DNA from: a virus | IMG/VR virus record: IMGVR_UViG_3300031552_000002 | Location: 1-64,000 of that record | Direction: 5' to 3' (one strand) | DNA: 64,000 nucleotides | In this document: positions 1 through 64,000 of the stretch, one piece after another | How positions within the stretch are numbered: the stretch's first letter is position 1 | Layout of the letters: every line of letters begins with the position of its first letter | Translations under genes and position numbers: made by a program | Notes under the pieces: generated by a model | Told to the model about the DNA's origin: nothing | What the model saw: the letters and a program-made list of their open reading frames with translations, nothing else | Database searches by the model: none

Positions 1-37
1 CACTGCCTGGCACCACGGTCGTCTGGCCTGTTCGTAT

Positions 38-298
38 TCAGCGCTTCCGGTGCTCATGCTCATAGGATGCGACGAGCAAGCCTATGAGCACCGAATAGAA
101 GAACACTGAGAACCCCATGATGAGAATCCACCTGGCCATTCCCAGGGACCAAGAGATCTCGGCGAGGAAAGCGAGCCCCGGAACCCCGATAGCAACTGCT
201 GCCGTCGGGGGTGATGCGAGGGGGAACCCGCACCATTTGCAGGTGAGAAAGGAGCTGATGGCTCCAGCGAGAACTAGCGCCAAGAATGTTGTCAGCAC
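38..298 (-). CDS. small membrane protein, unknown
   Basis: An 86-residue protein with about three hydrophobic segments (roughly residues 2-20, 28-45 and 55-75) and a short basic His-rich tail. I chose the GTG start because a strong GGAAGGA ribosome site lies just upstream and the GTG overlaps the TGA of the preceding gene. It is the last gene of the leftward operon that begins near 3375. A two-or-three-helix protein could be holin-like or a superinfection-exclusion protein, but nothing in the sequence separates these, so no function is assigned. Confidence 0.6.
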   Translation of the reverse strand: MLTTFLALVLAGAISSFLTCKWCGFPLASPPTAAVAIGVPGLAFLAEISWSLGMARWILIMGFSVFFYSVLIGLLVASYEHEHRKR

Positions 299-780
299 GT
301 GTTTCCTTCCTTGGTGATCCAGCCGGCGAGGGCGGCGAGGTCCTCGGCCTGGTGCTTGTCCCAGAGGGACGGGAGTCCCTGGGTTGAGAGGCGGCCCTGG
401 GGGGCTGGGGCCCATCCGAGGGCGGCCCAGCGGTTCCACGTGTTCCGCTGGGCCGATGGCCAACGTTCGCTGATCTGCTGCCAGGTGATGAGGCCGAGGC
501 TCTCTGCCTCGTGGGGGAGGATCAGGGGCAGGTCGCTGTCTTGCTGCTGGATGCCCCAGGGTGGGGTGCTGAGGCTCCTGCCCCAGTTCGGGCGTGGTTC
601 TCTGGGGCGGCGGCGGGCTGCGGCCAGGGCCTTAAGGTCGCTGGTGGTGTAGGTCCACCTGTTGTCGGCGGTTTTTTCCCCGATGACCAGTCCTCGGCGG
701 CGGGCCTCGTAGGCTGCCTTGACGAAGGTGGCGTAGGCGAGCCCTGCGCGGACGGCGGCCTCGCGGCCGGTGAGGGTCAT
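292..780 (-). CDS. putative DNA-binding protein with two HTH-like segments
   Basis: A 162-residue protein. Residues about 5-50 look like a helix-turn-helix followed by a basic segment, and residues about 95-130 look like a second MerR/excisionase-type helix-turn-helix ending in an Asp/Glu-Leu-Ala helix. The ATG overlaps the stop of the upstream gene (ATGA), which implies translational coupling in one operon. The two-module plan resembles the protein at 8398-8838. The target is unknown. Confidence 0.6.
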   Translation of the reverse strand: MTLTGREAAVRAGLAYATFVKAAYEARRRGLVIGEKTADNRWTYTTSDLKALAAARRRPREPRPNWGRSLSTPPWGIQQQDSDLPLILPHEAESLGLITWQQISERWPSAQRNTWNRWAALGWAPAPQGRLSTQGLPSLWDKHQAEDLAALAGWITKEGNTC

Positions 781-1616
781 AGGGTGCGCCCGTTCTCGGT
801 CCAGTGCTCGTCCTCGGCGCGTAGGGCGCTGACCAGGTCGGGGAGCGCGTCGGCGATTGGCCCGAGGACGCGCCAGTCGAGTCGAGGGACGGCCTCGGCG
901 ATGGCTGCCGCGTACTCGGCCGCGATCTCACGAGACAGAAACCCCAAGCGGAGGGCCCGTCCAGAGCCGGTGATAACCGCGTAGGTAGGGACGGAAAGCG
1001 TCGGGTCACAGATGCGGATGTACAGCCCCCTGGCCGTGGTGGGCCAGGCGAGGACCCAGTAGTAATGGTGTTCCTCTGGGTTCGAGTCTCTGGTGAGAAC
1101 CCTGACCGGGGTCAGGCCCCGGTCGTCCTGGCCGAGTTCGACTGCGCAGGCGATACGCACCGCACCGGTGATGATCACGTCGCTGTGGTCTCGGCTGGCC
1201 TGCTCTGGGGTGGTGGGGGTCCCGGAGTTCGTGAGGGCCTCGGCGAGCGCCAGAGCGATCGCCTCCTCGAACCCTGCCGTGTCGAGGATGTCGCCGGGCC
1301 CCTGTGTCTCGGGGTGGAGCCCCGTTGTGGGGGGAGCGGCGAGGTGCGCGGCGAGCGCTGTCTGAGCCGACCGGAGTTCTCTCCGGCGCTGGTCGGTGAT
1401 CAGCCACACTGGCGGGGAATGGGCGTCGTCATAGAAGACAACGGCTTCTTCGACGGCGTGTTTCCCTCCGGGAAGAGCGTCGGCGAGGTGGGAGGCGAGG
1501 TCCTTGGCGTCCCAGGCGTACCGTTTCCACGTGGTACGGCCGTCGGCGTCGGTCTCCTCGGTCCAGTGGTGGCGTGGCCCGTAGGGGTGCCTAGACCTGT
1601 AGGGGTTTCTGGTCAT
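777..1616 (-). CDS. hypothetical protein
   Basis: A 279-residue soluble protein of unknown function. The N-terminus is rich in Tyr, His and Arg; the middle has a mixed alpha/beta pattern (VWLITDQRRREL, then a strand-rich stretch around HYYWVLAW). No catalytic motif was recognised. It lies inside the overlapping operon 38-3375 and its end overlaps the next start. The 18 nt between it and the upstream gene hold a GAGAGGACACACC ribosome site of the kind seen before many accessory genes here. Confidence 0.6.
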   Translation of the reverse strand: MTRNPYRSRHPYGPRHHWTEETDADGRTTWKRYAWDAKDLASHLADALPGGKHAVEEAVVFYDDAHSPPVWLITDQRRRELRSAQTALAAHLAAPPTTGLHPETQGPGDILDTAGFEEAIALALAEALTNSGTPTTPEQASRDHSDVIITGAVRIACAVELGQDDRGLTPVRVLTRDSNPEEHHYYWVLAWPTTARGLYIRICDPTLSVPTYAVITGSGRALRLGFLSREIAAEYAAAIAEAVPRLDWRVLGPIADALPDLVSALRAEDEHWTENGRTL

Positions 1617-1634
1617 GGTGTGTCCTCTCGGCTT

Positions 1635-2117
1635 TCAGGGGCAGGACAGTGCTGAGTAGTCCGGGAAGATCCGGGCAGCGACAACGTCTGTGCTGCCGAT
1701 GCGCTGCGAGACCACGATCTTGTTTCCGGCGTGCTCTGCGGCGAATCCCGTGGATGCTAGTTCGACCAGCATGTTTCTGGTCGTCTCAGATGTTTTCTGG
1801 CTGTACCTGGTGACGATGTTGAGGTGTCCTTCCACGGTGAGGGAAACCGTTCTCACGGTGAGAACCTTTTCGATCGCTGCCGTGACCTCACGGACGAGGG
1901 CCGTTACGACGAGCGGTGCCCGGTGGACGATGGGACACGGACCGCGGTGTGCTGGCCCGCCGTTCAGGAAGTAGATGCCGGGGCGCCTTCTCAGGTAGTA
2001 GGTGCCAGGACGCAGCAGGTAGTACGTCGTCCTGGTCTCTTGCCGCGCAGTCCAGGGGCCGGGCAGGGCGGCCTCGGCGGCCTCAGCCCACGACGAGTAG
2101 ACGTCGGAGCGGTTCAC
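1635..2117 (-). CDS. hypothetical protein
   Basis: A 160-residue protein of unknown function. I chose GTG at 2117 because it overlaps the upstream TGA (GTGA); the longer reading upstream would run across the previous gene. A Tyr/Arg-rich strand pattern at about residues 25-45 precedes an alpha/beta segment with a repeated VxV pattern. The gene order and overlaps tie it to the two genes upstream, which share its general size and composition. Confidence 0.6.
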   Translation of the reverse strand: MNRSDVYSSWAEAAEAALPGPWTARQETRTTYYLLRPGTYYLRRRPGIYFLNGGPAHRGPCPIVHRAPLVVTALVREVTAAIEKVLTVRTVSLTVEGHLNIVTRYSQKTSETTRNMLVELASTGFAAEHAGNKIVVSQRIGSTDVVAARIFPDYSALSCP

Positions 2118-2620
2118 CGGCGGCCGTCCGGCCCGTCGTCCGGCCCGTAGGTGAACGGCGGATGCACGTGGCAGGCGACCGGTAGGCCGCAGCGCGGGCA
2201 TGAAGGGTCAGTGGCCTTACTCGTACAGGAGCACGGCCAGGACGAGAGCACCAGAAGCGACACCTCCCGGTACTCGGCCCGTATCGCGGACAGGGTCTCT
2301 GCCGTCACCGTGAACCCGGCATCAGCGAGCGCGCCGGTCACCTTCCCGCCGGAGTCAGGGTCGGAGGGCCAGACCCCGACCTCGACCTCGACTGTCAGCC
2401 GGCCTCCCTCGCCGGTGTAGAGGTCGAGGCTGAGGACGGCGAGTTCCTCTTTCGAGGCCAGGTGGGTGAGCACTGTGGTCAGGTCGTCGGCGTGTGCTGG
2501 TGGAACCAGGCAGTTTCTGATTGATTCCAGGTGGTAGCCGTTGTCACCGGCCCGCTTCCAGATTGACCAGTAGTTTCGGACTCCTGCTGTTTCGATGGCG
2601 GCTGCCAGTGTTTGCATCAC
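2114..2620 (-). CDS. hypothetical protein with C-terminal zinc-ribbon-like cysteines
   Basis: A 168-residue protein. The last third holds paired cysteines (CSC near residue 130, then CPRC, then a single Cys followed by His), suggesting a small metal site. The middle contains the segment DPDSGGKVTGALADAGFTV, and a very similar segment (DPDSGGRTTAALADAGLT) occurs in the next gene upstream, so the two are probably diverged paralogues. The start is GTG at 2620, overlapping the upstream stop; ATG at 2617 is an alternative. Confidence 0.6.
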   Translation of the reverse strand: MMQTLAAAIETAGVRNYWSIWKRAGDNGYHLESIRNCLVPPAHADDLTTVLTHLASKEELAVLSLDLYTGEGGRLTVEVEVGVWPSDPDSGGKVTGALADAGFTVTAETLSAIRAEYREVSLLVLSSWPCSCTSKATDPSCPRCGLPVACHVHPPFTYGPDDGPDGRR

Positions 2621-3375
2621 GCCTCCTCCCTCGTGATTTCTCCGGTCGTGTCGAGCTTGAAGTAGCGGGTCTTCGGGTCGTCCGGGTACTTCAGGGCGAA
2701 GGCGATTTTCCCGCGCGGGCGGGCGGCCGGTTCTCCGACGAGCGTCGCGCCGAGTGCTTCAGCGATAACGAAGAACAGGCGGCCTTCGACATTGGCACCT
2801 GCGGCCCGGGAGAGGTCGTCGAGGGTGACCGGCGCTACCGGAGCGCTGACGTGCCTGTCGGTACGCAGGAAGTCGGCGAACCTGAACTTCCCACCCAGGG
2901 CGCGGCTTAAGACCCGGGACAGAAGGACCGGCCCCGGACCTTCCATGACCCTGCTGGGAGTGGCGGTGAGGATCGCGTACCCGGGTGGTGTAGGGATGTT
3001 TATAGCCCAGGGGGCGTGTTCCTGGGGCGGCTCAGGGGTCAACCCGGCGTCGGCGAGCGCGGCGGTTGTTCTCCCGCCGGAGTCGGGGTCTGTTCCGGGT
3101 ACCTCGCAGGCGAACCGCACGTTTACCGGGCTCATCCCGACCGAGGTTACGGCTGCGATCTTGAAGCCGATCCGGCCGAGGGCCAGCTCGATGACTTCGA
3201 TGGTTTCGAGGGTCTGAGCTGGTATCCCAGCGGTTCCGTTGTGCTGGGGGATGGCTTCTGCGCTCTGGTAGTGAGAGCGCCCACCGACGGTGCCGGGGAG
3301 ACGGGTGATGGCCCATCCCCCGATGGCTGGGGCGACGTCCCGTGCCGCTGCGCTGATGCTGGGGTAGGTGTCCAA
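2617..3375 (-). CDS. hypothetical protein, first gene of the left operon
   Basis: A 252-residue protein of unknown function and the promoter-proximal gene of the operon. The reading frame is open to 3459, but the first GTG there sits right against the -10 box. I therefore prefer TTG at 3375, which has a GAGGGG ribosome site. It shares the segment DPDSGGRTTAALADAGLT with its downstream neighbour. A conserved promoter at 3460-3488 and a 13-bp leader hairpin at 3400-3440 lie upstream, so expression may be controlled in the leader as well as at the promoter. Confidence 0.6.
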   Translation of the reverse strand: MDTYPSISAAARDVAPAIGGWAITRLPGTVGGRSHYQSAEAIPQHNGTAGIPAQTLETIEVIELALGRIGFKIAAVTSVGMSPVNVRFACEVPGTDPDSGGRTTAALADAGLTPEPPQEHAPWAINIPTPPGYAILTATPSRVMEGPGPVLLSRVLSRALGGKFRFADFLRTDRHVSAPVAPVTLDDLSRAAGANVEGRLFFVIAEALGATLVGEPAARPRGKIAFALKYPDDPKTRYFKLDTTGEITREEA

Positions 3376-3399
3376 GGCGTTCCCCTCGTGGAGTTGGGG

Positions 3400-3440
3400 C
3401 CGGCGCCCGCCCTGGTCAGTGGTCACGGGGCGGGCGCCGG
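3400..3440 (-). promoter_or_regulatory. leader hairpin between promoter and start
   Basis: A perfect 13-bp inverted repeat (CCGGCGCCCGCCC with GGGCGGGCGCCGG) separated by 15 nt. It lies between the promoter at 3460 and the chosen TTG start at 3375. No T-run follows on the minus strand. It could be an attenuator, a protein-binding RNA hairpin or an mRNA-stabilising stem. Confidence 0.6.
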
Positions 3441-3459
3441 TGGCTTGTGGTGTACCCAC

Positions 3460-3488
3460 ATAGTGTCACGTCCTGTAGGCCGTGTCAA
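3460..3488 (-). promoter_or_regulatory. promoter of the shared family (TTGACA-17-CACTAT)
   Basis: On the minus strand TTGACA is followed after 17 nt by CACTAT, with TG before the -10 (extended -10). It drives the operon 3375 to 38. The downstream half of the usual TGACA...TGTCA dyad is degenerate here. Confidence 0.75.
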
Positions 3489-4480
3489 TCGTTTCCCGAG
3501 GAGCCCTCACCGACTGAGACCCCCTGGGCCCGCCCCCACCGGACTATGACGTCTCCCAGCCGGTAGATCGGCTGACCGGCGGCGTTGTACCCCGCTGGGC
3601 GCAGCCCACCGCCGGACCTCGCATCACGAGACACCCACCCGCGGATCATCGCCGGAGTCACCGACCTCAACCCCGTCGTCATCGCCGCCGCTATCTGCCG
3701 CGCCGTCAGCATCCGGTCCTCAGCCTCCCTCAGCCGGGCGTCCCTCGCCGTCACGACGTCCACCGTCGTCCGGCATCCCCGACACTCCACCACCACGGCC
3801 CCACGCTGGGCCGTCAACGCACGTCCGCAGGACGGGCACGGTCCGACAGTGGATTCCGGCTGCTCCACGTCCACGACACGGACCGCGACACCAACCGCCC
3901 TGAGAACCTCACGGTGAGCCTCCCCGGCCCACGGACGCTGACGCACCAGCTGCACCCGGGCAGCGAGCCACCGCGCCGGATCACGACCCGGGTCCGTCCC
4001 GGTATCCGAGGCCAGAGCCCTCGACCAATGGCGGACAGCAAGCGCGAGACCGGTCCGGGCGTCGAGGGCCGCCGTATCCAGGGGCGAAGACTGTTCCGAG
4101 GCCGTGAGCTCGGCGTGAAGGACAATCTCCCGGACGTAGGGGTAACCGAGGGCCTCAGCGGTGGCAGCCACGGCTTCAGGGTCCCACCACCCGCCGGGGC
4201 CAGGGGTAAACCCCAGGCCGGAGGCTGTCTCGGTGAAGTCTTCGATACCGGTCGAGGTCAGAGTCGTTACCTCAGCGGTGCCGAGACGTAGGGGCGCTTG
4301 GGGCAGGACGGGGCCGGGATTCTTCCTGGTGGCCTGCCGAGCAAGGTTCGTCTCCAGGTCTCGCAGGAGCCCAGCAGCAGAGTCGAGGGCAACGGCGAGG
4401 TTCCTGGAACAGGGACGGCAGATAGTTCCGCCGGGGTCTGCTGCTCCGCAGGCTTCACAGGACCGGTCACTATTCGTCAC
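3485..4480 (-). CDS. zinc-finger and HTH protein, unknown
   Basis: A 331-residue protein. The N-terminus has a CxxC...CxxC zinc knuckle (CEACGAADPGGTICRPC), the middle is alpha-helical, and a second zinc ribbon (CPSCG...CRGC) sits near residue 245. The C-terminus carries a MerR/excisionase-like module (LTARQIAAAM...RGWVSRDAR...YRLGDVIVRW). I chose GTG at 4480 because longer readings enter the divergent gene at 4632. TAAGAT lies 14 nt upstream, so a leaderless transcript is possible. It is likely a DNA-binding regulator; its target is unknown. Confidence 0.6.
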   Translation of the reverse strand: MTNSDRSCEACGAADPGGTICRPCSRNLAVALDSAAGLLRDLETNLARQATRKNPGPVLPQAPLRLGTAEVTTLTSTGIEDFTETASGLGFTPGPGGWWDPEAVAATAEALGYPYVREIVLHAELTASEQSSPLDTAALDARTGLALAVRHWSRALASDTGTDPGRDPARWLAARVQLVRQRPWAGEAHREVLRAVGVAVRVVDVEQPESTVGPCPSCGRALTAQRGAVVVECRGCRTTVDVVTARDARLREAEDRMLTARQIAAAMTTGLRSVTPAMIRGWVSRDARSGGGLRPAGYNAAGQPIYRLGDVIVRWGRAQGVSVGEGSSGND

Positions 4481-4631
4481 AGAAAGTAATCTTAAGTGTC
4501 TGCTGGTGACCGTGAGGGCACGAACCGTCCGGTGTCGAGCACCAACCCGCAGAGCCCGGAACAGTCCAGGGCAGGACCGCCAACAGCCCAACAGGACGCG
4601 CCAAGACAACGCAGCTCGGTACGGTACTGGG

Positions 4632-4916
4632 GTGGGAACCGCAGAACGGCAGCTACGCTCCGACCAGATCAAGGCCGGTCTCGCCCGGAGACGAGCAGCA
4701 GGAGCCATCCTCGGAAGGCCAAGGGCCATCTCCGATACGGCCCTGGACCTGATCCTGGGACAGACCGCGGCCGGGGTCTCACCCTGGAGAATCGCCCGGA
4801 CACTGAACGAAACCGGAGTCCCCACCATCCGGGGCGGGGCTGCCTGGTCGCCGTCCACGATCCGGGGTGTTCTCTGCTCCAGCTACGTCCGGCGTCTCAC
4901 CCAGAGACAGCGCTAG
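4632..4916 (+). CDS. serine-recombinase C-terminal-like HTH protein
   Basis: A 94-residue protein resembling the linker and HTH region of resolvase/invertase recombinases: a basic helix (RSDQIKAGLARRR), a GRP turn, then an HTH ending in GVPTIRGGAAWSPSTIRGVL. That ending is the signature found downstream of the catalytic domain in serine recombinases. The catalytic N-terminal domain is absent, so it cannot recombine DNA by itself. It may be a stand-alone DNA-binding protein or a remnant. Start GTG. It ends against a bidirectional terminator. Confidence 0.6.
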   Translation: MGTAERQLRSDQIKAGLARRRAAGAILGRPRAISDTALDLILGQTAAGVSPWRIARTLNETGVPTIRGGAAWSPSTIRGVLCSSYVRRLTQRQR

Positions 4917-4923
4917 GGACGCC

Positions 4924-4959
4924 TGCGGGCCCCGCCGCATCGCCGAACCGGGGCCCGCA
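4924..4959. terminator. bidirectional terminator hairpin
   Basis: An 11-bp perfect GC-rich inverted repeat (TGCGGGCCCCG / CGGGGCCCGCA) between the convergent genes ending at 4916 and 4977. Confidence 0.65.
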
Positions 4960-4976
4960 CCAGTAATCATCCCACG

Positions 4977-5291
4977 TCAGGGGTCCTGCCGCGGGGCTCT
5001 TCGCAGCCCCAGCAGCCGCTCCCGGGCCTCGATGATTTCCTTCGCGAGTTTCGTAGCGGCAGGGTCCTCTCCGGACGTTGCTCGCTGCCACAGGCCGACG
5101 AGGAGCCTGTCCAGGCGATCGGCGTCGAGGTCCCGCTCATCCTCGACCCGGACCATGCCACCACTGGCCGAGCGGACGTCGTCACGGACGGCGTCCGCGT
5201 CCTCGTAGCCCAAGACCTGTGCGATCTGCCGGAGAGACACTCCGGCGCGGCGCATCGACAGGGCGCGGTCCGCGCGGTCGCCCTCGGTCAT
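4977..5291 (-). CDS. HTH protein, possibly small-terminase-like
   Basis: A 104-residue protein with an N-terminal helix-turn-helix (about residues 9-40, with the core MRRAGVSLRQIAQVLGYED) and a charged helical C-terminus. The ATG overlaps the stop of the glycosyltransferase gene (ATGA), placing it third in the ParB, glycosyltransferase, HTH operon. Small HTH proteins in this position of actinophages are often small terminase subunits or DNA-binding adaptors. No large terminase is visible nearby, so the call stays general. Confidence 0.55.
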   Translation of the reverse strand: MTEGDRADRALSMRRAGVSLRQIAQVLGYEDADAVRDDVRSASGGMVRVEDERDLDADRLDRLLVGLWQRATSGEDPAATKLAKEIIEARERLLGLRRAPRQDP

Positions 5292-6151
5292 CGCGGTTTC
5301 CGATAGACCCCGGAAACGATCTTCGGGACGGTTCTTCCCCAATCAATGTGGTGGTGGTACCGCTGATATTTAGACGGCATGATGGAGACATGCACGCTCG
5401 AAGGGTGCATCATGACGGTGTAGAAACTTTTAACGTACGTTCCGGATCCCTCGTAGATGCCAGTCATCCCACCGGAACCCTCCTGTGTGTCTGTTTGGTC
5501 GAGCTGTAGTCTAAGGATCGTCAAGAATATTCGCCCGCGTGATCCTTCAGTGACGTAAGTGTTGACGTCCTCATTGATTCTGCCCACGAAGGTGATGTCA
5601 GCTGTTGAGGGGATGAACAACGAGTTCATTGCCTTGCGTTTTACCTCTTTGGGGAATCCTCCCCTGATACCACCCAGCGCGTCTCCGCCCTGACAGAACG
5701 CAATAACACTGGATGGTGGAAGCGTGTCAAGAAAATCTAGCATCGCCTTAAAAACACCGTCCAGCGACCTTATTACGATACCCCTCAACACGCCACCATC
5801 ATCGACATAGCGGTAGGTGAAAGTGGTGTAGTCATCGTCGAGTTGCAGGTGATAATCCAGGCCGAGATCACGGGCCGCACGGACAGCAGCGTTACGGGCG
5901 AAAACCACTGCCCTACGGTCACCCGTATTGTCGGCAAGATCGAATGTTTGAGCTATTTTTTCCTTGTCGAATACCAGTACGTTCTCGGCCCCAAACTTTT
6001 CCCGATAGGCATCGTCGTCAGGATCCTCGTTGTCAATCAGGATATAAGTGCGGCCAGTGTACCCACAGTTTTTTAGGGCGCGATGCGTTGACATGGTGTG
6101 GGCGCGGCCATGAGAAAGAATGAAGACCGCGAACTTACTGTGATCACCCAC
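5288..6151 (-). CDS. TET-associated-type (GREB1-like) DNA glycosyltransferase
   Basis: A 287-residue protein with the pattern of the TET-associated glycosyltransferase (TAGT) family: an N-terminal strand and loop FAVFILSHGRAHTM, a nucleotide-fold region with IDNEDPDDDAYREKFG, and HLQLDDDYTTF with Asp105-107 as the likely metal/sugar-nucleotide site. The family is known to glycosylate hydroxymethylated cytosine in phage DNA made by TET-type oxygenases; no TET gene is in this window. GTG at 6151 overlaps the ParB gene end. Base composition is less GC-rich than its neighbours, suggesting separate acquisition. Confidence 0.75.
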   Translation of the reverse strand: MGDHSKFAVFILSHGRAHTMSTHRALKNCGYTGRTYILIDNEDPDDDAYREKFGAENVLVFDKEKIAQTFDLADNTGDRRAVVFARNAAVRAARDLGLDYHLQLDDDYTTFTYRYVDDGGVLRGIVIRSLDGVFKAMLDFLDTLPPSSVIAFCQGGDALGGIRGGFPKEVKRKAMNSLFIPSTADITFVGRINEDVNTYVTEGSRGRIFLTILRLQLDQTDTQEGSGGMTGIYEGSGTYVKSFYTVMMHPSSVHVSIMPSKYQRYHHHIDWGRTVPKIVSGVYRKPR

Positions 6152-7010
6152 CGTCCGCCTCCGAGTCCGACTCTGGGCCGTGGTCCCCATTCCTTAGGTC
6201 GAGTAGCCGCTGCGTCAGCTTCAGATACCCATTTCTTATGGCGTCATCATCATCTACGATCACGAGGGCTGACTCCTCCATGAGTCGCTGCACCTCCGAC
6301 GTCGCGTGAGCGTAGAATTCGGCAGCTTTCCCGTAGTCGAAGACGGTGTGCCGCGCTGCTGCTGCCAGCAGATACTCACGGACGTCATCATCTAGGTCCG
6401 CGGCCCGGATCTCTTCCCGGAGCGCGTCAGCTTTAGCCTCCTCGCGTAGCTCCGATACGGCCGGTTTGGCCCCAGTAATTTCGTATTGGGGAACATTCAC
6501 GGCAGTCGTGTAGGGGTTCCCCTCCTCCCCCGGGAGGAGATAACCGGGGCCAGAATCCACGTCATCGAGTCCCAGGAGGAGCTCGGCGGCGTCATCAGCG
6601 TCCCAGCCAGCGAGCGCGAGAAGGTCTGCTTCCCGCAGATCATCCAGAACGTCAGCGAGAGCGTGAGTGTCCCATCCTCCGAGTTCGGTGATCCGATTCG
6701 AACCGATGAGGTACGCCTCAGCATCAGCGTCTGATCTTGACGACCAGCCGGTGATGACTGGGATCAGCCACCCACCGGAGTCGTCCACGATCACGCCGTC
6801 CGGCGGGTGGTCCCCGGCGTCGCGCATCGCTACCAGCTGCGCATACCGTCCGTGCCCTGCCACGAGTCTTCCGGTGCGCCCGTCCAGGAGCGGGAGCTCG
6901 GCGAGCCCGTGATGCGAGATGGACCGCTGGATTTCCTCACCAGCATGAGCCTTGGGGTTCCGCTCGGCACCCCTGATCTGGTCCATCGGCAGATGTTCGA
7001 CTTGCCGCAT
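6144..7010 (-). CDS. ParB-like nuclease-domain protein
   Basis: A 288-residue protein. The N-terminal ParB/Srx fold is visible as HLPMDQIRGAERNPKAH, followed by IQRSISHHGL and a GHGRYAQL motif. The C-terminus is helical and acidic. Stand-alone ParB-domain proteins next to base-modification enzymes are thought to act as DNA-binding or nuclease partners, as described for TET/TAGT phage systems; that link is inferred here from gene order. I chose the ATG at 7010 because it has a strong GGGAGGCG ribosome site. Confidence 0.75.
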   Translation of the reverse strand: MRQVEHLPMDQIRGAERNPKAHAGEEIQRSISHHGLAELPLLDGRTGRLVAGHGRYAQLVAMRDAGDHPPDGVIVDDSGGWLIPVITGWSSRSDADAEAYLIGSNRITELGGWDTHALADVLDDLREADLLALAGWDADDAAELLLGLDDVDSGPGYLLPGEEGNPYTTAVNVPQYEITGAKPAVSELREEAKADALREEIRAADLDDDVREYLLAAAARHTVFDYGKAAEFYAHATSEVQRLMEESALVIVDDDDAIRNGYLKLTQRLLDLRNGDHGPESDSEADGG

Positions 7011-7047
7011 TGAACGCCTCCCCAGGCTAGGACTACCTGGCACGGTA

Positions 7048-7080
7048 GCGGCCGGTCACCGACTGTCAGTAACCGGCCGC
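7048..7080. promoter_or_regulatory. inverted repeat upstream of parB-like gene
   Basis: A perfect 9-bp inverted repeat (GCGGCCGGT / ACCGGCCGC) with a 15-nt loop that contains CTGTCAG. It lies between the stop at 7097 and the ParB-like start at 7010. It may be a terminator for the upstream gene, a leader hairpin or an operator. Confidence 0.45.
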
Positions 7081-7096
7081 CTACGCTGACGCCGTC

Positions 7097-7333
7097 CTAG
7101 CCCCGTCGCCCGGAGGAGGCCCTGAGAGTGATCCACCGGCGTTCCGCCGGGGCGTGCCCTCCACCAGAGTCCACGCAGAGAAGCGACAGGCCATAGCCCC
7201 CGCCCGGGCTTCCAACGCCCAAAGTGATCTTCCAGGTGGCGCCGTCGATGACGACCTCGCCGGTGTCGGACAGGGCTAGGGCCGCTGCCTCGGCGACGCT
7301 GGCAGCGAATCGCAGACCGGCTGGGGATGTCAC
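7097..7333 (-). CDS. small hypothetical protein
   Basis: A 78-residue protein of unknown function, with an alanine-rich helix (about residues 8-22) followed by beta-strand-like segments. Start GTG with GGATGAGG nearby. It follows the exonuclease gene by 9 nt and is probably co-transcribed with it. Confidence 0.5.
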   Translation of the reverse strand: MTSPAGLRFAASVAEAAALALSDTGEVVIDGATWKITLGVGSPGGGYGLSLLCVDSGGGHAPAERRWITLRASSGRRG

Positions 7334-7342
7334 GGATCTACC

Positions 7343-8155
7343 TCATCCTTCAGTTATGGTGTCGCTGGGGGCGGTCCCCGAGGCTCCTGCTATCCCCCCC
7401 CGGTAGGCAGCAGCCTCACCGTGGGCCCCTGCCCGTCCTGTCGCATCCCCCCCGCGGCGGACCAGCGGCAGGGGCCCACCGCTTTCAGGCTGTGGCAGGG
7501 GCCCGACCATGGTCCAGGACCCGGCATACTCCCAGTGCCGGGGTATTCCACGTGGGTCTCCCCGGTGCACGACGTCCCACAGGGTTGCCGCCCAGCGGGC
7601 GTCTCCGCCGGCGGTGTGCCTGGACCCGGGTCCAGGCGGTTCGACTCCGAGGGCCCTCGACAGGACCGCCGAGTCATACGGCGGGGTCAGGACGCGGCGG
7701 ATCCCGTCCCGCACGACACCCGGCAACGCCAGCAGCCGCTCCAGCGCCCGGAGATATCCGACCGCTGCCGTTTCAACATCCTGGACGTGGTAGTGCCAGG
7801 GAGGTGTGAACCCGGGGAGAGACTGGCGGAGAACCCTTTCATCGAAGCAGGGAACTGCCCCTATCAGCATCGGCTTCTGGCCGTCCGGTCCTGGGGCAAA
7901 GATCTGCTCCAGCCAGATGACTGCCTCGGTCTTGGTGAGGGCGGTTTCAGGGTTGTAGCGGGCCTCGTAATCTTCCCGGAACGCCCGGGGCAGCCGCTTG
8001 TAGTCATCCGGGTCGTTGGGCTGGACGAAGGTGGAAGCCACCTCCCCAGGGCCGTAGTACGGGTCCCACGGGCAAGCAGCGATTTCCCAGACGGACGCCT
8101 GGTAGTCGAGGCCCGTAGTCTCAGTATCAAGAGAGATCACTCTGGTGCTGGTCAT
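7343..8155 (-). CDS. DnaQ-like 3'-5' exonuclease
   Basis: A 270-residue protein. The Exo I motif SLDTETTGLD (Asp10, Glu12) starts a DEDD-family exonuclease fold. The middle has AVPCFDERVLRQ and later HTAGGDARWAA, a likely Exo III region with His and Asp. The C-terminal 50 residues are Gly/Pro-rich and look disordered. Such enzymes trim single-strand 3' ends in proofreading, repair or nucleotide salvage. No polymerase is linked to it, and a second exonuclease of this superfamily lies at 43657. The ATG overlaps the small gene upstream. Confidence 0.75.
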   Translation of the reverse strand: MTSTRVISLDTETTGLDYQASVWEIAACPWDPYYGPGEVASTFVQPNDPDDYKRLPRAFREDYEARYNPETALTKTEAVIWLEQIFAPGPDGQKPMLIGAVPCFDERVLRQSLPGFTPPWHYHVQDVETAAVGYLRALERLLALPGVVRDGIRRVLTPPYDSAVLSRALGVEPPGPGSRHTAGGDARWAATLWDVVHRGDPRGIPRHWEYAGSWTMVGPLPQPESGGPLPLVRRGGDATGRAGAHGEAAAYRGGIAGASGTAPSDTITEG

Positions 8156-8310
8156 GCTTGGTCCTCCTCGTCGAAATGGTGGCTCACCGTCACTTTGAGC
8201 GAGGCGTCGCTACTCAGGACGTTCCCGACGAACACGGCGAGCGCAGCTGAGACGTCCAGCGGGCGGTCTGAGGCGACCACCAGGGAGGGGCGTTCCCCAA
8301 CTCTGATCAT
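8152..8310 (-). CDS. small hypothetical protein, possibly frame-split
   Basis: A 52-residue ORF starting at ATG 8310 and ending in an ATGA overlap with the exonuclease gene. Its sequence (strand, then a helix SAALAVFVGNVL, then a His-rich end) looks coding. The preceding 88 nt are open in another frame from ATG 8398, which overlaps the stop of the HTH gene and begins MDSPILRRVLAEASILTG. The true gene may be one protein split by a frameshift, or two overlapping short genes. Confidence 0.5.
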   Translation of the reverse strand: MIRVGERPSLVVASDRPLDVSAALAVFVGNVLSSDASLKVTVSHHFDEEDQA

Positions 8311-8397
8311 GGTTACTGCTCCGGCGCGAGTGATGGGCCATCATCCCGGTCAGGATGGAAGCCTCGGCCAGAACTCGGCGCAGTATTGGGGAGTCCA

Positions 8398-8838
8398 TCA
8401 GCTCTTCCTCTTTCTCCGGAGGACCTCGGCGATCCCGGCCTCGGCCCTTTCTGCGCGCCAGCAGGAGGGGTGTCCTTTCCTGCTGACATCGGCGCGGGGG
8501 AAGAGCCCGCGGCAGACCCAGGTCGGGATGGTCTTCCTGTCCACGGCGATCCCGGCTGCGGACAAGGCAGCGATGATCTCGACCGAGGTCACATGCCCGG
8601 GAGGGACCGTGGTCCTTGTGGCGAGCCCGGCCGGACGTCCCCGTGGCTTGCTCGGGCGCTTCACCCAGGCGTCGATGTCCTCGGGACGGTACAGCTTGAT
8701 GCGGCCGACCGTGGCCGCTGGGACGAGCCCACTTCTCTGCGCGTATTGGTAGAAAGTGTTCACCGCCAGGCGTGCCCGTCTAGCTGCTTTTTGTGAGGTG
8801 AGAAGCCCCTCGGTACCGGGCGGGAGGGGTGTTGTCAT
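8398..8838 (-). CDS. MerR/excisionase-like DNA-binding protein
   Basis: A 146-residue protein with two HTH modules: residues about 12-62 (LTSQKAARRARLAVNTFYQY...GRIKLYRPEDIDAWVKRP, the classic excisionase-type HTH and wing) and about 84-140 (TSVEIIAALSAAGIAVDRKTIPTWVCRGL). A GRP turn lies between them. The ATG lies 43 nt from a promoter of the shared family at 8881-8909. It may control excision, replication or early genes. Confidence 0.7.
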   Translation of the reverse strand: MTTPLPPGTEGLLTSQKAARRARLAVNTFYQYAQRSGLVPAATVGRIKLYRPEDIDAWVKRPSKPRGRPAGLATRTTVPPGHVTSVEIIAALSAAGIAVDRKTIPTWVCRGLFPRADVSRKGHPSCWRAERAEAGIAEVLRRKRKS

Positions 8839-8880
8839 GGCGTGGTCCTTCCTTGTGCTCCCCGAACGGGTGACGACAAC

Positions 8881-8909
8881 ATTGTGTCACATCGCGTAGG
8901 TTCTGTCAC
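8881..8909 (-). promoter_or_regulatory. promoter of the shared family (GTGACA-17-CACAAT)
   Basis: Minus strand: GTGACA, 17 nt, CACAAT, with TG before the -10. The -35 box overlaps the stop codon of the gene ending at 8906. It drives the HTH gene at 8398 and probably the genes down to 7097. Confidence 0.6.
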
Positions 8910-9622
8910 CCGTCGGAGTCGAGAGCCCGCCCCAGCAGCAGCCGCACCCACTGCGGCGAAGACAGAAACTCCGCCCCAGCAGCCGCCACCACCCGCCCCC
9001 ACAGCTCATCCGGGACCACCACATGACGACGTCGTCCTGCCGGCAGACACCGGCCAGACACCCCCAACTCCAATAACCGGCGCCTCACCGCTGACGCGGA
9101 TACCCCCAGCCCAGACTCCGCCGACAACCGGCGGGCCATCACCTCATGCGACATCCCGGCCGCACGCCACGACACGAGATCCCCCGGGCCACCGGCCAGG
9201 ACCAGGCCCTCGGTCTCAGCAGCACGCACACCACCGGAAATAACCCACCTGATCCACGCCGACCGGGACACCTGCGCCTCATTAGCTGCTTCCTGCGCTC
9301 CTGCCCAGTAATGCTCGGGTAGCCCGATGATCCGCGTCTCCAGCCCCCGAGGTTTTCGATGGCGGGCCCTCAGGAGGTACTGCTTAAGGGCACCGAGAGC
9401 CTCAGGGGTCCCACACCTCAGGAGGAGAGCCGATGCTTCCTCAGCGCAGACGGTCTGCCACCGGTCGCCCTGCTGGAGGATCCAACGCCCCTTCGCGGTC
9501 CGCCACAGGACCCGACCGTCGAGGTCGAATCTCTGTGCCGTGTCCGTCTCGAACCAATGGGTTCCGCGACGGCTCCGCTCCTGCCACGGGACGGCCTGGT
9601 CGTGCCAGCTGAGGCGTGTCAC
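8906..9622 (-). CDS. putative DNA-binding protein (two RHH-like segments and an HTH)
   Basis: A 238-residue protein. An N-terminal Trp-rich beta domain (residues 1-60) is followed by a segment like a ribbon-helix-helix (GLPEHYWAGAQEAANEAQVSRSAWI), an HTH-like segment (MSHEVMARRLSAESGLGVSASAVRRRLLELGV) and a second RHH-like end. GTG at 9622 has a GGAGGGAG ribosome site. It sits alone between a terminator and a promoter, which fits a repressor or other regulator, but no operator could be assigned to it. Confidence 0.55.
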   Translation of the reverse strand: MTRLSWHDQAVPWQERSRRGTHWFETDTAQRFDLDGRVLWRTAKGRWILQQGDRWQTVCAEEASALLLRCGTPEALGALKQYLLRARHRKPRGLETRIIGLPEHYWAGAQEAANEAQVSRSAWIRWVISGGVRAAETEGLVLAGGPGDLVSWRAAGMSHEVMARRLSAESGLGVSASAVRRRLLELGVSGRCLPAGRRRHVVVPDELWGRVVAAAGAEFLSSPQWVRLLLGRALDSDG

Positions 9623-9759
9623 CGTCTCCCTCCTGCCAGGAGGGCAGTCCGCTGGGTCGCTGTAGCGCTGTAGCGTCGATGGTTCTTCACGGCACTATCG
9701 GAGCACACCTCAGAGGAACGGGGCTGTCACCAAGTCCACCTTGCGCAGCTGAAGACCGG

Positions 9760-9797
9760 AAGGCGCCGCCCCACCGGTCAGGGTAGGGCGGCGCCTT
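9760..9797. terminator. terminator hairpin
   Basis: A perfect 12-bp inverted repeat (AAGGCGCCGCCC / GGGCGGCGCCTT) just past the end of the gene at 9808. Between this hairpin and the start at 9622 I see only a short tandem repeat (GCTGTAGC twice, near 9660) and no gene. Confidence 0.7.
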
Positions 9798-9807
9798 CGC
9801 GGAGACG

Positions 9808-10230
9808 TCAGGCCGGAGAATCCAAGATGCCGAGTCTCCGACCGGACCGGTCCTGGAGAATCATCCGGCGCGAACCGGGCCAGCAAGGGGACGCGACGAT
9901 CCTGCCCTCGTCCAGGGGGGCAGCCAGGGCGTGGAGGCCCTGGTCCGAGGTGACGGTCACCTCATACAGTGCCCGGGCCAGGCCGGGCCACTGGGCCAAG
10001 GTCATTTCGGAGCTGATGCCGGTCAGGGCCCCTCCCAGGGCCCCTGCGATCCGGCGTGCTGCCCTGTTCGCTGCCTGGTGCCCCGAGGTGTCCACGGGGA
10101 CGCTCAGGGGCGGGATCCTGCGTATCTCCAGATACGCGGTGCCGTTTTCGGCGATGGTGATGGCCCACCCATCGCCTGTGGGGAGGTTCGCGAGCGCCTC
10201 ACCCATGGTCAGCGCTGTGGTGATGGTCAT
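9808..10230 (-). CDS. hypothetical protein
   Basis: A 140-residue protein of unknown function with beta-rich N- and C-termini and an alanine-rich central helix (QAANRAARRIAGALGGALTG). It starts ATG behind GAGAGGACACC, the ribosome site shared by many accessory genes in this region, and ends at a strong terminator. No motif was recognised. Confidence 0.55.
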   Translation of the reverse strand: MTITTALTMGEALANLPTGDGWAITIAENGTAYLEIRRIPPLSVPVDTSGHQAANRAARRIAGALGGALTGISSEMTLAQWPGLARALYEVTVTSDQGLHALAAPLDEGRIVASPCWPGSRRMILQDRSGRRLGILDSPA

Positions 10231-10251
10231 GGTGTCCTCTCAGGAAGAGTT

Positions 10252-10285
10252 CTGGGGTGCCAGGGGTGGGCCCCTGGCACCCCAG
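10252..10285 (-). terminator. terminator hairpin
   Basis: A perfect 15-bp inverted repeat (CTGGGGTGCCAGGGG / CCCCTGGCACCCCAG) with a 4-nt loop, directly after the stop of the gene at 10290. Confidence 0.8.
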
Positions 10286-10289
10286 TTGG

Positions 10290-10610
10290 TCAGGCGGCGT
10301 CCGCGAGGATCTTGGCGTAGTGCCTCACCCCATCGAAGACGTCGTGGAGGGCGTCCTCGGAGAGGAACGCGTAGTTGATGTCCTCTAGCCTGTCGAAGGT
10401 CTCGTCAATGGCGTCCTGCCATTCCTGCGTGGTGATGGTGTTCGCGGCGATGGCCGCGTCCACGCGCGCTGCCTGCGTGAGCAGGTAGGTCGCGTCCTGG
10501 ATCCAGGAGGCGTGCTCGCGGTCGTTCTCGATTCCGAGCTGGGCGCGGAGGAAGTCCGCTGTCGTCTCGGTGACGGTGGCGGTGGTGGTGATGGTGATGG
10601 TGGCGTTCAT
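10290..10610 (-). CDS. small acidic protein, MNAT family
   Basis: A 106-residue, strongly acidic protein (about 20 Asp/Glu against 6 Arg/Lys). It begins MNATITIT, then is helical, with DAIDETFDRLEDINY near residues 66-80. It shares its promoter, leader and first four codons with the gene at 12036, and its general plan with those at 15684 and 34197. It stands alone between its own promoter and terminator. Small acidic phage proteins can be DNA mimics that block host defence enzymes; that role is inference only. Confidence 0.65.
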   Translation of the reverse strand: MNATITITTTATVTETTADFLRAQLGIENDREHASWIQDATYLLTQAARVDAAIAANTITTQEWQDAIDETFDRLEDINYAFLSEDALHDVFDGVRHYAKILADAA

Positions 10611-10684
10611 GGTGTCCTCCTGGTGGTGGTGGGGTGAACCTTGCCGACACCTGAATACTGTCAGGTGCGGCGGGCGTTGTCAAC
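10599..10684 (-). repeat. 86-bp inverted repeat, left copy (promoter, leader, first codons)
   Basis: Reading the minus strand from 10684 to 10599, the sequence matches the plus strand from 11962 to 12047 with no mismatch that I could see. The unit holds the promoter, a CACCTGA/TCAGGTG palindrome, the AGGAGGACACC ribosome site and the codons for MNAT. The two copies face each other as inverted repeats 1.3 kb apart. Confidence 0.85.
10655..10683 (-). promoter_or_regulatory. promoter of the shared family (TTGACA-17-CAGTAT)
   Basis: Minus strand: TTGACA, 17 nt, CAGTAT with TGA before it. The -10 sits inside the palindrome CACCTGACAGTATTCAGGTG, a likely operator. It drives the acidic protein gene at 10290. 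Confidence 0.85.
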
Positions 10685-10708
10685 GCGAACACGGGAACCA
10701 CCAAAACC

Positions 10709-10740
10709 GTGGTGCCCCTGACCGAGGCCAGGGGCACCAC
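10709..10740 (-). terminator. terminator hairpin
   Basis: A perfect 12-bp inverted repeat (GTGGTGCCCCTG / CAGGGGCACCAC) just past the stop of the pentapeptide gene at 10748. Confidence 0.75.
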
Positions 10741-10747
10741 CACACCG

Positions 10748-11329
10748 TCAGCTGAACCTCACCGAGGCCAGCTGCTTCTCGGTGAGCTGCCCCTCCCTCA
10801 GGTGTCGTGCCCCACTGAGATCGGCCCCGGACAGGCGCGCCCCGGCGAACTGCACGCCGAACAGGTCCGCCCACCGGAGATCGGCATCGGTGAGGTCCGC
10901 GCCGGTCAGGTCCGCGCCGGACAGGTCTGCGCCGGACAGATTCGCACAGATGAATTTCGCTTTCCACGCGTTGGCCCATCTGAGGTCTGCGCCGGTGAAA
11001 TCGGCACCTGAACAGGACGCGTCGACGAGGTCGGCCGCAATGAGCTTGGCGCCGGTGAGATTCGCGGTGGACAGATCCGCGCCGGTCAGATCGGCTTTGA
11101 TCAGATCCGCTGCGATCATCTGAACGCTGTGCGCGCAGACGCTGATGAGCTTCGTCCTGTAGAACGAGGCCGAGGTCGCTGTCGCCATTGTCAAGTTGGC
11201 GCCGGTGAGATTTGCGTCAGAGAAGTTGCCGCGGAGCAGGTTCGCCCGGCGCAGGTCTGCGCCGGGCAGGTCGGCTCTGGTGAGATTCGCGGCAGCGTAG
11301 TTTTTCTTGGTCTTGGCCTGGGTGTTCAT
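10748..11329 (-). CDS. pentapeptide-repeat protein
   Basis: A 193-residue protein made almost entirely of A(D/N)LxX pentapeptides from about residue 12 to 175, predicting a right-handed quadrilateral beta-helix. ATG at 11329 follows GAGGAGGGCACC; the frame is open further upstream, but that part crosses the promoter. Proteins of this fold include DNA-mimicking gyrase regulators (MfpA, Qnr), so a DNA-mimic or anti-restriction role is possible. It is one of three such proteins here, each under the same promoter type. Confidence 0.85.
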   Translation of the reverse strand: MNTQAKTKKNYAAANLTRADLPGADLRRANLLRGNFSDANLTGANLTMATATSASFYRTKLISVCAHSVQMIAADLIKADLTGADLSTANLTGAKLIAADLVDASCSGADFTGADLRWANAWKAKFICANLSGADLSGADLTGADLTDADLRWADLFGVQFAGARLSGADLSGARHLREGQLTEKQLASVRFS

Positions 11330-11357
11330 GGTGCCCTCCTCGTTTACTGGCATCCAC

Positions 11358-11386
11358 ATACTGTCACCCTCAGTGCCCACTGTCAA
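11358..11386 (-). promoter_or_regulatory. promoter of the shared family (TTGACA-17-CAGTAT)
   Basis: Minus strand: TTGACA, 17 nt, CAGTAT, followed by GTGGATGCCAG, a near-copy of the downstream operator half. It drives the pentapeptide gene at 10748. Confidence 0.8.
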
Positions 11387-11487
11387 CGCGAGGCACGCAA
11401 CGCCGCCCCCCGATGACAGGCTATGCCTGCCAGACCGGCCCTCGACGGCTCCCAAAAAACTGCCGGCCCCAGGCCGTTCAGTTGTCG

Positions 11488-11516
11488 TTGATAGCTGCTC
11501 TAGCACGTGACGGTAT
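11488..11516 (+). promoter_or_regulatory. diverged promoter of the shared family (TTGATA-17-CGGTAT)
   Basis: Plus strand: TTGATA, 17 nt ending GTGA, CGGTAT. The spacing and GTGA element match the family while both hexamers carry one change. It lies 33 nt upstream of the gene at 11550. Confidence 0.55.
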
Positions 11517-11549
11517 TGGCGCAACAGCATTCGAGCCAAGGGAGTCATC

Positions 11550-11933
11550 ATGAGATCGATATGGATGTTCCAGATCGAGCACCTCGTCGCCCCGTACACG
11601 ACCCGCAGCGACGACGGGACGATTGACTGGGGGGAGCCGGACCCCAACTATGTCGCGCTCATGCGGTCGATCATGAGAGGTGGGGCCTTTATCGTCATCT
11701 CCACCGATAAGGTATCGAAGGACAAGGCTCAGGGGCTCCACGGCTGGCTGGACAAGCACCACATCCCGGCGGGCCTTGCAGTCACAAGCAGCAGCACCGA
11801 CAGCCGCGACCACCTCGACCGGGCCAACGAGTGGCTTCGGGAGAACCTCAGCCCCGACGCCAAGGTGCTGGGGGCATTCACCCAGCCCCTTGACGGAGAC
11901 TGGCAGTCAGAGCACCTGGTCATGTATCCGTGA
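11550..11933 (+). CDS. hypothetical protein, paralogue of 16094-16525
   Basis: A 127-residue protein beginning MRSIWMFQIEHLVAP. The core is near-identical to the protein at 16094: DKAQGLHGWLDKHHIPAGL, then DSRDH(L/V)DRANEWLREN, then AKVLGAF. A strand followed by Ser/Thr (FIVISTD) and a helix, then a strand and a DSRD turn, recalls a reduced HAD-type fold, but the usual DxD nucleophile is not present. Function unknown. The ribosome site is AAGGGAG. Confidence 0.65.
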   Translation: MRSIWMFQIEHLVAPYTTRSDDGTIDWGEPDPNYVALMRSIMRGGAFIVISTDKVSKDKAQGLHGWLDKHHIPAGLAVTSSSTDSRDHLDRANEWLRENLSPDAKVLGAFTQPLDGDWQSEHLVMYP

Positions 11934-11961
11934 TGCGGTCGCCAGATGTCTCGGCGTAATG

Positions 11962-12047
11962 GTTGACAACGCCCGCCGCACCTGACAGTATTCAGGTGTC
12001 GGCAAGGTTCACCCCACCACCACCAGGAGGACACCATGAACGCCACC
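11962..12047 (+). repeat. 86-bp inverted repeat, right copy
   Basis: The plus-strand copy of the element at 10599-10684, identical by eye across 86 nt. The two copies bracket the pentapeptide gene (minus) and the gene at 11550 (plus). Recombination between them would invert this 1.3-kb segment. Confidence 0.85.
11963..11991 (+). promoter_or_regulatory. promoter of the shared family (TTGACA-17-CAGTAT)
   Basis: Plus strand: TTGACA, 17 nt, CAGTAT within the CACCTGA/TCAGGTG palindrome. It drives the gene at 12036. Confidence 0.85.
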
Positions 12048-12395
12048 CGCGAGATCTGCAGCTGGAACAACATCGCCACCAGTACGCTCCGGGTCGAGGA
12101 CTGCGTCAGCGACTACCTGTCAGGTGGCGGCGTCGAGTTCGGCGAGCGCTGCTCCGCCACCGGGAGCTATGCCCGGATGGTCGATGGCTACCGGGACGCG
12201 ATCAACGAGGCTTTCCCCGAGGGCATCTCCCTCAACGGGGACGTCGTGTATGGCCCCGCCGACACCGACATCGCGCTTGAGACGCTCCGCGAGATCGTCG
12301 AAGAGATCGACCTCGGCGCGATCGTCGAGCGTCACGACCCCGACCGCCACGGCAACCGCGAGGTCGCCGAGGTCACCGGACGCCACGACCGCTGA
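12036..12395 (+). CDS. small acidic protein, MNATREIC family
   Basis: A 119-residue acidic protein (about 24 Asp/Glu against about 10 Arg/Lys). The start MNATREICSWNN matches MGATREICNWDE of the protein at 34197, and both continue with a Tyr/Asp-rich helix and a TITYREAL/MVDGYRDAI-like segment, so they are paralogues. The promoter and leader are shared with 10290. It forms a complete unit of promoter, ORF and terminator. It may be an anti-defence or regulatory protein; no motif shows which. Confidence 0.7.
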   Translation: MNATREICSWNNIATSTLRVEDCVSDYLSGGGVEFGERCSATGSYARMVDGYRDAINEAFPEGISLNGDVVYGPADTDIALETLREIVEEIDLGAIVERHDPDRHGNREVAEVTGRHDR

Positions 12396-12405
12396 CCAGC
12401 CAGGC

Positions 12406-12443
12406 GGAAGGCCCCACCCCAGCATCCCGGGGTGGGGCCTTCC
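12406..12443 (+). terminator. terminator hairpin
   Basis: A perfect 15-bp inverted repeat (GGAAGGCCCCACCCC / GGGGTGGGGCCTTCC) 10 nt after the stop at 12395. Confidence 0.85.
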
Positions 12444-12489
12444 GTCTGTCCAAGACCATCCATCGGGCCTTGTGGCCAGGCGGATTCCC

Positions 12490-13191
12490 CTACGGATCGG
12501 TGTAGGTACGCCAGGCGCGGGTGATGACCCCGGACCCGGGGAACAGGTCGTCCAGGGTGTCCCCGGGCTGGGCGTTGAGCAGGTCGAAGACCCACCGGGC
12601 GAAAACCGGTGGCTTGGTGCCGATGACACGGCCCGGGACAGTAGTCATGGGCGTCACCCCGTGCACGAGGGAGTCAGGCACTGCTTCCCCGTCAGGGTCA
12701 CGAGGCCGGGACGGCACATACAGTACGGGCTCCCACGCGGTCAGGGGGTTGCGGGACCGCGTAGGCCGGGGGCCCCGGTGCCACGCGGCGACACGGACCC
12801 CGCGCGGGCACAGGCCCAGGACCGCGGGTAGGGCGCTGGCCGAGGTTGACAGGGCCCATCCGTCATACCCGCAGAGCCGACGGATCAGCACGGCATGATC
12901 GACCTCCCCGGCGTAGTCCGGGTGATCCCGGTAGTAGTGCGCGAGCCCGGGGTACGGGGGGTCAGCGTAGGCCAGCCGCCGAGGACCCCCAGGGCAGGCA
13001 GGACCGGCGGTGCCGACGACCCGGGCGAACCTGGCCCGGGCCTGCCGGCAACGCTGCGAGCAGGTCAGGGCGTCGGACCGGGCGGCGGCCGGCAGGGGGC
13101 CCTCGCACCACGCGCAGGTGCGGGTAGCCGTCGAGTCCGGCCGCGGGCGACGGCTCAGGCCCCGCCCCGGGGCAGGGGCGGTGTCAGACAT
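12490..13191 (-). CDS. DNA amino-methyltransferase (beta-class order) with zinc finger
   Basis: A 233-residue protein. An N-terminal zinc knuckle (Cys26, Cys29, Cys44, Cys48) is followed by the catalytic motif IV DPPY (77-80) and, near the C-terminus, the S-adenosylmethionine motif DLFPGSG (about 215-221). The order IV then I is that of beta-class N6-adenine or N4-cytosine methyltransferases. It could protect phage DNA from restriction. Its ATG lies inside the truncated C5-methylase reading frame upstream. Target specificity cannot be read from sequence. Confidence 0.75.
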   Translation of the reverse strand: MSDTAPAPGRGLSRRPRPDSTATRTCAWCEGPLPAAARSDALTCSQRCRQARARFARVVGTAGPACPGGPRRLAYADPPYPGLAHYYRDHPDYAGEVDHAVLIRRLCGYDGWALSTSASALPAVLGLCPRGVRVAAWHRGPRPTRSRNPLTAWEPVLYVPSRPRDPDGEAVPDSLVHGVTPMTTVPGRVIGTKPPVFARWVFDLLNAQPGDTLDDLFPGSGVITRAWRTYTDP

Positions 13192-13303
13192 GGCCGGTCA
13201 GGGTCCAGTGGTTGGCGGCGGTGCGGACCTGGACGCCGGGGACTTGCATGGCCCCGGTGCTTGATCCGCCCGCCCCGCAGAACAGATCAGTCATGGTGAT
13301 CAT
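13184..13303 (-). pseudogene. vestigial start of a C5-cytosine methyltransferase
   Basis: A 39-residue ORF containing DLFCGAGGSSTGAM, the motif I signature of C5-cytosine DNA methyltransferases, then VRTAANHW, the usual next strand and acidic/aromatic motif in phage members of the family. It then ends at TGA, with no catalytic PC motif and no target-recognition domain. The next methyltransferase gene starts within its last codons. It is either a decayed gene replaced by the beta-class enzyme or a retained leader peptide. The ATG overlaps the upstream stop (ATGA). Confidence 0.7.
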
Positions 13304-13902
13304 CGCAGGTCCCTGAAGTTGGTAATGATGGTGTCATCGTTGGCGACCTGCTCAGCCTTAAGACCGGTGGCTGTCGGCCAGCACGCGCCGGGGCACAGGA
13401 GGGGAGTTAGGGCCCTGGCGGTGGCAGCGCTGGTGGTCTGCAGGTACAGGCCACTGGCCGTGACCGTGATGTGCCAGAGGTCCGCCAGGTTTATGGGGGA
13501 CCCGGGGACGGTCAGGGCCTCGTGCAGGCGGGCCAGGTGGCCGATCATGGCGCTGGAACCCGGGATGCGGTGCTGGATCAGCACCCGGGCGTCGTGAATG
13601 ATCGTGACGTCCGCGTAGTGCCCCCACGGTGTCGGCGCCCCGGACCCGGACCATTGAGTCAGCGGCGGGTGCGTGTTCTTGGACGGCGGGACCCCCAGGC
13701 GGTCAGCGAACACCTGGGCCGCCTCGACAGAGGCCATGGCCAGGGTCAGGTAGGGGGATCCCGGCTGGCACTGGTAGGTCGCGATACCGATGCTGTCGAT
13801 CTGTCCGGCCTCGGCGGGCAGCTGCCTGAGCAGGGCCAGCAGATCTGCCACGTGGGCCCCCGGGGAGGCGTACGAAACGGGCCGGTCGGTGCTGTCGGTC
13901 AT
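13300..13902 (-). CDS. hypothetical protein
   Basis: A 200-residue protein of unknown function with mixed alpha/beta composition and no recognised motif. I chose ATG at 13902 because AGAGAGGACATCACC precedes it; the longer open frame crosses the structured intergenic element at 13936-13993. Its stop overlaps the vestigial methylase start. Confidence 0.6.
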   Translation of the reverse strand: MTDSTDRPVSYASPGAHVADLLALLRQLPAEAGQIDSIGIATYQCQPGSPYLTLAMASVEAAQVFADRLGVPPSKNTHPPLTQWSGSGAPTPWGHYADVTIIHDARVLIQHRIPGSSAMIGHLARLHEALTVPGSPINLADLWHITVTASGLYLQTTSAATARALTPLLCPGACWPTATGLKAEQVANDDTIITNFRDLR

Positions 13903-13935
13903 GGTGATGTCCTCTCTGTGCTGGTGGTCAGGAGT

Positions 13936-13993
13936 GCCCTGGCCCGGTCTGACTCCGGGTGTCCCGCTCACGTCCCTGCGCGGGGTCCAGGGC
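13936..13993 (-). promoter_or_regulatory. three-way-junction leader element, copy A
   Basis: The outer stem GCCCTGG / CCAGGGC encloses two hairpins: CCCGG...CCGGG with a 7-nt loop (AGTCAGA on the minus strand) and CCCGC...GCGGG. It starts 11 nt after the upstream stop and ends 34 nt before the ATG at 13902. Copies B and C have the same plan and the same 34-nt spacing. Confidence 0.7.
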
Positions 13994-14003
13994 TGGCCTG
14001 GTG

Positions 14004-14732
14004 TCAGATCTCCCAGGAGGCTTCTCGTAGGCAGTCCTCGCACCACCAACGCGGTGCGAGTTCCTCATTGTCGTCGGAGGGAGCGGACCCGGGGCAGGCG
14101 CCGGGGCCAGCAAGCCACCACTCGACGGCGGACGGGTCGGGGGCGGACACCAGTTCGGGGACCTCAGGCACGGCCCGGTGGCACCTGTGGCATTTCCCCA
14201 GGGCGCCCTGGGCGGCCTGGCCCTGTGCCTCCTGGGCGGGGGGTGTTTCTCGGATCTCCCGCAGGTAGACCCCGAGAGCCTCCAGGGTGACGTGATGCTC
14301 CGGCTTGGTGGCGAGGGCGGACAACAGCCCGTGCAGACGCCACAGCCATTGACGGTCGGTGCTGGTAGGGGCGGGGCGGTGTGCCTTCAGCGCGCGGAGG
14401 ATCACGGCCTGGTCGGCGCCATACTGCTGTGCCAGGACTGAGGCGAGAGCCTCCACCCCAGCCCCCTCCACGGGGATCTGCCGTTCTTTGTCGAAGATCA
14501 AGCCGTCGGACTTACGTCCGATGACCTGCGTGAGCGCGGTCTCTCTGACGTCCCAGTGCCCACCAGACAGCTGTAGGACGGCCAGTTCGACATCGTGGCC
14601 GTCACCGGTCTCGGCGTCGACGACGGTGAGAGACACCTCACTGTCAGCGAGTGGGACGTCGCTGAAGAAACCGCCTCGAATGCGGATCTCGGTTCCCGGG
14701 TGGTAGAGATCCCCGATGGGGTACATGACCAT
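14004..14732 (-). CDS. hypothetical protein with C-terminal zinc ribbon
   Basis: A 242-residue protein. Residues 1-115 are clearly homologous to the whole protein at 14833-15186 (shared MVMY.IG, GTEI.I, VLQLS, WDVRE, ERQIPVEG.G.EALAS, QAVILRAL.AH). The extra C-terminal part has CHRC...CEDC, a likely zinc ribbon. The pair arose by duplication, with gain or loss of the zinc domain. Start ATG 14732 behind GAGAGGACA. Function unknown. Confidence 0.7.
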   Translation of the reverse strand: MVMYPIGDLYHPGTEIRIRGGFFSDVPLADSEVSLTVVDAETGDGHDVELAVLQLSGGHWDVRETALTQVIGRKSDGLIFDKERQIPVEGAGVEALASVLAQQYGADQAVILRALKAHRPAPTSTDRQWLWRLHGLLSALATKPEHHVTLEALGVYLREIRETPPAQEAQGQAAQGALGKCHRCHRAVPEVPELVSAPDPSAVEWWLAGPGACPGSAPSDDNEELAPRWWCEDCLREASWEI

Positions 14733-14765
14733 GATCTTGTCCTCTCTGGGGGTGATGCTGGTCGT

Positions 14766-14822
14766 GCCCTGGCCCGGTCCGACTCCGGGTGTCCCGCTCG
14801 CGTCCTGCGCGGGGTCCAGGGC
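14766..14822 (-). promoter_or_regulatory. three-way-junction leader element, copy B
   Basis: The outer stem GCCCTGG / CCAGGGC and both inner hairpins match copy A; the loop of the CCCGG hairpin differs by one base. It lies 11 nt after a stop and 34 nt before the ATG at 14732. Confidence 0.7.
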
Positions 14823-14832
14823 TGGTCTGGGG

Positions 14833-15186
14833 TCAGGCATCCGGGCCGGGGTGTGCCTGGAGGGCGCGGAGGATCACGGCCTGGTTTGCTCCGTACTCCT
14901 GAGCCAGGGCTGAGGCGAGGGCCTCCAGTCCGGTCCCCTCTACGGGGATCTGCCGTTCCTCGTCGTACACCCAGCTGTCGAACTTGCGTCCGACGAGCTG
15001 CCCGAGGATTGCCTCTCGGACGTCCCAAGAACCGTTCGACAGCTGTAGGACGGTCAGCTCGGCGTCGTACCCGTTGCCGGTGTCGGCGTCGGTGACGGCG
15101 AGATCCATCTCACAGTCTGTGAGTGGACCGTAAATGTCGATCTCGGTCCCCTGGTGGTACTCCTTGCCGATGGCGTACATGACCAT
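14833..15186 (-). CDS. hypothetical protein, short paralogue of 14004-14732
   Basis: A 117-residue protein that matches the N-terminal half of the next gene throughout and lacks its zinc-ribbon tail. It is mixed beta/alpha, with a highly conserved ERQIPVEG segment and a C-terminal helix QAVILRALQAH. Start ATG, ribosome site GAGAGGACACGACC. Conservation between the two copies suggests both are functional. No known family was recognised. Confidence 0.7.
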   Translation of the reverse strand: MVMYAIGKEYHQGTEIDIYGPLTDCEMDLAVTDADTGNGYDAELTVLQLSNGSWDVREAILGQLVGRKFDSWVYDEERQIPVEGTGLEALASALAQEYGANQAVILRALQAHPGPDA

Positions 15187-15220
15187 GGTCGTGTCCTCTC
15201 TGGTGGTGTTGTGGTCTGGC

Positions 15221-15274
15221 GCCTTGCCCCGGTCTGACTCCGGGCGCCCGCCTCAGTGGTGGCGGTGGCAAGGC
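15221..15274 (-). promoter_or_regulatory. three-way-junction leader element, copy C
   Basis: The outer stem here is GCCTTGCC / GGCAAGGC, different in sequence from copies A and B but still fully paired. The CCCGG hairpin with loop AGTCAGA is kept, and the second hairpin is CCGCC / GGCGG. It lies 34 nt before the ATG at 15186. Confidence 0.65.
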
Positions 15275-15281
15275 TGGTGGT

Positions 15282-15653
15282 TCAACGTGCCGAGCGGCGT
15301 GCTGCTTCAGCTCTCCGGTAGCGGGTAGCCCACCGGCGGACGAGCTTCCTAAGCTCGGTGGCCTCTGTTGGTGTCACGAAGACGTAGCCCTGCTGACAGC
15401 GCGTCAGCTGGTGGAGCTCGACCCAGCCCGGAGTCGAGTACTCCCAGGACTTGAAGAGTGGGCGGAGCACGGCGAGGAAAGCCTCGTCGTAGTTCCAGCC
15501 CCAGCTGGCGTTCCTGACGACGCTGTCGTCATCGATGACGGTGACGGCGTCGAGGGCGTCGGCGGGGACGCGGGGAGCGTTCCCCGGCTTCTGGGCCGGG
15601 TTCACTGTCGCCGGAATTCCGGCGATCAGCTCGCTCACCGTTTTCTCGCTCAT
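15282..15653 (-). CDS. hypothetical protein
   Basis: A 123-residue protein of unknown function. The N-terminus is flexible and Pro/Ala-rich; the middle has aromatic-rich strands (WGWNYDEAFLAVLRPLF), and the C-terminus is a basic helix (LRKLVRRWATRYRRAEAARRSAR) that could bind nucleic acid. Start ATG 15653. It is the first gene of the group whose intergenic gaps carry the three-way-junction elements. Confidence 0.6.
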   Translation of the reverse strand: MSEKTVSELIAGIPATVNPAQKPGNAPRVPADALDAVTVIDDDSVVRNASWGWNYDEAFLAVLRPLFKSWEYSTPGWVELHQLTRCQQGYVFVTPTEATELRKLVRRWATRYRRAEAARRSAR

Positions 15654-15683
15654 GGTGGCTCCTCCCTTCGGTGTCGTCGGTGA

Positions 15684-15938
15684 TCAGGCGGCGAGCGCGG
15701 TCTCGATGATCTCGCCCGCCTCGTCACCGGTGAGGTAGGCGATGGTCTCGCTGACCACCGGGTCGATGTTGCTGGCGCTGATGGGGGTGTCGGCGCCGAT
15801 GTTGAGGGTGTAGGTGACGCGTCCCACCGCCAGGTTCTCGGCGACGCCGTTGTTGGCGCCGAGGGCCGCGAGTTCGGCGTTGAGGTACTCCTCGACCAGG
15901 TCGCTGATGAGGTCGGTGACGGTGGGGGTGGCGTTCAT
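15684..15938 (-). CDS. very small acidic protein, MNAT family
   Basis: An 84-residue protein with about 13 Asp/Glu and one Arg, beginning MNATPTVTDLISDLVEEY. It shares the MNAT start and AGGAGGACACC leader with 10290 and 12036 and has its own family promoter at 15972. Its extreme acidity with almost no basic residues fits a nucleic-acid mimic or an inhibitor of a basic protein; this is inference. Confidence 0.65.
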   Translation of the reverse strand: MNATPTVTDLISDLVEEYLNAELAALGANNGVAENLAVGRVTYTLNIGADTPISASNIDPVVSETIAYLTGDEAGEIIETALAA

Positions 15939-15971
15939 GGTGTCCTCCTCGGCTCACGTTCTGACATCCAC

Positions 15972-16000
15972 ATACTGTCATGTGCCGTAGGTGCTGTCAA
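15972..16000 (-). promoter_or_regulatory. promoter of the shared family (TTGACA-17-CAGTAT)
   Basis: Minus strand: TTGACA (as TGTCAA on plus), 17 nt, CAGTAT, followed by GTGGATGTCAG, giving the full TGACA-N9-TGTCA dyad. It drives the gene at 15684. Confidence 0.85.
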
Positions 16001-16049
16001 CCTGAGACGCTGAGACACGCCCAGGAACATGCGGAAGGCCAGCAACCAG

Positions 16050-16083
16050 AAGGGCGCCCGCCGGAACTCCGGCGGGCGCCCTT
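16050..16083 (-). terminator. terminator hairpin
   Basis: A perfect 15-bp inverted repeat (AAGGGCGCCCGCCGG / CCGGCGGGCGCCCTT) with a 4-nt loop, 11 nt past the stop at 16094. Confidence 0.85.
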
Positions 16084-16093
16084 CGAGGGGTGA

Positions 16094-16525
16094 TCACATC
16101 ACCTGTAGGTGATCTGCACTTCCAGATCCGTAACTGAACGCCCCTAGCACCTTGGCGCTGGGGTAGAGGTTTTCCCGGAGCCACTCGTTGGCCCGGTCCA
16201 CATGGTCACGACTGTCGGTGTTACTGCTCACGATGGTCAGGCCCGCCGGGATGTGGTGCTTGTCCAGCCAGCCGTGGAGCCCCTGAGCCTTGTCCTTCGA
16301 CACCAGGTCGGTGGAGGCCACGATGAAGGCCCCACCCCTCATGAGCGACCGCATGAGCGCGGCATAGCCAGGATCCGGCTCCCCCCAAGAAATCACCCCA
16401 CCATCACCCAGCACCGGGGCCGGAGCGACAAGGTACTCGATGTCGAACATCCAAGCCGACCGCCTGACTACTCCCTTAGCTCGACGGAGAAGGTACTCGA
16501 TGTCGAACATCCAAACTGACCGCAT
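16094..16525 (-). CDS. hypothetical protein, paralogue of 11550-11933, with duplicated start
   Basis: A 143-residue protein. Residues about 24-143 match the 127-residue protein at 11550, including DKAQGLHGWLDKHHIPAGL. The first 23 residues are an extra copy of the start, caused by a 60-bp tandem duplication; the inner copy has lost its ATG (now AGG) but keeps the ribosome-site sequence. Translation should therefore start at the outer copy and add a 20-residue extension. Function unknown. Confidence 0.65.
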   Translation of the reverse strand: MRSVWMFDIEYLLRRAKGVVRRSAWMFDIEYLVAPAPVLGDGGVISWGEPDPGYAALMRSLMRGGAFIVASTDLVSKDKAQGLHGWLDKHHIPAGLTIVSSNTDSRDHVDRANEWLRENLYPSAKVLGAFSYGSGSADHLQVM

Positions 16526-16549
16526 GACTACTCCCTTAGCTCAGGTGGG
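16430..16549 (-). repeat. 60-bp tandem duplication over a gene start
   Basis: Positions 16430-16482 and 16490-16542 are the same except for a few bases, with a period of 60. Each unit holds GAGCTAAGGGAGTAGTC, the start-codon position and WMFDIEYL codons. The start codon survives only in the upstream unit. Confidence 0.9.
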
Positions 16550-17045
16550 GCGGGATGGTCCCAGCCCTCGGGATGATGTCGCCAATGTCGTCCCGGATGA
16601 TGTCCCCCCCGTCACCCTCACCGGGCCTCTCGTGCGCCGACCCGGCGGCGAGTCCGCGCAGTGCCGATGACACGTCCGTCATCCTGTCCCGTAGCGGGTC
16701 GATGTCTTCATTCCGGACTCGGAACGTCTTCACTCCGGACCCGTCTGTCAGCTCGGTGCTGATCGTCGCGCCGCCACAGAATCCGCTGTCGAAATCGATG
16801 GCGACGAGCTTCGAGCGGAATCGCTGCCGGTCCTCGTCGGGAGAGAACCCGTCGTTACCGAACTCGGGGTCGTCGACGAATCCCTCAGGTTCGAGTTCGA
16901 CCCAGCTGCGAGGATGCTGGGTCAGGGCTGCGCGCAGGGCGTCCCGGTAGGTGTTGTGGAGCCCTGGGGTGCGCCAGTCGGCGTCCCCGGCAATGATCCA
17001 CGTCCCGGTCTCATCGGATTCGGTGGCGTGTGGTCCAACAATCAT
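16536..17045 (-). CDS. hypothetical acidic protein, paralogue of the 27310 N-terminus
   Basis: A 169-residue acidic protein. Its start (GPHAT...IIAGDADWRTPGLHNTYRDALRAALTQH) matches the protein at 27310 (GPYAT...VIADDADWTVPGIHNRYRAALQSALTRH), and both later have R(N/K)ED/SEI...LRDRM and end with IPRAGTIPPHLS or a close equivalent. ATG 17045 follows GGAGGACACC; the earlier part of the frame is leader. It has its own family promoter. Function unknown. Confidence 0.7.
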   Translation of the reverse strand: MIVGPHATESDETGTWIIAGDADWRTPGLHNTYRDALRAALTQHPRSWVELEPEGFVDDPEFGNDGFSPDEDRQRFRSKLVAIDFDSGFCGGATISTELTDGSGVKTFRVRNEDIDPLRDRMTDVSSALRGLAAGSAHERPGEGDGGDIIRDDIGDIIPRAGTIPPHLS

Positions 17046-17086
17046 GGTGTCCTCCGCGTCATCGTCGTCATCGTCCCGACGTCCAC

Positions 17087-17115
17087 ATACTGTCACGTGC
17101 GGCTGTCATTGTCAA
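17087..17115 (-). promoter_or_regulatory. promoter of the shared family (TTGACA-17-CAGTAT)
   Basis: Minus strand: TTGACA, 17 nt, CAGTAT, then GTGGACGTCGG, a one-change variant of the operator half. It drives the gene at 16536 and possibly 16094. Confidence 0.85.
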
Positions 17116-17136
17116 TGCGGAATACACGCCCCCACG

Positions 17137-17667
17137 TCATCCCTGCGAGCACGGCCCCAGCCGCTCACCGTCGAGAGTCGTCACACCTTCCCCCAGGTGC
17201 GCATCGCGGCTGATCTGACTTCCATGCGAGAGGATCACGTTCCGCTCGACGTCCGAACCGGAGCCGACGAATGATCCACTACCGATGAGGGCGTTCCTCC
17301 CTATCGTGACCCTTTCTCCGATCTGGACGGCGATCCCGACGACAACGGCGTCATGGATATGCGTCGCGTCTCCGACTCGGAGCCCATGCCCGAGGTCCGT
17401 GTGGCCACCATCGATGACGACGTCATCACCGATCTCGGAGCCGATCCCGAGGCTCGCGCCGATGCGCGACCTTGCCCCGATCTTCACCCCGAACCCGATC
17501 TTGACGTCATCCTCGATCTTGGTGTCTTCCCCGACGTCAGATCCAGCGAAGATCACCGCACGCCTGCCCACCTCGACCCCGGGGCCGATCTTTACCCAAG
17601 GGCCTACGGTGGCCGTCTCGTCGATAGTGGCCGTCTCGTTGATGGTGGCCGTCTTGTCGATGCCCAT
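17137..17667 (-). CDS. left-handed beta-helix (hexapeptide-repeat) protein
   Basis: A 176-residue protein built from imperfect hexapeptides of the [IV]Gxxxx type (for example IGPGVEVGRRAVI, IGFGVKIGARSRIGASLGIGSEIG) from about residue 20 to 165. The fold is that of LpxA-type acyltransferases, but no catalytic His loop or nucleotide/CoA-binding insertion is obvious. A structural or DNA-mimic role is possible. ATG 17667 has GGAGGAAG upstream. It lies among accessory genes with other beta-helical proteins. Confidence 0.75.
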   Translation of the reverse strand: MGIDKTATINETATIDETATVGPWVKIGPGVEVGRRAVIFAGSDVGEDTKIEDDVKIGFGVKIGARSRIGASLGIGSEIGDDVVIDGGHTDLGHGLRVGDATHIHDAVVVGIAVQIGERVTIGRNALIGSGSFVGSGSDVERNVILSHGSQISRDAHLGEGVTTLDGERLGPCSQG

Positions 17668-17765
17668 TGACTTCCTCCTTGTCAGAATCCGTTGTCTCCG
17701 CGGTCCCGCCGGTCCGTCTACCCGTCGCTGGCGGCCGCAGGCGACGAATGACGACGTGCTCGTGC

Positions 17766-18344
17766 TCAGGGAGAGCAGAGCTCGGGATCGGCGGCTCTCC
17801 GACGCTGCCTGAGGGCCGCCTTGACGTAGTCCGGCACCGGCACGCCCTTGCCGGCGCACTCCGGGCAGCAGATGACACGGTGGGTCGGGTGGTCAGGGCA
17901 CATCGCCTGAGGACCGGGAGCCGGGTGGGCCGCTGTGTGCCGATCTGACGGCCTCAAATCGCGAAGCCATGCCACCACAGCACCACCGTGGCACGAACCC
18001 CAGGACCGGGAACCTACGGCGGCGGAAATGGTCCCTGGGGTCCACCCGTCGGCTATCAGCCGCTCACACTCCCGGATGATGACTCCCCGGTTCAGGGACC
18101 GGCCCACGTCACCGACACCCTCGACAACCGCCTCAGCGAGGAGGGCAGTGGTTCCCCTGTGCCCGGCCTCAGTCGGGTTCTGGGTTGCGGGGTTTCCCGT
18201 TGATCCTTCCACCACCACCGTTGCCTCGTCTTGGGGTGCGGTGGGGCCGGTGGGCTGGGGGGCTTGGGGGGTGGATGGTTCTACGGATGGTTCTAAGGAT
18301 GGTTCGGGGGATGCTGGCATCCTCCCCCCCCCGGATGCTGGCAT
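17766..18344 (-). CDS. replication-initiator-like protein, C-terminal part (frame-shifted)
   Basis: Continues the gene at 18293 in another frame. It begins within the Gly/Pro-rich repeat, has a long disordered Pro/Thr linker, then a helical segment (IIRECERLIADGWTPGTISAAVG...VVAWLRDLRPSD) and a zinc ribbon (CPDH...CCPECAGKG). If the first G-tract had nine rather than eight G, the two ORFs would form one protein of about 310 residues. It may be translated by slippage or only in a phase-ON variant. Confidence 0.65.
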   Translation of the reverse strand: MPASGGGRMPASPEPSLEPSVEPSTPQAPQPTGPTAPQDEATVVVEGSTGNPATQNPTEAGHRGTTALLAEAVVEGVGDVGRSLNRGVIIRECERLIADGWTPGTISAAVGSRSWGSCHGGAVVAWLRDLRPSDRHTAAHPAPGPQAMCPDHPTHRVICCPECAGKGVPVPDYVKAALRQRRRAADPELCSP

Positions 18345-18697
18345 CCTCCCCCCCCGGATGCTGGCATCCCCCCCTGTTCAGGTGTCCGATGCTGCGACGT
18401 CCCATCGCAGCCGGCCGGACACCGGACGAGGATTTCATACCGGTTCGGACGCTCATGCTCAGCGGTCCGGCGAGTCCCGCCATCGCCCAGGTGAGTCCGG
18501 ATCTCGCCGGCAGTCTCCAGGCGGCGCAGGGCCGCGCGGACGTTCCGGGGATCGACGTTCGCGTACTTGGCCAGCGTCGCGATGGTCGGCCAGGACCCGC
18601 CGTCGCCGTCGTGGTTGGCGATCCCGAGGAGGACGACCTTGTCGGTGCCTCTGGACCGTGAGTGGTGCAGGACGATCGCCAGTGCCTCGACGCTCAT
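18293..18697 (-). CDS. replication-initiator-like winged-helix protein, N-terminal part
   Basis: A 134-residue ORF whose first 95 residues form a winged helix typical of actinophage replication-initiator or HTH_36 proteins (MSVEALAIVLHHSRS..., SWPTIATLAKYANVDPRNVRAALRRLETAGEI). It then runs into a Gly-rich repeat and stops. The 23/24-bp repeat units contain G7, G8 and G9 tracts on the minus strand, and the 8-G tract breaks the frame. A small upstream ORF ends in an ATGA overlap with its start. Confidence 0.75.
   Translation of the reverse strand: MSVEALAIVLHHSRSRGTDKVVLLGIANHDGDGGSWPTIATLAKYANVDPRNVRAALRRLETAGEIRTHLGDGGTRRTAEHERPNRYEILVRCPAGCDGTSQHRTPEQGGMPASGGGGCQHPGGGGCQHPPNHP
18307..18377 (-). 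repeat. tandem repeat with poly-G tracts (G9, G8, G7)
   Basis: The plus strand shows three copies of GGATGCTGGCAT separated by C9, C8 and C7 runs, with unit lengths of 24 and 23 bp. Loss of one base in the 8-base tract explains the frame break between the two halves of the initiator-like gene. Confidence 0.85.
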
Positions 18698-18783
18698 GCC
18701 GGGCCTCTCCGCCCGGTCTCAGCATCCGACCGGACCGGGAGTGTGCCTCGACCGATCCGGGATGCGCGGGTACTATGGTTCAT
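18694..18783 (-). CDS. short leader ORF before initiator-like gene
   Basis: A 29-residue Arg-rich ORF (MNHSTRASRIG...) behind GGAGCTGAC, ending in an ATGA overlap with the initiator-like start at 18697. The upstream sequence with its hairpin matches that before the second initiator-like gene at 45324, where the same ribosome site starts the main protein directly. It may act in translational coupling. Confidence 0.45.
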   Translation of the reverse strand: MNHSTRASRIGRGTLPVRSDAETGRRGPA

Positions 18784-18803
18784 GTCAGCTCCGATCTGAC
18801 CAT

Positions 18804-18834
18804 GGCCCGGATCCCCTACCAGGGATGCCGGGCC
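18804..18834 (-). promoter_or_regulatory. conserved leader hairpin, copy 1
   Basis: Minus strand: GGCCCGG, bulged C, ATCCC, loop, GGGAT, CCGGGCC. It lies about 20 nt before the GGAGCTGACATG start. Copy 2 at 45349 keeps the 7-bp stem and bulge but has AC/GT in place of AT/AT, a compensatory change. Confidence 0.65.
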
Positions 18835-18867
18835 TCCACTTTTTGTCTTGTGCTGTAACCATACTCT

Positions 18868-19035
18868 GTGGTCTCGTTCGCTGGCCGCAAGGAACGGCAT
18901 CGAATATCTACAGCTCAGGTCGGGGTCACCTATCACCCCAGGTCCTCGATCTTCACCTGCCCCGACCCGTTGGACAAGGACAAGATCCTCCGTGCGATCG
19001 CTGGCATCGATCCTGCGGCGGTGATCACCGCCTGA
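18868..19035 (+). CDS. small hypothetical protein
   Basis: A 55-residue ORF with basic N-terminus and an end IAGIDPAAVITA. GTG 18868 follows CATACTCT closely, so it may be leaderless. It ends 16 nt before a strong bidirectional terminator, which supports transcription of this stretch. No family was recognised; the ORF is short and the call is tentative. Confidence 0.35.
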   Translation: MVSFAGRKERHRISTAQVGVTYHPRSSIFTCPDPLDKDKILRAIAGIDPAAVITA

Positions 19036-19051
19036 CACCAGCAACGCACGC

Positions 19052-19090
19052 AGGGAGCCCCCGATCTCGCTATGAGATCAGGGGCTCCCT
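19052..19090. terminator. bidirectional terminator hairpin
   Basis: An inverted repeat AGGGAGCCCC / GGGGCTCCCT with an inner GATCTC / GAGATC stem. It serves the minus-strand gene ending at 19099 and the plus-strand ORF ending at 19035. Confidence 0.8.
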
Positions 19091-19098
19091 ACGTCTTG

Positions 19099-19356
19099 TC
19101 AGATCTTCGTCCGGCGCTTCCGGGGTTGAGTCTTCCTATCGTCGAGGCCCCACCAGCCGCACCCCGGCCGTGATCTCCGCCAGGCCAGTACGTCTGAACG
19201 CCGGTACAGGTACCGGTGCAGATCAGGGGACCATGTCCTCGGGCACGGCGTGCACGCGGCAGTGTCCCGGAGGGCTGCCCGCGTGAAAACCGGGCGCGTC
19301 ATCCTGAGAAGATCCGCCGCCTGCTGCGAGGTCAGCCAAACATCATCACCGGTCAT
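19099..19356 (-). CDS. excisionase-like HTH protein
   Basis: An 85-residue protein with an excisionase/AlpA-type HTH at residues about 5-35 (WLTSQQAADLLRMTRPVFTRAAL) and a wing (RYLYRRSDVLAWRRS), then a basic tail. The ATG at 19356 overlaps the stop of the HTH gene upstream (ATGA), so the pair is translated together. Likely a recombination directionality factor or regulator. No integrase is present in the window. Confidence 0.7.
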   Translation of the reverse strand: MTGDDVWLTSQQAADLLRMTRPVFTRAALRDTAACTPCPRTWSPDLHRYLYRRSDVLAWRRSRPGCGWWGLDDRKTQPRKRRTKI

Positions 19357-19568
19357 GGTGTCATCGTCTCGTTCCATGTCTCGTTCCATTCCTTCACCTC
19401 CTCCCACCGGTAACGGAGTTCACAGCCGACCCGGACAGACGGCAGCGGCCTTACCGTCCTGTTGGCCCACCGCCAGACGGTGACTGGTGAGACCCCGAGG
19501 GCGCGTGCTACTGCTCCGACCCTCAAAAGGTCACCCCCCGCGTCAGCGGGGGGTCTGGTTGCTCCCAT
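19353..19568 (-). CDS. MerR/excisionase-like HTH protein
   Basis: A 71-residue protein: LLRVGAVARALGVSPVTVWRWAN (HTH), then a basic wing ending ELRYRWEEVKEW. ATG 19568 lies behind AAGGAG. It is the first gene of a two-gene HTH operon and reads away from a region with three 9-bp direct repeats that could be its operator. Confidence 0.7.
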   Translation of the reverse strand: MGATRPPADAGGDLLRVGAVARALGVSPVTVWRWANRTVRPLPSVRVGCELRYRWEEVKEWNETWNETMTP

Positions 19569-19607
19569 CGGGGGTTCTCCTTCCTCGCCGAGTCTCCCAC
19601 GTCCACG

Positions 19608-19634
19608 CAACGCTTGCAATACTTGCAATACTTG
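19608..19634. promoter_or_regulatory. three 9-bp direct repeats between divergent operons
   Basis: Plus strand: CAACGCTTG, CAATACTTG, CAATACTTG in direct contact, between the leftward HTH pair and the rightward transfer block. The spacing is just under one helical turn, like excisionase or repressor binding arrays. Confidence 0.65.
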
Positions 19635-19677
19635 TGACATGGTGAGTGTCACACGGGCACGACACGAAAGGGCAGAA

Positions 19678-20007
19678 ATGACAGTGCAACTAGAGCGCCT
19701 CGTAACAGAGGCCACAACGGCGGCCGTCGCCGTGTACGCCCTACGAACGGGAGACGTGGCCGCTACCTGGGGAGCCCTCGGCGCGTCCGGTGCCCTCGTT
19801 CTCTGGGCCGACGCCGACGGCCTCCCCGGACGGTCCCTCACGACCGTCCTCCTGATGATCGTCTTCGTGGGGGTTGCCCTGGACCTTCAGGGGATCTCGC
19901 CCCTCGGAGGCCCCATCACCTGGGCCCTCGCGGCCCTCGCCCTCGCGACCTGCGCGTCCTGGCTGCGGGCCACGAGACGCACAGGACGCAGGGAGGAGGC
20001 CCAGTGA
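19678..20007 (+). CDS. membrane protein, first gene of the transfer-like block
   Basis: A 109-residue protein with three to four hydrophobic segments (about residues 10-20, 30-45, 55-72 and 80-95) and an Arg-rich cytoplasmic tail ending GRREEAQ. I chose ATG 19678 behind AAAGGGCAG; ATG 19639 in the same frame is possible. It overlaps the next gene by 4 nt. It probably belongs to the plasmid-like membrane set. Confidence 0.6.
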   Translation: MTVQLERLVTEATTAAVAVYALRTGDVAATWGALGASGALVLWADADGLPGRSLTTVLLMIVFVGVALDLQGISPLGGPITWALAALALATCASWLRATRRTGRREEAQ

Positions 20008-20231
20008 GCTGGGCCAGGTATGACCTGGTCCTGCGAATGAAGGACCACAGGCCATCCCGGACCCGTGTCGGATCGGGTCGGCTCGACGAGAAGGACGCGA
20101 AGGCCCTCGCAGCTGCCTTCGAGTCGATGCTCCACCCGGGCGACAACCCGGCCGAGTGGAAACTCGAAGTCCGCAAGCAGGACGCGAAGTACGCGGGTAA
20201 CGGGACCGTCGTCGCCCGGTACGAGGGCTGA
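20004..20231 (+). CDS. small hypothetical protein
   Basis: A 75-residue soluble protein: strand SWARYDLVLRMKD, helix DAKALAAAFESML, strand EWKLEVRKQDAKY. The GTG overlaps the previous stop. Unknown function. Confidence 0.55.
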   Translation: MSWARYDLVLRMKDHRPSRTRVGSGRLDEKDAKALAAAFESMLHPGDNPAEWKLEVRKQDAKYAGNGTVVARYEG

Positions 20232-20234
20232 GCA

Positions 20235-20420
20235 GTGGCCTACCGGCAGAAGACAGCCGCCGACCGAGAGCTGAACGAGGCTCTCCGACGGCTCAGGGCC
20301 ACAGCGGTCGGGCTCGACAGGCTCGACGGGACCACAGAACCCGGTGACTGTCTCCGCCGTGAGGCAGCGGCCCTCATCAAGGGTCTGGTGAAGGCCAGAC
20401 TCCGCGGGACCGGGACCTGA
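20235..20420 (+). CDS. small basic helical protein
   Basis: A 61-residue protein, nearly all helical and Arg-rich (LNEALRRLRATAVGLDRL...LIKGLVKARLRG). It starts GTG 3 nt after the previous stop. Unknown function. A 120-bp gap with repeat-rich DNA follows. Confidence 0.5.
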   Translation: MAYRQKTAADRELNEALRRLRATAVGLDRLDGTTEPGDCLRREAAALIKGLVKARLRGTGT

Positions 20421-20543
20421 ACGGAAAACGGAAACGGAAAACCTACGGAACGTTTTTCGGGGCCAAGGTACGTAGGCGTGTACGTGCGCGTGCACGCACG
20501 CGTGTACAAGGCCCGCCGACTGATGTCAATGAAGGGAGGAATG
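20421..20543. promoter_or_regulatory. repeat-rich intergenic region (candidate cis site)
   Basis: It holds repeated CGGAAAA/CGGAAA motifs near 20422-20445. From 20476 to 20508 there are 33 nt of strictly alternating purine and pyrimidine centred on GTGCAC, an imperfect palindrome with Z-DNA potential. Location just ahead of membrane and transfer genes suggests a plasmid-type cis site such as an origin or transfer locus, without proof. Confidence 0.4.
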
Positions 20544-21110
20544 ATGAGCGGTGCAGCAGCGGACGGCGCGGCCATCACGGCAGCAGTAGTGATGATCGTG
20601 ATCGTCTTTGGCCTTGATTCTCTCAAGGTCAAAATCAGGCTGGTCGATAAGTACCAGCTTGACAAGATTCTCGGTCTGATCCTGATGGTCGCTGCGGGGG
20701 CAACACTCGCGATGACGCCTGTGATGGGCGTTTTCGTGTGGGCGGTGGGGATCGTCGAAGGAATGGCCGGTTTCGCGGTCGGCGCCATTTTCGGCGCGTT
20801 GAACTCCGTAGCCGGGTCGCTGTCGCCGGGGGCGCCAAAATTCCCGACATCGGACGGGTTCAACGCGAGCGCCGGTCATGGCCTGGTCGTGGCAGGGGCC
20901 TCGCTGCTCCTGCTGCGCCTGGCCTGTGGTGCCCTGCCTAAGGTGTCGGAGCGCCGCCTGGCGTGGAGTGACGTGCACCTGGCGGTGCTGGTGCCCCTGT
21001 TGTTGACGGTGTGTCTGTCGTCGCTGGGGCAGGCGCTTGAGGGCCCGGTGCAGTGGGCCCACGGCACTGTTGGCGGCTGGTTCGAGCAGCAGATCACGGA
21101 GGTGCCGTGA
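20544..21110 (+). CDS. multi-spanning membrane protein of the transfer-like block
   Basis: A 188-residue protein with about four hydrophobic segments (residues 8-28, 50-85, 115-135 and 145-165). A GGAGGA ribosome site sits against two ATG codons; the second (20544) has the better spacing. The fold is unknown. Position before a zinc-ribbon protein and a TraB-like ATPase suggests a mating-pore or plasmid-spread role, as for Spd proteins of actinobacterial plasmids (inference). Confidence 0.6.
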   Translation: MSGAAADGAAITAAVVMIVIVFGLDSLKVKIRLVDKYQLDKILGLILMVAAGATLAMTPVMGVFVWAVGIVEGMAGFAVGAIFGALNSVAGSLSPGAPKFPTSDGFNASAGHGLVVAGASLLLLRLACGALPKVSERRLAWSDVHLAVLVPLLLTVCLSSLGQALEGPVQWAHGTVGGWFEQQITEVP

Positions 21111-21112
21111 TC

Positions 21113-22432
21113 ATGGAACTGTTCCTGCTGTTCATCCTTTTCGAGGTGGCGTCGGGCGGGTGCCTCACGGCGTCCGTGACTGGTGCCACGGCAGGTGCCG
21201 CAGCAGGTGCCGCGAAGGGCGGCAAGGCGGCTGTGGCACCGCGCCGCAAGTCACTGCGGCAGCGCCTCACGAAGTCCCGTAAGGGGCGTGCGTTGATAGC
21301 TGCTGGTGGTGCAGCGTCCCTGGTGGGGACAGGGATCGCTGGTGCCGCGAGAGGTGCCGCAGGAGGTGCCGCACGCGGGTTCACGGCAGCGCATCGGGTG
21401 CGCCGTGAGCGGGTGCCGTCGCCTGCCGCGATCGCGGTCCGGAAGGTCCGCGAGCGCCGTGGCGGCACTGCCGCGGCTGGTGACGTGGACGCTGCCACGG
21501 CACCAGGGAAGGCCAGTGCCACGGCACCTAGCGGCACTGACACTGGTGCCGCCGCGGCACCGCCCGAAAGCACTACCGCGGCACCAGGCGATGGTGCCGC
21601 GGGCTCTTCCACGGCACTGTCCCGTGATGCCGTGCGGTGCCCGCGGTGCGGTGCCGTGACGCTGCTGGCCGTGGACGGCAGAACCATCTGCCGCCAGTGC
21701 AGAGCCTTCGTCGATAGCACCGCGCCTGGTGCCGCCGCTGCCGTTCTCACGTCCTGCGCGAAGTGCGGCAGGGAATGCCTCGAACGGCAGGACGGGGAGC
21801 CTTCCCTGTGCGCTGCCTGCGCCGTCGTCGGGGCGGGGCAGTACCAGGGCACGACCCCGGGCCGGTGCACGGCCTGCGGGTGCCGGACTGTCGTGCAGGA
21901 CGGTCGGGTCCGCTGCCCGTCCTGCGGCACCGGGATGACCAGCATCAACGGTGACGGTGCGCACCCGACGTCGGAGGACTGCGGGTGTGACGGGTGCACG
22001 GCTGCCGTTGCTGCCTCGCAGCAGAAGGACAGCACCAACGCTGGGGCGACCGCCCCAGCCGAGACGAGCAAGAAAACCGAGGGAGACACCATGAGCGAGA
22101 ACACCACGAACGTGTCCGCTGAGGACGCGGGGATCACCCCGTACCTCGCGGCCTGGGACCAGGCTGCGGGCACCGGCCTGGAAGCGATCATCGCGCAGGT
22201 TGCGGGGACGGCGGCAGCCCTGTCGGCGGCTGTGGAGGCCAACTCCCGGCACGACGTCGGCGGCGGCGCAGACGCCATCGGAGCACTCCAACACGCCGTG
22301 TCCGCTCTTGACAACGCGCAGGAGCAGCTCCTGGCCCACGCCGCGATGCTGCACGGCCAGTGGGACCAGGCGACCGAGGCGTTGTCCGGGGTCACCGCGG
22401 ACTCGGCGCAGGAGCTGTTGGGCCAGCGCTGA
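21113..22432 (+). CDS. membrane-anchored multi-zinc-ribbon protein
   Basis: A 439-residue protein. A hydrophobic N-terminus is followed by Ala/Gly-rich helices and a long Thr/Pro/Ala linker. Then come four cysteine clusters (CPRCG...CRQC, CAKCG...CAAC, CTACGC...CPSCG, CGCDGC) at about residues 180-310, and an acidic helical C-terminus. ATG 21113 gives 9-nt spacing from GGAGGT; GTG 21107 overlaps the previous stop. It may scaffold or bind nucleic acid in the transfer apparatus. Its GTGCCG repeat codons are low-complexity. Confidence 0.6.
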   Translation: MELFLLFILFEVASGGCLTASVTGATAGAAAGAAKGGKAAVAPRRKSLRQRLTKSRKGRALIAAGGAASLVGTGIAGAARGAAGGAARGFTAAHRVRRERVPSPAAIAVRKVRERRGGTAAAGDVDAATAPGKASATAPSGTDTGAAAAPPESTTAAPGDGAAGSSTALSRDAVRCPRCGAVTLLAVDGRTICRQCRAFVDSTAPGAAAAVLTSCAKCGRECLERQDGEPSLCAACAVVGAGQYQGTTPGRCTACGCRTVVQDGRVRCPSCGTGMTSINGDGAHPTSEDCGCDGCTAAVAASQQKDSTNAGATAPAETSKKTEGDTMSENTTNVSAEDAGITPYLAAWDQAAGTGLEAIIAQVAGTAAALSAAVEANSRHDVGGGADAIGALQHAVSALDNAQEQLLAHAAMLHGQWDQATEALSGVTADSAQELLGQR

Positions 22433-22442
22433 GGATCGGACC

Positions 22443-22474
22443 GGGCGGGCGCCGAGGAGATGCGGCGCCCGCCC
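22443..22474 (+). terminator. hairpin before the transfer ATPase gene
   Basis: A perfect 12-bp inverted repeat (GGGCGGGCGCCG / CGGCGCCCGCCC), 10 nt after a stop and 22 nt before the ATPase start. It could attenuate transcription into the ATPase gene. Confidence 0.6.
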
Positions 22475-22496
22475 CCCTATTTGAGAGGACACCATC

Positions 22497-24599
22497 ATGG
22501 GCAGGATGAGGACTCCGGGGCCGCTGCGTCCCGCCGTGGGGGTCGTGCGGCTGGTGCGGCGCCGGAAGCGCCGTGCCACTCAGAAGGCTGCCGAGCAGCG
22601 GAACGCCGACCGGCAGCAGGCCAGGGACCTTGCGGTTCTCGCTGCCCTCGCGCAACAGTCCGGGGCCAGCATCGACCTGGGGGCCCTCTCGGGGAAGATC
22701 CCTACCGGTAAGCCTGCCTGGCATCGTGCCTACCTGCAGGCTGGTGGGCACCGGGCCATCGGGTCCGTGTGGGCAGTCGCTCTGGGGCTCGACGTGACCT
22801 GGCTGGGCGTCCACTACCTGCCCGGGGGGTGGATGGTGGGGGTCGGGAAAGCCCTCGTTGCCCTGGCGTGGATGGTAGGGGCTGTCCTGTGGCTGGGAAG
22901 TCTCGGCGGAGGGGCGAACCGCCGCATCGCGTCGTCCGGGGTTGTCCTGTTGTCGGCCGTCTGGGTGGGTCTCCCAGCCGGGCCGGTGGAGCTCCCCGCC
23001 CGATGGATGACGCTGGTCCTGGTCGCGGTCGTGGCGTCCGTGGCGAGGGGCTGGCATTTCCGGGCCCGCCCGGTCACGGAAGAGACCAGGGCAGCGCGGA
23101 AGCCGCGCCAGACAGACCAGGCCCGGACCTGGGATGAGTACCTGGGGGCCGAGAAGAAAGCAATCGCCGGGACCCGCCTGGAGGGTGTCGAGGTCAAGGA
23201 CACGTCGTGGTCGGCGACGGTTGTGTGCCCGAGGGACTCTCAGGGCGCGCAGCTCGTCGTTAGTGCCCGGGAGCGCATCGCCACGGCTTTCGGGGTGTCG
23301 CCGCTGTGGGTCGAGGTCATCCGGACCTCGGACAACTCGCGGCCTCGGGTCGTCGTGACGACAGAGGCGACCCTCGCGGAGTCCCGGCCGTGGACTCCTG
23401 CCGGGGTGACGGCGACGACGGTCGAGGTCGGGACCCGCCCGGACGGCACCCGGGTGGTCGCTGAAGTGCAGCGCCCGGAATCCGGGGTCCGCCACTGGTG
23501 GTTCACCGGCGGGTCCGGGTCGGGGAAGACAGCGGCGGTGATCGGGACGGTGGGGCGGATCATGCAGCCGCACGTGCCGGCACTGGAGGCCACAGGTGAG
23601 AAGGTCGGGTGGGTCGTCCTTGACCTCGTGGACCTGGGTGAGACCTCGCTCCCCGCCCTCGCGGATGACCGGGTGAGGTTCCGGTTCGGGACGACGGTCG
23701 AGGACTGCCGGCTCGCGCTCCAGCGGGCTGTCGCGGTGATGGAGTCCCGGCAGCACGCTATGCGGTCTATGCGGATCGTGGACCGGGGGGTGGAGCGTGT
23801 CGGTGTCTCGACGCTCCAGGTGGGCCCCGAGTACCCCCTGTACCTCCTCCTGATCGAGGAGGCTACGGGGATCATCGGGGACAAACAGTCGATGCTGCTT
23901 GCGCAGCAGGTCGCGAAGTTAGGCAGAAAGTACGGCGTGTCCCTGGCCTGGGTTACCCAGACCAGCAGCCTCAACGAGGCTTTCGGGCCGAACGGCGGCG
24001 AGGCCGTCCGCATGAATATTCAGGCCAACGGGTCGGTGTGGGCCGGATGGTCGAACCGCGGGTCCGGGCAGATGGCTTTCGGTGGCGGTGTTCAGATCAA
24101 TCTCGCCGAGATCCCGAAGGGCCAGCCGGGAACGGGCCTGTGGGTCACTCAGGGCGGGGACCGGTGCGGGGTGTCCCGAACGGACTGGATCGATGATTCA
24201 CAGGGCCGCCCCGACAGCGTGCCGTCGATGTGGCAGGTCGCGGACACGATCGTTCCCGGGGGCCTCGAAGCGGCGGCGTTGGTGGCCGTCGAGGAGGTCG
24301 AGGCCGCCGCTGTTCAGGGGAGCGGGGAAGGCGGGGAGGTCCCGGCGGTCCGGCTGGTGGAGGCGTCGTCCTCGGTGGGTGACCGGCGAGCGCTGGTCGC
24401 AGGGATCGTCGAGGATCTGGCCGCGGAAGGCCCGGTTAGGACATCCGAGGTGATGGTCGAGTTCTTGGCCCGTACTGGGGACGCCGGGCTGCAACCAACG
24501 GACCCCGAATGGGGAAAGATTTACGACCGTGTTCTGAAGGATCTCGGGCAAGTCGCCGCGAAAACCTCTCGCGGCCAGTGGGAAAGGAAAGCAGCATGA
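22497..24599 (+). CDS. FtsK/SpoIIIE-type DNA translocase (TraB/TraSA-like)
   Basis: A 700-residue protein. The N-terminus is basic with two to four membrane helices (about residues 75-180). The motor domain has Walker A GGSGSGKTA near 338-346 and Walker B LYLLLIEEA near 448-456, followed by WVTQTSSLNEAF. The C-terminal 90 residues resemble a winged-helix tail (VAGIVEDLAAEGPVRTSEVMVEFLA). Actinobacterial plasmids use one such hexameric ATPase to move double-stranded DNA between hyphae or cells. Its presence beside siphovirus genes suggests a phage-plasmid hybrid. Confidence 0.85.
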   Translation: MGRMRTPGPLRPAVGVVRLVRRRKRRATQKAAEQRNADRQQARDLAVLAALAQQSGASIDLGALSGKIPTGKPAWHRAYLQAGGHRAIGSVWAVALGLDVTWLGVHYLPGGWMVGVGKALVALAWMVGAVLWLGSLGGGANRRIASSGVVLLSAVWVGLPAGPVELPARWMTLVLVAVVASVARGWHFRARPVTEETRAARKPRQTDQARTWDEYLGAEKKAIAGTRLEGVEVKDTSWSATVVCPRDSQGAQLVVSARERIATAFGVSPLWVEVIRTSDNSRPRVVVTTEATLAESRPWTPAGVTATTVEVGTRPDGTRVVAEVQRPESGVRHWWFTGGSGSGKTAAVIGTVGRIMQPHVPALEATGEKVGWVVLDLVDLGETSLPALADDRVRFRFGTTVEDCRLALQRAVAVMESRQHAMRSMRIVDRGVERVGVSTLQVGPEYPLYLLLIEEATGIIGDKQSMLLAQQVAKLGRKYGVSLAWVTQTSSLNEAFGPNGGEAVRMNIQANGSVWAGWSNRGSGQMAFGGGVQINLAEIPKGQPGTGLWVTQGGDRCGVSRTDWIDDSQGRPDSVPSMWQVADTIVPGGLEAAALVAVEEVEAAAVQGSGEGGEVPAVRLVEASSSVGDRRALVAGIVEDLAAEGPVRTSEVMVEFLARTGDAGLQPTDPEWGKIYDRVLKDLGQVAAKTSRGQWERKAA

Positions 24600-25420
24600 G
24601 CGCGACCACGATCGCCGTGCAGGCTGCGCGGCCCCCGGTGTGGGGGTGGATCTCCGCGGGGGACCGTGCCCTCGTCCTGGGGGCGTCCCTCGGCTCCTTC
24701 GTCCACGTCCACGACGCGATGGGTCTGTACGGCCAAGCGGGTTTTTTCGCGTGGCTCGCCGCCGGGGTAATCGAACTCGGGGGGATCCTCGGGATCCTCC
24801 TGCTCTCCCAGGCGACGCGGATCAGCGGCGCCCTGCCTACGGGGATCATCGTGGTCACGGCCTGCCAGGGCATTAGTCTCTGGGCGAATCAGGCCATGGT
24901 CACGGCGTCGGCGACGGCCGGGCAGGAACTCAACGCCCGGATTTCCGGGGTCGTGTTCCCGGCTGTCGTGGTGCTGGGTCTCGGCCTGGAGCTGGTGATG
25001 CAACGGCACCATGAGCAGGAGGCACGGTCTGCCCGAGAGGCAGAGGCGAGGGCTGAGGCCGCTGCCCGGGCCGCTCAGGAACGCGAGCAGAAGGAAGCCG
25101 AGCGTCGCGTCGTCGAGGCCCGGGAGACTGCCGAGGCCAAAGCCCGTGAGGCCAAGAAAGCTGAGGATCCGGCAACTGCCGTAGGGAAGCGACCGGCCCA
25201 GCGGCGCGCGAAGGCCCCGGCCCCGGCGGCTGCCCAGGGCCGGAGTATCCCTGTGCTAGAGGACGCGGTCACGGCTGCTCTGAACGCAGGAGTGGATACG
25301 TCGAAGGCCGGATGGTATGTGCCATTGTCCCGTGACCTGGGGGGGTCACGGTCCTGGTGGAAGGAACGCGTTGCGCCTGAGCTGGCAGCTCAGGCTGGAG
25401 TCGTGAGGGTGACGTCATGA
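24596..25420 (+). CDS. DUF2637-like membrane protein
   Basis: A 274-residue protein with four membrane segments in residues 15-125, a long Ala/Glu/Arg coiled-coil (about 138-185), a basic linker and a C-terminal DNA-binding-like segment (VLEDAVTAALNAGVDTSKAGWYVPLSRDLGGSRSWW). DUF2637 proteins follow TraB-like ATPases in actinobacterial plasmids and integrative elements. The ATG overlaps the ATPase stop (ATGA). Confidence 0.75.
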   Translation: MSATTIAVQAARPPVWGWISAGDRALVLGASLGSFVHVHDAMGLYGQAGFFAWLAAGVIELGGILGILLLSQATRISGALPTGIIVVTACQGISLWANQAMVTASATAGQELNARISGVVFPAVVVLGLGLELVMQRHHEQEARSAREAEARAEAAARAAQEREQKEAERRVVEARETAEAKAREAKKAEDPATAVGKRPAQRRAKAPAPAAAQGRSIPVLEDAVTAALNAGVDTSKAGWYVPLSRDLGGSRSWWKERVAPELAAQAGVVRVTS

Positions 25421-25686
25421 GCGTCCGTGAGAATCTCCCGTCGAGGGCTATCGCTGTGGGCGTTGCGGCGGCGTCTGTGTTGAGGTGCGGTGAGCTACTG
25501 GGAGGAGGTCCCCTGTCGGGGGTACTCCCCCTGGTGGCTGGCGCGCTGTTCGCTGCGGCTGGCGTCCTGGGGGTCTCGGCGATGGTGTCCGCGGTGAGAG
25601 GCACTGCCTCTGCCAGCTATGCCTTGTACGGCTTGGGAGCCCTGATCATGTGGGTCGAGGAAAGGGATGTTCCGTGGACGTTCTGA
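25417..25686 (+). CDS. small membrane protein
   Basis: An 89-residue protein with three hydrophobic stretches (residues 10-25, 30-55 and 62-78). The ATG overlaps the previous stop. It is part of the run of small membrane proteins typical of plasmid-spread (Spd) loci; function inferred from context only. Confidence 0.6.
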   Translation: MSVRENLPSRAIAVGVAAASVLRCGELLGGGPLSGVLPLVAGALFAAAGVLGVSAMVSAVRGTASASYALYGLGALIMWVEERDVPWTF

Positions 25687-25946
25687 TGAAGTCGGTCTCG
25701 GTGGGGATCGCGAATTTCCTGTTTGGGCTGGTGCTGACGACGTGTCTGGTGGTTGGGGTGGTGACGTTGCTGTCCCTGCTGGGGCTCGGAGTGACGACGT
25801 GCTCGACGGCTGTGATGGTGGCGTCGCTGAATCAGCCGTCGGAGGTCCACATACGGGAGGTCCTGCGGGCGGCGGTTGTCCTGTCGCTGGTGGCGTCGGT
25901 GCTGACAGTGCTGACGTTGGTTACCGCCGTGGTGGTGGTTCTGTGA
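25674..25946 (+). CDS. small membrane protein
   Basis: A 90-residue protein with two long hydrophobic helices (about 8-45 and 65-90). I chose GTG 25674, 7 nt after AAAGGGA; ATG 25686, overlapping the previous stop, is an alternative. It belongs to the same membrane-protein run. Confidence 0.55.
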   Translation: MDVLMKSVSVGIANFLFGLVLTTCLVVGVVTLLSLLGLGVTTCSTAVMVASLNQPSEVHIREVLRAAVVLSLVASVLTVLTLVTAVVVVL

Positions 25947-26452
25947 ATAGGGCTACGCACCGGTTGGCTGGGGCGGTGGCAGGGCTCGGGGTGGGGCTGG
26001 TGGAGGGGTGGGAGCCTGGGCGGGCTGTCCTGGGGGTCGGCCTGTCGGTCCTCGTGTCGGGGGGCGTGCTGTCGCCGGATATGGATCAGTACGGGTGGTG
26101 GAGGTTCCTGGACCGGTGGGTCCCGGACGAGGTGCTGGGTCGGGGCGGGCCGCTACAGCACCGGGGGATCACGCATTGGTGGGGGCTGCCGGTGCTGGTC
26201 CTGGTGTGGCTGGTGGTGGTGGGCCCGGGTCTGCTGTGGCCTGTCTTGGCGCTGCTCGCCGGCTGGGGGTCTCACCTGGTGGGGGATCTTCTCTATGGGG
26301 CGGAGAGCCCGGGGCGTGGGCCGGGTATTCCGATGGGGTTGTGGTGGGGGCATAGGGGTGTGGGGTGGCATTCGGGTGGGCGGGGTGAGGTGTGGGTGGC
26401 GAGGCCGGTGCTGGTGGTGCTGGTGCTGGGGTTGTTGGCGTTGTCGTGTTGA
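25943..26452 (+). CDS. membrane-bound metal-dependent hydrolase-like protein (YdjM type)
   Basis: A 169-residue membrane protein. The motif LSPDMDQ near residue 42 and LQHRGITHWW near residue 72, followed by SHLVGDLLY, match the YdjM/DUF457 family of putative membrane metal hydrolases, which keep SPDxD, HRGxTH and HxxxD. The GTG overlaps the previous stop. The promoter of the next unit overlaps its stop codon, so the boundaries are very tight. Confidence 0.75.
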   Translation: MNRATHRLAGAVAGLGVGLVEGWEPGRAVLGVGLSVLVSGGVLSPDMDQYGWWRFLDRWVPDEVLGRGGPLQHRGITHWWGLPVLVLVWLVVVGPGLLWPVLALLAGWGSHLVGDLLYGAESPGRGPGIPMGLWWGHRGVGWHSGGRGEVWVARPVLVVLVLGLLALSC

Positions 26453-26477
26453 CACAACCCACTACATGTGACAGTAT
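26449..26477 (+). promoter_or_regulatory. promoter of the shared family (TTGACA-17-CAGTAT)
   Basis: Plus strand: TTGACA, 17 nt, CAGTAT, then GTGGATGTCAG, with the complete TGACA-N9-TGTCA dyad. The -35 overlaps the stop of the YdjM-like gene. It drives the genes at 26508 and 27310. Confidence 0.9.
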
Positions 26478-26507
26478 GTGGATGTCAGCAAGCGTTGAGA
26501 GGACATC

Positions 26508-27272
26508 ATGAAACTCCACAACGGGCCCCGCCAGACAACGGCAGAGGCAGCAGCAACCCACCTCGGAATCGACGTCAACGAAGGCGAAAAATTCTACGCC
26601 TGGGTCAACCCCGCGGACCTTGACCGGAAGGCCATCTGGGCAAACTTCAAGGGATTGCCCCACCCTGACGAGGAGCTCGTCCTCGTCGCGATCCCGGTCT
26701 TCCCCCGCTCCGCCGCCATCCGGAGCGGACGCGGCGTAGGGAACATCCCCTGCTTGCGGGTCCCGCGCGAGAAAGTCGAGAAGATCGGAACGTTCACGAT
26801 CTCCGAGGTCGTGAAGTCAGGAGCCCTAGCCCGGGTCTCCCTCAGAGGACTCAACCTCCAGGACTGGTCCGCAGCGCGCTACTGGGACAAGCGGACCTGG
26901 GACCTGTCCGGATGGTTTCTCGAAAGGGCCAGCCTCCCCGAGGCAGGACTCTCCGGGATCCCCATGATCAGGATCAACCTGGCGCGAGCGAACCTCACCG
27001 GCGCCTCCCTGAACACGGCAAACATGACAGCAGCAACACTCCGCCGGGCGAACCTGACCGGGGCCAAGCTCCGGGGATCCAACCTCACCGGCGCCGATCT
27101 GAGCGGCGCAGACCTGGCCAAGACCGATTTCCTGAACGCGAATCTGACCGGGGCCGATCTCCGATCCGCCAAGAACATCGGAGACGCGAGAGTCTCTGGA
27201 GCGAAGATCACCGGAGCGCTCATGGACGAGGGCATCCGAGAGATCCTGCTCAGCAACGGCGCGACCGAGTAA
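26508..27272 (+). CDS. pentapeptide-repeat protein with N-terminal domain
   Basis: A 254-residue protein. Residues 1-105 form a non-repeat domain (…EGEKFYAWVNPADLDRKA…); residues about 105-245 are pentapeptides (ANLTGA, ADLSGA and similar), predicting a beta-helix. ATG 26508 follows GAGAGGACATC. Promoter-proximal gene of a two-gene unit. It may be a DNA mimic or a scaffold; the N-terminal domain is unknown. Confidence 0.8.
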   Translation: MKLHNGPRQTTAEAAATHLGIDVNEGEKFYAWVNPADLDRKAIWANFKGLPHPDEELVLVAIPVFPRSAAIRSGRGVGNIPCLRVPREKVEKIGTFTISEVVKSGALARVSLRGLNLQDWSAARYWDKRTWDLSGWFLERASLPEAGLSGIPMIRINLARANLTGASLNTANMTAATLRRANLTGAKLRGSNLTGADLSGADLAKTDFLNANLTGADLRSAKNIGDARVSGAKITGALMDEGIREILLSNGATE

Positions 27273-27309
27273 ACAACCCCACCAGCCAGAGACCAGAGAG
27301 AGGAAACCC

Positions 27310-28419
27310 ATGAACACCACACCGGGCCCCTACGCCACCACTCGTGAGGACGGCGTCATCGTCATCGCTGATGACGCCGACTGGACCGTCCCCGGGATCC
27401 ACAACCGGTACCGGGCCGCCCTTCAGTCGGCCCTGACACGGCACGTCTGGAACTGGCAAGCGGATGGTGATGGGGGGCTGGTATCTCGTTCTGGGTGTTG
27501 GTCTCCCCGGTACGTCTGGCTCCGACAGGGAGTAGTTGCCGTTTCCTCCAAGGAGGACCCGGACTGTGTGACAGAATTCGCTATCCGTAAGTCCGAGATC
27601 GAGGCGCTGGACACCCGAGTCGAACAGATACGGCGCGCCCTCGAAGGGCTCGCCGACAACACCGCCACCGAGATCAACGGTGGAGGGGAACCGGTCAGGT
27701 CCGACGAGTACGGAGACGTCAAGCTGGACTCCGGGGAGGTCATCCCCGGTGACGGGACGTGCCCCAGTCACCTCTCAGACAAGAACTGGCCGAGGGACCT
27801 CCGGGCCCTCTCCGAGGAAAAGAGTTTCCTGGAGGAATTGGTGAGCCTCATCCCGGGGAACCTCATCCCGGGCCTGACCGCAAGGGCCGAGGCGATGCGC
27901 GCCTCGACGGCCGCCCTGGCCGAGAATCTCACCGGAATCTACCAGGAGCACCTCAGGCGCGGCCTGACCGCGACGGAAGAGACTGCCATTCGGGAAACCC
28001 CGGTGGCTGGCCATGAGCCCTGGGAAGTAGAGCTGACCGGGATCTGTGAGCTCGACGACGAGGAAACCGAACTCGCGACGCGCAAGATAATGCGTGACCG
28101 GGTAGAGGCCCTGAGGAAACGCTGCACTCCGCGCCTCACGAATGAGGAAGTTCGGCTCTACGAGGGGACCCTGAACCTGGCGTTTCCCCTGGTTGAGCAG
28201 GCCCTCGCGGTCTGTGAGGTGGACGTTCTGCGGCACCGGGATGGTGTCTGGGAGCTTGCCCGGCGCATGGTGGAGCCGGGGGAGCTGCTCGGAGAACTGG
28301 ACGACCTGGCCATGGCTCAGGTCATGCCGGTTCTGGCGCAGAAGCTGGTGTACCGGGCCATTTGGCTCGGGGTGATTGACTGGTTTCCGTCAGATCCCTG
28401 CCCTGAGGGAAACGTCTGA
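27310..28419 (+). CDS. hypothetical protein, N-terminal half paralogous to 16536-17045
   Basis: A 369-residue acidic protein. Residues 1-160 match the whole protein at 16536 (start GPYAT, ADDADWTVPGIHNRYRAAL, end IPGDGTCPSHLS). Residues 160-369 are a separate helical domain (LVSLIPGNLIPGLTARAEAMR..., ETAIRETPVAGHEPWE...). ATG 27310 follows GAGAGGAAACCC. Unknown function. The shared domain occurring alone and fused suggests a mobile domain. Confidence 0.65.
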   Translation: MNTTPGPYATTREDGVIVIADDADWTVPGIHNRYRAALQSALTRHVWNWQADGDGGLVSRSGCWSPRYVWLRQGVVAVSSKEDPDCVTEFAIRKSEIEALDTRVEQIRRALEGLADNTATEINGGGEPVRSDEYGDVKLDSGEVIPGDGTCPSHLSDKNWPRDLRALSEEKSFLEELVSLIPGNLIPGLTARAEAMRASTAALAENLTGIYQEHLRRGLTATEETAIRETPVAGHEPWEVELTGICELDDEETELATRKIMRDRVEALRKRCTPRLTNEEVRLYEGTLNLAFPLVEQALAVCEVDVLRHRDGVWELARRMVEPGELLGELDDLAMAQVMPVLAQKLVYRAIWLGVIDWFPSDPCPEGNV

Positions 28420-28522
28420 TCCGTCGTCTGTGGCCGTGCCCGACGGGTAAACGTCGCCGGCGGCCGGAGGTTGGGTCCCTGCCCTGAGGGGTGGGGGCTC
28501 TTCCTCTTTGGCGGCGCTAACG

Positions 28523-28551
28523 TTGACACACGCCACAAGACGTGACACTAT
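28523..28551 (+). promoter_or_regulatory. promoter of the shared family (TTGACA-17-CACTAT)
   Basis: Plus strand: TTGACA, 17 nt ending GTGA, CACTAT. The downstream operator half is degenerate. It drives the genes at 28579 and 29310. The gap before it holds two CCCTGCCCTGAGGG repeats (one within the preceding gene end) and no ORF that I trust. Confidence 0.85.
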
Positions 28552-28578
28552 CTAGGCATCACATCTGAGAGGAAGCCC

Positions 28579-29286
28579 ATGAAAACATTCGCCAGGGCCG
28601 CAGCCCAGTCCCTCAACCTCGGCCCCGCCCCCCACGGATCCGTCTACGCCGTCATCCACTGCGGCGGTGACCGAATCCCCAGCGGGGAACTCGGACGCAC
28701 GCCACTCCCCCCCACCGGGGGAACCTACCCCGGGTTGCTCTGCGCCCAGAGGGATTTCGACTACAGCTGGAGTATCGGCACACCGCTGGCAGTCCTCGTC
28801 GTACCGCTGGCCAGCCCCTTCGCACCACTCGCCGATCACATGCCCGAGGAGAACATCGAGGAGAACATCGAGAAGAACATCCGGGTCGGCCGGTTCTTGT
28901 TCCTGTCCGCCGAGGTCGTCGGAGAGGTCACTTTCCACGGCGTCGCGCACTGGGGCAGCCTGGCCAACACCTACTTGACCGGTCTCATCCTGTCGGGCCT
29001 CGACCTGTCGGGCCTCGACCTGTCAGGCGCGGACCTTAGCTCGGCCAACCTCAACCGCGCGAACCTGTCCGACGCTGACCTGTCCGACGCGAACCTGTCC
29101 GGCGCGGACCTCACCGACGCAGACCTCACCGGCGCGAACCTGACCGAGGCGAACCTCACCGGCGCGGATCTGACCGACGCGATCCTGTCCGGCGTGGACC
29201 TCACCGACGCAGACCTGACAGGAGTGATCCTGACCGGGGCGGACCTCGACGGCGTCGAGGGTCTTCCCCCCATCCTGAGCATCTGA
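28579..29286 (+). CDS. pentapeptide-repeat protein
   Basis: A 235-residue protein. An N-terminal domain (1-130) has GSVYAVIHCGGDRIPSGE and a repeated EENIEENIEKNI segment. Residues about 135-228 are clean pentapeptides (LDLSG, ADLTD, ANLTE). Acidic overall. ATG follows GAGAGGAAGCCC. It shares the promoter type and beta-helix with 10748 and 26508, while the N-terminal domains differ, which suggests different targets. Confidence 0.8.
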   Translation: MKTFARAAAQSLNLGPAPHGSVYAVIHCGGDRIPSGELGRTPLPPTGGTYPGLLCAQRDFDYSWSIGTPLAVLVVPLASPFAPLADHMPEENIEENIEKNIRVGRFLFLSAEVVGEVTFHGVAHWGSLANTYLTGLILSGLDLSGLDLSGADLSSANLNRANLSDADLSDANLSGADLTDADLTGANLTEANLTGADLTDAILSGVDLTDADLTGVILTGADLDGVEGLPPILSI

Positions 29287-29309
29287 TCCAACTAACCCAG
29301 GAGGACACC

Positions 29310-30608
29310 ATGGGCGCCCTGGACGCCATGAGCATCAGCGAGATCACCGGCATTCTGGCCAACGATTATCACCGGCCGCTGCGGGCCCTCGTCATCACCC
29401 AGGGACCCCCCGGGTGCGGGAAAACCACGTGGGCATCCCGCTACGTGGACGAGATCAACAGCACGTATAAGGAAATGGAAACGAGGGCCTTCAAGGGGCC
29501 CTCACGGGACGACCTCCGTGCTCTGCGCGGATACCCGCCCCTGGGGAACACTCAGCAGGAAAGCAAGGTGTCCCAGATCCAGAGAAAGGCCATCAGGGGA
29601 CACTTCAGCTCGTCCTGTAGCAGAAACACTATCGTCGTCATTGACGATACGAACGTCTCCACGATGGCCCTGCACAACATGAAAATCATCGCCGAGGAGA
29701 ACAACGCTTTCCTCGTGATCAAGAGATTCGAGGTCCCCCGCGAGGAATGTCTTAGGCGTTGCCGGGATCGCGGGTATCGCCCGATCTCGGCCTCGGTCTG
29801 GGATCTGATCGATTCTCGTCTTGCCGGGCTGGACAACGCCATGATCGCTGAGGCTGTCGTAACAGGTACGAAGATTCAGCTTCCGGTCGTTCTCCGGGCC
29901 CTGGACCGCGCCGGGATCGGGGTCACCGGGCCGTCCCCGGAGAAAGCCCTTGAGGTGCTGCTCTCCCTCGGCTACGGCCAGGAGGATCTCATCGAATGGT
30001 TCAACGAGCCCTGTGTTGATGACCGGGACAGCTTCGAGGAGTTCTTGTTTCTCAGGATCGGGATTGAGAGGGCACGTAAGGCCCTGGGGGCAGCACTGCC
30101 GATGGTCTCGCCGCCGTCCTGGTTCGTGGAAGCGCACCAGCGCGCACAGGCGGCTGAAGGTGATTCGGTCAGGGACGCGAGCCTTCGCGGCGTCATCAAG
30201 TGGTTCATCCCTTCGTGCCTGGAGGAGGCACGAACAGCCGTCGTCAGGATGGCGTTCGGTCTCCGGCCTGAAGTCCAGGGGCTTCGTGAGAAGCTCGACG
30301 GCTCAGAGACCGCGTGGGGGCAGCTGTGGGGACGGCCTCTCCGAGGGGCGGAGGATGACCGTCTAGCGGTTTTCGCGGTGATGGTCGTCGCAAGCGCGGA
30401 GGGTGATGCCGTCGCGTTCCGACGGAGGGTCGCGGTGGCAGCCCGGATGATCCCTCACAAGGTTGTGAGGGGCGAGGGGACGCTGCCGTCGGCCTACTGG
30501 ACGTATACGTCCAGCACCTTTTCTCCTCGGGTCTTCAGCAAGGTCGGGTCTGTGGCGGCGTGGGTCCCGCCGTGCGCTGAGGCCCTGGCCTCAGTGATCG
30601 GATGGTGA
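29310..30608 (+). CDS. polynucleotide kinase-like P-loop protein
   Basis: A 432-residue protein. Walker A GPPGCGKTT (32-40) starts a T4 Pnk-type kinase domain, with VVIDDTNVS (Walker B and phosphate-acceptor region) and a lid RFEVPREECLRRCRDRGYRP. The C-terminal 220 residues are helical and of unknown function. Pnk kinases phosphorylate 5'-OH ends of nicked nucleic acid. The matching 3'-phosphatase domain is encoded separately at 32558. Start ATG behind AGGAGGACACC; the transcript ends at a terminator. Confidence 0.75.
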   Translation: MGALDAMSISEITGILANDYHRPLRALVITQGPPGCGKTTWASRYVDEINSTYKEMETRAFKGPSRDDLRALRGYPPLGNTQQESKVSQIQRKAIRGHFSSSCSRNTIVVIDDTNVSTMALHNMKIIAEENNAFLVIKRFEVPREECLRRCRDRGYRPISASVWDLIDSRLAGLDNAMIAEAVVTGTKIQLPVVLRALDRAGIGVTGPSPEKALEVLLSLGYGQEDLIEWFNEPCVDDRDSFEEFLFLRIGIERARKALGAALPMVSPPSWFVEAHQRAQAAEGDSVRDASLRGVIKWFIPSCLEEARTAVVRMAFGLRPEVQGLREKLDGSETAWGQLWGRPLRGAEDDRLAVFAVMVVASAEGDAVAFRRRVAVAARMIPHKVVRGEGTLPSAYWTYTSSTFSPRVFSKVGSVAAWVPPCAEALASVIGW

Positions 30609-30615
30609 TTTCTGG

Positions 30616-30649
30616 GTGGGCCGGTGACACTACGGTGTCACCGGCCCAC
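30616..30649 (+). terminator. terminator hairpin
   Basis: A perfect 15-bp inverted repeat (GTGGGCCGGTGACAC / GTGTCACCGGCCCAC) with loop TACG, 8 nt after the kinase stop. Confidence 0.85.
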
Positions 30650-30681
30650 ACACTACCCACAGCGCATCTCAGGGATGTACT

Positions 30682-30942
30682 GTGACGGGAGTGAAACTCT
30701 TAACGGCGCAGCAGGTCGTCGATCACCTGGAACGTCACTACGGCAGGAAAGCCCTGCCCCGCACGTGGCGGTCCTACGTCTACCGGGGAACAGCGCCACC
30801 ACCCGACGCGTACGCCACAGTCCGCGGCCTGCTGCTGGACTGGCAATCCCAAGACCTCGGCCCACGACCTACCCCCCTCTGGAGGATAGACACCGTGGAC
30901 CGGTGGGCCTCGACCCGAGAGAACACCGAGAGGACACCATGA
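30682..30942 (+). CDS. excisionase/AlpA-like HTH protein
   Basis: An 86-residue protein: LLTAQQVVDHLERHYGRKALPRTWRSYV (HTH) and a C-terminal WRIDTVDRWAST, the usual wing and final helix. GTG start. It heads an overlapping operon of repair and unknown genes up to 33414, and may regulate it. Confidence 0.6.
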   Translation: MTGVKLLTAQQVVDHLERHYGRKALPRTWRSYVYRGTAPPPDAYATVRGLLLDWQSQDLGPRPTPLWRIDTVDRWASTRENTERTP

Positions 30943-31220
30943 AAACGATCCAAGTCCTACACCGGCTTCTGCCGGTACCCCGCGCCGAAACCAGCACCAC
31001 AGCTATCACAGCGGGCGACAGCCCGCCCCTGGCAGCCGGCCTCGCCGAGCTGTACGTGTGCGCGGTCCGCCGCGACTCCCACGCGCAAGCAGCAGCCGGA
31101 CGGGTCCTGGCGGAGATTTCCCAGTCCGGGACCCCGGAAGGCTCCTGGCTCTGGGAGCAGGTCCGAGCCGGTGTCACCAGCGACCTCGCCCGCCGCATCG
31201 CCGAGGGGAGGACCTCATGA
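30939..31220 (+). CDS. hypothetical protein
   Basis: A 93-residue protein, mainly helical (AAGLAELYVCAVRRDSHAQAAAGRVLAEI). The ATG overlaps the stop of the HTH gene, with GAGAGGACACC. The central segment resembles the small gene at 42763 (SDGLAELTVL), a weak similarity. Unknown function. Confidence 0.55.
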   Translation: MKTIQVLHRLLPVPRAETSTTAITAGDSPPLAAGLAELYVCAVRRDSHAQAAAGRVLAEISQSGTPEGSWLWEQVRAGVTSDLARRIAEGRTS

Positions 31221-31798
31221 CAGCACCCGGGCTCCGGACCTTGACCTGCCCCGCCGCCGTCAATGCGACGGCGGGCCTGGTCCTCGCTGCCTCAGGCTCG
31301 ACCCTCATCGGCGGAGTCTGGGACCAGAATCTTTCCGTCAGACCGCAGTTGCGGTTCACGCCAGCCGGGGGCGTTTCCGAGGCGCGGCTCCTGGTTCTCG
31401 CCGCCGGAGCAGAAACAGCACACCATGACGTGCTCCTCCAGACCGTTGCTGGCCCCGTCGGGGTCGTCTTCGACGATGTCAGCAGCCGCGGTGACGCTCT
31501 GGCCGTGACGTCCAAGACCCTGGAGGAATGGAAGGCCGCGAGCGCTGCCTGTGAGGCCCTGGAAGCCGCCGGTCTGCTCTCCTGGGTCGCCCGGGTGGCT
31601 TTCGGGAGTGATTCCCGCGGCTGGGGGTGGCCTGGTCGCGCTGACGTCTCCCTCACGGTGGAGACGACCGACGGAGATGGTATCCGTGAGCGCGCCATAG
31701 AGGCCCTTACCGGGGCTGTCGGGGACTACCCGGAGGAAGACACCAGCGGGCACCACTGGCGTGTCGGTAACGTCCTGTTGCGGCTGGTGTGCCCATGA
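31217..31798 (+). CDS. hypothetical protein
   Basis: A 193-residue alpha/beta protein with no recognised motif. The ATG overlaps the previous stop and its own stop overlaps the next start, so it is a fixed member of the 30682-33414 operon. Confidence 0.55.
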   Translation: MTAPGLRTLTCPAAVNATAGLVLAASGSTLIGGVWDQNLSVRPQLRFTPAGGVSEARLLVLAAGAETAHHDVLLQTVAGPVGVVFDDVSSRGDALAVTSKTLEEWKAASAACEALEAAGLLSWVARVAFGSDSRGWGWPGRADVSLTVETTDGDGIRERAIEALTGAVGDYPEEDTSGHHWRVGNVLLRLVCP

Positions 31799-32034
31799 AC
31801 GGCCGGGGCGTTTCCGTGAGGTCCTGCGGTGACCTGAACAGGGCTGCGGTGGCAGCGTTGAGCAGACGCGGTCAGGGGACGGCCTCCCAGGTCGCGAAAG
31901 ACGCCGGTCTCACAGAGGGTGGGGCCCTCGTCCTGCTCCGGGCCCTGGTCAGTGACGGGCTGGCGACGGCCTCTCCGACGGCGATGGGGCCCGGCCCGTA
32001 TGGCGCCGTGTTCGCCTGGGTAGGCGCGTCGTGA
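31795..32034 (+). CDS. small winged-helix protein
   Basis: A 79-residue protein with a clear winged-helix pattern: LNRAAVAALSRRGQGTASQVAKDAGLTEGGALVLLRALVSDGLA, then a short wing. Likely DNA-binding. Overlaps both neighbours by 4 nt. Confidence 0.6.
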   Translation: MNGRGVSVRSCGDLNRAAVAALSRRGQGTASQVAKDAGLTEGGALVLLRALVSDGLATASPTAMGPGPYGAVFAWVGAS

Positions 32035-32561
32035 CGCTGACCATCGTGGGCGTGGATCCCGGGGCGCGATGGACCGGTGTCATCGCGAGGCGGGGCCGTG
32101 ATCTGTTGCACGGTGTCGTGGTCGAGAACACGGCCGGGGACCGGGTTCCGTACGCGGTAGCAGTGTGCGCGGAGATCCGGAACGGGATCGAGATCAGCGG
32201 CGGGAATGCCGTGGTCGCGGTGGAAGACGTAAGGGCTCCCTGCCCGCACGTGAACCGCCGGAACGGGAGAGCCTTGACGAACCCGGGGCCGATCATCGAG
32301 ACCGGGGTCCTCCTCGGGTGGGTCCTAGCCACGTTCGAGGACGTCGTGGTCGTCCCACCGGGCGGGCACGGGTCGAACCCCCTCATCAGCTACCCGGGCG
32401 CCCTGGTCACGGCCAGCGAGCACGCTCACATGGTCCGCGCTAAGGCCCAGCTCAAACCAGCACCGCAAAACTCGACCCGGCGGCACCTACGGTCTGCCTG
32501 GGACATCGCGGGGACCCTCACCAGGGTCGGCCGCACACACCTAACGAGGAGGACACAGTGA
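32031..32561 (+). CDS. RuvC-like Holliday-junction resolvase
   Basis: A 176-residue protein with an RNase-H fold: first strand IVGVDPGARWTGVIA with the catalytic Asp at residue 9, second acidic strand AVVAVEDVRAP, and a C-terminal segment RRHLRSAWDIAGTL whose Asp probably completes the acidic site. Such enzymes cut branched phage DNA made by recombination or replication. It lies next to end-processing enzymes (kinase, phosphatase). GTG overlaps the previous stop. Confidence 0.75.
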   Translation: MTLTIVGVDPGARWTGVIARRGRDLLHGVVVENTAGDRVPYAVAVCAEIRNGIEISGGNAVVAVEDVRAPCPHVNRRNGRALTNPGPIIETGVLLGWVLATFEDVVVVPPGGHGSNPLISYPGALVTASEHAHMVRAKAQLKPAPQNSTRRHLRSAWDIAGTLTRVGRTHLTRRTQ

Positions 32562-32989
32562 GTTACTGGGTTGTGGATGTTGACGGGACTCTCGCAATCA
32601 GGTGCCCGGGGGGGCGTGGTCCCTACGAGGAGGACCGGGTGTGGGAAGACCTCCCTAACCTGCCAGTCATTGAGATTGTCCAGGCTCTCAGGGCGGCAGG
32701 GCACCTGATCATTATCGTGTCCGGGCGGCAGGACTCCTGTAAGGAAGAAACTGAGGCGTGGCTGGCGAGACACAGAGTGCAATACAACTCGGTATACATG
32801 CGGAAGGCCGGAGACCGTAGGCATGACTACGAGGTGAAGGGGGAGATCCTAGAAAAGATCTTCCGGGATCACCCGCTGATCGGTGACCCGCAGGACAACC
32901 TGCGAGTCCTGGATGACCGTGATCAATGCGTACGGCTGTGGCGCGACTGTGGCCTGTTCTGCGCTCAGGTCGCGCCGGGGGACTTCTGA
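32558..32989 (+). CDS. HAD-family phosphatase (Pnk 3'-phosphatase-like)
   Basis: A 143-residue protein: motif I VVDVDGTLA (Asp7, Asp9), motif II LIIIVSGRQDSC, then a C-terminal HPLIGDPQDNLRVLDDRDQCVRLWRDCGL with the Asp pair of the last motif. This is the plan of the T4 Pnk 3'-phosphatase domain. The kinase is at 29310, so the bifunctional enzyme appears split in two genes 2 kb apart. GTG overlaps the resolvase stop. Confidence 0.75.
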   Translation: MSYWVVDVDGTLAIRCPGGRGPYEEDRVWEDLPNLPVIEIVQALRAAGHLIIIVSGRQDSCKEETEAWLARHRVQYNSVYMRKAGDRRHDYEVKGEILEKIFRDHPLIGDPQDNLRVLDDRDQCVRLWRDCGLFCAQVAPGDF

Positions 32990-33414
32990 TGCCGGGGGAA
33001 TTCGCGGCAGTGTTCGTGGCCCTGTGGGTCGGGCACCAGGTTGGCGACCACTGGGCCCAGACCGGTCCTCAAGTGATGAAGAAAGGGCTACCGGGGTGGG
33101 TCGGGCGGTTGGCGTGCAGCAGGCACGTCCTGTCTCTGACGCTGGTGAAGGGTGTCGCGCTGGTCGCGGTCTCCGTTGCCACTGGGTGGCGTCCTGGCCT
33201 GGTGGGGCTGGTGGCTGGTCTGAGCATCGACGCCGTATCCCACTGGTGGGCTGACCGGCGCAGCACGCTGCGGTGGCTGGCCGCTGTCATGGGTAAGGGG
33301 CGGTTCTCCAGGCTGGGGGACCCTATCGCTGCCCCGTGCGGTACTGGGGCCTATGCCCTTGACCAGAGCTGGCACGGATTGTGGATGTTCCTGGCAGCCC
33401 TCATCATCAGCTAG
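32989..33414 (+). CDS. DUF3307-like membrane protein
   Basis: A 141-residue membrane protein starting EFAAVFVALWVGHQVGDHWAQT, the His/Asp/Gln pattern of DUF3307, with further His/Asp in ALSIDAVSHWWADR. The ATG overlaps the TGA of the phosphatase gene (TGATG). Function of the family is unknown. Last gene of the operon. Confidence 0.6.
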   Translation: MPGEFAAVFVALWVGHQVGDHWAQTGPQVMKKGLPGWVGRLACSRHVLSLTLVKGVALVAVSVATGWRPGLVGLVAGLSIDAVSHWWADRRSTLRWLAAVMGKGRFSRLGDPIAAPCGTGAYALDQSWHGLWMFLAALIIS

Positions 33415-33485
33415 CTGTCGCCCGCGGCCGTACTCGACAGGTCCGCGCCTGGCCCCAGGGTGGGGCCTGCACGGTGCAACAGGAG

Positions 33486-33520
33486 CGGCCCCACTCCCCG
33501 TGACGGGGGGAGTGGGGCCG
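33486..33520 (+). terminator. terminator with T-tail
   Basis: A perfect 14-bp inverted repeat (CGGCCCCACTCCCC / GGGGAGTGGGGCCG) followed by TTTCTC. It ends the rightward operon. Confidence 0.85.
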
Positions 33521-33537
33521 TTTCTCATCCCGTCCAG

Positions 33538-33565
33538 GTGAGTGCCCAGGCGCTCGGGCACTCAC
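33538..33565 (-). terminator. terminator for the convergent gene
   Basis: A perfect 10-bp inverted repeat (GTGAGTGCCC / GGGCACTCAC) 16 nt past the stop at 33582. Together with the hairpin at 33486 it separates convergent units. Confidence 0.7.
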
Positions 33566-33581
33566 CTGCCCGCCCCGGATC

Positions 33582-34121
33582 CTATCGGTGCTGGGCTTGG
33601 ACCCTTCGTGATCGTGCGCGTGCCTCGTGGAGGTCTACTGCTGCCGACGGCTGGTCCAGGGGCAGGACACCGGTGATATCGAGGCCGGTCAGGTCAGTGC
33701 CCGGCTGGAGGTCCTCCCAGCACCGGGGGCACCATCCCTGCGCCTGGTGGTCAGGCTCATGTGCTGCCCAGGTGAGGACGGTTACGGGGCCTAGGATTCC
33801 CCGGCACCGCTGGCAGGTCAACCACTGGCCTCGGCTGTCCCAAGAGATCCGCGCGGCTTCTGCTGTGGTGATGGGCCGGGGCGGTTCCAGGTGTCTTGCG
33901 CCGTTGTTCCACCAGAGCAGTCCGGTCTCGGTGTGTTCCGGACAGAGGACGTCCGGTGAGGGGTAGGGGGACTCTGCTTCGATGGTGGCTATGGTCTGCG
34001 CGTCGCAGCCGGGGTGGGTGCAGGTGGCGTGCTGGGTGGGGCCGTTGGCGTGGCGTGCTGCGGGGTTGGTTGTCCAGTCCCGGAGGGCATCTGTGAGCGC
34101 GAGCCAGAGACGGGCGTACAT
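33582..34121 (-). CDS. zinc-binding hypothetical protein
   Basis: A 179-residue protein with paired cysteines at CTHPGC, LCPEH, CQRC and CPRC, and several His, suggesting one or two zinc sites. It is aromatic-rich, with no known family. It stands alone between terminators. No clear ribosome site lies upstream; CTACTAGTAG is just before the start, so the 5' end is uncertain. Confidence 0.6.
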   Translation of the reverse strand: MYARLWLALTDALRDWTTNPAARHANGPTQHATCTHPGCDAQTIATIEAESPYPSPDVLCPEHTETGLLWWNNGARHLEPPRPITTAEAARISWDSRGQWLTCQRCRGILGPVTVLTWAAHEPDHQAQGWCPRCWEDLQPGTDLTGLDITGVLPLDQPSAAVDLHEARARSRRVQAQHR

Positions 34122-34140
34122 GGATCTACTAGTAGCAGAC

Positions 34141-34178
34141 CGTAGGCCCTGCCCCGGGATGCTGGGGCAGGGCCTACG
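34141..34178 (-). terminator. terminator hairpin
   Basis: A perfect 15-bp inverted repeat (CGTAGGCCCTGCCCC / GGGGCAGGGCCTACG) 18 nt past the stop at 34197. Confidence 0.85.
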
Positions 34179-34196
34179 GCGTGCTGGTTAGACGTG

Positions 34197-34508
34197 CTAC
34201 TGCTTGGTGACGTCGAGGGCGATTTTTTCCAGGCTGACCGTGTCGAGGGCTTCGTTGATGATGGTGATGAGGTCGCTGTCAGCGGCCTGGTTGTCCTCGC
34301 TGGTGGTGAAGATCTCTTCCCAGGCGCAGAAGAAAATACCGTCCTTGGCGAGCTGCGCCTGGAGGGCTTCCCGGTAGGTGATGGTGATGGTTCTCCGTGC
34401 GTCGTCGGAGAGTCCGGGGAGGTCGGCGATGACTTCGTCAACGTAGCTGGTGAAGTCGTGGGTGGGGTAAAGCTCATCCCAGTTGCAGATCTCTCGGGTG
34501 GCGCCCAT
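34197..34508 (-). CDS. small acidic protein, MGATREIC family
   Basis: A 103-residue acidic protein (about 21 Asp/Glu against 7 Arg/Lys), starting MGATREICNWDELYP. It is a clear paralogue of the protein at 12036 (MNATREICSWNN). Both continue with a helix containing TYREAL or GYRDAI. ATG 34508 follows GAGGAGGACACC. It has its own terminator, while its promoter is a shortened form of the family. Confidence 0.7.
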   Translation of the reverse strand: MGATREICNWDELYPTHDFTSYVDEVIADLPGLSDDARRTITITYREALQAQLAKDGIFFCAWEEIFTTSEDNQAADSDLITIINEALDTVSLEKIALDVTKQ

Positions 34509-34533
34509 GGTGTCCTCCTCGTTTGCTGATGTC

Positions 34534-34555
34534 CATATAGCGTGGTGTGTGTCAA
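34534..34555 (-). promoter_or_regulatory. shortened copy of the shared promoter
   Basis: Minus strand: TTGACA is followed after only 10 nt by TATATG and then GACATCAG. Compared with the family, about seven or eight bases including the upstream operator half are missing, so either a different -35 is used or the promoter is weak. Confidence 0.5.
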
Positions 34556-34584
34556 CAGGGTAGGCAATACATCCCCTGCCTTGC

Positions 34585-34758
34585 TCAGCCGTCCGAGAGC
34601 TCCGGGCGGTGGCCCTCCTCGTAAGACGAGGTCCACTGGGCGCCGCAGGAGTCACATTCGAATAGGCCAGAGTCGAAGGTGATCTTCCCCTCGCAATCCA
34701 ACGCCGGGCACAAATCTTCGTCATCCCAGTCGAGCGCTGGCACGACGCCGGGCCACAT
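34585..34758 (-). CDS. small zinc-ribbon protein
   Basis: A 57-residue acidic protein with CPALDC...CDSCG, a compact zinc ribbon like those of transcription or translation factors. The ATG overlaps the TAA of a 24-codon leader ORF (TAATG). It could interact with RNA polymerase or nucleic acid; unknown. Confidence 0.65.
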   Translation of the reverse strand: MWPGVVPALDWDDEDLCPALDCEGKITFDSGLFECDSCGAQWTSSYEEGHRPELSDG

Positions 34759-34832
34759 TACGAGTCCTTCACGGCGTCGCTGCCGACGCTGGGCCGCGGT
34801 CTGGTGAGTTCGTCGTCTCGGGTGGCGTTCAT
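34758..34832 (-). CDS. 24-residue leader ORF with MNATR start
   Basis: MNATRDDELTRPRPSV... is the same start as the acidic family, on the same AGGAGGACGCC leader, but it ends after 24 codons at TAATG and is followed by the zinc-ribbon gene. It is best read as a truncated family member kept as a translational starter. Confidence 0.5.
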   Translation of the reverse strand: MNATRDDELTRPRPSVGSDAVKDS

Positions 34833-34871
34833 GGCGTCCTCCTGGCGTTCTGACAATTACCTGACATCCAC

Positions 34872-34900
34872 ATACTGTCACAACGTGGTGTGTGTGTCAA
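34872..34900 (-). promoter_or_regulatory. promoter of the shared family (TTGACA-17-CAGTAT)
   Basis: Minus strand: TTGACA, 17 nt, CAGTAT, then GTGGATGTCAG (full TGACA-N9-TGTCA dyad). It drives 34832 to 34585. Confidence 0.9.
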
Positions 34901-34914
34901 CTCTGAACAACCAA

Positions 34915-36276
34915 TCACCCCTCCGCCATGTCAACGAACCTCGAATAGTGCCCCTGGAACGCCACCGTCACCGTGTCCGTCGGCCCGTTCCGGTGCTTCG
35001 CCACGATCAGGTCCGCCTCCCCCGCCCGGGGGCTCTCCCGGTCGTAGGCATCCTCCCGGTGCAACAGGATCACCAGGTCAGCGTCCTGCTCGATAGCCCC
35101 CGACTCGCGGAGATCCGACAGCAACGGACGACGATCCGCCCGCTGCTCCGGACCCCGATTCAGCTGGCTCAACGCCACGACGGGTACCCCTAACTCTTTC
35201 GCGAGGAGCTTCAGAGTCCGAGAGAACTCGGAGACCTCCTGCTGCCGGCTCTCCACCCGGCGCCCTGACGTCATGAGCTGGAGATAGTCCACGATGATCA
35301 GCTTCAGGTCGTTCCGTTGCTTGAGCCTGCGGCATTTCGCGCGGATCTCTGGGAGCGACATGTTCGGGCTGTCGTCGATGAACAGTGGCGCGTCCTGGAG
35401 TTCAGCGATTTTTTCGGCGATCCGTATCCAGTCAGAATCCTCGACGGCCCCGGTACGAAGCTTCTGGAGCCCGACGCGGGCCTGCGCGGAGAGAAAACGC
35501 ATGGTGACTTCCTGGGCGCTCATCTCCAGTGAGAACAGCACCGTGGTGAGCTTCGACATGGCGGCCGAGCGTGCGAAGTCGAGGGCGAGGGTCGATTTTC
35601 CGATTGCGGGACGGGCCGCGATCACGACCAGTTGCCCGGGGTGTAGCCCGTGGGTGAGCCGGTCAAGATCCGCAAATCCTGTCGGTATGCCCTGCATCGT
35701 CATATTATGGCATCCTGCCGCCTCGACGATGTCGATGACCTCCTCGACGAGCATCCCGAGGGGCCGACAGTCCGATGCCTGGTTGCGGGCCCCGGTGGCA
35801 TCGTCAAGGGCAGCGTGGGCTGCCGTGACCGCTTCCTCAGCAGTCTCGGACGCTGCCCCGGACCGTCGGTGCCCGATCTGGAGGATCCGCGTCCCCGCCA
35901 TGGTGAGAGCCCGGAGGGTTGCCGCCGTCCGGACGGCCTCGGCGTAGGACCGTGCCCCCGCCGTCGAGGGGACCTCAGCGATCAGCGTGTGGAGGTACGC
36001 CGGGCCGCCGATCTGGGTGATCTGCCCGGCGTTGACGAGCCGTGACGCCACGGTCACGGGGTCTGCTGGTTCGCCGGCCCCGTACAGGTCCAGAACCGTG
36101 TCATAGATGATCTCGTGTGCAGGGCGGTAAAAATCGTGTCCCCTAAGGACCTCAACGACGTCCGCGATGGCGTCCTTGGACAGCAGCATTGCTCCGAGGA
36201 CAGAGCGTTCCGCAGGGTCGTCCTGGGGCGGGGTAGGGGTGTTGGTGTCGTCATAGGTGTCTGTCAGCTCAGTCAA
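34915..36276 (-). CDS. dnaB: replicative DNA helicase, DnaB-like
   Basis: A 453-residue protein of normal DnaB length. The N-terminal domain starts ERSVLGAMLLS and includes FYRPAHEIIY. The RecA-like motor has Walker A ARPAIGKSTLALDFAR near residue 210, LFSLEMSAQEVTMRFLSAQ, Walker B LKLIIVDYLQLM, and ALSQLNRGPEQRADRRPLLSDLRESGAIEQDAD. It unwinds DNA at the phage fork. No primase is visible in this window. The ATG is 59 nt from the HTH gene upstream. Confidence 0.95.
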   Translation of the reverse strand: MTELTDTYDDTNTPTPPQDDPAERSVLGAMLLSKDAIADVVEVLRGHDFYRPAHEIIYDTVLDLYGAGEPADPVTVASRLVNAGQITQIGGPAYLHTLIAEVPSTAGARSYAEAVRTAATLRALTMAGTRILQIGHRRSGAASETAEEAVTAAHAALDDATGARNQASDCRPLGMLVEEVIDIVEAAGCHNMTMQGIPTGFADLDRLTHGLHPGQLVVIAARPAIGKSTLALDFARSAAMSKLTTVLFSLEMSAQEVTMRFLSAQARVGLQKLRTGAVEDSDWIRIAEKIAELQDAPLFIDDSPNMSLPEIRAKCRRLKQRNDLKLIIVDYLQLMTSGRRVESRQQEVSEFSRTLKLLAKELGVPVVALSQLNRGPEQRADRRPLLSDLRESGAIEQDADLVILLHREDAYDRESPRAGEADLIVAKHRNGPTDTVTVAFQGHYSRFVDMAEG

Positions 36277-36334
36277 GGTGTGTCCCTAATCCGGGCCGTC
36301 CGGGGTCCGGTCGGCGGGGGTGGTGTTAGGGGGG

Positions 36335-36592
36335 TCAGTGATTTATTCGGTTGCCACGTCCGGGCCTTACTGCGGCACGAGCACGGACGGTCTGGGCGGA
36401 GTAGAGCGCGAGGGACCCTCCACCGGCAGGAGAGGGGTTCCGGCGGTAGCGGAGGGCCCGAATGCCCAGGCGGCTGAGTGCTGTCCGTGCGGAGTTCTGG
36501 TTGATGCCGAGATAATCCGCGACTTGGCTTACCGTCCATTCTTCCACCATGGCTGCCTCGGCTTCTGTTCGTTGGTGTCCTGACAGAACCAT
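36335..36592 (-). CDS. small HTH protein
   Basis: An 85-residue protein with an HTH (EEWTVSQVADYLGINQNSARTALSRLGI) and a basic wing and tail. ATG 36592 is the longest choice; ATG 36550 with GAGG nearby is also possible. It lies just upstream of the helicase gene and may help load it or regulate it. Confidence 0.6.
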   Translation of the reverse strand: MVLSGHQRTEAEAAMVEEWTVSQVADYLGINQNSARTALSRLGIRALRYRRNPSPAGGGSLALYSAQTVRARAAVRPGRGNRINH

Positions 36593-36641
36593 GATGCCAC
36601 ATCCGTAGCGTTATCGCTCTGGACGTCCCGCAGCGGACCCG

Positions 36642-37220
36642 TCAGACGCTCAACGCACGCCCGACCAGAGCGAACCGGACCCGCAGGTCAGCAAGCTCAC
36701 CAGCCACCGTTACAGCCATCTCCAGGCACCGCACAACCTCAGCCATCACCGCCACAGACGGCACCATCTCGCCCGCCTCACGAACACCACGCAAGGCCGC
36801 TTCCAGGGCCGCGACGAAATCGCTCGTGTCACGCTGCGGGCAGGCCGGGAGGCCCGAGTCCAGCCACTCGACCCGGGTCCGCCCACCGTGCCCATGACAG
36901 GCCAGCATGTCCTCCAGAGAGTCCCAGTGCGACAGCGAGGCACGCTCACCTTCCCACTGGAGCGTCACCCGTCCCGATGACCATTCCACGCCGTCCGCGA
37001 TATGCCCCACCCCGGAGACACCGGAAACATCCTCGTCGCGGATCAGCCGGAAACGCATCGGCGACGCGACCTCCGCATACGACAGGGTCCGGACAACAGC
37101 ATCGCAGGCCCTCACCACGAAACCGGCAGCATCTCTGCTGGGGTTACCGGTCTCAAGTTCTCCTCGGAGACGCTCAATAACACCTATGAGCGTCTGGAGT
37201 TCAACACTGGCCTTGGTCAT
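36642..37220 (-). CDS. hypothetical protein
   Basis: A 192-residue mainly helical protein, with central strands around VEWSSGRVTLQWEGERA. No motif was recognised. It is in line with WhiB and helicase genes on the minus strand. Confidence 0.55.
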   Translation of the reverse strand: MTKASVELQTLIGVIERLRGELETGNPSRDAAGFVVRACDAVVRTLSYAEVASPMRFRLIRDEDVSGVSGVGHIADGVEWSSGRVTLQWEGERASLSHWDSLEDMLACHGHGGRTRVEWLDSGLPACPQRDTSDFVAALEAALRGVREAGEMVPSVAVMAEVVRCLEMAVTVAGELADLRVRFALVGRALSV

Positions 37221-37236
37221 CTCGTATTCCTCATCC

Positions 37237-37419
37237 TCAGGTCATTACGTAGCGCCGTTCGCCCGGCTTCCGGCAGGCATGGGGCCGGCACACAGGGCAC
37301 GGTCTTGGGGAGTCCGGGGCCCAGGGCGCACGAGGGAGCCATCCGACGCCTGGCATGTCGGGGTCAGCCCCGCAATCCGGGTCCTCACAATCAGGCATGT
37401 CCATGCCCCTATGAAACAT
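37237..37419 (-). CDS. small Cys-rich protein
   Basis: A 60-residue protein with five cysteines (CEDPDCG, then CPVCRPHAC) that could form a zinc site. The ATG shares its A with the TAA of the WhiB gene (TAATG). Unknown function. Confidence 0.55.
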   Translation of the reverse strand: MFHRGMDMPDCEDPDCGADPDMPGVGWLPRAPWAPDSPRPCPVCRPHACRKPGERRYVMT

Positions 37420-37721
37420 TATGTCGATTTTTTAAGCAACCTTCTTTGGGCTCGGTCTCTTGGGGTTGTCCCGCCCCAGATCCCGAAAACCTCACCAGAC
37501 CGGAGGGCCCACTCTGCGCATTCCTCTATGACTGGGCAGCTATGGCAGATACGTAGCGCCTCCTGCTGGACGCCTAAGCCATCTCCGTAAAACGACTCAC
37601 AATCCGTTCCGATACAGGCCGCCCGATCACGCCACTCCGCGAATATCTCAAGGCGATTCTCACGCAGAAACACCGCCTGCACGCCCGTAGGCGACACTCC
37701 TGTTCCCTTTCCCATCAGCAA
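37419..37721 (-). CDS. whiB: WhiB-family iron-sulfur transcription regulator
   Basis: A 100-residue protein with the WhiB layout: WRDRAACIGTDCESFYG, then CHSCPVIEEC (the iron-sulfur cysteines), the GIWGG turn, and a basic C-terminal tail (RDRAQRRLLKKST). WhiB proteins are confined to Actinobacteria and their phages, where they alter sigma-factor binding and can repress host genes or block superinfection. Start uncertain: TTG 37721 or an internal GTG. Confidence 0.85.
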   Translation of the reverse strand: MLMGKGTGVSPTGVQAVFLRENRLEIFAEWRDRAACIGTDCESFYGDGLGVQQEALRICHSCPVIEECAEWALRSGEVFGIWGGTTPRDRAQRRLLKKST

Positions 37722-37734
37722 CGTTCACCGAAAA

Positions 37735-37773
37735 GTGGTGGTGCCCACAGAAAAATCCTGCGGGCACCACCAC
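37735..37773 (-). terminator. terminator hairpin
   Basis: A perfect 12-bp inverted repeat (GTGGTGGTGCCC / GGGCACCACCAC) 22 nt past the stop of the secreted-protein gene at 37795. Confidence 0.75.
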
Positions 37774-37794
37774 AGACCTTACCTTACTGCCGTC

Positions 37795-39834
37795 TCACCT
37801 TACGATCTTGACGACAGTCCTCCCGGGACCCGTGGTGCAGCCCGGAGACACGATCCTTACCTTGATGGCCTTCCATCCCTTGCCGGTGTTCAGGGTGAAG
37901 ACGCGCACTGAGGTGATCATCTTGTGCTTGCCGTTCACCGACACCCAGTACCGGGCACCAGCAGAGGGCTGCCCCAACGTATAGATCTTGACCTTCCCAT
38001 AGCCAGCCTGCGCAACGACGAGCGCCGTCATCCGGGTCGTGACCCTCACCATGACCGGCGCAGTGGCCTGCCCACCGGAACCGGCAACGAACGTGGTCGT
38101 CCGGGTCGCCGGGTAGGTCGCGGTCCAGGTCCCGCCGGTAGCAGTGACCGTCCAGGATCTCGGCGGGATACCGATGCCCTTCGCGGTGATGGTCACGGGC
38201 CCGTTCGGGGCGGTGCCGCTCAGGCTGATGGTCCGCCCGGCGAGCGCACCGGACGCGGTCAGTGACAGGGCAGTCGGCTCGGGGGTGGCCCCCACCGTGA
38301 TCGACGGCGACATGGCCGTGACCGTGGCTGGCACTGTCAGGGACGTTCCGAGCCACTGCCCGGCCCCAGCCGGAGTGACACCAGGCAGGACAGCGGAGTA
38401 CGCGCCGGTCCCGGGACTGTCAGCAGCCGCGAACCTCCCGGACCACGTGCCGTCAGCGCCAGTACTGATGCTGGCGACGTCGAGGACGCCGACGCCACCG
38501 GTGACGCCGGACAGCTCGACAGGGGTTCCCGGGACGGGGTTCCCGAACGCGTCGGCGACGCTCCCGGTGAGGACTCCGCTCTTCCCCTGCTCCAGGGTCG
38601 CCGCGGGGGCCGAGATCACATAAGGGTCAGTGGAGGCTGCCCCGGCTGGCGTGATCGTTGCCTGGGCGTCACCGGCCCGTACGGTGATCTTCGCCGGTCC
38701 GGTCTTCGTGAACACCACAGCGTTGAACCTGAGGTCAGAACCGACGTACTCAACGGTCTTGATCTCAGGGTGGTTGACTCCCTTGATCAGGGCGGTAGCG
38801 GCGTGGAGGCTATCCACGGCATTGTCACCGTCGAGGACCCACGTCCCCGGGGACGTGGTGACGTCCACGAGGGGGCACTCCAGGCGCACCGGCCCCGGCG
38901 CGCTCACCCGGGCCACGAGATCCACCGAATTCAGGTGATCGCGGTCCCCCAGGGGGTAGGTCTTCCCGCTCGGGCTGGCCTGGCCACCGAGGCGCATGAC
39001 CTCGACGCTGTCCGGCTTCGCGGAGTGCAGCCACGCCACATCTGCGACCCCGGGGGAGCTGGTATTGGGGAAGGTCGGGGTGACCTTCACGGTTCCGCCG
39101 TTGTGGGGCGTGACGAGGGTGGCAGTCCCAAGGTCGAACGTGAACGCCTGCGACCCGTTGAACTTCACGGGCACCGCTGGGGACGGGGGCGTGACGGTGA
39201 CGTTCCCGCCCTGGCCGGCAGCGTCGGCCCCACAGGGGCCGTTCTTAGCGGTGACATGGGTGTAGGCAGCAATGACGTCCCCGAGGACAGTCCCTCCTCG
39301 GAAGTCCCGCACGGTGGGCTGCGGCTCGAACTTGATGGTCCCGTCGAGGGTGACGGTTCCCATCGAGTCCTCGGGAGCGCGGAGCGTCACCGTCGGCACG
39401 AGGTCCGCGACCCGCATCGTCAGGAGCTGGGCAGCACGGTCGATCCCCTGATCGAATGCCGAATTCCCGTTCTCATCCGCGAAGACGCGGACCTTGTACT
39501 CACCCGCCGCGTCCGCAGCGAACGACCAGTAGACGTGAGTCGAACAGGAAGGACTCAGGGCCCCGGCGCCGGTCGGCGTCGTGGCGTGACGGGCCTTCAG
39601 GGTTCCGGGGCCGGACACGCGCTGGACACAGATCTTGTTCCCGTCACTGCCACCGATCTTCGCGTGGGCTGCGAGACCCGGGACGGCAGCGGCCCGGGTC
39701 GACACGGTCACCGTGCTGCCGATGCCGTCCACGGTCAGGGCCGTGCCAGCGCGGGACGACGTCGCCACCGTTACAGCGACACCGCCCACAGTCAGGGCTA
39801 CCGCCAGAGCGGCAGCCACGTTCCGATGCTTCAT
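37795..39834 (-). CDS. secreted protein with Ig-like/bacterial adhesion domains
   Basis: A 679-residue protein with a signal peptide (basic MKHRN, hydrophobic AAALAVALTVGGVAVTV, then a small-residue cleavage region near 28-30). The rest is Thr/Val/Gly-rich beta-sandwich-like domains, including a bacterial Ig-like segment VLTGSVADAFGNPVPGTPVELSG and a C-terminal VKIYTLGQPSAGARYWVSVNGKHKM domain. It has no sorting signal or lysis motif. It sits alone between a palindromic operator and a terminator, like a lysogenic-conversion gene acting at the host surface. Confidence 0.7.
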   Translation of the reverse strand: MKHRNVAAALAVALTVGGVAVTVATSSRAGTALTVDGIGSTVTVSTRAAAVPGLAAHAKIGGSDGNKICVQRVSGPGTLKARHATTPTGAGALSPSCSTHVYWSFAADAAGEYKVRVFADENGNSAFDQGIDRAAQLLTMRVADLVPTVTLRAPEDSMGTVTLDGTIKFEPQPTVRDFRGGTVLGDVIAAYTHVTAKNGPCGADAAGQGGNVTVTPPSPAVPVKFNGSQAFTFDLGTATLVTPHNGGTVKVTPTFPNTSSPGVADVAWLHSAKPDSVEVMRLGGQASPSGKTYPLGDRDHLNSVDLVARVSAPGPVRLECPLVDVTTSPGTWVLDGDNAVDSLHAATALIKGVNHPEIKTVEYVGSDLRFNAVVFTKTGPAKITVRAGDAQATITPAGAASTDPYVISAPAATLEQGKSGVLTGSVADAFGNPVPGTPVELSGVTGGVGVLDVASISTGADGTWSGRFAAADSPGTGAYSAVLPGVTPAGAGQWLGTSLTVPATVTAMSPSITVGATPEPTALSLTASGALAGRTISLSGTAPNGPVTITAKGIGIPPRSWTVTATGGTWTATYPATRTTTFVAGSGGQATAPVMVRVTTRMTALVVAQAGYGKVKIYTLGQPSAGARYWVSVNGKHKMITSVRVFTLNTGKGWKAIKVRIVSPGCTTGPGRTVVKIVR

Positions 39835-39851
39835 CTGTCACTCCGATGCTT

Positions 39852-39865
39852 GTCTTGTACAAGAC
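39852..39865. promoter_or_regulatory. palindromic operator upstream of the secreted-protein gene
   Basis: GTCTTGTACAAGAC is a perfect 14-bp palindrome 18 nt upstream of the ATG. Its position fits a repressor site. Confidence 0.55.
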
Positions 39866-39868
39866 TTG

Positions 39869-39898
39869 CCCCCCGCACCACGCGCACGGTGCGGGGGG
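39869..39898 (-). terminator. hairpin, probable terminator
   Basis: A perfect 11-bp inverted repeat (CCCCCCGCACC / GGTGCGGGGGG), 33 nt past the stop at 39931. Confidence 0.65.
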
Positions 39899-39930
39899 CT
39901 CGACCATCTTGCCACTTGCTGTGCCTGTCC

Positions 39931-40194
39931 TCAGTCAATGACCCTTCTTGGGCGACGCCGAGGAGCCACCGCCCTGGCCGTACCGGCAGCACACACTGAC
40001 CGATTGACGACTTCAGCAAGCCGCCCGCACTGCCAGCACCAGGCGAGGCCGGTCGCTGGGGGCGGCTCTACCCCGGTGGCGACAGGGTGCACAGCAGCCT
40101 GGTGCCCGCAGCCCAGATCCCGGACCCAGACCTCTTTCGTCTTACCGGTTAGTTCTGCGCTGATCTCAGCCGTTCCGAAAGAGATGCTCGTCAC
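39931..40194 (-). CDS. small zinc-binding-like protein
   Basis: An 87-residue protein with CGH and CWQCG motifs and a basic C-terminal tail. GTG 40194 overlaps the stop of the 44-residue ORF upstream. Last gene of the RecT operon. Unknown function. Confidence 0.55.
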   Translation of the reverse strand: MTSISFGTAEISAELTGKTKEVWVRDLGCGHQAAVHPVATGVEPPPATGLAWCWQCGRLAEVVNRSVCAAGTARAVAPRRRPRRVID

Positions 40195-40325
40195 CGGTAC
40201 ACCCCCACCGCGGCCGCGATCTTCAGGAGATCCGTGGTGGCCTCGTCGTCGAGGCCGGGGCACGGCGGGGCCACGTCCGGAAGAGAAGTAGTGCGCCTGG
40301 CCAACCGTCGGAAGATTCCCCTCAC
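40191..40325 (-). CDS. small hypothetical protein after recT
   Basis: A 44-residue ORF (VRGIFRRLARRTT..., ending LLKIAAAVGVYR). Its GTG overlaps the RecT stop and its TGA overlaps the next GTG, which supports real translation. Unknown function. Confidence 0.5.
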   Translation of the reverse strand: MRGIFRRLARRTTSLPDVAPPCPGLDDEATTDLLKIAAAVGVYR

Positions 40326-41200
40326 TGTGCAACTCCGCTCTGCTCGGCGGCCCACGGGTCCATCCCCGGGGGGTCCTCGGCCTGGTACTGGTCGGCCCCC
40401 GCCGGGACGTCAACGGTCTCCCCGGTTACCGTTTCCGGTCCCACGTACTGCGAGACGACCGAGATTTCTTGGTCGTCTCGCAGATCGACGCGGACCGTGT
40501 CGTCTGCTGCCATTGCGTTCATGAGTTCGGTCGATCGCGGCGCGTATTTCAGTGCCCGCTTCAGGACCGTTTTCTGAGCCATGGCCCAGAAATGGTCTCT
40601 CCAGGGGCCGAGGATTACGCCGTTTTTCTTGGCCATCGCGAACTCGTCGCGGTGGCGTTCAAGGTCTGTCCTAGACATGTAATCCCAGTACACGCCGCCG
40701 TTCGCCTTCACCACGGCGTAGGCCCCGATCTCCGCACCCCGGTCGCCCTTCAGGTAGGGGCGGTGAGTGAGACGGTCTGACGTCCCGTACTCGATGTCGA
40801 ACTCGTCGCGCTCGTACACGACCCTCGATGAAATCGACTCGATCAGCCCTGACCTCTGGGCCAGGGTCACGAGCCCCTGGTACCCGATGATGAGCTGCGC
40901 CTGCAACTCGCCCCGGATCCGGAGCGGCAGGAGCCATCCGTGCCCCAGGACCCCGGGCCTGAGCCCGAGCTGGGCCATCGTCATGAGCCCACCGAGGACG
41001 CTCACGCGGGTGCATTCAGCGAGCCTCGGATTGTTACTGATCACGGTTAGGGCATCCCTGACCAGCTGTCGGGCCTCAGCCCCCCTCGGCATAGCCTTTT
41101 GAAATTCACCCTCAAGATCCGTGACTTTCCGACGCATCACCTTTTCGGTGTCCGACGCCTTGACGGCCTGCTGGCCGGTCATTCTTTCTTTCAGCGACAT
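40322..41200 (-). CDS. recT: RecT-family single-strand annealing protein
   Basis: A 292-residue protein with the RecT core: FQKAMPRGAEARQLVRDALTVISNNPRLAECTRVSVLGGLMTMAQLGLRPG split over residues 32-82, then LIIGYQGLVTLAQRSG and the YVKG-like region PYLKGDRGAEIGAYAV. It anneals complementary single strands during phage recombination, working with the exonuclease encoded just upstream at 41228. ATG 41200. Confidence 0.9.
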   Translation of the reverse strand: MSLKERMTGQQAVKASDTEKVMRRKVTDLEGEFQKAMPRGAEARQLVRDALTVISNNPRLAECTRVSVLGGLMTMAQLGLRPGVLGHGWLLPLRIRGELQAQLIIGYQGLVTLAQRSGLIESISSRVVYERDEFDIEYGTSDRLTHRPYLKGDRGAEIGAYAVVKANGGVYWDYMSRTDLERHRDEFAMAKKNGVILGPWRDHFWAMAQKTVLKRALKYAPRSTELMNAMAADDTVRVDLRDDQEISVVSQYVGPETVTGETVDVPAGADQYQAEDPPGMDPWAAEQSGVAQ

Positions 41201-41227
41201 GGTGTGGTGTCCTCTCGGTTATTGCTG

Positions 41228-42175
41228 TTACCAGTTGACTTTCAGCGTTGAGGACAAGGTTTCCTCAACGGTGTACCCGCGCCGGACCGTCCGTTTCATG
41301 GCCCAGGCGGGCGTTTCCCTGCCCTTCACCCAGGCCGTGTCAGCAGGGCCGAGGAGATCGAGCATCTCTGCGCGGACCGCTGTCCGGCGCGCCTCTGCTG
41401 CTTTCACTGCGGCGCGGGCCCTTGCGACGTCTGCTGAGGCGTCGGCCCACGCCTGGGTGAGGCGCACGGCGTCCCCCTCAGGCACAGTTACTCCACCAGA
41501 CCGGTCCGGAAACAGGTTCTCCAGGACCTTGACCGCGGTCTCGTCGTAGTCCACTGGGGGCATGGTCCTGGCGGTCACGTGCCCCCAGAACTCGACGGCG
41601 TGCTTCACGAGGAGTTCCTCGACCTCCCGGTCACGCTCAACGGTGACCTGGATGAGCCGCTGCCCACCCAGTAGGACGGCGACGTGCACGTGCGGAAGGC
41701 CAGTGACGTGCAGCTGCCACGCCACCTGTGCCTCGACGTCCTCGGGGAGCCGATCCGTGTCCGGGTCCCACTGGCCAGTGAGGAACGCTGACTTAGTTTT
41801 CACCTCTAAGGCACAGGGGCCGCCGTGGGCGTGGGGGCATCCGGTGACGACCCGGTCGAGGGACGCGCGGCGCCAGGGGTGGTCACGGTGCGCGAGGACC
41901 CCTACCTGGTGGATGGTCACGCCCTCCCGGCGTGACCATTCGTCGGCGACGACGGGCTCAAGGAGGGTGCCCCAGTGGGCAGGCTCCCCGACGGGGGAGT
42001 TGTCCGTGCGGGTGGTCTTGGCCTCCCACACGGATCGCGGGTTTCCCCATTTCGACATTCCGATGATTTTCGGGATGTCCGTGGCGGTGAGTCCGTCGTA
42101 GCGGGCTGCCAGCCACGCCTCGGTGCCTGGTGCTGCCCCGGTGACGAGGACCGCGCGGGGTCCTTGGGTGTTCAT
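41228..42175 (-). CDS. YqaJ-like (lambda-type) exonuclease
   Basis: A 315-residue protein. The family signs are GLTATDIPKIIGMSKWGNPRSVW, HWGTLLEPVVADEW, the catalytic Asp in RRASLDRVV and the ExK motif in CALEVKTK (residues about 130-140), then QVAWQLHVTGLPHV. It resects double-strand ends to feed the RecT-like annealing protein. The ATG overlaps the stop of the small gene upstream. Confidence 0.9.
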   Translation of the reverse strand: MNTQGPRAVLVTGAAPGTEAWLAARYDGLTATDIPKIIGMSKWGNPRSVWEAKTTRTDNSPVGEPAHWGTLLEPVVADEWSRREGVTIHQVGVLAHRDHPWRRASLDRVVTGCPHAHGGPCALEVKTKSAFLTGQWDPDTDRLPEDVEAQVAWQLHVTGLPHVHVAVLLGGQRLIQVTVERDREVEELLVKHAVEFWGHVTARTMPPVDYDETAVKVLENLFPDRSGGVTVPEGDAVRLTQAWADASADVARARAAVKAAEARRTAVRAEMLDLLGPADTAWVKGRETPAWAMKRTVRRGYTVEETLSSTLKVNW

Positions 42176-42348
42176 CTCCGCACCAGGTCACGGAGGACAC
42201 TGTTAGGGACGGCGATCGTGAAGTCGTCGTTCCCGGCCGTCCCCTGGGGGCGGAGGATCAGCCGTATACCGGTGGGGTGCCGCAGGGCCCCCACGACCGT
42301 GGGGCGGACGGTGCGGACGGGGTTGATGGTTCGTGGTGTGGTGTGCAT
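42172..42348 (-). CDS. small hypothetical protein before the exonuclease
   Basis: A 58-residue ORF (MHTTPRTINPVRTVRPT..., DDFTIAVPNSVLRDLV). ATG 42348 lies after CGAGGACACCG; the stop overlaps the exonuclease ATG. The strand-helix end recalls a ribbon-helix-helix protein, weakly. Confidence 0.5.
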   Translation of the reverse strand: MHTTPRTINPVRTVRPTVVGALRHPTGIRLILRPQGTAGNDDFTIAVPNSVLRDLVRR

Positions 42349-42366
42349 CGGTGTCCTCGGTCTTTT

Positions 42367-42546
42367 CTAGAGGTGTGTCGGGTCTCCAGGTTCGGGCTCC
42401 CTGGAGTTGAGAGCCTCGGTCAAGAGGATGTTGACCATCGAGTTTGTGCTGATGTTGAACTCTGCGGCCTGTGCTGTGATCCTCCGGTGGAGGTCTTCAG
42501 GCAGTCTCGCGTGGACTTGCCGGATGGTGGTTTTCTTCGGCGGCAT
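42367..42546 (-). CDS. Arc-like ribbon-helix-helix repressor
   Basis: A 59-residue protein: the strand TTIRQVHARLP, then helices EDLHRRITAQAAEFNIS and STNSMVNILLTEAL. This is the Arc/CopG ribbon-helix-helix pattern. It is the first gene of the recombination operon. Palindromes just upstream of its ATG suggest it represses itself and recT. Confidence 0.75.
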   Translation of the reverse strand: MPPKKTTIRQVHARLPEDLHRRITAQAAEFNISTNSMVNILLTEALNSREPEPGDPTHL

Positions 42547-42553
42547 AACGTCA

Positions 42554-42575
42554 CACTACCATAGTGGTACCACTG
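42554..42575 (-). promoter_or_regulatory. operator region of the recombination operon
   Basis: It contains the perfect palindrome AGTGGTACCACT (42563-42574) overlapping ACTACCATAGT. The site is 8-29 nt upstream of the Arc-like gene start, typical of autoregulation. From here to 42713 I see no gene; an ACCTGT/ACAGGT palindrome lies at 42667-42679. Confidence 0.6.
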
Positions 42576-42713
42576 TTGTGGTGGGGAGACACGCCGCCGC
42601 CACCACCCGGACGCCATCCCGGCAGCAGCCCGGATTGACCAACACTGGGACCATCAGGGAGGATCGACCTGTCACAGGTGTCCTCTCAAGGTGACGCGCC
42701 GCTACGGTGGCGA

Positions 42714-42744
42714 GCTGGTCCCGGTCGTGGTGTCCGGGACCAGC
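42714..42744 (+). promoter_or_regulatory. leader hairpin before 42763
   Basis: A perfect 11-bp inverted repeat (GCTGGTCCCGG / CCGGGACCAGC) with a 9-nt loop, ending 18 nt before the ATG and just ahead of the GAGAGGAAACC ribosome site. Confidence 0.55.
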
Positions 42745-42762
42745 AAACACCGAGAGGAAACC

Positions 42763-43284
42763 ATGAACGAGGACGCAGCCCGTACAGCGATAACGGTCCT
42801 GTCGCGGGCCCTCAACCAGGACCTAGTCGTCACCGTAGGTGACCGCTGGAATGAGGACCTCGAAGCCCTGAAGATTCTTCTCAGCGACGGCCTCGCCGAG
42901 CTAACCGTCCTTCCCGCCCGTGGCCTCACGGCCTGCCCGACGGCGGCGGGGATCGGCCTTCTTGAGGTCGCCGGCAGGATTCAGCGCGAGGAAACAGCTG
43001 AGGCCCGGATCCGGACGGACTCGCGTATCGCCTCTGCCTACGCGGAGGCGGCTTCGGCGTTACTTGCCAGGACCCCAGTCACACGGCATAGCGCTGTGGA
43101 CGCCGAGGAGCTCGCTTCGCCGCCCGGGTTCAAGGAACAGGGCGGGCCGCCAGATCGGCGCCACGGTCCACCACCAGATCGCGGCGTCCTGCGGGGTGTC
43201 GTGATGTGGGCTGTAGCCGGGCCGGAGGGTGAGGCCATCGCCCAGGCGGCGAGCCAGTTGCCCGAAACAGACACCTGTGATTAA
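42763..43284 (+). CDS. hypothetical protein
   Basis: A 173-residue protein. The first 110 residues are helical and regular (LSRALNQDLVVTVGDRWNEDLEALKILLSDGLAEL...); the last 60 are Pro/Arg-rich and low in structure. No family was recognised. ATG 42763. Confidence 0.55.
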   Translation: MNEDAARTAITVLSRALNQDLVVTVGDRWNEDLEALKILLSDGLAELTVLPARGLTACPTAAGIGLLEVAGRIQREETAEARIRTDSRIASAYAEAASALLARTPVTRHSAVDAEELASPPGFKEQGGPPDRRHGPPPDRGVLRGVVMWAVAGPEGEAIAQAASQLPETDTCD

Positions 43285-43298
43285 CCACTGAATCAATA

Positions 43299-43327
43299 TA
43301 TCAATACCCGCAGTAAACGCGTACAAT
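43299..43327 (+). promoter_or_regulatory. promoter for a leaderless HTH gene
   Basis: TATCAA, 17 nt, TACAAT, with the ATG at 43334 only 6 nt after the -10. The transcript would start at or next to the A of the ATG. It is set in an AT-rich stretch unlike its surroundings. Confidence 0.55.
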
Positions 43328-43333
43328 AATACT

Positions 43334-43660
43334 ATGAGCGAAGAAAGACTCCGCTGGATCTCCCACATCATGGGAGACGACTGCCTCACAAACGCCACGC
43401 GCCTAATCGCCGTGGCCTACGCCATCACCCCATCAGAAGGAAGGACAGTCCAGCTCACAGCAAAAGAGGTAATGGCACTGTCAGGGATCAGATCAACCAT
43501 GACAGTATCGAGATCACGGAAACAACTAATAGCACGCGGATGGCTCACCACCGAAACACGCAGAGGATGGGGAAAAGCAGCAACTTATACCCTCACCATC
43601 CCGGCAGGCCGGCAACCGGCCACCACCAGCATCGATACCACGGACGGGGCGTCCCGATGA
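43334..43660 (+). CDS. winged-helix DNA-binding protein, AT-richer
   Basis: A 108-residue protein with a winged-helix pattern (LTAKEVMALSGIRSTMTVSRSRKQLIARGWLTTETRR). Codons use A/T at third positions more than neighbours (for example AGA, ATA, ACA), suggesting recent transfer. Probably leaderless. Its stop overlaps the exonuclease start (ATGA). Confidence 0.65.
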   Translation: MSEERLRWISHIMGDDCLTNATRLIAVAYAITPSEGRTVQLTAKEVMALSGIRSTMTVSRSRKQLIARGWLTTETRRGWGKAATYTLTIPAGRQPATTSIDTTDGASR

Positions 43661-44412
43661 AAGACCTTGAGCAGGGTGACCGCTGGTGGTCGCAGCTGTC
43701 GGCTCTCGACACGGAGACGACAGGGGCCAACACGGCTGAGGACCGTATCGTCACCGCCGCCATCACGAGCGCTGGCACCGGGCCGTGCCGCGAGTGGCTC
43801 ATCTATCCGGAAGTCGAGATCCCGGAGAGCGCTACAGCCGTTCACGGGGTTTCCACGGAGCACGCGCAGAAACACGGCTGGGACGCGCGTCTGGTCCTTA
43901 CCGAGATCTCCAGCATGCTCCAAGAGATCACGGAAAGGGGCGTGCCCCTCGTGGTCTTTAATGCGAAATTCGATCTCCCAATACTCACGGCGGAGTTTCA
44001 CCGCCACGGCGTCAATAACGGCGCCTGGCCCGAGATCATTGACCCCCTGGTCATCGACAAGCACGTTGACCAATACCGGGGGGGAAGCCGTAAGCTCGAC
44101 GCTGTCTGCGAGCACTGGGGGGTGGAGCTAGTGAACGCGCATTCCTCAACCGGTGACGCAGAGGCCGCGCTGCTCCTCGCCCAGGCAATGTTTGACCGTG
44201 GAGTCCTCAACAACAGCCTCGTCTATGAGAAGAAAGGCGAAGACGGGGAACTGTGTCTGTTCCAGGTGGATGGATCGTCCAGCAGTCTCCAGGCTGCGCA
44301 AGCGGCCTGGGCAGACCAGCAATCGGACTCTCTCCGGAAGTTCTGGAGAAAGAAAGGCAACCCGCTGTGGAAGACCGTCACCAACGGGTGGCCCTTTCCC
44401 AAGGGGCAATAG
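43657..44412 (+). CDS. DnaQ-like 3'-5' exonuclease
   Basis: A 251-residue protein. Exo I ALDTETTG (Asp18, Glu20), then the typical ATAVHGVSTEHAQ, Exo II VVFNAKFDLPILTAEF, and Exo III AHSSTGDAEAALLLAQ with the catalytic His-Asp pair. The last 60 residues add a short domain WADQQSDSLRKFWRKKGN. This looks like an intact exonuclease, closer to DnaQ than the enzyme at 7343. It may proofread for a host polymerase or act in recombination. Confidence 0.85.
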   Translation: MKDLEQGDRWWSQLSALDTETTGANTAEDRIVTAAITSAGTGPCREWLIYPEVEIPESATAVHGVSTEHAQKHGWDARLVLTEISSMLQEITERGVPLVVFNAKFDLPILTAEFHRHGVNNGAWPEIIDPLVIDKHVDQYRGGSRKLDAVCEHWGVELVNAHSSTGDAEAALLLAQAMFDRGVLNNSLVYEKKGEDGELCLFQVDGSSSSLQAAQAAWADQQSDSLRKFWRKKGNPLWKTVTNGWPFPKGQ

Positions 44413-44424
44413 CTGCGATTGTGA

Positions 44425-45324
44425 TCACGCTGCTACCGTTGCCGCGCATTGGCCTCGGAGAAGGTCTCGGATCCTCGCAGCCCCAGCGCTGGGAGCAGGG
44501 GCCTGCTCCGGTATCACCTGCTGCGCTACGGGAATAGTGCCCGCGTACCGGGGGTGGCAGTGGCAGCGTCTCATGCGGCCGTATCCGTCCTCGACGAAAC
44601 CGTGGTCACAGGACCCGCACCACTCCCGGCGGGGAACAGGAAGACGGCACGGGGTGACCTCGCCGAGCCGGTGGAGGAGGACAGCCCGGGGGCTCCGGGC
44701 CCCGTCGAGGGCCCCGCTAAGGGTCTCCTCGGCGGCCCGAAAACCACGCAGGGCGTTCCCGGCGCCGAGGCCACGAAGGATCGGCAGGAGCTCGTCCTCC
44801 TGGACTGGCAGGGACATCCTGGCGAGTCGGCGTCGGACGTCCAGCTCGTCAGGGTCTTCCTCCTGGCGTTCAGTGGGCGCGGGCCCGGCGTGAGGCCAGA
44901 CGACAGCGGGAGGCCCCGGGCGCAGAACCTCGACCGGGCGCCGGACTGCTGTGGGTTCCTCTACGAGCGCGGGGTTCTCGTGGGGCTCCTGGGATGCGTC
45001 CTCGACGTGTTCGGCTGTCTCCGTGGCTCCTGCGGACGGCGCGTAGGTCGTCAGCGTGTACGTGCACCCGACGATCCCGCCGTTCCGGTGCCGCTGCACC
45101 GACGTGACCAGCCCCGAGGCCCTGAGGGCAACCAGGGCCGCCTTGACGGGGCGGAGCGTGAGGCCAGCGCGTTCGGCAATCGCGTGCTGTGAGGGCCAGC
45201 AGGTGCCGTTGCTGTCGGCGAAGGACTCAAGCGCCAGGTACACGCGAACCTCAGCGCCGGTCTTGGTGAGTTCGAGGGCCCGTGCCGCTCTGAGGCGCGG
45301 TCCCGGGCAGGTACACTGTTCCAT
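44425..45324 (-). CDS. replication-initiator-like winged-helix protein
   Basis: A 299-residue protein. A winged helix (CWPSQHAIAERAGLTLRPVKAALVALRASGLV) follows a strand-helix start like that of the protein at 18697. A Pro/Glu-rich linker leads to a C-terminal zinc region (CGSCDHGF...CHCHPRY). The start carries CTCPGP, a possible Cys site. It shares a leader hairpin and ribosome site with the broken initiator-like gene at 18293-18697. It probably loads replication proteins such as DnaB. Confidence 0.7.
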   Translation of the reverse strand: MEQCTCPGPRLRAARALELTKTGAEVRVYLALESFADSNGTCWPSQHAIAERAGLTLRPVKAALVALRASGLVTSVQRHRNGGIVGCTYTLTTYAPSAGATETAEHVEDASQEPHENPALVEEPTAVRRPVEVLRPGPPAVVWPHAGPAPTERQEEDPDELDVRRRLARMSLPVQEDELLPILRGLGAGNALRGFRAAEETLSGALDGARSPRAVLLHRLGEVTPCRLPVPRREWCGSCDHGFVEDGYGRMRRCHCHPRYAGTIPVAQQVIPEQAPAPSAGAARIRDLLRGQCAATVAA

Positions 45325-45348
45325 GTCAGCTCCTATCAAGCTGGCCAC

Positions 45349-45380
45349 GGCCCGGACCCCCTCCGCAGGGGTGCCGGGCC
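45349..45380 (-). promoter_or_regulatory. conserved leader hairpin, copy 2
   Basis: Minus strand: GGCCCGG, bulged C, ACCCC, loop, GGGGT, CCGGGCC, followed by AGGAGCTGACATG. It pairs with copy 1 at 18804 and shows a compensatory T:A to C:G change. Confidence 0.65.
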
Positions 45381-45404
45381 TTCTTCTGTCGTTGTGGTCC
45401 TGAA

Positions 45405-45543
45405 GCTATCACCTGCCGCCGCTGTTCCCGTGGAGCACCTCGCCGAGGCCGAGGCTGGGGGGTAGGGGGGTTCTTTCCTTGAAAACCTTCTTTGGAAACC
45501 TTCTGTAGGCTCCACAGAGCACTAGGTAGTGCTCCGTGGAGCA
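45405..45543. repeat. non-coding repeat region
   Basis: It holds two adjacent AAACCTTCT repeats (45480-45504) and overlapping perfect palindromes: GAGCACTAGGTAGTGCTC (45517-45534) and GTGCTCCGTGGAGCAC (45529-45544). A 22-bp tandem repeat of GAGCACTAGGT runs from 45517 into the end of the next gene. It could be a terminator for the gene at 45544 or an initiator-binding site for the gene at 44425. Confidence 0.5.
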
Positions 45544-46206
45544 CTAGGTGGTGCTGGTGGGAGCACCAGGTAGGACGAGGCCGTCCAAGACCTCTGACGG
45601 GTAGGTGGATGACACCGTGCTGGTGCCGTCCCCCCGGGTCACCTGGTAAGAGCCGTGCACAGTCGATGACACCGACCCTGCTGCTTCCATCGCGGCCCTG
45701 ACCATCAGTTCCGGTGACAGCTCTAGCCTGCTGGCCACGGCTAGGGCACCGGAGGCGATGGCCTCAGCGCTGCCGATCGCCACGTAGCCGCAGAACGGGA
45801 CGAGTACCCCGTAGTTGCTCTCGATCAGCGCGCACGAGTCATCGTGCGCGATGACGAGTTGCTCATCGCAGGACGGGAACCCCGGGCCCTGATGGGTGAG
45901 CCCAGCCTCAGCGAATGTTCGCCGGAGGAACGGGACAACGGCTCGCACGACCCAGGTGCAGAATCTCTCGTGGGGGAACCGTTCGGGGAGCTTACTTCCC
46001 GTCCGGACGCTGGACAGGATGAGCTGCGGGGTGAGCGCGATCCCGGCTGTACCCAGGTAGGCGTGAAGGTACGACCCGGTAACGGGAACGGCAACGATCT
46101 TCGGGTTGTCGTACTCGTCGCTGAGTACTGGGTCTGAATACCGGTAGTCCGCTGCGATCGCGGCACTACCACGGCCAGGCCCGGCGGCAGCGATGACCAG
46201 AGTCAT
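45544..46206 (-). CDS. proteasome/HslV-like Ntn hydrolase
   Basis: A 220-residue protein. After Met the sequence starts TLVIAAAGPGRGSAAIAADYR, placing Thr2, Asp20 and Lys36 like the Thr1, Asp17, Lys33 triad of proteasome beta and HslV subunits. Further on, VAIGSAEAIASGALAVA matches the GSGxxxAxxAL turn and helix of the family. No ATPase partner is encoded here. It might be a self-compartmenting protease or peptidase; the partner could be from the host. Confidence 0.65.
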   Translation of the reverse strand: MTLVIAAAGPGRGSAAIAADYRYSDPVLSDEYDNPKIVAVPVTGSYLHAYLGTAGIALTPQLILSSVRTGSKLPERFPHERFCTWVVRAVVPFLRRTFAEAGLTHQGPGFPSCDEQLVIAHDDSCALIESNYGVLVPFCGYVAIGSAEAIASGALAVASRLELSPELMVRAAMEAAGSVSSTVHGSYQVTRGDGTSTVSSTYPSEVLDGLVLPGAPTSTT

Positions 46207-46252
46207 CCTGGGTGGTCCTCCAGATCGGTGTGAGCGTGGAGCCGTAGCACTG

Positions 46253-46504
46253 TCAGCCAGGCTGCGGGCCCTGAGAACGCATGATCTGTGCTACGGCGTG
46301 ACCGGCGACAGCTCCGCCGGACGCCGACCATGCGTTCTTGATCCGCTCTGGCAGTTTTTCCCAGGTCGGGAGCGGTTCGCCACTGACAAGACTCACGCCG
46401 TCGGACGACTTCAAGTACATCTCGTAGTTGAGACGTCCATAATCACGATCGGAGAACTGGGTCACGGGGGAAAGATCTTGTCCCATGGGCTCGTCATCTT
46501 CCAT
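46253..46504 (-). CDS. small hypothetical protein
   Basis: An 83-residue protein with an acidic N-terminus and a helical LPTWEKLPERIKNAWSASGGAVAGH segment of the kind seen in many actinophage small proteins of unknown function. ATG 46504 or the in-frame ATG 46486; the DNA repeats GAGCCCATGG at both. Confidence 0.55.
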   Translation of the reverse strand: MEDDEPMGQDLSPVTQFSDRDYGRLNYEMYLKSSDGVSLVSGEPLPTWEKLPERIKNAWSASGGAVAGHAVAQIMRSQGPQPG

Positions 46505-46541
46505 GGGCTCATCATCGCAGGACCCCGGCCCTGGACCGAGC

Positions 46542-46582
46542 GGAAGGCGCGCCCTTGTTGCTATCGGCAGGGCGCGCCTTCC
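46542..46582 (-). terminator. late-operon terminator
   Basis: A perfect 14-bp inverted repeat (GGAAGGCGCGCCCT / AGGGCGCGCCTTCC). It lies past the last late gene (stop at 46633). Confidence 0.85.
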
Positions 46583-46632
46583 ATCTCATCCACGCGGGGC
46601 AATCCCTCGTCCCGTGACCGGGATCCTACCTG

Positions 46633-47040
46633 CTAGCTGACGCCATACCCAGCAGGCTTAGGCGGGTCAGCCCAGAACCCCGCCAGCGAGACCAGGCCAC
46701 CAGCCAGCGACGCCAGGAGAAGGGCACGCCACCCGTCCGGCCCGAGGTCCACCATCCCGGCCAGCGATACCGGCATCAGGCCCAGGGCAACGCCGGCAGC
46801 TGTCGCCACGAATCGCGCAGCAGGTCCAGCCGGTCCCAGCCCTGCTAGTGCTCGCAGGACCCCGTGAATCCCGGTCACGATGACGGCGCCCGTCAGGGCG
46901 AGGGCCGTCGTCGAGACGCTAATACGGCCTTCAGCCGCTTCCACGGTCGCGAGGATCGGGACCACCGTTTGAAGGATCTGCCTGGCTACAGAGGACACCA
47001 TGGTCCTCCACCAGTCAGGGGCGAGCAGTAGATCTGTCAT
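46633..47040 (-). CDS. holin-like membrane protein
   Basis: A 135-residue protein with four hydrophobic segments (about residues 15-30, 45-65, 78-95 and 105-122). It lies just after the coiled-coil membrane protein and endolysin, the usual position of a holin. Start overlaps the previous gene. Confidence 0.65.
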   Translation of the reverse strand: MTDLLLAPDWWRTMVSSVARQILQTVVPILATVEAAEGRISVSTTALALTGAVIVTGIHGVLRALAGLGPAGPAARFVATAAGVALGLMPVSLAGMVDLGPDGWRALLLASLAGGLVSLAGFWADPPKPAGYGVS

Positions 47041-47434
47041 CTTGCGTTCTCCTCGTCGTGTTGAGCCGGTCGAGGACCGGGACTTCGTCCACGGTCCCCC
47101 CGATTTCCGTGAGTCTTCGCGCGTGGACGATGGACCAGTCCCTCATCGACCTTGCCCAGACCCCTATTTCCCCGAGGGCAGCGTGGGCGTCGGCGAGATC
47201 TTGGGTAAGGGCCTCGACGCGGCTGCTGGCGTCGGTGAGGGCAGCGCGGACGCGGTCGAGTTCGTTTCGGAGATCCCCGATGATCGCACTGTAGGTTTCG
47301 GTGCGGATCCGGTCGGCTTCAGCGTCGGCTTTCTCTGCCTCTGATTTCCGGCCGCGTTTCTCGGACCAGAGCATGACGAGGGTAGTAAGACCGCTGGTCG
47401 TGATGACTGGACCGGCGGCCTCGGGCCAGGGCAT
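47015..47434 (-). CDS. membrane-anchored coiled-coil protein of the lysis module
   Basis: A 139-residue protein with one N-terminal hydrophobic segment (PVITTSGLTTLVMLW) and a long charged coiled-coil (about 25-105). Proteins with this plan next to endolysin are often second holins or spanin-like factors. The basic C-terminus overlaps the next gene by 26 nt. Confidence 0.6.
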   Translation of the reverse strand: MPWPEAAGPVITTSGLTTLVMLWSEKRGRKSEAEKADAEADRIRTETYSAIIGDLRNELDRVRAALTDASSRVEALTQDLADAHAALGEIGVWARSMRDWSIVHARRLTEIGGTVDEVPVLDRLNTTRRTQDDRSTARP

Positions 47435-47435
47435 C

Positions 47436-48017
47436 TTACTTTGTCCTGGCCTCGATGGCGGCGACTGTTTTCCGGAGTTCAGTGATTGATGCCTGGAGCT
47501 GGGCGAGGGTCTGGAGGACGTGAATAGTGTTCAGGTAGGCGCCTCTGACTGATTGGAAGAACGTTATTTTCTGTCCGTCTTGGGGGAGATCAACGCGGTC
47601 GTCTGGTTTCATGTCGATATCCTCGGTGGTGTTTTCGCGTGGGGCCGGTAGTTTGGCGGCGTGGTGCCATCTCCTGCCGCTGATGTTCCCTATTCGTATT
47701 CCGAGGGCGGAACTCATGGCCTCAACGGTGTGGCCGTTCCCGAGGCTTATCGCGACGTGTTCCTCGGCTCGTGTCCCCCGGTAGAGTAAAGCACCCAAGG
47801 TCTGGGAGGCGTCTTCGACGGCTAGGGCCAGACCGAGATCCTTAAGATACGCGTACTGGGACGCAGAGTAGTGCGGTAAAGGGATCCCGAAATGGGCGGC
47901 GCACCACATGACGAGGCCGGAGCAGTCGAACGAGTCAGGGCCTTCAGCACCCCACACGTAGGGCTTTCCTCGCTGGGCAAGGGCCAGAGCGATGAACTGT
48001 TCAGTGTCGTTCATCAT
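47436..48017 (-). CDS. NlpC/P60-family endolysin
   Basis: A 193-residue protein. The catalytic domain has YVWGAEGPDSFDCSGLVMW with the nucleophile Cys32, then EEHVAISLGNG with the likely catalytic His. The C-terminal 70 residues form a coiled-coil, perhaps for binding or multimer formation. It cuts cell-wall peptides. Followed by two membrane genes, giving a lysis cassette. Confidence 0.85.
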   Translation of the reverse strand: MMNDTEQFIALALAQRGKPYVWGAEGPDSFDCSGLVMWCAAHFGIPLPHYSASQYAYLKDLGLALAVEDASQTLGALLYRGTRAEEHVAISLGNGHTVEAMSSALGIRIGNISGRRWHHAAKLPAPRENTTEDIDMKPDDRVDLPQDGQKITFFQSVRGAYLNTIHVLQTLAQLQASITELRKTVAAIEARTK

Positions 48018-48023
48018 AGCTTG

Positions 48024-48488
48024 TCAGGTCTCACCCAAGTACTGGGCTTCAATTGTCGAGAACCTCACGTCCTGTTGCGTCTCATTGCCGTAGATGGAAA
48101 GCCTCGCGGCGAGTCTCGTTCCGGCCGCAACGGTGAACCACGGGTTTATTTCAGCGCTACCGCAGAGCATAGTGCCCGTCCCGTTGATGTAGACACTCCC
48201 TGAAAGCACGATCTCCGCTATCTGTTCTTCCGATCCGGAAGCCCCGACCCCGAGCCCAACGAGAGCACGCATATAGGACGCTGGGACGGCAGGCCCGGAG
48301 CTAGAATGCGGGTGGTGCGTGAGCCTCAACACATAGGTGTCATCGGCTGCGGACGCGATCACTTCATACCATCCCCCATACCCACCAGCAGCGGACCCCT
48401 GCAATGTTTGGGTGATGGTTGTGATCCTGGTGTCATTCTTTTTTCCTGCGAGCGCTAGCTGTTTCTTCCCGATCTGCGACAGGCTCAC
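48024..48488 (-). CDS. tail-tip or fibre-associated protein
   Basis: A 154-residue protein with strand-rich sequence and Gly/Ser turns (SAAGGYGGWYEVIA, SAEINPWFTVAAGTRLAARLSIYGNE), typical of receptor-binding or decoration domains. The ATG overlaps the previous stop. Function inferred from position after baseplate genes. Confidence 0.55.
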   Translation of the reverse strand: MSLSQIGKKQLALAGKKNDTRITTITQTLQGSAAGGYGGWYEVIASAADDTYVLRLTHHPHSSSGPAVPASYMRALVGLGVGASGSEEQIAEIVLSGSVYINGTGTMLCGSAEINPWFTVAAGTRLAARLSIYGNETQQDVRFSTIEAQYLGET

Positions 48489-48847
48489 GAGATCACCTCT
48501 GAGATGAGCGAGCCTGAAAGGTTGAAGGCCAGCGTGTCAGCGACGGATGACACGACGTAGATGGTGTCTCCGCTGGAGGCGGTGTATCCAGTGGTGAGGG
48601 CGTGGAACTCTCCTGGTCGCACTACGACGTTTTTCGCGACGTAGTGTTCTGCCGCCGTCGTTCCTACACCGGACGGACGCATGATGACGTCGTATCGTGC
48701 TTCCGTCCCGGATGCGATTGTTGCCACGTTGCACACCGAGATCGTCGAAACAACTAACTGCACCCCGGTGGGGACCGTGTAGAAAAGGACTTCTGAAGTC
48801 CCGGAGGGGCATTCTTGCCCCAGAATACTGTACGACGTTATCATCAT
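48485..48847 (-). CDS. small structural (tail-tip) protein
   Basis: A 120-residue beta-rich protein: VLFYTVPTGVQLVVSTISVCN... and GEFHALTTGYTASSGDTIYVVSSVADTLAFNLSG. This pattern is common in phage tail or fibre accessory proteins. Overlaps both neighbours. Confidence 0.55.
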   Translation of the reverse strand: MMITSYSILGQECPSGTSEVLFYTVPTGVQLVVSTISVCNVATIASGTEARYDVIMRPSGVGTTAAEHYVAKNVVVRPGEFHALTTGYTASSGDTIYVVSSVADTLAFNLSGSLISEVIS

Positions 48848-49317
48848 GCGCCCATCAGGATAAAGGGATGAACAATTGCCGCCATCTCTAATGGGGCAAG
48901 AGAACTCTCCGTGTTCGTCACGCGCCCATCAAGCGCTGAGAGCTGAGCCACCGTCGCATACTGGTAAGTCTCCGATGGTGTCTCTGTGGCCGGTGCCAGT
49001 ATCGCTATCTGGACCGGTGGAACCATCGCCGATGGCAACTGGAAAGACCACGACCGGCCACCGGCAAACAACTCCTTGACGTCCCACGTCCAGCCTGTAG
49101 GCGACGTCAGCGGGTCATCCGTCACGAGAAGGTCTATCGAGAACTCGCCGGACCCGTCGAGCGTAACCAACAGTGGCGTAGGTGGGACGACGACGTTCCC
49201 CGCCTGATCGAGAACCGTCGTCGATGGCTGGAACCGGACCTGACCCGCCACGGGGTCACCGTCAGGAGCCTGGTATGCCCCCACGACGCTCTTGTATGTG
49301 AACGGCGGTGTAGCCAT
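48844..49317 (-). CDS. minor tail/fibre protein
   Basis: A 157-residue protein starting FTYKSVVGAYQAPDGDPVAGQVRFQPS, a head domain used in siphovirus fibre proteins, then WTWDVKELFAGGRSWSFQLP and a C-terminal helix LSALDGRVTNTESSLAPLE that could trimerise. ATG 49317 with GGAGGTGATCTGAGGA. Confidence 0.65.
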   Translation of the reverse strand: MATPPFTYKSVVGAYQAPDGDPVAGQVRFQPSTTVLDQAGNVVVPPTPLLVTLDGSGEFSIDLLVTDDPLTSPTGWTWDVKELFAGGRSWSFQLPSAMVPPVQIAILAPATETPSETYQYATVAQLSALDGRVTNTESSLAPLEMAAIVHPFILMGA

Positions 49318-49320
49318 TCC

Positions 49321-49377
49321 TCAGATCACCTCCACGCGCATTGGTAGAAATCCATTTCCCGCATTGGAATGTCTCAC
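49321..49377 (-). pseudogene. C-terminal remnant of a tail gene
   Basis: An 18-codon ORF ending FLPMRVEVI followed by TGA. This ending is the usual last segment of actinophage minor tail proteins. Its GTG overlaps the stop of the SLOG-like gene. It looks like the tail end of a gene that lost its body, perhaps when the SLOG-like gene came in, or a tiny retained ORF. Confidence 0.5.
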
Positions 49378-49868
49378 TGTCGGCGCTCTGCACCATCAGG
49401 CCAGATGACGTTTACTGGTAATCCGATTCGCCGAGCACGCGCGACGATATCAGAAGTCCCGCCAAGGTATGGCGAATCGATACCGTCCCAGACGGCTATT
49501 AGCTGGTCAATGGCGCCGAGCATCTTTTTTCCGGCAGCTAAATACGCTGCCGCCCCTGAAGGCCCATTGTGCGCGTACTGGATTGTTCTTGCACGACTCA
49601 ACAGCTCGTCGAACTGCTCGACGCCATCATCATCAATGATGTCATCGCGGTAGTCTGTGGCTGGGATTATCGCGTCAAGAACCCCACCGAGTTCGAGAAC
49701 AACATTAGCGAAAATCTGGTCCGCTCCAGCCGCAAGACTACTGACACCAACTATTTCTTGGGTTTCGCTGATCGGTGTCAGAAAGTTTCTCACGGCATCT
49801 TCAATGCCAGGAACGCAGCTATTGACAAGCTTGATGTGCCCGGTGATTCCGATTCTCACAGGTCTCAC
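49374..49868 (-). CDS. SLOG-fold nucleotide-binding-like protein
   Basis: A 164-residue Rossmann-like protein: RIGITGHIKL (first strand and loop), VGVSSLAAGADQIFANVVLELGG, then DQLIAVWDG, and GGTSDIVARARRIGLPVNVIWP. The order matches SLOG/LOG-type proteins, which bind nucleotide or ADP-ribose-like signals and are often linked with defence. It is less GC-rich than the structural genes on both sides. GTG overlaps the previous stop. It looks like a foreign gene (moron) inside the tail operon. Confidence 0.65.
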   Translation of the reverse strand: MRPVRIGITGHIKLVNSCVPGIEDAVRNFLTPISETQEIVGVSSLAAGADQIFANVVLELGGVLDAIIPATDYRDDIIDDDGVEQFDELLSRARTIQYAHNGPSGAAAYLAAGKKMLGAIDQLIAVWDGIDSPYLGGTSDIVARARRIGLPVNVIWPDGAERRQ

Positions 49869-50998
49869 GTCACCACCCCATCACCAGGCAGGAGCCTGTC
49901 TATCTGAGCTGACATCCGTTCCTCCCACGTTTTCATGATCGACCCGAGTTCGAGGGTCGCCTTCACGCCGCCAGACCCGGACACCGACAGGGCTATCTGT
50001 GACACCCGGCGCTCCACGACCTGCAACCCGGCAGCCCGGGTCAGGATCCAGTCCCCGGGCCGGTAGTCCACCCACGGACGTGACCCGTCAGCAGCGTCCG
50101 TCACCTCGTGCGTGAGCTGGACATCAGCGGCCCCATGAGCCCCCAGATACAGGTCACCGAGCGAATCGAGGACCCCTGAGGCTGCCTTCGATTCTGAGAC
50201 GAAGGCTTCACGGGCTCGCCTTCCGGTAAGGGCCTGGGTACGGCGTGCCGTCGCGTCAGCGGCCCCCAGGACGAGGACAGCAGTCGCTACGGCTTTCCGT
50301 GACCTCGCGACCGGCGCCGAGGTCACGTCCCGCCCAGGACGGAGCATCACGGGCTGGTGCCGCTCCAGGCCACCGGCCCACCGGTGCAGCTCCAGCTCAC
50401 GGCCGTCCCACCGGGTCTCCAGCAGCCGCGCCTCTACCAGGGCCTTCACCACCGAGGAAAGTGTCGCCCCGGCCTTGTGGGTCACGGTGACCGTGGTGGG
50501 CCACGCCACCCCAGAGGCGTCTACGGTCGCGGTCCCCGACACCGTGACACCCTGGAGGAGCCCCCGGGCCTGCGCCGACGTCACCAGGTCAGTGACGATC
50601 TTCCCTGGTGTTTCTGCCGTCCACGCCCACTCCGCCGGGGTCGTCCCGACGCCGCCCGAGGGCGGGACGAGGGCCTCGTCCAGGAGCGCGCTCAACCCGC
50701 GGCCCGTGATCCTGAGGGTCTCGGTCGCCGGGTCATCGCTGATCCACGTCGAGGCGTCATCGTCGAGAACCCACCAGGACGTGACCGCGCCACCCTCGTA
50801 CGGGATCGTGACCGACAGCTGCCGGTCCTCATCCACGTCGAGATGCTCTGCCCCGACCGAGGACCGGGGGACTTCGAGTTGCAGGGATCCTTCCCCAGAC
50901 AGGACCTCCGAGATAGTCACCGACTGGTAGCCGCCGAGGACGGCAAGGCCCGTGGAGCCGGTTTCGTCCCACACCTTCAGGATCGGGTAGGGGATCAC
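49865..50998 (-). CDS. ReqiPepy6 Gp37-like tail protein
   Basis: A 377-residue protein. IPYPILKVWDETG at the start, GGYQSVTISEVLSGEGSLQLEVP, and a C-terminus KATLELGSIMKTWEERMSAQIDRLLP match the siphovirus Gp37-like baseplate/tail-tip family, in which the last helix carries the WEER pattern. It follows Dit, as expected for a Tal-like tip protein. GTG overlaps the Dit stop. Confidence 0.75.
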   Translation of the reverse strand: MIPYPILKVWDETGSTGLAVLGGYQSVTISEVLSGEGSLQLEVPRSSVGAEHLDVDEDRQLSVTIPYEGGAVTSWWVLDDDASTWISDDPATETLRITGRGLSALLDEALVPPSGGVGTTPAEWAWTAETPGKIVTDLVTSAQARGLLQGVTVSGTATVDASGVAWPTTVTVTHKAGATLSSVVKALVEARLLETRWDGRELELHRWAGGLERHQPVMLRPGRDVTSAPVARSRKAVATAVLVLGAADATARRTQALTGRRAREAFVSESKAASGVLDSLGDLYLGAHGAADVQLTHEVTDAADGSRPWVDYRPGDWILTRAAGLQVVERRVSQIALSVSGSGGVKATLELGSIMKTWEERMSAQIDRLLPGDGVVT

Positions 50999-51870
50999 CG
51001 GAGCCACTTCCGGTGTGTCTCGAACGCGACACTGAACCCGTCCGAGGCCCCAGTCGTGGCCACCAGAACACTCGGGCCGCGGTTCGGGGCAGGCGCCGGG
51101 GCCAGCTCGATAATCACCTGGTCGGTGAGGACCAGAGACGTGATGACCGACGTCGCCCCGACCACGGCCGTCCACGCCCCGGAATCCACGACCAGGGACT
51201 CGGCCCCGGAGAGAGCCGACGCATACGCGAACCCCGACCCTGTCTCCTCGTCATACACCGACACTGTGGAGCACGGGCCGGTCACCGTGACCACGGCATC
51301 AGAGCAGGGGGCGGTCTGCCCTGCCAGCGAGTACACCTCCATCGTCTGCTCACCCCCGGTCGACGTGTCATAGTCCACGCGGTGCGTCACCGGGTCCGTG
51401 TCTTCCCAGAACGACCCGGGGACCGACAGCTCGACTGACAGCCGGTACGCGGTGTCACCGATGGGCTTCGGTGCCAACGCTGAGACGACCTCACAGCCGG
51501 CAACCCGCCGGGACCCGTCGGCGTGGACTCGCTCCACTTGCAGGAGCCGGTGACGTGGGGCGAAGGCCCGGAGGAGCTCGTCGAGAGCCTGCTCGGACGC
51601 GGCGCGCCGCTCCAGACCGGTCACAGGGGCGACATGCCCTCCAGCTCCGGTGCCGTTCACGGCCAGGGTGAGGGTTTTCTTCCCAGGGCCGTAGCGTTTC
51701 CGGCGCCAGGACGTTCCGTGGACGCCGAGCAGAGTGGTGTCCTCTCCCCGGAGTCCGGGGACGTCGTCCCAGCCGTCGCGGTTTTCGATGGTCACCCCGT
51801 TGTCGTCGGTGACCTGGGCCCAGCGGTCCAGGCGGGCGCCGTCCACATACCAGCCCTCAGTCAGCGCCAT
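50995..51870 (-). CDS. distal tail protein (Dit-like)
   Basis: A 291-residue protein with YVDGARLDRWAQVTDDNGVTIENRDGWDDVPGLRGEDTT at the start (the strand-rich N-terminal ring domain of Dit), TLTLAVNGTG, and VELSVPGSFWED. It follows the tape measure and precedes the tip protein, the canonical Dit place. The ATG shares one base with the tape-measure stop. Confidence 0.75.
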   Translation of the reverse strand: MALTEGWYVDGARLDRWAQVTDDNGVTIENRDGWDDVPGLRGEDTTLLGVHGTSWRRKRYGPGKKTLTLAVNGTGAGGHVAPVTGLERRAASEQALDELLRAFAPRHRLLQVERVHADGSRRVAGCEVVSALAPKPIGDTAYRLSVELSVPGSFWEDTDPVTHRVDYDTSTGGEQTMEVYSLAGQTAPCSDAVVTVTGPCSTVSVYDEETGSGFAYASALSGAESLVVDSGAWTAVVGATSVITSLVLTDQVIIELAPAPAPNRGPSVLVATTGASDGFSVAFETHRKWLR

Positions 51871-54800
51871 CAGCCGAACATCCCCACTGCGGCGAGGCGC
51901 CGCATCACCCGGGTCGTGGATTCCGAGGCCGTCTCAGGGACAGGGTTCGTGACCTCGACATTCACGGTGGCGCCGGTGGCGAGCTGGTCCCACTGCTGGG
52001 GGGTCAGGACCGGTTCCGGGTGCCCGGTCCGGTTGACGACAGTGGTTACGCCGGGGGGGATCCACCCGCCGGAATCGTATTTCAGGACAGGGCCGCCCCC
52101 GGAGAACCCGGGGATAATGTTGAGCGCAGACCTGAGTTTACTGACAATCCCGTTCGTGAGTTTCCGCGGAATCGCGGAAAGCATTCGCCCGAGCGGATTA
52201 TCGGCTACTTCTTTCATTTTGTCGAGCCAATGCCCGATTGCTCTGCGGACCCAGCCGAGGGGATTCTTGAAATCGAATCCCGGTGGGGCGTCCTCGGCGT
52301 TACCGCCCGGCCCGAGATTCTCGAGGTAATACTGTTTCGGGAGCGACATCACGGATCTGGCTCCTTGGCCGACGAAGATGCCGTACTTGCTGCCCTTCGC
52401 TTCGAAGGGTAGCGATGCGAGATTCCCCACCATGTGCGTGCGTGAGACGCCGATCGTGTACATGCCTGTCCCAGGTTTAAAACCGAGAGACGGGAAATCT
52501 GCCCTCGTAGTGAACGCACGCCGGTACGACGGACGTCCCGTTAGCCTGTTGAAGACCTCACCAGTGAGCCCTGAGCAGTCATACCCGCCGGGCCCGACGC
52601 CACCCCACACGTAGGGCAGGGGGTCCACAGACGGGAGCCAGTCCCTTACCTGCTGGACCACGCCACCAGCCGCGTACTTCGAGCCGATCACGGTGCGTCC
52701 TGGGTCCCCGGACACGTTGACTTTCCCCCCAGCCGCGTTCAGGAGGTCGAGGAAGTCCAGCCCGAGAGCCTTCACCGCCGCAGCATTGATCACGTACTCG
52801 CCGGCGGACAGGCGCGCGAGGACACTGTCTGACGTCGCGGTACCCGGGCCGTTGACCCTACCGCCTCTAGCGAATCCCTCAGGTAGTTTCACTTCGTCAA
52901 CCGGGTCAACACCGAACCAGCCGGCGACCTTGTTCCAGGTCCCGATGATTCCCTTGTTGATGATCGTGTTGACCATGAATCTGACGGGTATCTTCGCGGC
53001 ATCACTGATCGAGTCCCAAGCTGCCTTGATGGCGTCCACGCCGCGTCGGAATGGTGGCGCAACATTCTTACTAATGAAGTCCCCGAACGTACTGAAAATA
53101 GGTCTCAGCACATTGTTCCATGTCGCGGACAAGAACGACGCTATCCCATTGAACACGGGAATGAAGATGACGTCCTTCAACCAGGTGAACACCGGGGCGA
53201 GAACGCTCTCGACGAACATTTTAATAGCAGCGAATATGACTTTAATGACGGACCATGCGAGTTGGATCGCCGTCGTAACCAACGCCCACACGAGCTGTAT
53301 CTGCGGCAGTAACGTCGCCTTGAACACTGGGATGAGAACGGACTCGATGTATGAACGGATCGCGGCGAATACGACTTTAATGACGGACCACGCGGCGCTG
53401 ATCGCCAACCGTATTCCGCTAAATGCCGGGCGGACGGCGTTCTCCAGAAGCCAGGTGAACGCGACCCCGAGCACATCATGGATCGTCCCCGCGATCTGCG
53501 AGAACGCCGCCCCCAAGGTGGACGCGAGGAGCCCGACAGCGGCCCCCACGGCTTCCGCCACCGTATCCACAACGGTCCGGAACACGTCCCAGTGCTGGTA
53601 TGCCTGGACGACAGCGAGCCCCAGCAGTGCCAGCGCAGCGACCACTACGGCGACGACCCCGATAATGACGCCGAGGGACACCGACAGCGTCCCGATCGTC
53701 ACCGTGAAGGCCATCACCGGGGCCGTGATGACCCCGACCACCAGGCCCATCACACTGAGAGCCACCGACACCGCCGTCAGGGAGATCGCCACCGCCTGGA
53801 TGGCCCACGGCGGCATCGCGGCAATGAGGTTCGCGAACTGCCCGATGAGCTGGAGAACGACCGGGCCGATCGGAGACAACGCCACCGTGATCTGCGTGAA
53901 GGCCCTAGAAATGGACGCGATGGTCTGGGCTACTACCGGTCCGGTCTCACGCAGATAGCCCATGAGAGCCTGCACGGCCTCGGACCCACCAGCGGACTTC
54001 CCGAACTCAGCGAACCTCGCTGAGAGATCTTCCAGGGACTTCCCGAGCCCCATCCCCACCGGTGAGAAAGCCTGAAACAGCCCGGCGAACCCCGTGGTGA
54101 GGTTCCCCAGAGTCCGCGCGAATATCTGCACTGACGTGATCGCAGTCCCACCGAGCCACGAGAAGAACTGGCGCCACCACGGCCCGGCGAGCGTGGCCCC
54201 GGCTTCCCGGGCCAGCTCTCCGAGAGCAGCACCCATCCGCCCGACCCACGTCGTGAAACCACCCAGGTAAGGAAGGACAGAACGGATCCCGTCCTGGAGC
54301 CCGGGCAAGAACCCGCTCTGCGCGACCTTCGGGATCTCCCGGAGCTGGGGGAGGAGTGTCCCGGCGATGAACTGCGCGAACGCGCGGCCCTCCGGTGAGA
54401 GAGCCGCCATCCTCTGCTGAAGGTCCAGCATCGCGGCGCCGCCGACCGATCCGGCCGAGAGCGCTGCCTGCTCGATTCCACGCTGGGCAGAGACCACAGC
54501 CTGTTGCGCGGACGCTACGGACGCCGCTGACCGGCGCTGCTGCTCGGCTGACGACCGGACCGCTACGGCGAGGGCCAGCTCGGCGTCAGCGACCTTCCGC
54601 GACGCCTCACGGTGGGCGTCAGCGGCCCCGGTGACGGCGTCCCTGACTCCCTGCTGGGCGTCAGCGACCCGCCGTGCCGACTGCTCCTGCTGGAGCCCAG
54701 CCTGAGCCGACGCGTCCGCCACTCTCTGCTCGGCGTCCCCCACCTGGCGGCGTGCCTGCGCCGTACGCTTCTGGGCGTTGGTCACGGCGTCAGAACCCTC

Positions 54801-56471
54801 AACACCGGCCCGGGACGCCTTCGCCTGTTCCTCCCGGAGACGGACCAGCTCCCGCCCCTGGTCCGACAAGGCCAGGGTCGCTTCCTTGACCGCGAGGATT
54901 GCTTTCCGGCGGTCCAGCTCCGTCGACTTCGGGTCGCTGGCGACCTCCGCTGCCCGCTGCCGGGCCTCAGCGAGCCGGATCTGTGCCGACTCCTCGTCGA
55001 GGACGCTGCCCGCGAGCCGGGATTGAAGGTCCTCCAGATCCTTCGCAGCTTGCTTGCGCGCGTCGTTCACGGCGAGCTGCGCGGACAGGAAATCGCGCTG
55101 GGCCCTAGCGAGGGACTCCTCGGCGTCCTGGACCTGCCGGGCAGCAGCAGCCTCATCCCGGGCGGCGTCCCGTTTCACGTCGGCGAGATCCCGGCGGGCG
55201 TCCCGGACCCGGCGCGCTGCCTCGGCCTCCTGCGCTGCTGCCTCCCGGCGCGCGTCAGCCACCGAACGGGTCGCAGCCGCGACCTGCTCCGCCGACCGGA
55301 CCTGCTGCTCACGGGCAGCAGCCACAGCGCCGGCAAGCGACCGCTGCGCGGACCGTAGACCATCCGACGCCGCAGCCATCTGCCCCTGAGACCGGGCAGC
55401 ACCAGCAGCAGCCTGCCCGGACTGGTCCTCTGCTTTCCCGAGCGCCTGCACAGCGCCGATCACCGGGATCAGGGCCATAGCCAGGACACCGACAGCGCCA
55501 GCAGCGCCGACCGCTGCTACCCCGATGGCGGCGATCCCTCCGATAGCAGCAGCCCCCAGCGGGACCAGAGCAGGCCCCAGAGTGAGGATCACCGCGGCCA
55601 GCATCCCCACGGACGGCGTAGCCCCCGAGGACGCCGCCCCGATCGCTGTCAGCCCGGCAACCGCGCGCCCGGAATCGACATCGACGTTCACGGTGATGTC
55701 ATCGGCATCGACCCGTGCCGCCTGCGCGGAAAATCTGGTGAGTGCTGCCTGCGCGGCCCCGGCATCCACTTGGATCCGGACGTCAGGGCTCGACGCCGAC
55801 AGGGCCGCGAGGCGTGCTTCGAGATCGCGGACCTGGGCGAGGGCCTGCGCGGCGTCCACGTCCACGCCGATTTCCTGGTCCTGGAGGGACGCGAGGGAGG
55901 CGCGGACGTCGGCGATCTCACGGTCAGCAGCGGTCGAGTCAGCGTCGATCTCTACCTCGGGGAGAGCATCGAAGGCCCCGGCTAGTGACCTTGTGAAACC
56001 GCGGGTGAACGCCGACCCCGTACGCTCACCTGCTGCCGGGGCGTCACGTTCTGCCTGCGCCGAGCCGTCCCTGGCACCGCTGGCCACGCCCTCGGAGATC
56101 CGGGCGCGGGCCTTCTGGCCGGCTTCCCCGGCGGCCTTGTCCATCCTTGAGGAAAGCCTCGACGTGTCCACATCGACGTTGACTCTCTGGTCTTTCAGCC
56201 CTGCCCGGATCGTGGCGTTCGCGGTCCGGGCGAAAGCCTTCCCGTACTCCGCCCCGGACCTGGTGCCGATCGCGGAGACGTCCACGCCGCGCAGGGCGTC
56301 CCGTAGTCCCTGCGCGGCGTGGCGTCCGAGGAGCTGGCCCAGCTGCCGACCGGCCCGCTCCCCGACCTTGATGACCTGTGGTGTGACCCCGGCCGTTAGT
56401 TCCCGCCCGAATCCCGCCGTGTCGGGGACGATCTCGACGCTGACGCTCCCAGCGCTGGCCTCAGCTGGCAT
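51870..56471 (-). CDS. tape measure protein with NlpC/P60-like domain
   Basis: A 1533-residue protein, the longest in the window. An N-terminal structured part is followed by long Ala/Arg/Gln-rich coiled-coils (about residues 340-690), several hydrophobic helices (about 860-1010), and near residues 1286-1345 an NlpC/P60-like segment (YVWGGVGPGGYDCSGLTG, then SRTHMVGN), with Cys and His in place. The length sets the tail length; the peptidase could help DNA entry through the cell wall. ATG 56471. Confidence 0.9.
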   Translation of the reverse strand: MPAEASAGSVSVEIVPDTAGFGRELTAGVTPQVIKVGERAGRQLGQLLGRHAAQGLRDALRGVDVSAIGTRSGAEYGKAFARTANATIRAGLKDQRVNVDVDTSRLSSRMDKAAGEAGQKARARISEGVASGARDGSAQAERDAPAAGERTGSAFTRGFTRSLAGAFDALPEVEIDADSTAADREIADVRASLASLQDQEIGVDVDAAQALAQVRDLEARLAALSASSPDVRIQVDAGAAQAALTRFSAQAARVDADDITVNVDVDSGRAVAGLTAIGAASSGATPSVGMLAAVILTLGPALVPLGAAAIGGIAAIGVAAVGAAGAVGVLAMALIPVIGAVQALGKAEDQSGQAAAGAARSQGQMAAASDGLRSAQRSLAGAVAAAREQQVRSAEQVAAATRSVADARREAAAQEAEAARRVRDARRDLADVKRDAARDEAAAARQVQDAEESLARAQRDFLSAQLAVNDARKQAAKDLEDLQSRLAGSVLDEESAQIRLAEARQRAAEVASDPKSTELDRRKAILAVKEATLALSDQGRELVRLREEQAKASRAGVEGSDAVTNAQKRTAQARRQVGDAEQRVADASAQAGLQQEQSARRVADAQQGVRDAVTGAADAHREASRKVADAELALAVAVRSSAEQQRRSAASVASAQQAVVSAQRGIEQAALSAGSVGGAAMLDLQQRMAALSPEGRAFAQFIAGTLLPQLREIPKVAQSGFLPGLQDGIRSVLPYLGGFTTWVGRMGAALGELAREAGATLAGPWWRQFFSWLGGTAITSVQIFARTLGNLTTGFAGLFQAFSPVGMGLGKSLEDLSARFAEFGKSAGGSEAVQALMGYLRETGPVVAQTIASISRAFTQITVALSPIGPVVLQLIGQFANLIAAMPPWAIQAVAISLTAVSVALSVMGLVVGVITAPVMAFTVTIGTLSVSLGVIIGVVAVVVAALALLGLAVVQAYQHWDVFRTVVDTVAEAVGAAVGLLASTLGAAFSQIAGTIHDVLGVAFTWLLENAVRPAFSGIRLAISAAWSVIKVVFAAIRSYIESVLIPVFKATLLPQIQLVWALVTTAIQLAWSVIKVIFAAIKMFVESVLAPVFTWLKDVIFIPVFNGIASFLSATWNNVLRPIFSTFGDFISKNVAPPFRRGVDAIKAAWDSISDAAKIPVRFMVNTIINKGIIGTWNKVAGWFGVDPVDEVKLPEGFARGGRVNGPGTATSDSVLARLSAGEYVINAAAVKALGLDFLDLLNAAGGKVNVSGDPGRTVIGSKYAAGGVVQQVRDWLPSVDPLPYVWGGVGPGGYDCSGLTGEVFNRLTGRPSYRRAFTTRADFPSLGFKPGTGMYTIGVSRTHMVGNLASLPFEAKGSKYGIFVGQGARSVMSLPKQYYLENLGPGGNAEDAPPGFDFKNPLGWVRRAIGHWLDKMKEVADNPLGRMLSAIPRKLTNGIVSKLRSALNIIPGFSGGGPVLKYDSGGWIPPGVTTVVNRTGHPEPVLTPQQWDQLATGATVNVEVTNPVPETASESTTRVMRRLAAVGMFG

Positions 56472-56477
56472 CAGGTC

Positions 56478-57397
56478 CTACCTTCCGGGTCGGTTGGCTA
56501 GTAGGCGTTCAGCAGCGGCGCGGGCGCTGGGACTGGCCGATGCCAGCACACTGTCGAGGGTCCGGGGACGGCGGCGAGTGTCGTTACCGTCCGCCGGTGG
56601 GTCCCCGGTGCCAGGGCGCGGTAGGCGGGATGGACGTTTCGGTCGTTTCTTCCACTGGCCGAGGACCCAGGTCTGCTCGGCGACCCTGTCAGCGATCTCC
56701 GCGAGCAGCATCTCCGTGTGGGACCAGGGGCCGTGCCCCTGCTGGGAGGATGCTGCTGCCTCCAGCTCGCCCGGGGTGAGGGAATCACGGATCGCTGTCG
56801 AGGTCGCTGACTCCCCAGGGAGCCCATGGATGAGGGCCAGGCACCGGCGGTGGGTAAGCCTCGACGGCCCGCCCCCGGGACGCCACAGGTCACGGAGATC
56901 GATCCTGTAGTACCGCTGAAGGTCGGCCTCTACCTGCGGCGCCCACGAGCGGAGGCACGCCGCGAGGCCCTGGATCCCCCCAGGGACTGGCCCATGGCCT
57001 CCATCACGGCGTCGATGATCCGCTTCCGTGCGCCAACAGAGAGGGCGATCCATTCCTCCTGGAACCATCCCTGATCGTCAGGGTGACTCAGGGACGGGAA
57101 CACCGACAGCGACCCTTGATCCACGATCGCGTCGTAGACCCGGCCGGGCCACTCCGTGAGGGGAAGGCATCGGAAGACCAAGCCCTCGACCTCGACCTCG
57201 ATCCACTCAGTTTCTTCAGCCGCGACCTCAGCGGTGATGGCGTCGGAAAGATCTGGCGGGTCCAGTCTCCCGGTAGGGTCTGGAGTCCGGATTGTCTCGG
57301 TCACTGCTGGGGCGCGTTGCGCCCGTGTCGAGGGCCTCTGTGTCGAGGGCCTCCGTGTCGTGGTTTTCCTGGGCGTCGTTTTCTTGGTGGCAGCCAT
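56478..57397 (-). CDS. tail assembly chaperone, long form by -1 frameshift
   Basis: The short product is read from 57397 to 56930 (155 residues: Thr/Arg-rich start, then a chaperone domain EWIEVEVEGLVFRCLPLTEW). A shift back by one at GGGGGGA (56975-56981) enters the second frame, which reads IQGLAACLRSWAPQVEADLQRYYRIDLRDLWRPGG and continues to 56478 (total about 305 residues). The two-product plan and place before the tape measure are hallmarks of siphovirus tail chaperones. Confidence 0.85.
56975..56981 (-). promoter_or_regulatory. -1 frameshift slippery site
   Basis: Minus strand GGGGGGA after CT, read G GGG GGA in frame 0. Slippage gives GGG GGG A and joins the two chaperone frames. Confidence 0.8.
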
Positions 57398-57441
57398 CTG
57401 TTACCCCTCGGTCCTTTCCCCTCGGTTGTCTGGTGTGGTGA

Positions 57442-57477
57442 GCGCGGGGGCCAGCCGAGGGGACCCAACCCCCGCGC
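57442..57477 (-). terminator. hairpin between major tail and chaperone genes
   Basis: A perfect 9-bp inverted repeat (GCGCGGGGG / CCCCCGCGC) 17 nt past the major tail gene stop. A second CCCCTCGG / CCGAGGGG pair overlaps it. It probably lowers transcription into the tail chaperone genes. Confidence 0.6.
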
Positions 57478-57493
57478 CTTATCACGGCGACCG

Positions 57494-58087
57494 TCAGGAA
57501 GCCGCCGCGAGTTCTGGGATGTGGAAGTACTCGTACAGGGCCTTCCCGTCAGCGCCCGGGTACGCAGTGAACGTGACTTCGTACTGGATCGGGGACCCCT
57601 TCGCGACCTGGATCTCTCCCCGGTCGCTGACCTCACACGACGGGTAGTAGTACCGCAACGCGTTGACGCCGTCCACGACGTCAACGACCACCGAGTACGT
57701 CTGAACACCGATGGTCCCGATGGACAGGTCGAAATCCCCCTGGGCGTCAGGGACGATCGTGCCCGGCTCCAGACGGTTGTAAATCTCGATGGTCGTCGGG
57801 TTCGTTTCCAGGAACGTCACGCCCAAGGTCTGCTTCGAATCGGTGTTCAGGGTCCGGACGGGACCGGACGCCGCGTACGCTCCGACGTCCTCGGATGACT
57901 CGTCAACCCCGAGGGTCACCCCATCCGTGGTGATGTACCCAGCCGATTCCCACCCGGCAGGGAGCGCCGTGGTGGCGTCAGTGGGAGCTGTCGCCGTGGT
58001 CGGGGCAACCCACAGAAGCTCCAGTGCTGTGGTGCCACCGGCTGCGACGCCGGCGAGGATCAGGTCACGGTTCGCTGTCACGCTCAT
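57494..58087 (-). CDS. major tail (tube) protein
   Basis: A 197-residue protein: MSVTANRDLILAGVAAGGTTALELLWVAP, the strand YITTDGVTLGVDES, VRTLNTDSKQTLGVTFLETN, and the end VTFTAYPGADGKALYEYFHI. This matches siphovirus tail tube proteins in size and order (before the chaperones). ATG 58087 overlaps the previous stop (ATGA). Confidence 0.85.
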   Translation of the reverse strand: MSVTANRDLILAGVAAGGTTALELLWVAPTTATAPTDATTALPAGWESAGYITTDGVTLGVDESSEDVGAYAASGPVRTLNTDSKQTLGVTFLETNPTTIEIYNRLEPGTIVPDAQGDFDLSIGTIGVQTYSVVVDVVDGVNALRYYYPSCEVSDRGEIQVAKGSPIQYEVTFTAYPGADGKALYEYFHIPELAAAS

Positions 58088-60126
58088 TCTCCTTGCGCTG
58101 TGGCCCATCGGCCGGTGGCCGTCACGGTGAACACCGCACGGTGTAGATCCGGGTGCCCGGGATCGTGGACGTGCCCGATCCCGGTGGTGTCGGTGACGGA
58201 GAGGATCGTCACCCCGTCGATGACCCGCCCGGGGGCGTCATGGGTGATGGCCCGCAGGGTCTCCGCAGTGTCGCGGGCCTGTTTCTCGTCCAGGTGCCAG
58301 ACCTGGAGGTTTAGGGATGACCTGGCTATCGCGCACCAGATGAGGGGCGGCGGCCCGGGAGGCTCGAAAACCGCCGCGTAGGGGACGAGCCCGGCAGGTA
58401 GGTCATCGGCGAGGGCGCCGGCAACGGTCAGCCCGGAGGGGGACGCCGGGTGCTCCTGTAGGAAGACGATGAGGGCAGCGCGTAGGTCCGGGACCGTCGC
58501 CGGGGTCCCGAGGCCGGGCCACCGCGTGATGGTGCCCGTCGCTGTCGCGGCCAGGGGCGGGGTGGCCGCCGTGGACGCGGCGAGGTAGACGGGAGAGTCC
58601 ACGACGCCGGTCCCCGTCACGGCCACCGGGGCGGTAACGGCGTGGGAGGCCCCAGCGGCGGTGACGCTACCGGGCGCGGCCCCGGACACGGTGGGGACCA
58701 GGGCTACCGCGGTGGCAGCGGTGAAGACGACGCCTTGGACGCTGGCGGTCGAGGGCCCGGTAGTAGTGGCAGCAGCAGCTTCGATGAAGGGCGGCGTTGC
58801 CGTCCCGGTGGCAGCCGCTGTCACGAGGGAAGTAGTAGGGGCGGCCTGCCCTGAGACGGTGAACGTTCCTGTCGCAGCAGCCTGGACTGGTGCCGTAGCG
58901 GCGGTGGATACCCCGCCTGCAGGTGGGGTGTACGTGCCAGCAGCCGAGCTGGTCACCGGAGCGACCTGAGTCACGGCCGTCGCAGTAGCGGTGTACGTGC
59001 CAGCAGCCGAGCTGGTCACCGGAGCGACCTGGGCAGCAGCCGTCGCGGCAGCAGTGACAGTGCCCGCCGCTGCCCCGGTGACAGGTGCCGTGTGACTGTC
59101 GGCTGCCCCGGTGACTCCGGTTCCCGGCGTGAATGTCCCGGTCGCGGACGCTTGCACTGGGGCTGTGGCCGCTGCTGCGTCCCCAGCAGTAGTAGCTAAA
59201 AACAGGACGTCCGTGAAGTAACAGGTGCCGCCGCCGCCGGTCGGGTATTCGAGCCCGCTACCGCCGACTTTGAAACGCCCGTTGCGGGCAGGGGTCACAG
59301 AGTCATCGGCGGGCGCGGTTAGGTCACCGTTAGTGACGTCCGTAGTGAAGAACGCTAGAGAGTAGACGTATCTGTCCGTCCAGACGGCGGCGTAGAGGTC
59401 CGCGCCGTCCTCGACCTCGACCGGGGTATCGAACAGGACATCCTGCCAGCCTGGTGTCAGCGTCGAGAAAGCCTTCGAAGCGAGGAGGGTCCCGGCCGCG
59501 TCCGATGTCCGGGAGAACAAGCCACCGACAACCTGTGTCGGTGCCGTGTCCGGCATCCAGTAGCGGACCCCGACGATCGACCCGGCAGCACCACAGACAA
59601 TCCGCGTAACCAGCGTGTAATACACGCTGTCAGTGGCGTCCGTGACATTCGGGGTCTGATCCGTAAAGACGGACTGCGTCACGGTCTCGACAGCCACAGC
59701 AGCAGCACTAGTTGTAGCGCCCACCGTGGATGACGACGACCCGAGAACCAGGACCGCCCCAGAGGCAGCACCAGAGACACTAGGCGCTGACCCCGAGGAA
59801 ACGCCGCTGTCAACGACGACACCAGCAGCGGAACCGGTGACAGCACTGACCTGTGCCTCTGACACCGCTAGAGCAGTAACAGCCCCGGCAGTAGCACTGG
59901 TGACAGCAGGAGCTACCCCTGGGGAAGACCCACTACTGGTGACGACACCGGTAGCGGCACCAGAGGTGTCGGGGACCTCAGCCGCCGACAGTCCACCGGT
60001 AGACACCTCACCCGTAGCTGCTGCCTCCACCGGGCCAGTGCCGGTAGTGCTTCCGGCGTAGAGAGACAGGGACTGGCTACGGACGATGACGGTCCGAGGG
60101 GGGAGTCCGCGACCGTACCGTGCCAT
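58084..60126 (-). CDS. fusion: repeat/DUF4082-like structural protein with tail-terminator-like C-terminus
   Basis: A 680-residue protein. Residues 1-150 and about 310-530 are Ala/Thr/Val low-complexity repeats (AATGTFT-like units about 20-25 residues apart). Residues about 150-310 form a DUF4082-like domain (SVFTDQTPNVTDATDSVYYTLVTR...VGVRYWMPD...). The last 140 residues (ATVPDLRAALIVFLQEHP...HLDEKQARDTAETLRAITHDAP...) look like a tail-completion protein. Position before the tail tube gene supports the tail-terminator call. The fusion would decorate the neck or tail. Confidence 0.65.
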   Translation of the reverse strand: MARYGRGLPPRTVIVRSQSLSLYAGSTTGTGPVEAAATGEVSTGGLSAAEVPDTSGAATGVVTSSGSSPGVAPAVTSATAGAVTALAVSEAQVSAVTGSAAGVVVDSGVSSGSAPSVSGAASGAVLVLGSSSSTVGATTSAAAVAVETVTQSVFTDQTPNVTDATDSVYYTLVTRIVCGAAGSIVGVRYWMPDTAPTQVVGGLFSRTSDAAGTLLASKAFSTLTPGWQDVLFDTPVEVEDGADLYAAVWTDRYVYSLAFFTTDVTNGDLTAPADDSVTPARNGRFKVGGSGLEYPTGGGGTCYFTDVLFLATTAGDAAAATAPVQASATGTFTPGTGVTGAADSHTAPVTGAAAGTVTAAATAAAQVAPVTSSAAGTYTATATAVTQVAPVTSSAAGTYTPPAGGVSTAATAPVQAAATGTFTVSGQAAPTTSLVTAAATGTATPPFIEAAAATTTGPSTASVQGVVFTAATAVALVPTVSGAAPGSVTAAGASHAVTAPVAVTGTGVVDSPVYLAASTAATPPLAATATGTITRWPGLGTPATVPDLRAALIVFLQEHPASPSGLTVAGALADDLPAGLVPYAAVFEPPGPPPLIWCAIARSSLNLQVWHLDEKQARDTAETLRAITHDAPGRVIDGVTILSVTDTTGIGHVHDPGHPDLHRAVFTVTATGRWATAQGE

Positions 60127-60127
60127 G

Positions 60128-60739
60128 TCACCACCTCGATGCTCGGTCGATAGCCGTCCTGCCGGCGTTCACAGGGCGGGGCTGTTTCGCTGGGGCGAGG
60201 AGAGCTGACCACGTCCCGAGGGGGGTGTCTCCGGCCCAGGTCTTGGTCCCGGTGGCACCGGTAGCGGCGAGCTGCTTGTAGGCGTAGCCGGTCCGGGAAG
60301 CTCCGACGATAGCGCCGGTCATTCCTGAAGGAATACTGGTCATATCGAAATACGACGACGCCGTACACACCAGGAATCCGTCCGGGAAACTATTATCTAA
60401 TGACGGGGAAACATATGACTTGTCAGCCTCAGAGTTAGCTATCAGCTCTGGCGCCGCACCTCTATACGCAGAGATAGACCAATAGATGTCTACGTAAATG
60501 TTTCCCCAGGTCACAGACGGTGTTGACGGTCCGCGAACCGTTTTCCACAGTTGCCCGTAGTACGTCCCATATTCGACGGTAGTGTTCGAACAGGTGGCAC
60601 CGACCTGTTCCCACCCGGCGGGAGCCGTCAGCGCCTGGTAATAGGCGCGTGTCGTAGCCAGAAAAACGTCACCGGACTGGACCCCCGACGGTTCAGCGAC
60701 AGAGTTCCAGCCACCGGACACCGCGACGAACGAAACCAC
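60128..60739 (-). CDS. structural decoration or adhesin-like protein
   Basis: A 203-residue beta-rich protein with the pattern LTAPAGWEQVG...YYGQLWKTV...VDIYWSISAYRG, seen in phage fibre and decoration domains. Codon use is less GC-rich, suggesting recent acquisition. It lies unusually between head-tail genes rather than at the tail tip. Confidence 0.6.
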   Translation of the reverse strand: MVSFVAVSGGWNSVAEPSGVQSGDVFLATTRAYYQALTAPAGWEQVGATCSNTTVEYGTYYGQLWKTVRGPSTPSVTWGNIYVDIYWSISAYRGAAPELIANSEADKSYVSPSLDNSFPDGFLVCTASSYFDMTSIPSGMTGAIVGASRTGYAYKQLAATGATGTKTWAGDTPLGTWSALLAPAKQPRPVNAGRTAIDRASRW

Positions 60740-60743
60740 GGCG

Positions 60744-61214
60744 TCAGGTCCGCTCGGAGTCCAGGGAGACCCGGACGTTCACCGCTGCCGGGGCCGTGCA
60801 CCGGACTGCGAACCCCTCGGCGAGCGCGCAGTCCGGGGTGTTCCCCAGGGGCCACCGATACGCGACGAGGCCGCCGTTCGGCGTCAGTAGAAATTCTTTC
60901 AGGACTGTTAGGACGGTCGGTTCAACGGTCCATGTCTTCGCTGCCGTGAAACCGGCTGCTGCTACCCGCCCATACGACTGGGCTGGGGTCACGGACGTGG
61001 AGTTCGTTCCCGGGCTGTTCGTGGCCCACGTCGAGGCACAGAACTCGACCAGGACAGGGACCGCTGACGCCGTGACGCCGTCGAAGCCGATCTCGAAACC
61101 GAGGACGTCCAGGCAGAACGCCGCCCCGGACTTCACCCCGAGGACAGTCTTCGCCGTCCCCGCTGACAGTGCCACCGCGCCGCCAGTGGTCACCGTGTAC
61201 CCGGTTTTCGCCAT
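60744..61214 (-). CDS. structural protein, unknown
   Basis: A 156-residue beta-rich protein (VTTGGAVALSAGTAKTVLGVKSGAAFCLDVLGFEIGFDG...). The pattern TVLGVKSG...VEFCAST resembles small capsid or tail decoration proteins. ATG 61214; upstream readings lack a ribosome site. Confidence 0.6.
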   Translation of the reverse strand: MAKTGYTVTTGGAVALSAGTAKTVLGVKSGAAFCLDVLGFEIGFDGVTASAVPVLVEFCASTWATNSPGTNSTSVTPAQSYGRVAAAGFTAAKTWTVEPTVLTVLKEFLLTPNGGLVAYRWPLGNTPDCALAEGFAVRCTAPAAVNVRVSLDSERT

Positions 61215-61216
61215 GG

Positions 61217-61651
61217 TCAGGCCCCTGCCGGGACGGTGACGGTCATCGACGTGATCTGGACGACGCCGCCGGTCGTAATGGTGGTGGTCCCCAGGGTCAT
61301 GTCTCCGCCGCCGCCGGTCGCTGTGACCGTCCCGTCGAAAACTCCGTAGCCGTCCCCGGCCGCCTCGGTGGAGTCGAGGACACGGAACCACCCGGCTGTT
61401 CCGTCATCTCCGGCAGTCCCGGACCGGGCCGAGGACACGTCGAGGGTCGCGACGCCGTCCGAGGCTGCGCCGAATGCCGGGTCCGCGAGGTCGATCTCGA
61501 CGAGGAGGGTCCCGGTCGCCGACGACCCCGGCCCAGCTGGCCTGGACCCGGTGTAGATCCGGATCTTCCCTGCGGCAGACCCCGCATCGACGAGGTCAAC
61601 GATCGCATCGCAGGCCGCCGTCCGGGCAGCATTGATGAGGTTCAGAGTCAT
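61217..61651 (-). CDS. structural protein, unknown
   Basis: A 144-residue protein starting TLNLINAARTAACDAIVDLVDAGSAAGKIRIYTGSRPA, with later GTLLVEIDLADPAFG and repeated Thr/Val strands. Similar proteins occur beside head-tail genes in actinophages, where they are annotated only as hypothetical or structural. It may be a minor decoration protein. Confidence 0.6.
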   Translation of the reverse strand: MTLNLINAARTAACDAIVDLVDAGSAAGKIRIYTGSRPAGPGSSATGTLLVEIDLADPAFGAASDGVATLDVSSARSGTAGDDGTAGWFRVLDSTEAAGDGYGVFDGTVTATGGGGDMTLGTTTITTGGVVQITSMTVTVPAGA

Positions 61652-61703
61652 TTCTCAGCCTTCCTCAGATGGTATCGGTGACTTAAAGAATCCAGCGAAG
61701 TCC

Positions 61704-62060
61704 CTATTCCCTGGCCCTGAAATCGGTCGCTGCGCCGGTCAGGATCAGTTGGGGGTGTATCCCGCGTTTCTGCGGTGTTCTGGTCGGTGTCGGTGCCGAG
61801 GCTGAACGTCGCGCGGAAGTTCCCCACTCCACATAGTTGGAATGCGCGGCTGACGCTGTCAGACGAAAAGAATTCCTGGGCAGTTCGTGAACCTTGAGGC
61901 CCCTGATATACGCTCCGGTGTCACGGTGCGGAAGAGCCCGGCGGATTGCCGCCACGTGAACAGCCGTCGCTGCTTTCTTCATCCCTGCCCGGACCGCGGG
62001 GCTGTCCGCTAGCGCGCGTTCGAGCTTGGCCTGGTCGAGGCGGACACGGACACGGACCAT
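61704..62060 (-). CDS. HK97 gp10-like neck protein
   Basis: A 118-residue protein with VRVRLDQAKLERALADSPAVRAGMKKAA, RALPHRDTGAYIRGLKV and NYVEWGTSAR, matching gp10-type head-tail connector proteins (the YVEWGT motif is characteristic). Its ATG shares one base with the previous stop. Confidence 0.75.
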   Translation of the reverse strand: MVRVRVRLDQAKLERALADSPAVRAGMKKAATAVHVAAIRRALPHRDTGAYIRGLKVHELPRNSFRLTASAAHSNYVEWGTSARRSASAPTPTRTPQKRGIHPQLILTGAATDFRARE

Positions 62061-62701
62061 CAGGAAGCCACCGGCTGGGCTCCCCAGGACCTGAGCCTCG
62101 CCGTGGACCAGGACAGGCCAGTCACATCGACGCGGGTGATGGGGTCACCGTCGAACGCGTATTCGGCGCCGTCCGGGCCGATGACCTTCGTCCAGGCGTC
62201 TACGCCGTACGCTGCGAGATCCGCGTCAACGGTCAGGGTCCAGGTCCGATAGGACCGCTGGCCGTCGGACGTGTCCTCACCGGAGTCCACAGGGTCGAGG
62301 CGCCCGACCAGGTCGAAGGCCGCCGTGTCGTCAGGGACCCGGGTCCGTGTCCCGTACGCGTCCACCACGACGCCAGCCGGGATGAAAGTCAGATCGTCGG
62401 TGGTGGGCCCGCCGAGGACGTCTTCCCTGGTCGCAGCGTAGACGCGGGCATGCCGCATCCAAGGACCAGAAGCGTCGAAGACCGTGACAGAGGCGACACG
62501 CGCCGTGGTGCCGTCCCGAGTGACCAGGACAGCCCCTACCGTCGGGGCCGACCGGACCCGAAACACTGCCTCCAGGGAGCACTGAGCACGTTCACCGGCC
62601 CCAGTGAGGACCCTGGAGGACGATCGGCGCGCTGAGGGGATCAGAGCGCACCGTCGCCGGACTCCGTCCACTGTCACCGGGTCACGGAGCAGCGAGAGCA
62701 T
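62060..62701 (-). CDS. head-tail connector or stopper-like protein
   Basis: A 213-residue protein: LSLLRDPVTVDGVRRRCALIP at the start, then beta-rich segments with SYRTWTLTVDADLAAYGVDAWTKVIGPDGAEY. Its position before the gp10-like gene suggests a head-completion protein. ATG 62701 shares its A with the previous TGA; GTG 62710 is an alternative. Confidence 0.6.
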   Translation of the reverse strand: MLSLLRDPVTVDGVRRRCALIPSARRSSSRVLTGAGERAQCSLEAVFRVRSAPTVGAVLVTRDGTTARVASVTVFDASGPWMRHARVYAATREDVLGGPTTDDLTFIPAGVVVDAYGTRTRVPDDTAAFDLVGRLDPVDSGEDTSDGQRSYRTWTLTVDADLAAYGVDAWTKVIGPDGAEYAFDGDPITRVDVTGLSWSTARLRSWGAQPVAS

Positions 62702-63090
62702 CACGTCCACGACAGGGGCCCCTGAAGGATCGAAGCCCCGGCCGAATCGACTCCGGAACGGATGAGGTCAACGGCCACCGGTGAGACCCGGGGGATGGCA
62801 CCGGTCCAGGACGGGCCGCCGGAGATCGACGCGCTTTTCATGAGGGACGCTACGCCCTGCTCATCCCCTGTTTCGACCATGAAGGCTGCCTGGGCGACCG
62901 TGGCCTGCCGGAACACCTCGGCAACGCCAGCGTCCGTGGGAAGACTGTTGTCATCGACGTCATAGAGCGCCGTGACCAAGGGGCCGGTCAGGAGCGCCCT
63001 GGTGGCGGCCTCCAGGAGGCGGTCAACGTCCGGTGGCTCCTCCAGGCCGTCTGGGAGGACCAGGTCAGACGCTTCTGCGAACGCTGTCAC
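62701..63090 (-). CDS. hypothetical head protein
   Basis: A 129-residue protein: LEEPPDVDRLLEAATRALLTGPLVTALYDVDD, then VAQAAFMVETGDEQGVASLMKSASISGGPSWTG. It resembles small adaptor proteins of the phage head-tail interface. GTG 63090 overlaps the upstream stop. Confidence 0.6.
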   Translation of the reverse strand: MTAFAEASDLVLPDGLEEPPDVDRLLEAATRALLTGPLVTALYDVDDNSLPTDAGVAEVFRQATVAQAAFMVETGDEQGVASLMKSASISGGPSWTGAIPRVSPVAVDLIRSGVDSAGASILQGPLSWT

Positions 63091-64000
63091 GGTGCCTTCT
63101 TCCTGCTTCTCCAGGTAGAGGCCCGGGACGCTGCCCGGGACCGGGCGGTGGCGGTGAGGGCTACTGTCTCGCGGCGTTCCCAGGCTCTCGCGGTGCGGCC
63201 CGTGTACCGGCGCCACGCTCTGGCCTGCGCCGATACGGTCCGCGGGGACCGGAGTCTCGTCGTCCGGCCGGGGATCCAGGCGACGAGGCGGTGACGGCAC
63301 CAGGGGTGCATCAGCCCGGCGTCCCGTGCTTCCCGGAGGGTCCCGGCGACGCGGACCGTGCGACCGCTGGTCTCGACGCTGCCCGGGCTGACGTCGTCCA
63401 GGGACAGGATGGCGTTCTCCCAGGGGACACAGCGAGCGCACGGTGACGCTGACCGCCCGACGACGACCAGACTGACCCCGGCTGACCGGCAGGCGTCCGT
63501 GTACTCATCGAGGGCTGCCTGCGCGTAGTGGGCCCGGACCGTTGTCTCAGCCCATGTTGTGAGGCTCCAGCGGCGGCCGGACGTGTCCACGAACACGGTT
63601 AGGCCCCGTGCTGCAGCCCGGTCTAGGACAGCCTGAATTTCCCGTGTCGGGTCGCCGGTGGAACGGCTGATGACGGTGACGGCTTCCAGGTACGTGTCGT
63701 AGAGGGCCGAGGCCAGGCGTTCCTCGCAGGAGCGGAGTGCCGACCGGAGCGCTGTCGCTCTCGGCTCGGCGGCGGGGAGCGTTCCGGGGATGGCCCGTTT
63801 CAGGTCACGTGCCGCGCTGGCCCGCGCTGAGGCTGTGAGGCTACGAAACGCGTTCTCGGCGACGCGTTGGACTCTCGGACCGAGGCCCTGGAGCCCATCG
63901 GAGACCCTACGGCGGGCACGCAACGGGTCCAGGGACCGACGCCAGACGTCGAAGGCCCCGGGGAGAGGCGGGGCGAGCTCGGACGCCAGCCACGCCAGGA
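63087..64000 (-). CDS. capsid maturation/MuF-like minor head protein, partial
   Basis: At least 304 residues; the frame runs off the window at 64000. The MuF-like C-terminal domain shows TTWAETTVRAHYAQAALDEYTDACRSAGVSLVVVG, CARCVPWENAILSLDD and HPWCRHRLVAWIPG, a Cys/His set typical of this family of minor head proteins injected with DNA or located at the portal. The true start lies to the right, in the expected place after portal. Confidence 0.75.
   Translation of the reverse strand, partial: LAWLASELAPPLPGAFDVWRRSLDPLRARRRVSDGLQGLGPRVQRVAENAFRSLTASARASAARDLKRAIPGTLPAAEPRATALRSALRSCEERLASALYDTYLEAVTVISRSTGDPTREIQAVLDRAAARGLTVFVDTSGRRWSLTTWAETTVRAHYAQAALDEYTDACRSAGVSLVVVGRSASPCARCVPWENAILSLDDVSPGSVETSGRTVRVAGTLREARDAGLMHPWCRHRLVAWIPGRTTRLRSPRTVSAQARAWRRYTGRTARAWERRETVALTATARSRAASRASTWRSRKKAP

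Follow-up and report, generated by a model that had tools for sequence, protein, structure and literature searches.

The operon and its intercistronic elements

The analyzed window is a stretch of 64,000 nucleotides, part of a virus record of 75,791 bases (75.8 kb) in IMG/VR, with a G+C content of 66%. Matches to DnaB, RecT, YqaJ exonuclease, an NlpC/P60-like protein, a tail tube protein, and terminase in this record place the virus among the tailed phages of Actinobacteria. The nearest relatives of its DnaB show 68% or less amino acid identity and are scattered over many actinobacterial genera. Its kin through DnaB (up to 68% amino acid identity) and terminase (TerL, up to 61%) have few other genes in common.

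Five leftward genes, which probably constitute one transcription unit judging from their direction and spacing, were recognized in the window (Table 1). No known family was found for any of the five. The structure prediction for the gene 3 protein was poor (pLDDT 57), and its model showed no match to known folds. The gaps before genes 3, 4, and 5 contain one copy each of a structured element, designated as C, B, and A, respectively, while the 30-nt gap before gene 2 is without an element. On the minus strand at 13180-13294, a short reading frame MTDLFCGAGGSSTGAMQVPGVQVRTAANHWTLTGHV followed by a stop codon resembles the start of DNA cytosine methyltransferases, and looks like a truncated remnant or a very short gene.

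Table 1. Positions of the operon genes, the three elements, and the associated signals in the window.
Feature	Position	Strand	Remarks
Promoter-family site TTGACA-N17-CAGTAT	15972..16000	-	Upstream of operon; sequence match only
Operon gene 1	15684..15938	-	First gene; no known family
Operon gene 2	15282..15653	-	Stop 7 nt before element C
Element C	15221..15274	-	Same fold as A and B; 16-18 substitutions vs. A/B, 4 compensated stem pairs
Ribosome-binding motif CAGAGAGGACA	15192..15202	-	Downstream of C
Operon gene 3	14833..15186	-	117 aa; downstream of C; paralogue of gene 4 (67% aa identity)
Element B	14766..14822	-	Same fold as A; loop AGUCGGA; vs. A, a 1-nt indel and 2 substitutions at complementary loop positions
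Ribosome-binding motif CAGAGAGGACA	14738..14748	-	Downstream of B
Operon gene 4	14004..14732	-	Downstream of B; paralogue of gene 3 with an extra cysteine-containing C-terminal part
Element A	13936..13993	-	Three-way junction RNA; loop AGUCAGA
Stems of element A	P1 13993-13987/13942-13936; P2 13984-13980/13967-13963; P3 13959-13955/13947-13943	-	
Ribosome-binding motif CAGAGAGGACA	13908..13918	-	Downstream of A; SAS-like; identical for B and C
Operon gene 5	13300..13902	-	Downstream of A; no clear kinship to genes 3/4, weak forced alignment only

The site upstream of the operon belongs to a promoter-like family, TTGACA-N17-CAGTAT, with 12 matches in the window against 1.6 expected. Other sites of this family include 3460-3488 (-), 10655-10683 (-), 11358-11386 (-), 11963-11991 (+), 17087-17115 (-), 26449-26477 (+), 28523-28551 (+), and 34872-34900 (-).

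The elements are 58 (A), 57 (B), and 54 nt (C) in length. Every copy has the same order of parts: a 7-bp stem P1, a 2-nt linker, a 5-bp stem P2, a 3-nt linker, and a 5-bp stem P3, which is closed by the 7-nt loop AGUCRGA and joins P1 with a linker of 0 nt. The same three-way junction was the minimum-energy structure of each isolated minus-strand element with RNAfold (-32.5, -31.0, and -28.9 kcal/mol for A, B, and C; shuffle z -2.96, -2.34, and -2.31), while the plus-strand folds differed among the copies and none was common. The coordinates and stems given for the three copies in the initial annotation agree with these results, all on the minus strand and in successive gaps of one leftward operon. 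Its spacing of 8-11 nt after a stop codon and 34 nt before a start codon needs slight adjustment: the measured distances are 10, 10, and 7 nt from the stop codon and 33, 33, and 34 nt to the ATG for A, B, and C, respectively.

When each element was folded in a 240-nt context (ViennaRNA ensemble), the pair probability of P1 was 0.99 in A, 0.88 in B, and 0.02 in C; in copy C, P2 and P3 were kept and P1 was outcompeted. Other DNA from phages and bacteria, 3.1 Mb in total, had only approximately 10 distinct chance places that fit a simple descriptor of the junction shape. The 11.8 kb of the record outside the window had no further copies.

The elements stand in front of GAGAGGACA, a conserved ribosome-binding motif common to many genes of the phage. 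The conserved ribosome-binding motif GAGAGGAC was found at approximately 10 places shortly upstream of start codons (1629, 10241, 13916, 14746, 15200, 41216, and 42687 on the minus strand; 22483, 26497, and 30928 on the plus strand), and it recalls the start-associated sequences of other phages. Upstream of the same motif, the gap before the gene at 10230 contains a 15-bp hairpin, CTGGGGTGCCAGGGG...CCCCTGGCACCCCAG (10231-10289, minus strand); the 95-nt leader of this gene has a shuffle z of -6.2.

Paired substitutions and a conserved hairpin

The three copies are related by duplication, and all are in one genome. Only two substitutions and one indel separate A from B, which are recent duplicates; therefore, the copies offer one deep and one shallow comparison. 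B and C differ by 18 substitutions in 54 nt, while the adjoining paralogous genes differ less, at 22% of nucleotides.

Between A and C, there are 16 substitutions. Eight of them are in stems, and these eight make up four double-compensated pairs (P1 pairs 4 and 7, P2 pairs 3 and 4) with no pair broken, which bears out the initial annotation in its claim that pairing is kept while the sequence changes in copy C. In a simulation, eight random stem substitutions left all 17 pairs canonical in 133 of 2,000,000 trials (approximately 7 × 10−5), although this figure is somewhat generous because the structure was picked after seeing the sequences. All two-sided changes vanished when the register was slid by 1-3 columns. 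In total, five pairs were changed on both sides, including one loop-loop pair; the mean for shuffled alignments was 1.7, and one of 500 shuffles was equally high.

The loop-loop pair connects the loops of P2 and P3 (L2 and L3). Both substitutions between A and B are at complementary loop positions: in L2, copy A has U and copy B has C (column 24), and in L3, copy A has A and copy B has G (column 44). Every copy could form 3 bp between YGA in L2 and UCR in L3, and the change between A and B preserves the pair. A conserved 3-bp L2-L3 run with a covarying pair appeared in 0.5% of column permutations, and two transitions in A would give such L2-L3 covariation in 6 of 276 placements. A contact between L2 and L3, absent from the initial annotation, is suggested by this one pair of changes.

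P3 and L3 (17 nt) show another pattern of conservation. They are identical between A and C, and B differs at one loop base. Outside P3/L3, 16 of 37 aligned positions are changed between A and C (approximately 43%), and under an even rate of change the chance of an unchanged P3/L3 is approximately 7 × 10−5. Helices kept as pairs together with one hairpin kept as sequence would be the pattern expected of a recognition site on a fold.

These observations, the compensation in P1 and P2, the covarying loop-loop contact, and the near-invariance of P3/L3, support selection on RNA structure, as the initial annotation had proposed from the stems. Complementary changes alone cannot distinguish RNA from single-stranded DNA. 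The confinement of the common fold to the minus strand and the fixed spacing to the start codons point to mRNA, and RNA rather than DNA is likely the active form. The lengths of 58, 57, and 54 nt shift the reading frame between copies, and thus a translated leader peptide with a conserved frame was rejected.

Comparison with known RNA structures and phage repeats

In Rfam 15, no family, including the purine riboswitch and self-cleaving ribozymes, matched the element above the gathering cut-off, and relaxed limits gave only chance-level matches; Rfam family membership was accordingly rejected. The purine riboswitch aptamer is a three-way junction whose two hairpin loops touch. The likeness of the element to it is in topology only, and the linkers of 2, 3, and 0 nt leave no room for a ligand-binding junction. 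The early mRNA of T7 carries RNase III sites between successive cistrons, a similar case of structured RNA repeated within one phage operon. Those sites are single irregular hairpins, unlike the short-armed three-way junction of the element. No phage three-way-junction leader was found described in the literature searched.

Repeats at gene starts are known from several groups of actinophages, without a known function. The SAS of Cluster K mycobacteriophages are 13 bp long and located at ribosome-binding sites, and about half of them have upstream ESAS, inverted repeats of 17 bp with a spacer of 4-13 bp; both are without a known function there (PMC3203893). Comparable repeats upstream of start codons are known in the Microbacterium phage clusters EC, EF, and EG: the ESAS counterpart in Cluster EF is a weak motif, Cluster EG has 18-bp inverted repeats, and Cluster EC has an 18-bp motif (PMC7302621). 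Cluster O phages have 17-bp palindromes (PMC4351075).

The present elements resemble SAS and ESAS in being repeated non-coding elements in small gaps before the starts of non-structural genes (PMC3203893, PMC7302621). The SAS at the ribosome-binding site with the ESAS inverted repeat upstream corresponds here to the GAGAGGACA motif with the folded element upstream. All three copies are on the minus strand, in gaps directly before starts in the direction of transcription, and 33-34 nt before the ATG. The parallel to SAS is closer because this phage has the conserved GAGAGGAC motif at about 10 places before starts.

The sequence and shape are different. The 13-bp SAS consensus is GGGATAGGAGCCC in Cluster K and GGGAAAGGACCCC in Cluster EF, while the motif here is CAGAGAGGACA, and only the AGGA core and its neighbours are common to them. 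In place of a 17-bp inverted repeat pair with a 4-13-bp spacer, the element has three arms of 7, 5, and 5 bp around a junction. SAS/ESAS have 10-19 sites per genome against three elements in the present phage; ESAS are not a branched RNA, and the passages on them report no covariation, whereas the present element is branched and compensated (PMC3203893, PMC7302621). The repeats of clusters EG and EC are likewise intergenic, in one orientation, and within a fixed window upstream of starts (14-22 or 21-30 bp), with the EC motifs upstream of the ribosome-binding site; they are short, unbranched single motifs with 8-12 copies per genome, in contrast to the three-way junction of the element (PMC7302621).

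By sequence and shape, the element is outside the SAS/ESAS, EC, EG, and Cluster O families. Of the known systems, the SAS/ESAS of actinophages may come nearest to it in their working, although its RNA fold is more elaborate. The comparison indicates a real, selected-looking structured RNA module that appears new in sequence and shape, of a broad kind already known (start-associated repeats), and whose function we infer below. The copies keep pairing and not sequence, which argues that at least one start-associated system acts as folded RNA.

Homologues of the element were searched for at several levels. The exact core CCCGGAGTCRGACCGGG was found in 15 contigs of IMG/VR, none of which has the junction, and a looser pattern of the core and P1 had no matches in IMG/VR. 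A covariance model, the check proposed in the initial annotation for related phages, gave only chance-level scores against 87 virus records of DnaB and terminase kin, and so provided no homologue from an independent lineage for R-scape-type support of the stems. The model also gave chance-level scores against 10 whole genomes and against 1,187 actinobacterial genomes from three orders, but in the large screens only a few candidates are scored for each genome, and diverged copies would be missed. Protein searches revealed no usable relatives of genes 1 and 2 in IMG/VR and phage records, of gene 2 in plasmid records, or of a gene 2/3 alignment in genome contigs, and the sole match of gene 3 in IMG/VR was a 16-residue chance match. 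Since no homologue was found, the finding stands on three related copies in one virus.

A candidate recognition module and its alternatives

The reading favoured here, with a probability a little short of even, is that the elements are a cis-acting RNA module whose P3/L3 is bound by a trans-acting factor that sets the expression of the downstream cistron. The leftward polycistronic mRNA would carry this module three times, once in each element. P1 and P2 would be the scaffold, conserved only as pairing, and P3 with the AGUCRGA loop would be the sequence-specific recognition hairpin, held by coaxial stacking of P1 and P3 and probably also by the L2-L3 contact (UCR with YGA). The factor would most likely be an RNA-binding protein of the phage or the host that binds P3/L3 and sets the expression of the cistron starting 33-34 nt downstream. 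Against this reading are the small number of duplicated copies, all three in one genome, with no homologue in the collections searched, the poor model of the paralogous downstream protein, which has no fold match that would mark it as the factor, and the disfavoured P1 of copy C in long-context folding.

In predicted folds, the ribosome-binding motif is mostly open in B and C, while part of it in A pairs with sequence beyond the element. The module is therefore unlikely to be a simple switch masking the Shine-Dalgarno sequence, and this candidate was rejected. Judging from the footprint sizes of terminating and initiating ribosomes, a ribosome at the stop codon of the preceding gene probably reaches with its leading edge to about the beginning of the element, and the end of the element is well upstream of the stretch covered by an initiating ribosome. 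With this position between the two footprints, the module could persist on actively translated mRNA. The unmasked motif in B and C and the position between the footprints favour a binding site for a trans-acting factor; the main rival is a role in processing or stability.

In this main rival, a nuclease would cut at or beside the junction and the fold would shield the new 3' or 5' ends, for which the RNase III sites of T7 early mRNA are a model. In front of three successive cistrons, the elements fill the space from the preceding stop codon to the ribosome-binding site and leave the coding regions untouched, and the structure is strong and kept, all consistent with processing. With helices of only 5-7 bp, or 12 bp in a P1/P3 stack, the structure falls short of usual RNase III substrates, and processing alone leaves the near-invariant P3 loop unexplained; the explanation is distinctly doubtful.

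Another candidate is an antitermination or pause signal of the put or nut type, by which the nascent RNA modifies RNA polymerase. The conserved hairpin loop of a structured RNA, within an operon preceded by a site of the phage promoter family, would fit such a signal. Such sites are usually single and near the promoter, whereas the copies here precede three separate cistrons, and the fixed spacing to the start codon favours translation or processing; this origin of the structure is improbable.

Since all copies are related, the elements might have no function and be gaps with inverted repeats spread by duplication, their paired changes made by template switching within hairpins. Templated correction between hairpin arms can create paired changes in one step. 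Such events would have to occur independently in P1 and in P2, two separate loops would have to change in a matching way, and the invariant P3/L3 would still be unexplained; this reading is quite improbable.

A role at the DNA level, as an attC-like folded single strand, a REP-like mobile repeat, or a boundary aiding gene duplication or joining, is very improbable. The module does move with duplicated genes, and the near-identical A and B stand before unrelated genes. However, the copies number only three, in one orientation and at a constant distance from the starts, and the common junction fold is confined to the mRNA-like strand. As for an integron attC site in particular, the GTT/AAC core triplets are absent from all three copies and the fold is branched rather than a single hairpin, and this identity was rejected.

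Least probable are intrinsic terminators or attenuators between cistrons, which the initial annotation had named as the reading that would undo its proposal: the hairpins are G+C-rich and intergenic, but no T tract follows any copy, no rho-independent terminator was called there by the terminator scan, the terminator-like hairpins of the phage itself are single stems of 14-18 bp, and three terminators in succession would starve the downstream genes.

If the trans-acting factor reads the elements as proposed, they might represent a class of structured RNA not described before, in which a three-way junction with kissing loops, repeated before single cistrons of one operon, serves an RNA-binding regulator as an address tag, but this broader proposition is rather doubtful. 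If true, reading of the address tag would be the post-transcriptional counterpart, in phage operons, of repeated DNA operators. The element, the 33-nt spacer, and the start codon provide a compact construct for a reporter test, and any protein found to bind the element would regulate several cistrons of one phage operon post-transcriptionally through a repeated RNA tag.

Several other repeats were recognized in the window. Two different small genes have their promoter, ribosome-binding site, and start on a perfect 86-nt inverted duplicate (10599-10684 and 11962-12047). A 350-nt inverted repeat with 80% identity (11531-11880 and 16135-16484) is a duplicated small gene in opposite orientations, and its copy at 16.4 kb has an additional 56-nt tandem duplication near its start. 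At 18309-18378, three tandem GGATGCTGGCATCCTCCCCCCCC-like units are located within a predicted reading frame.
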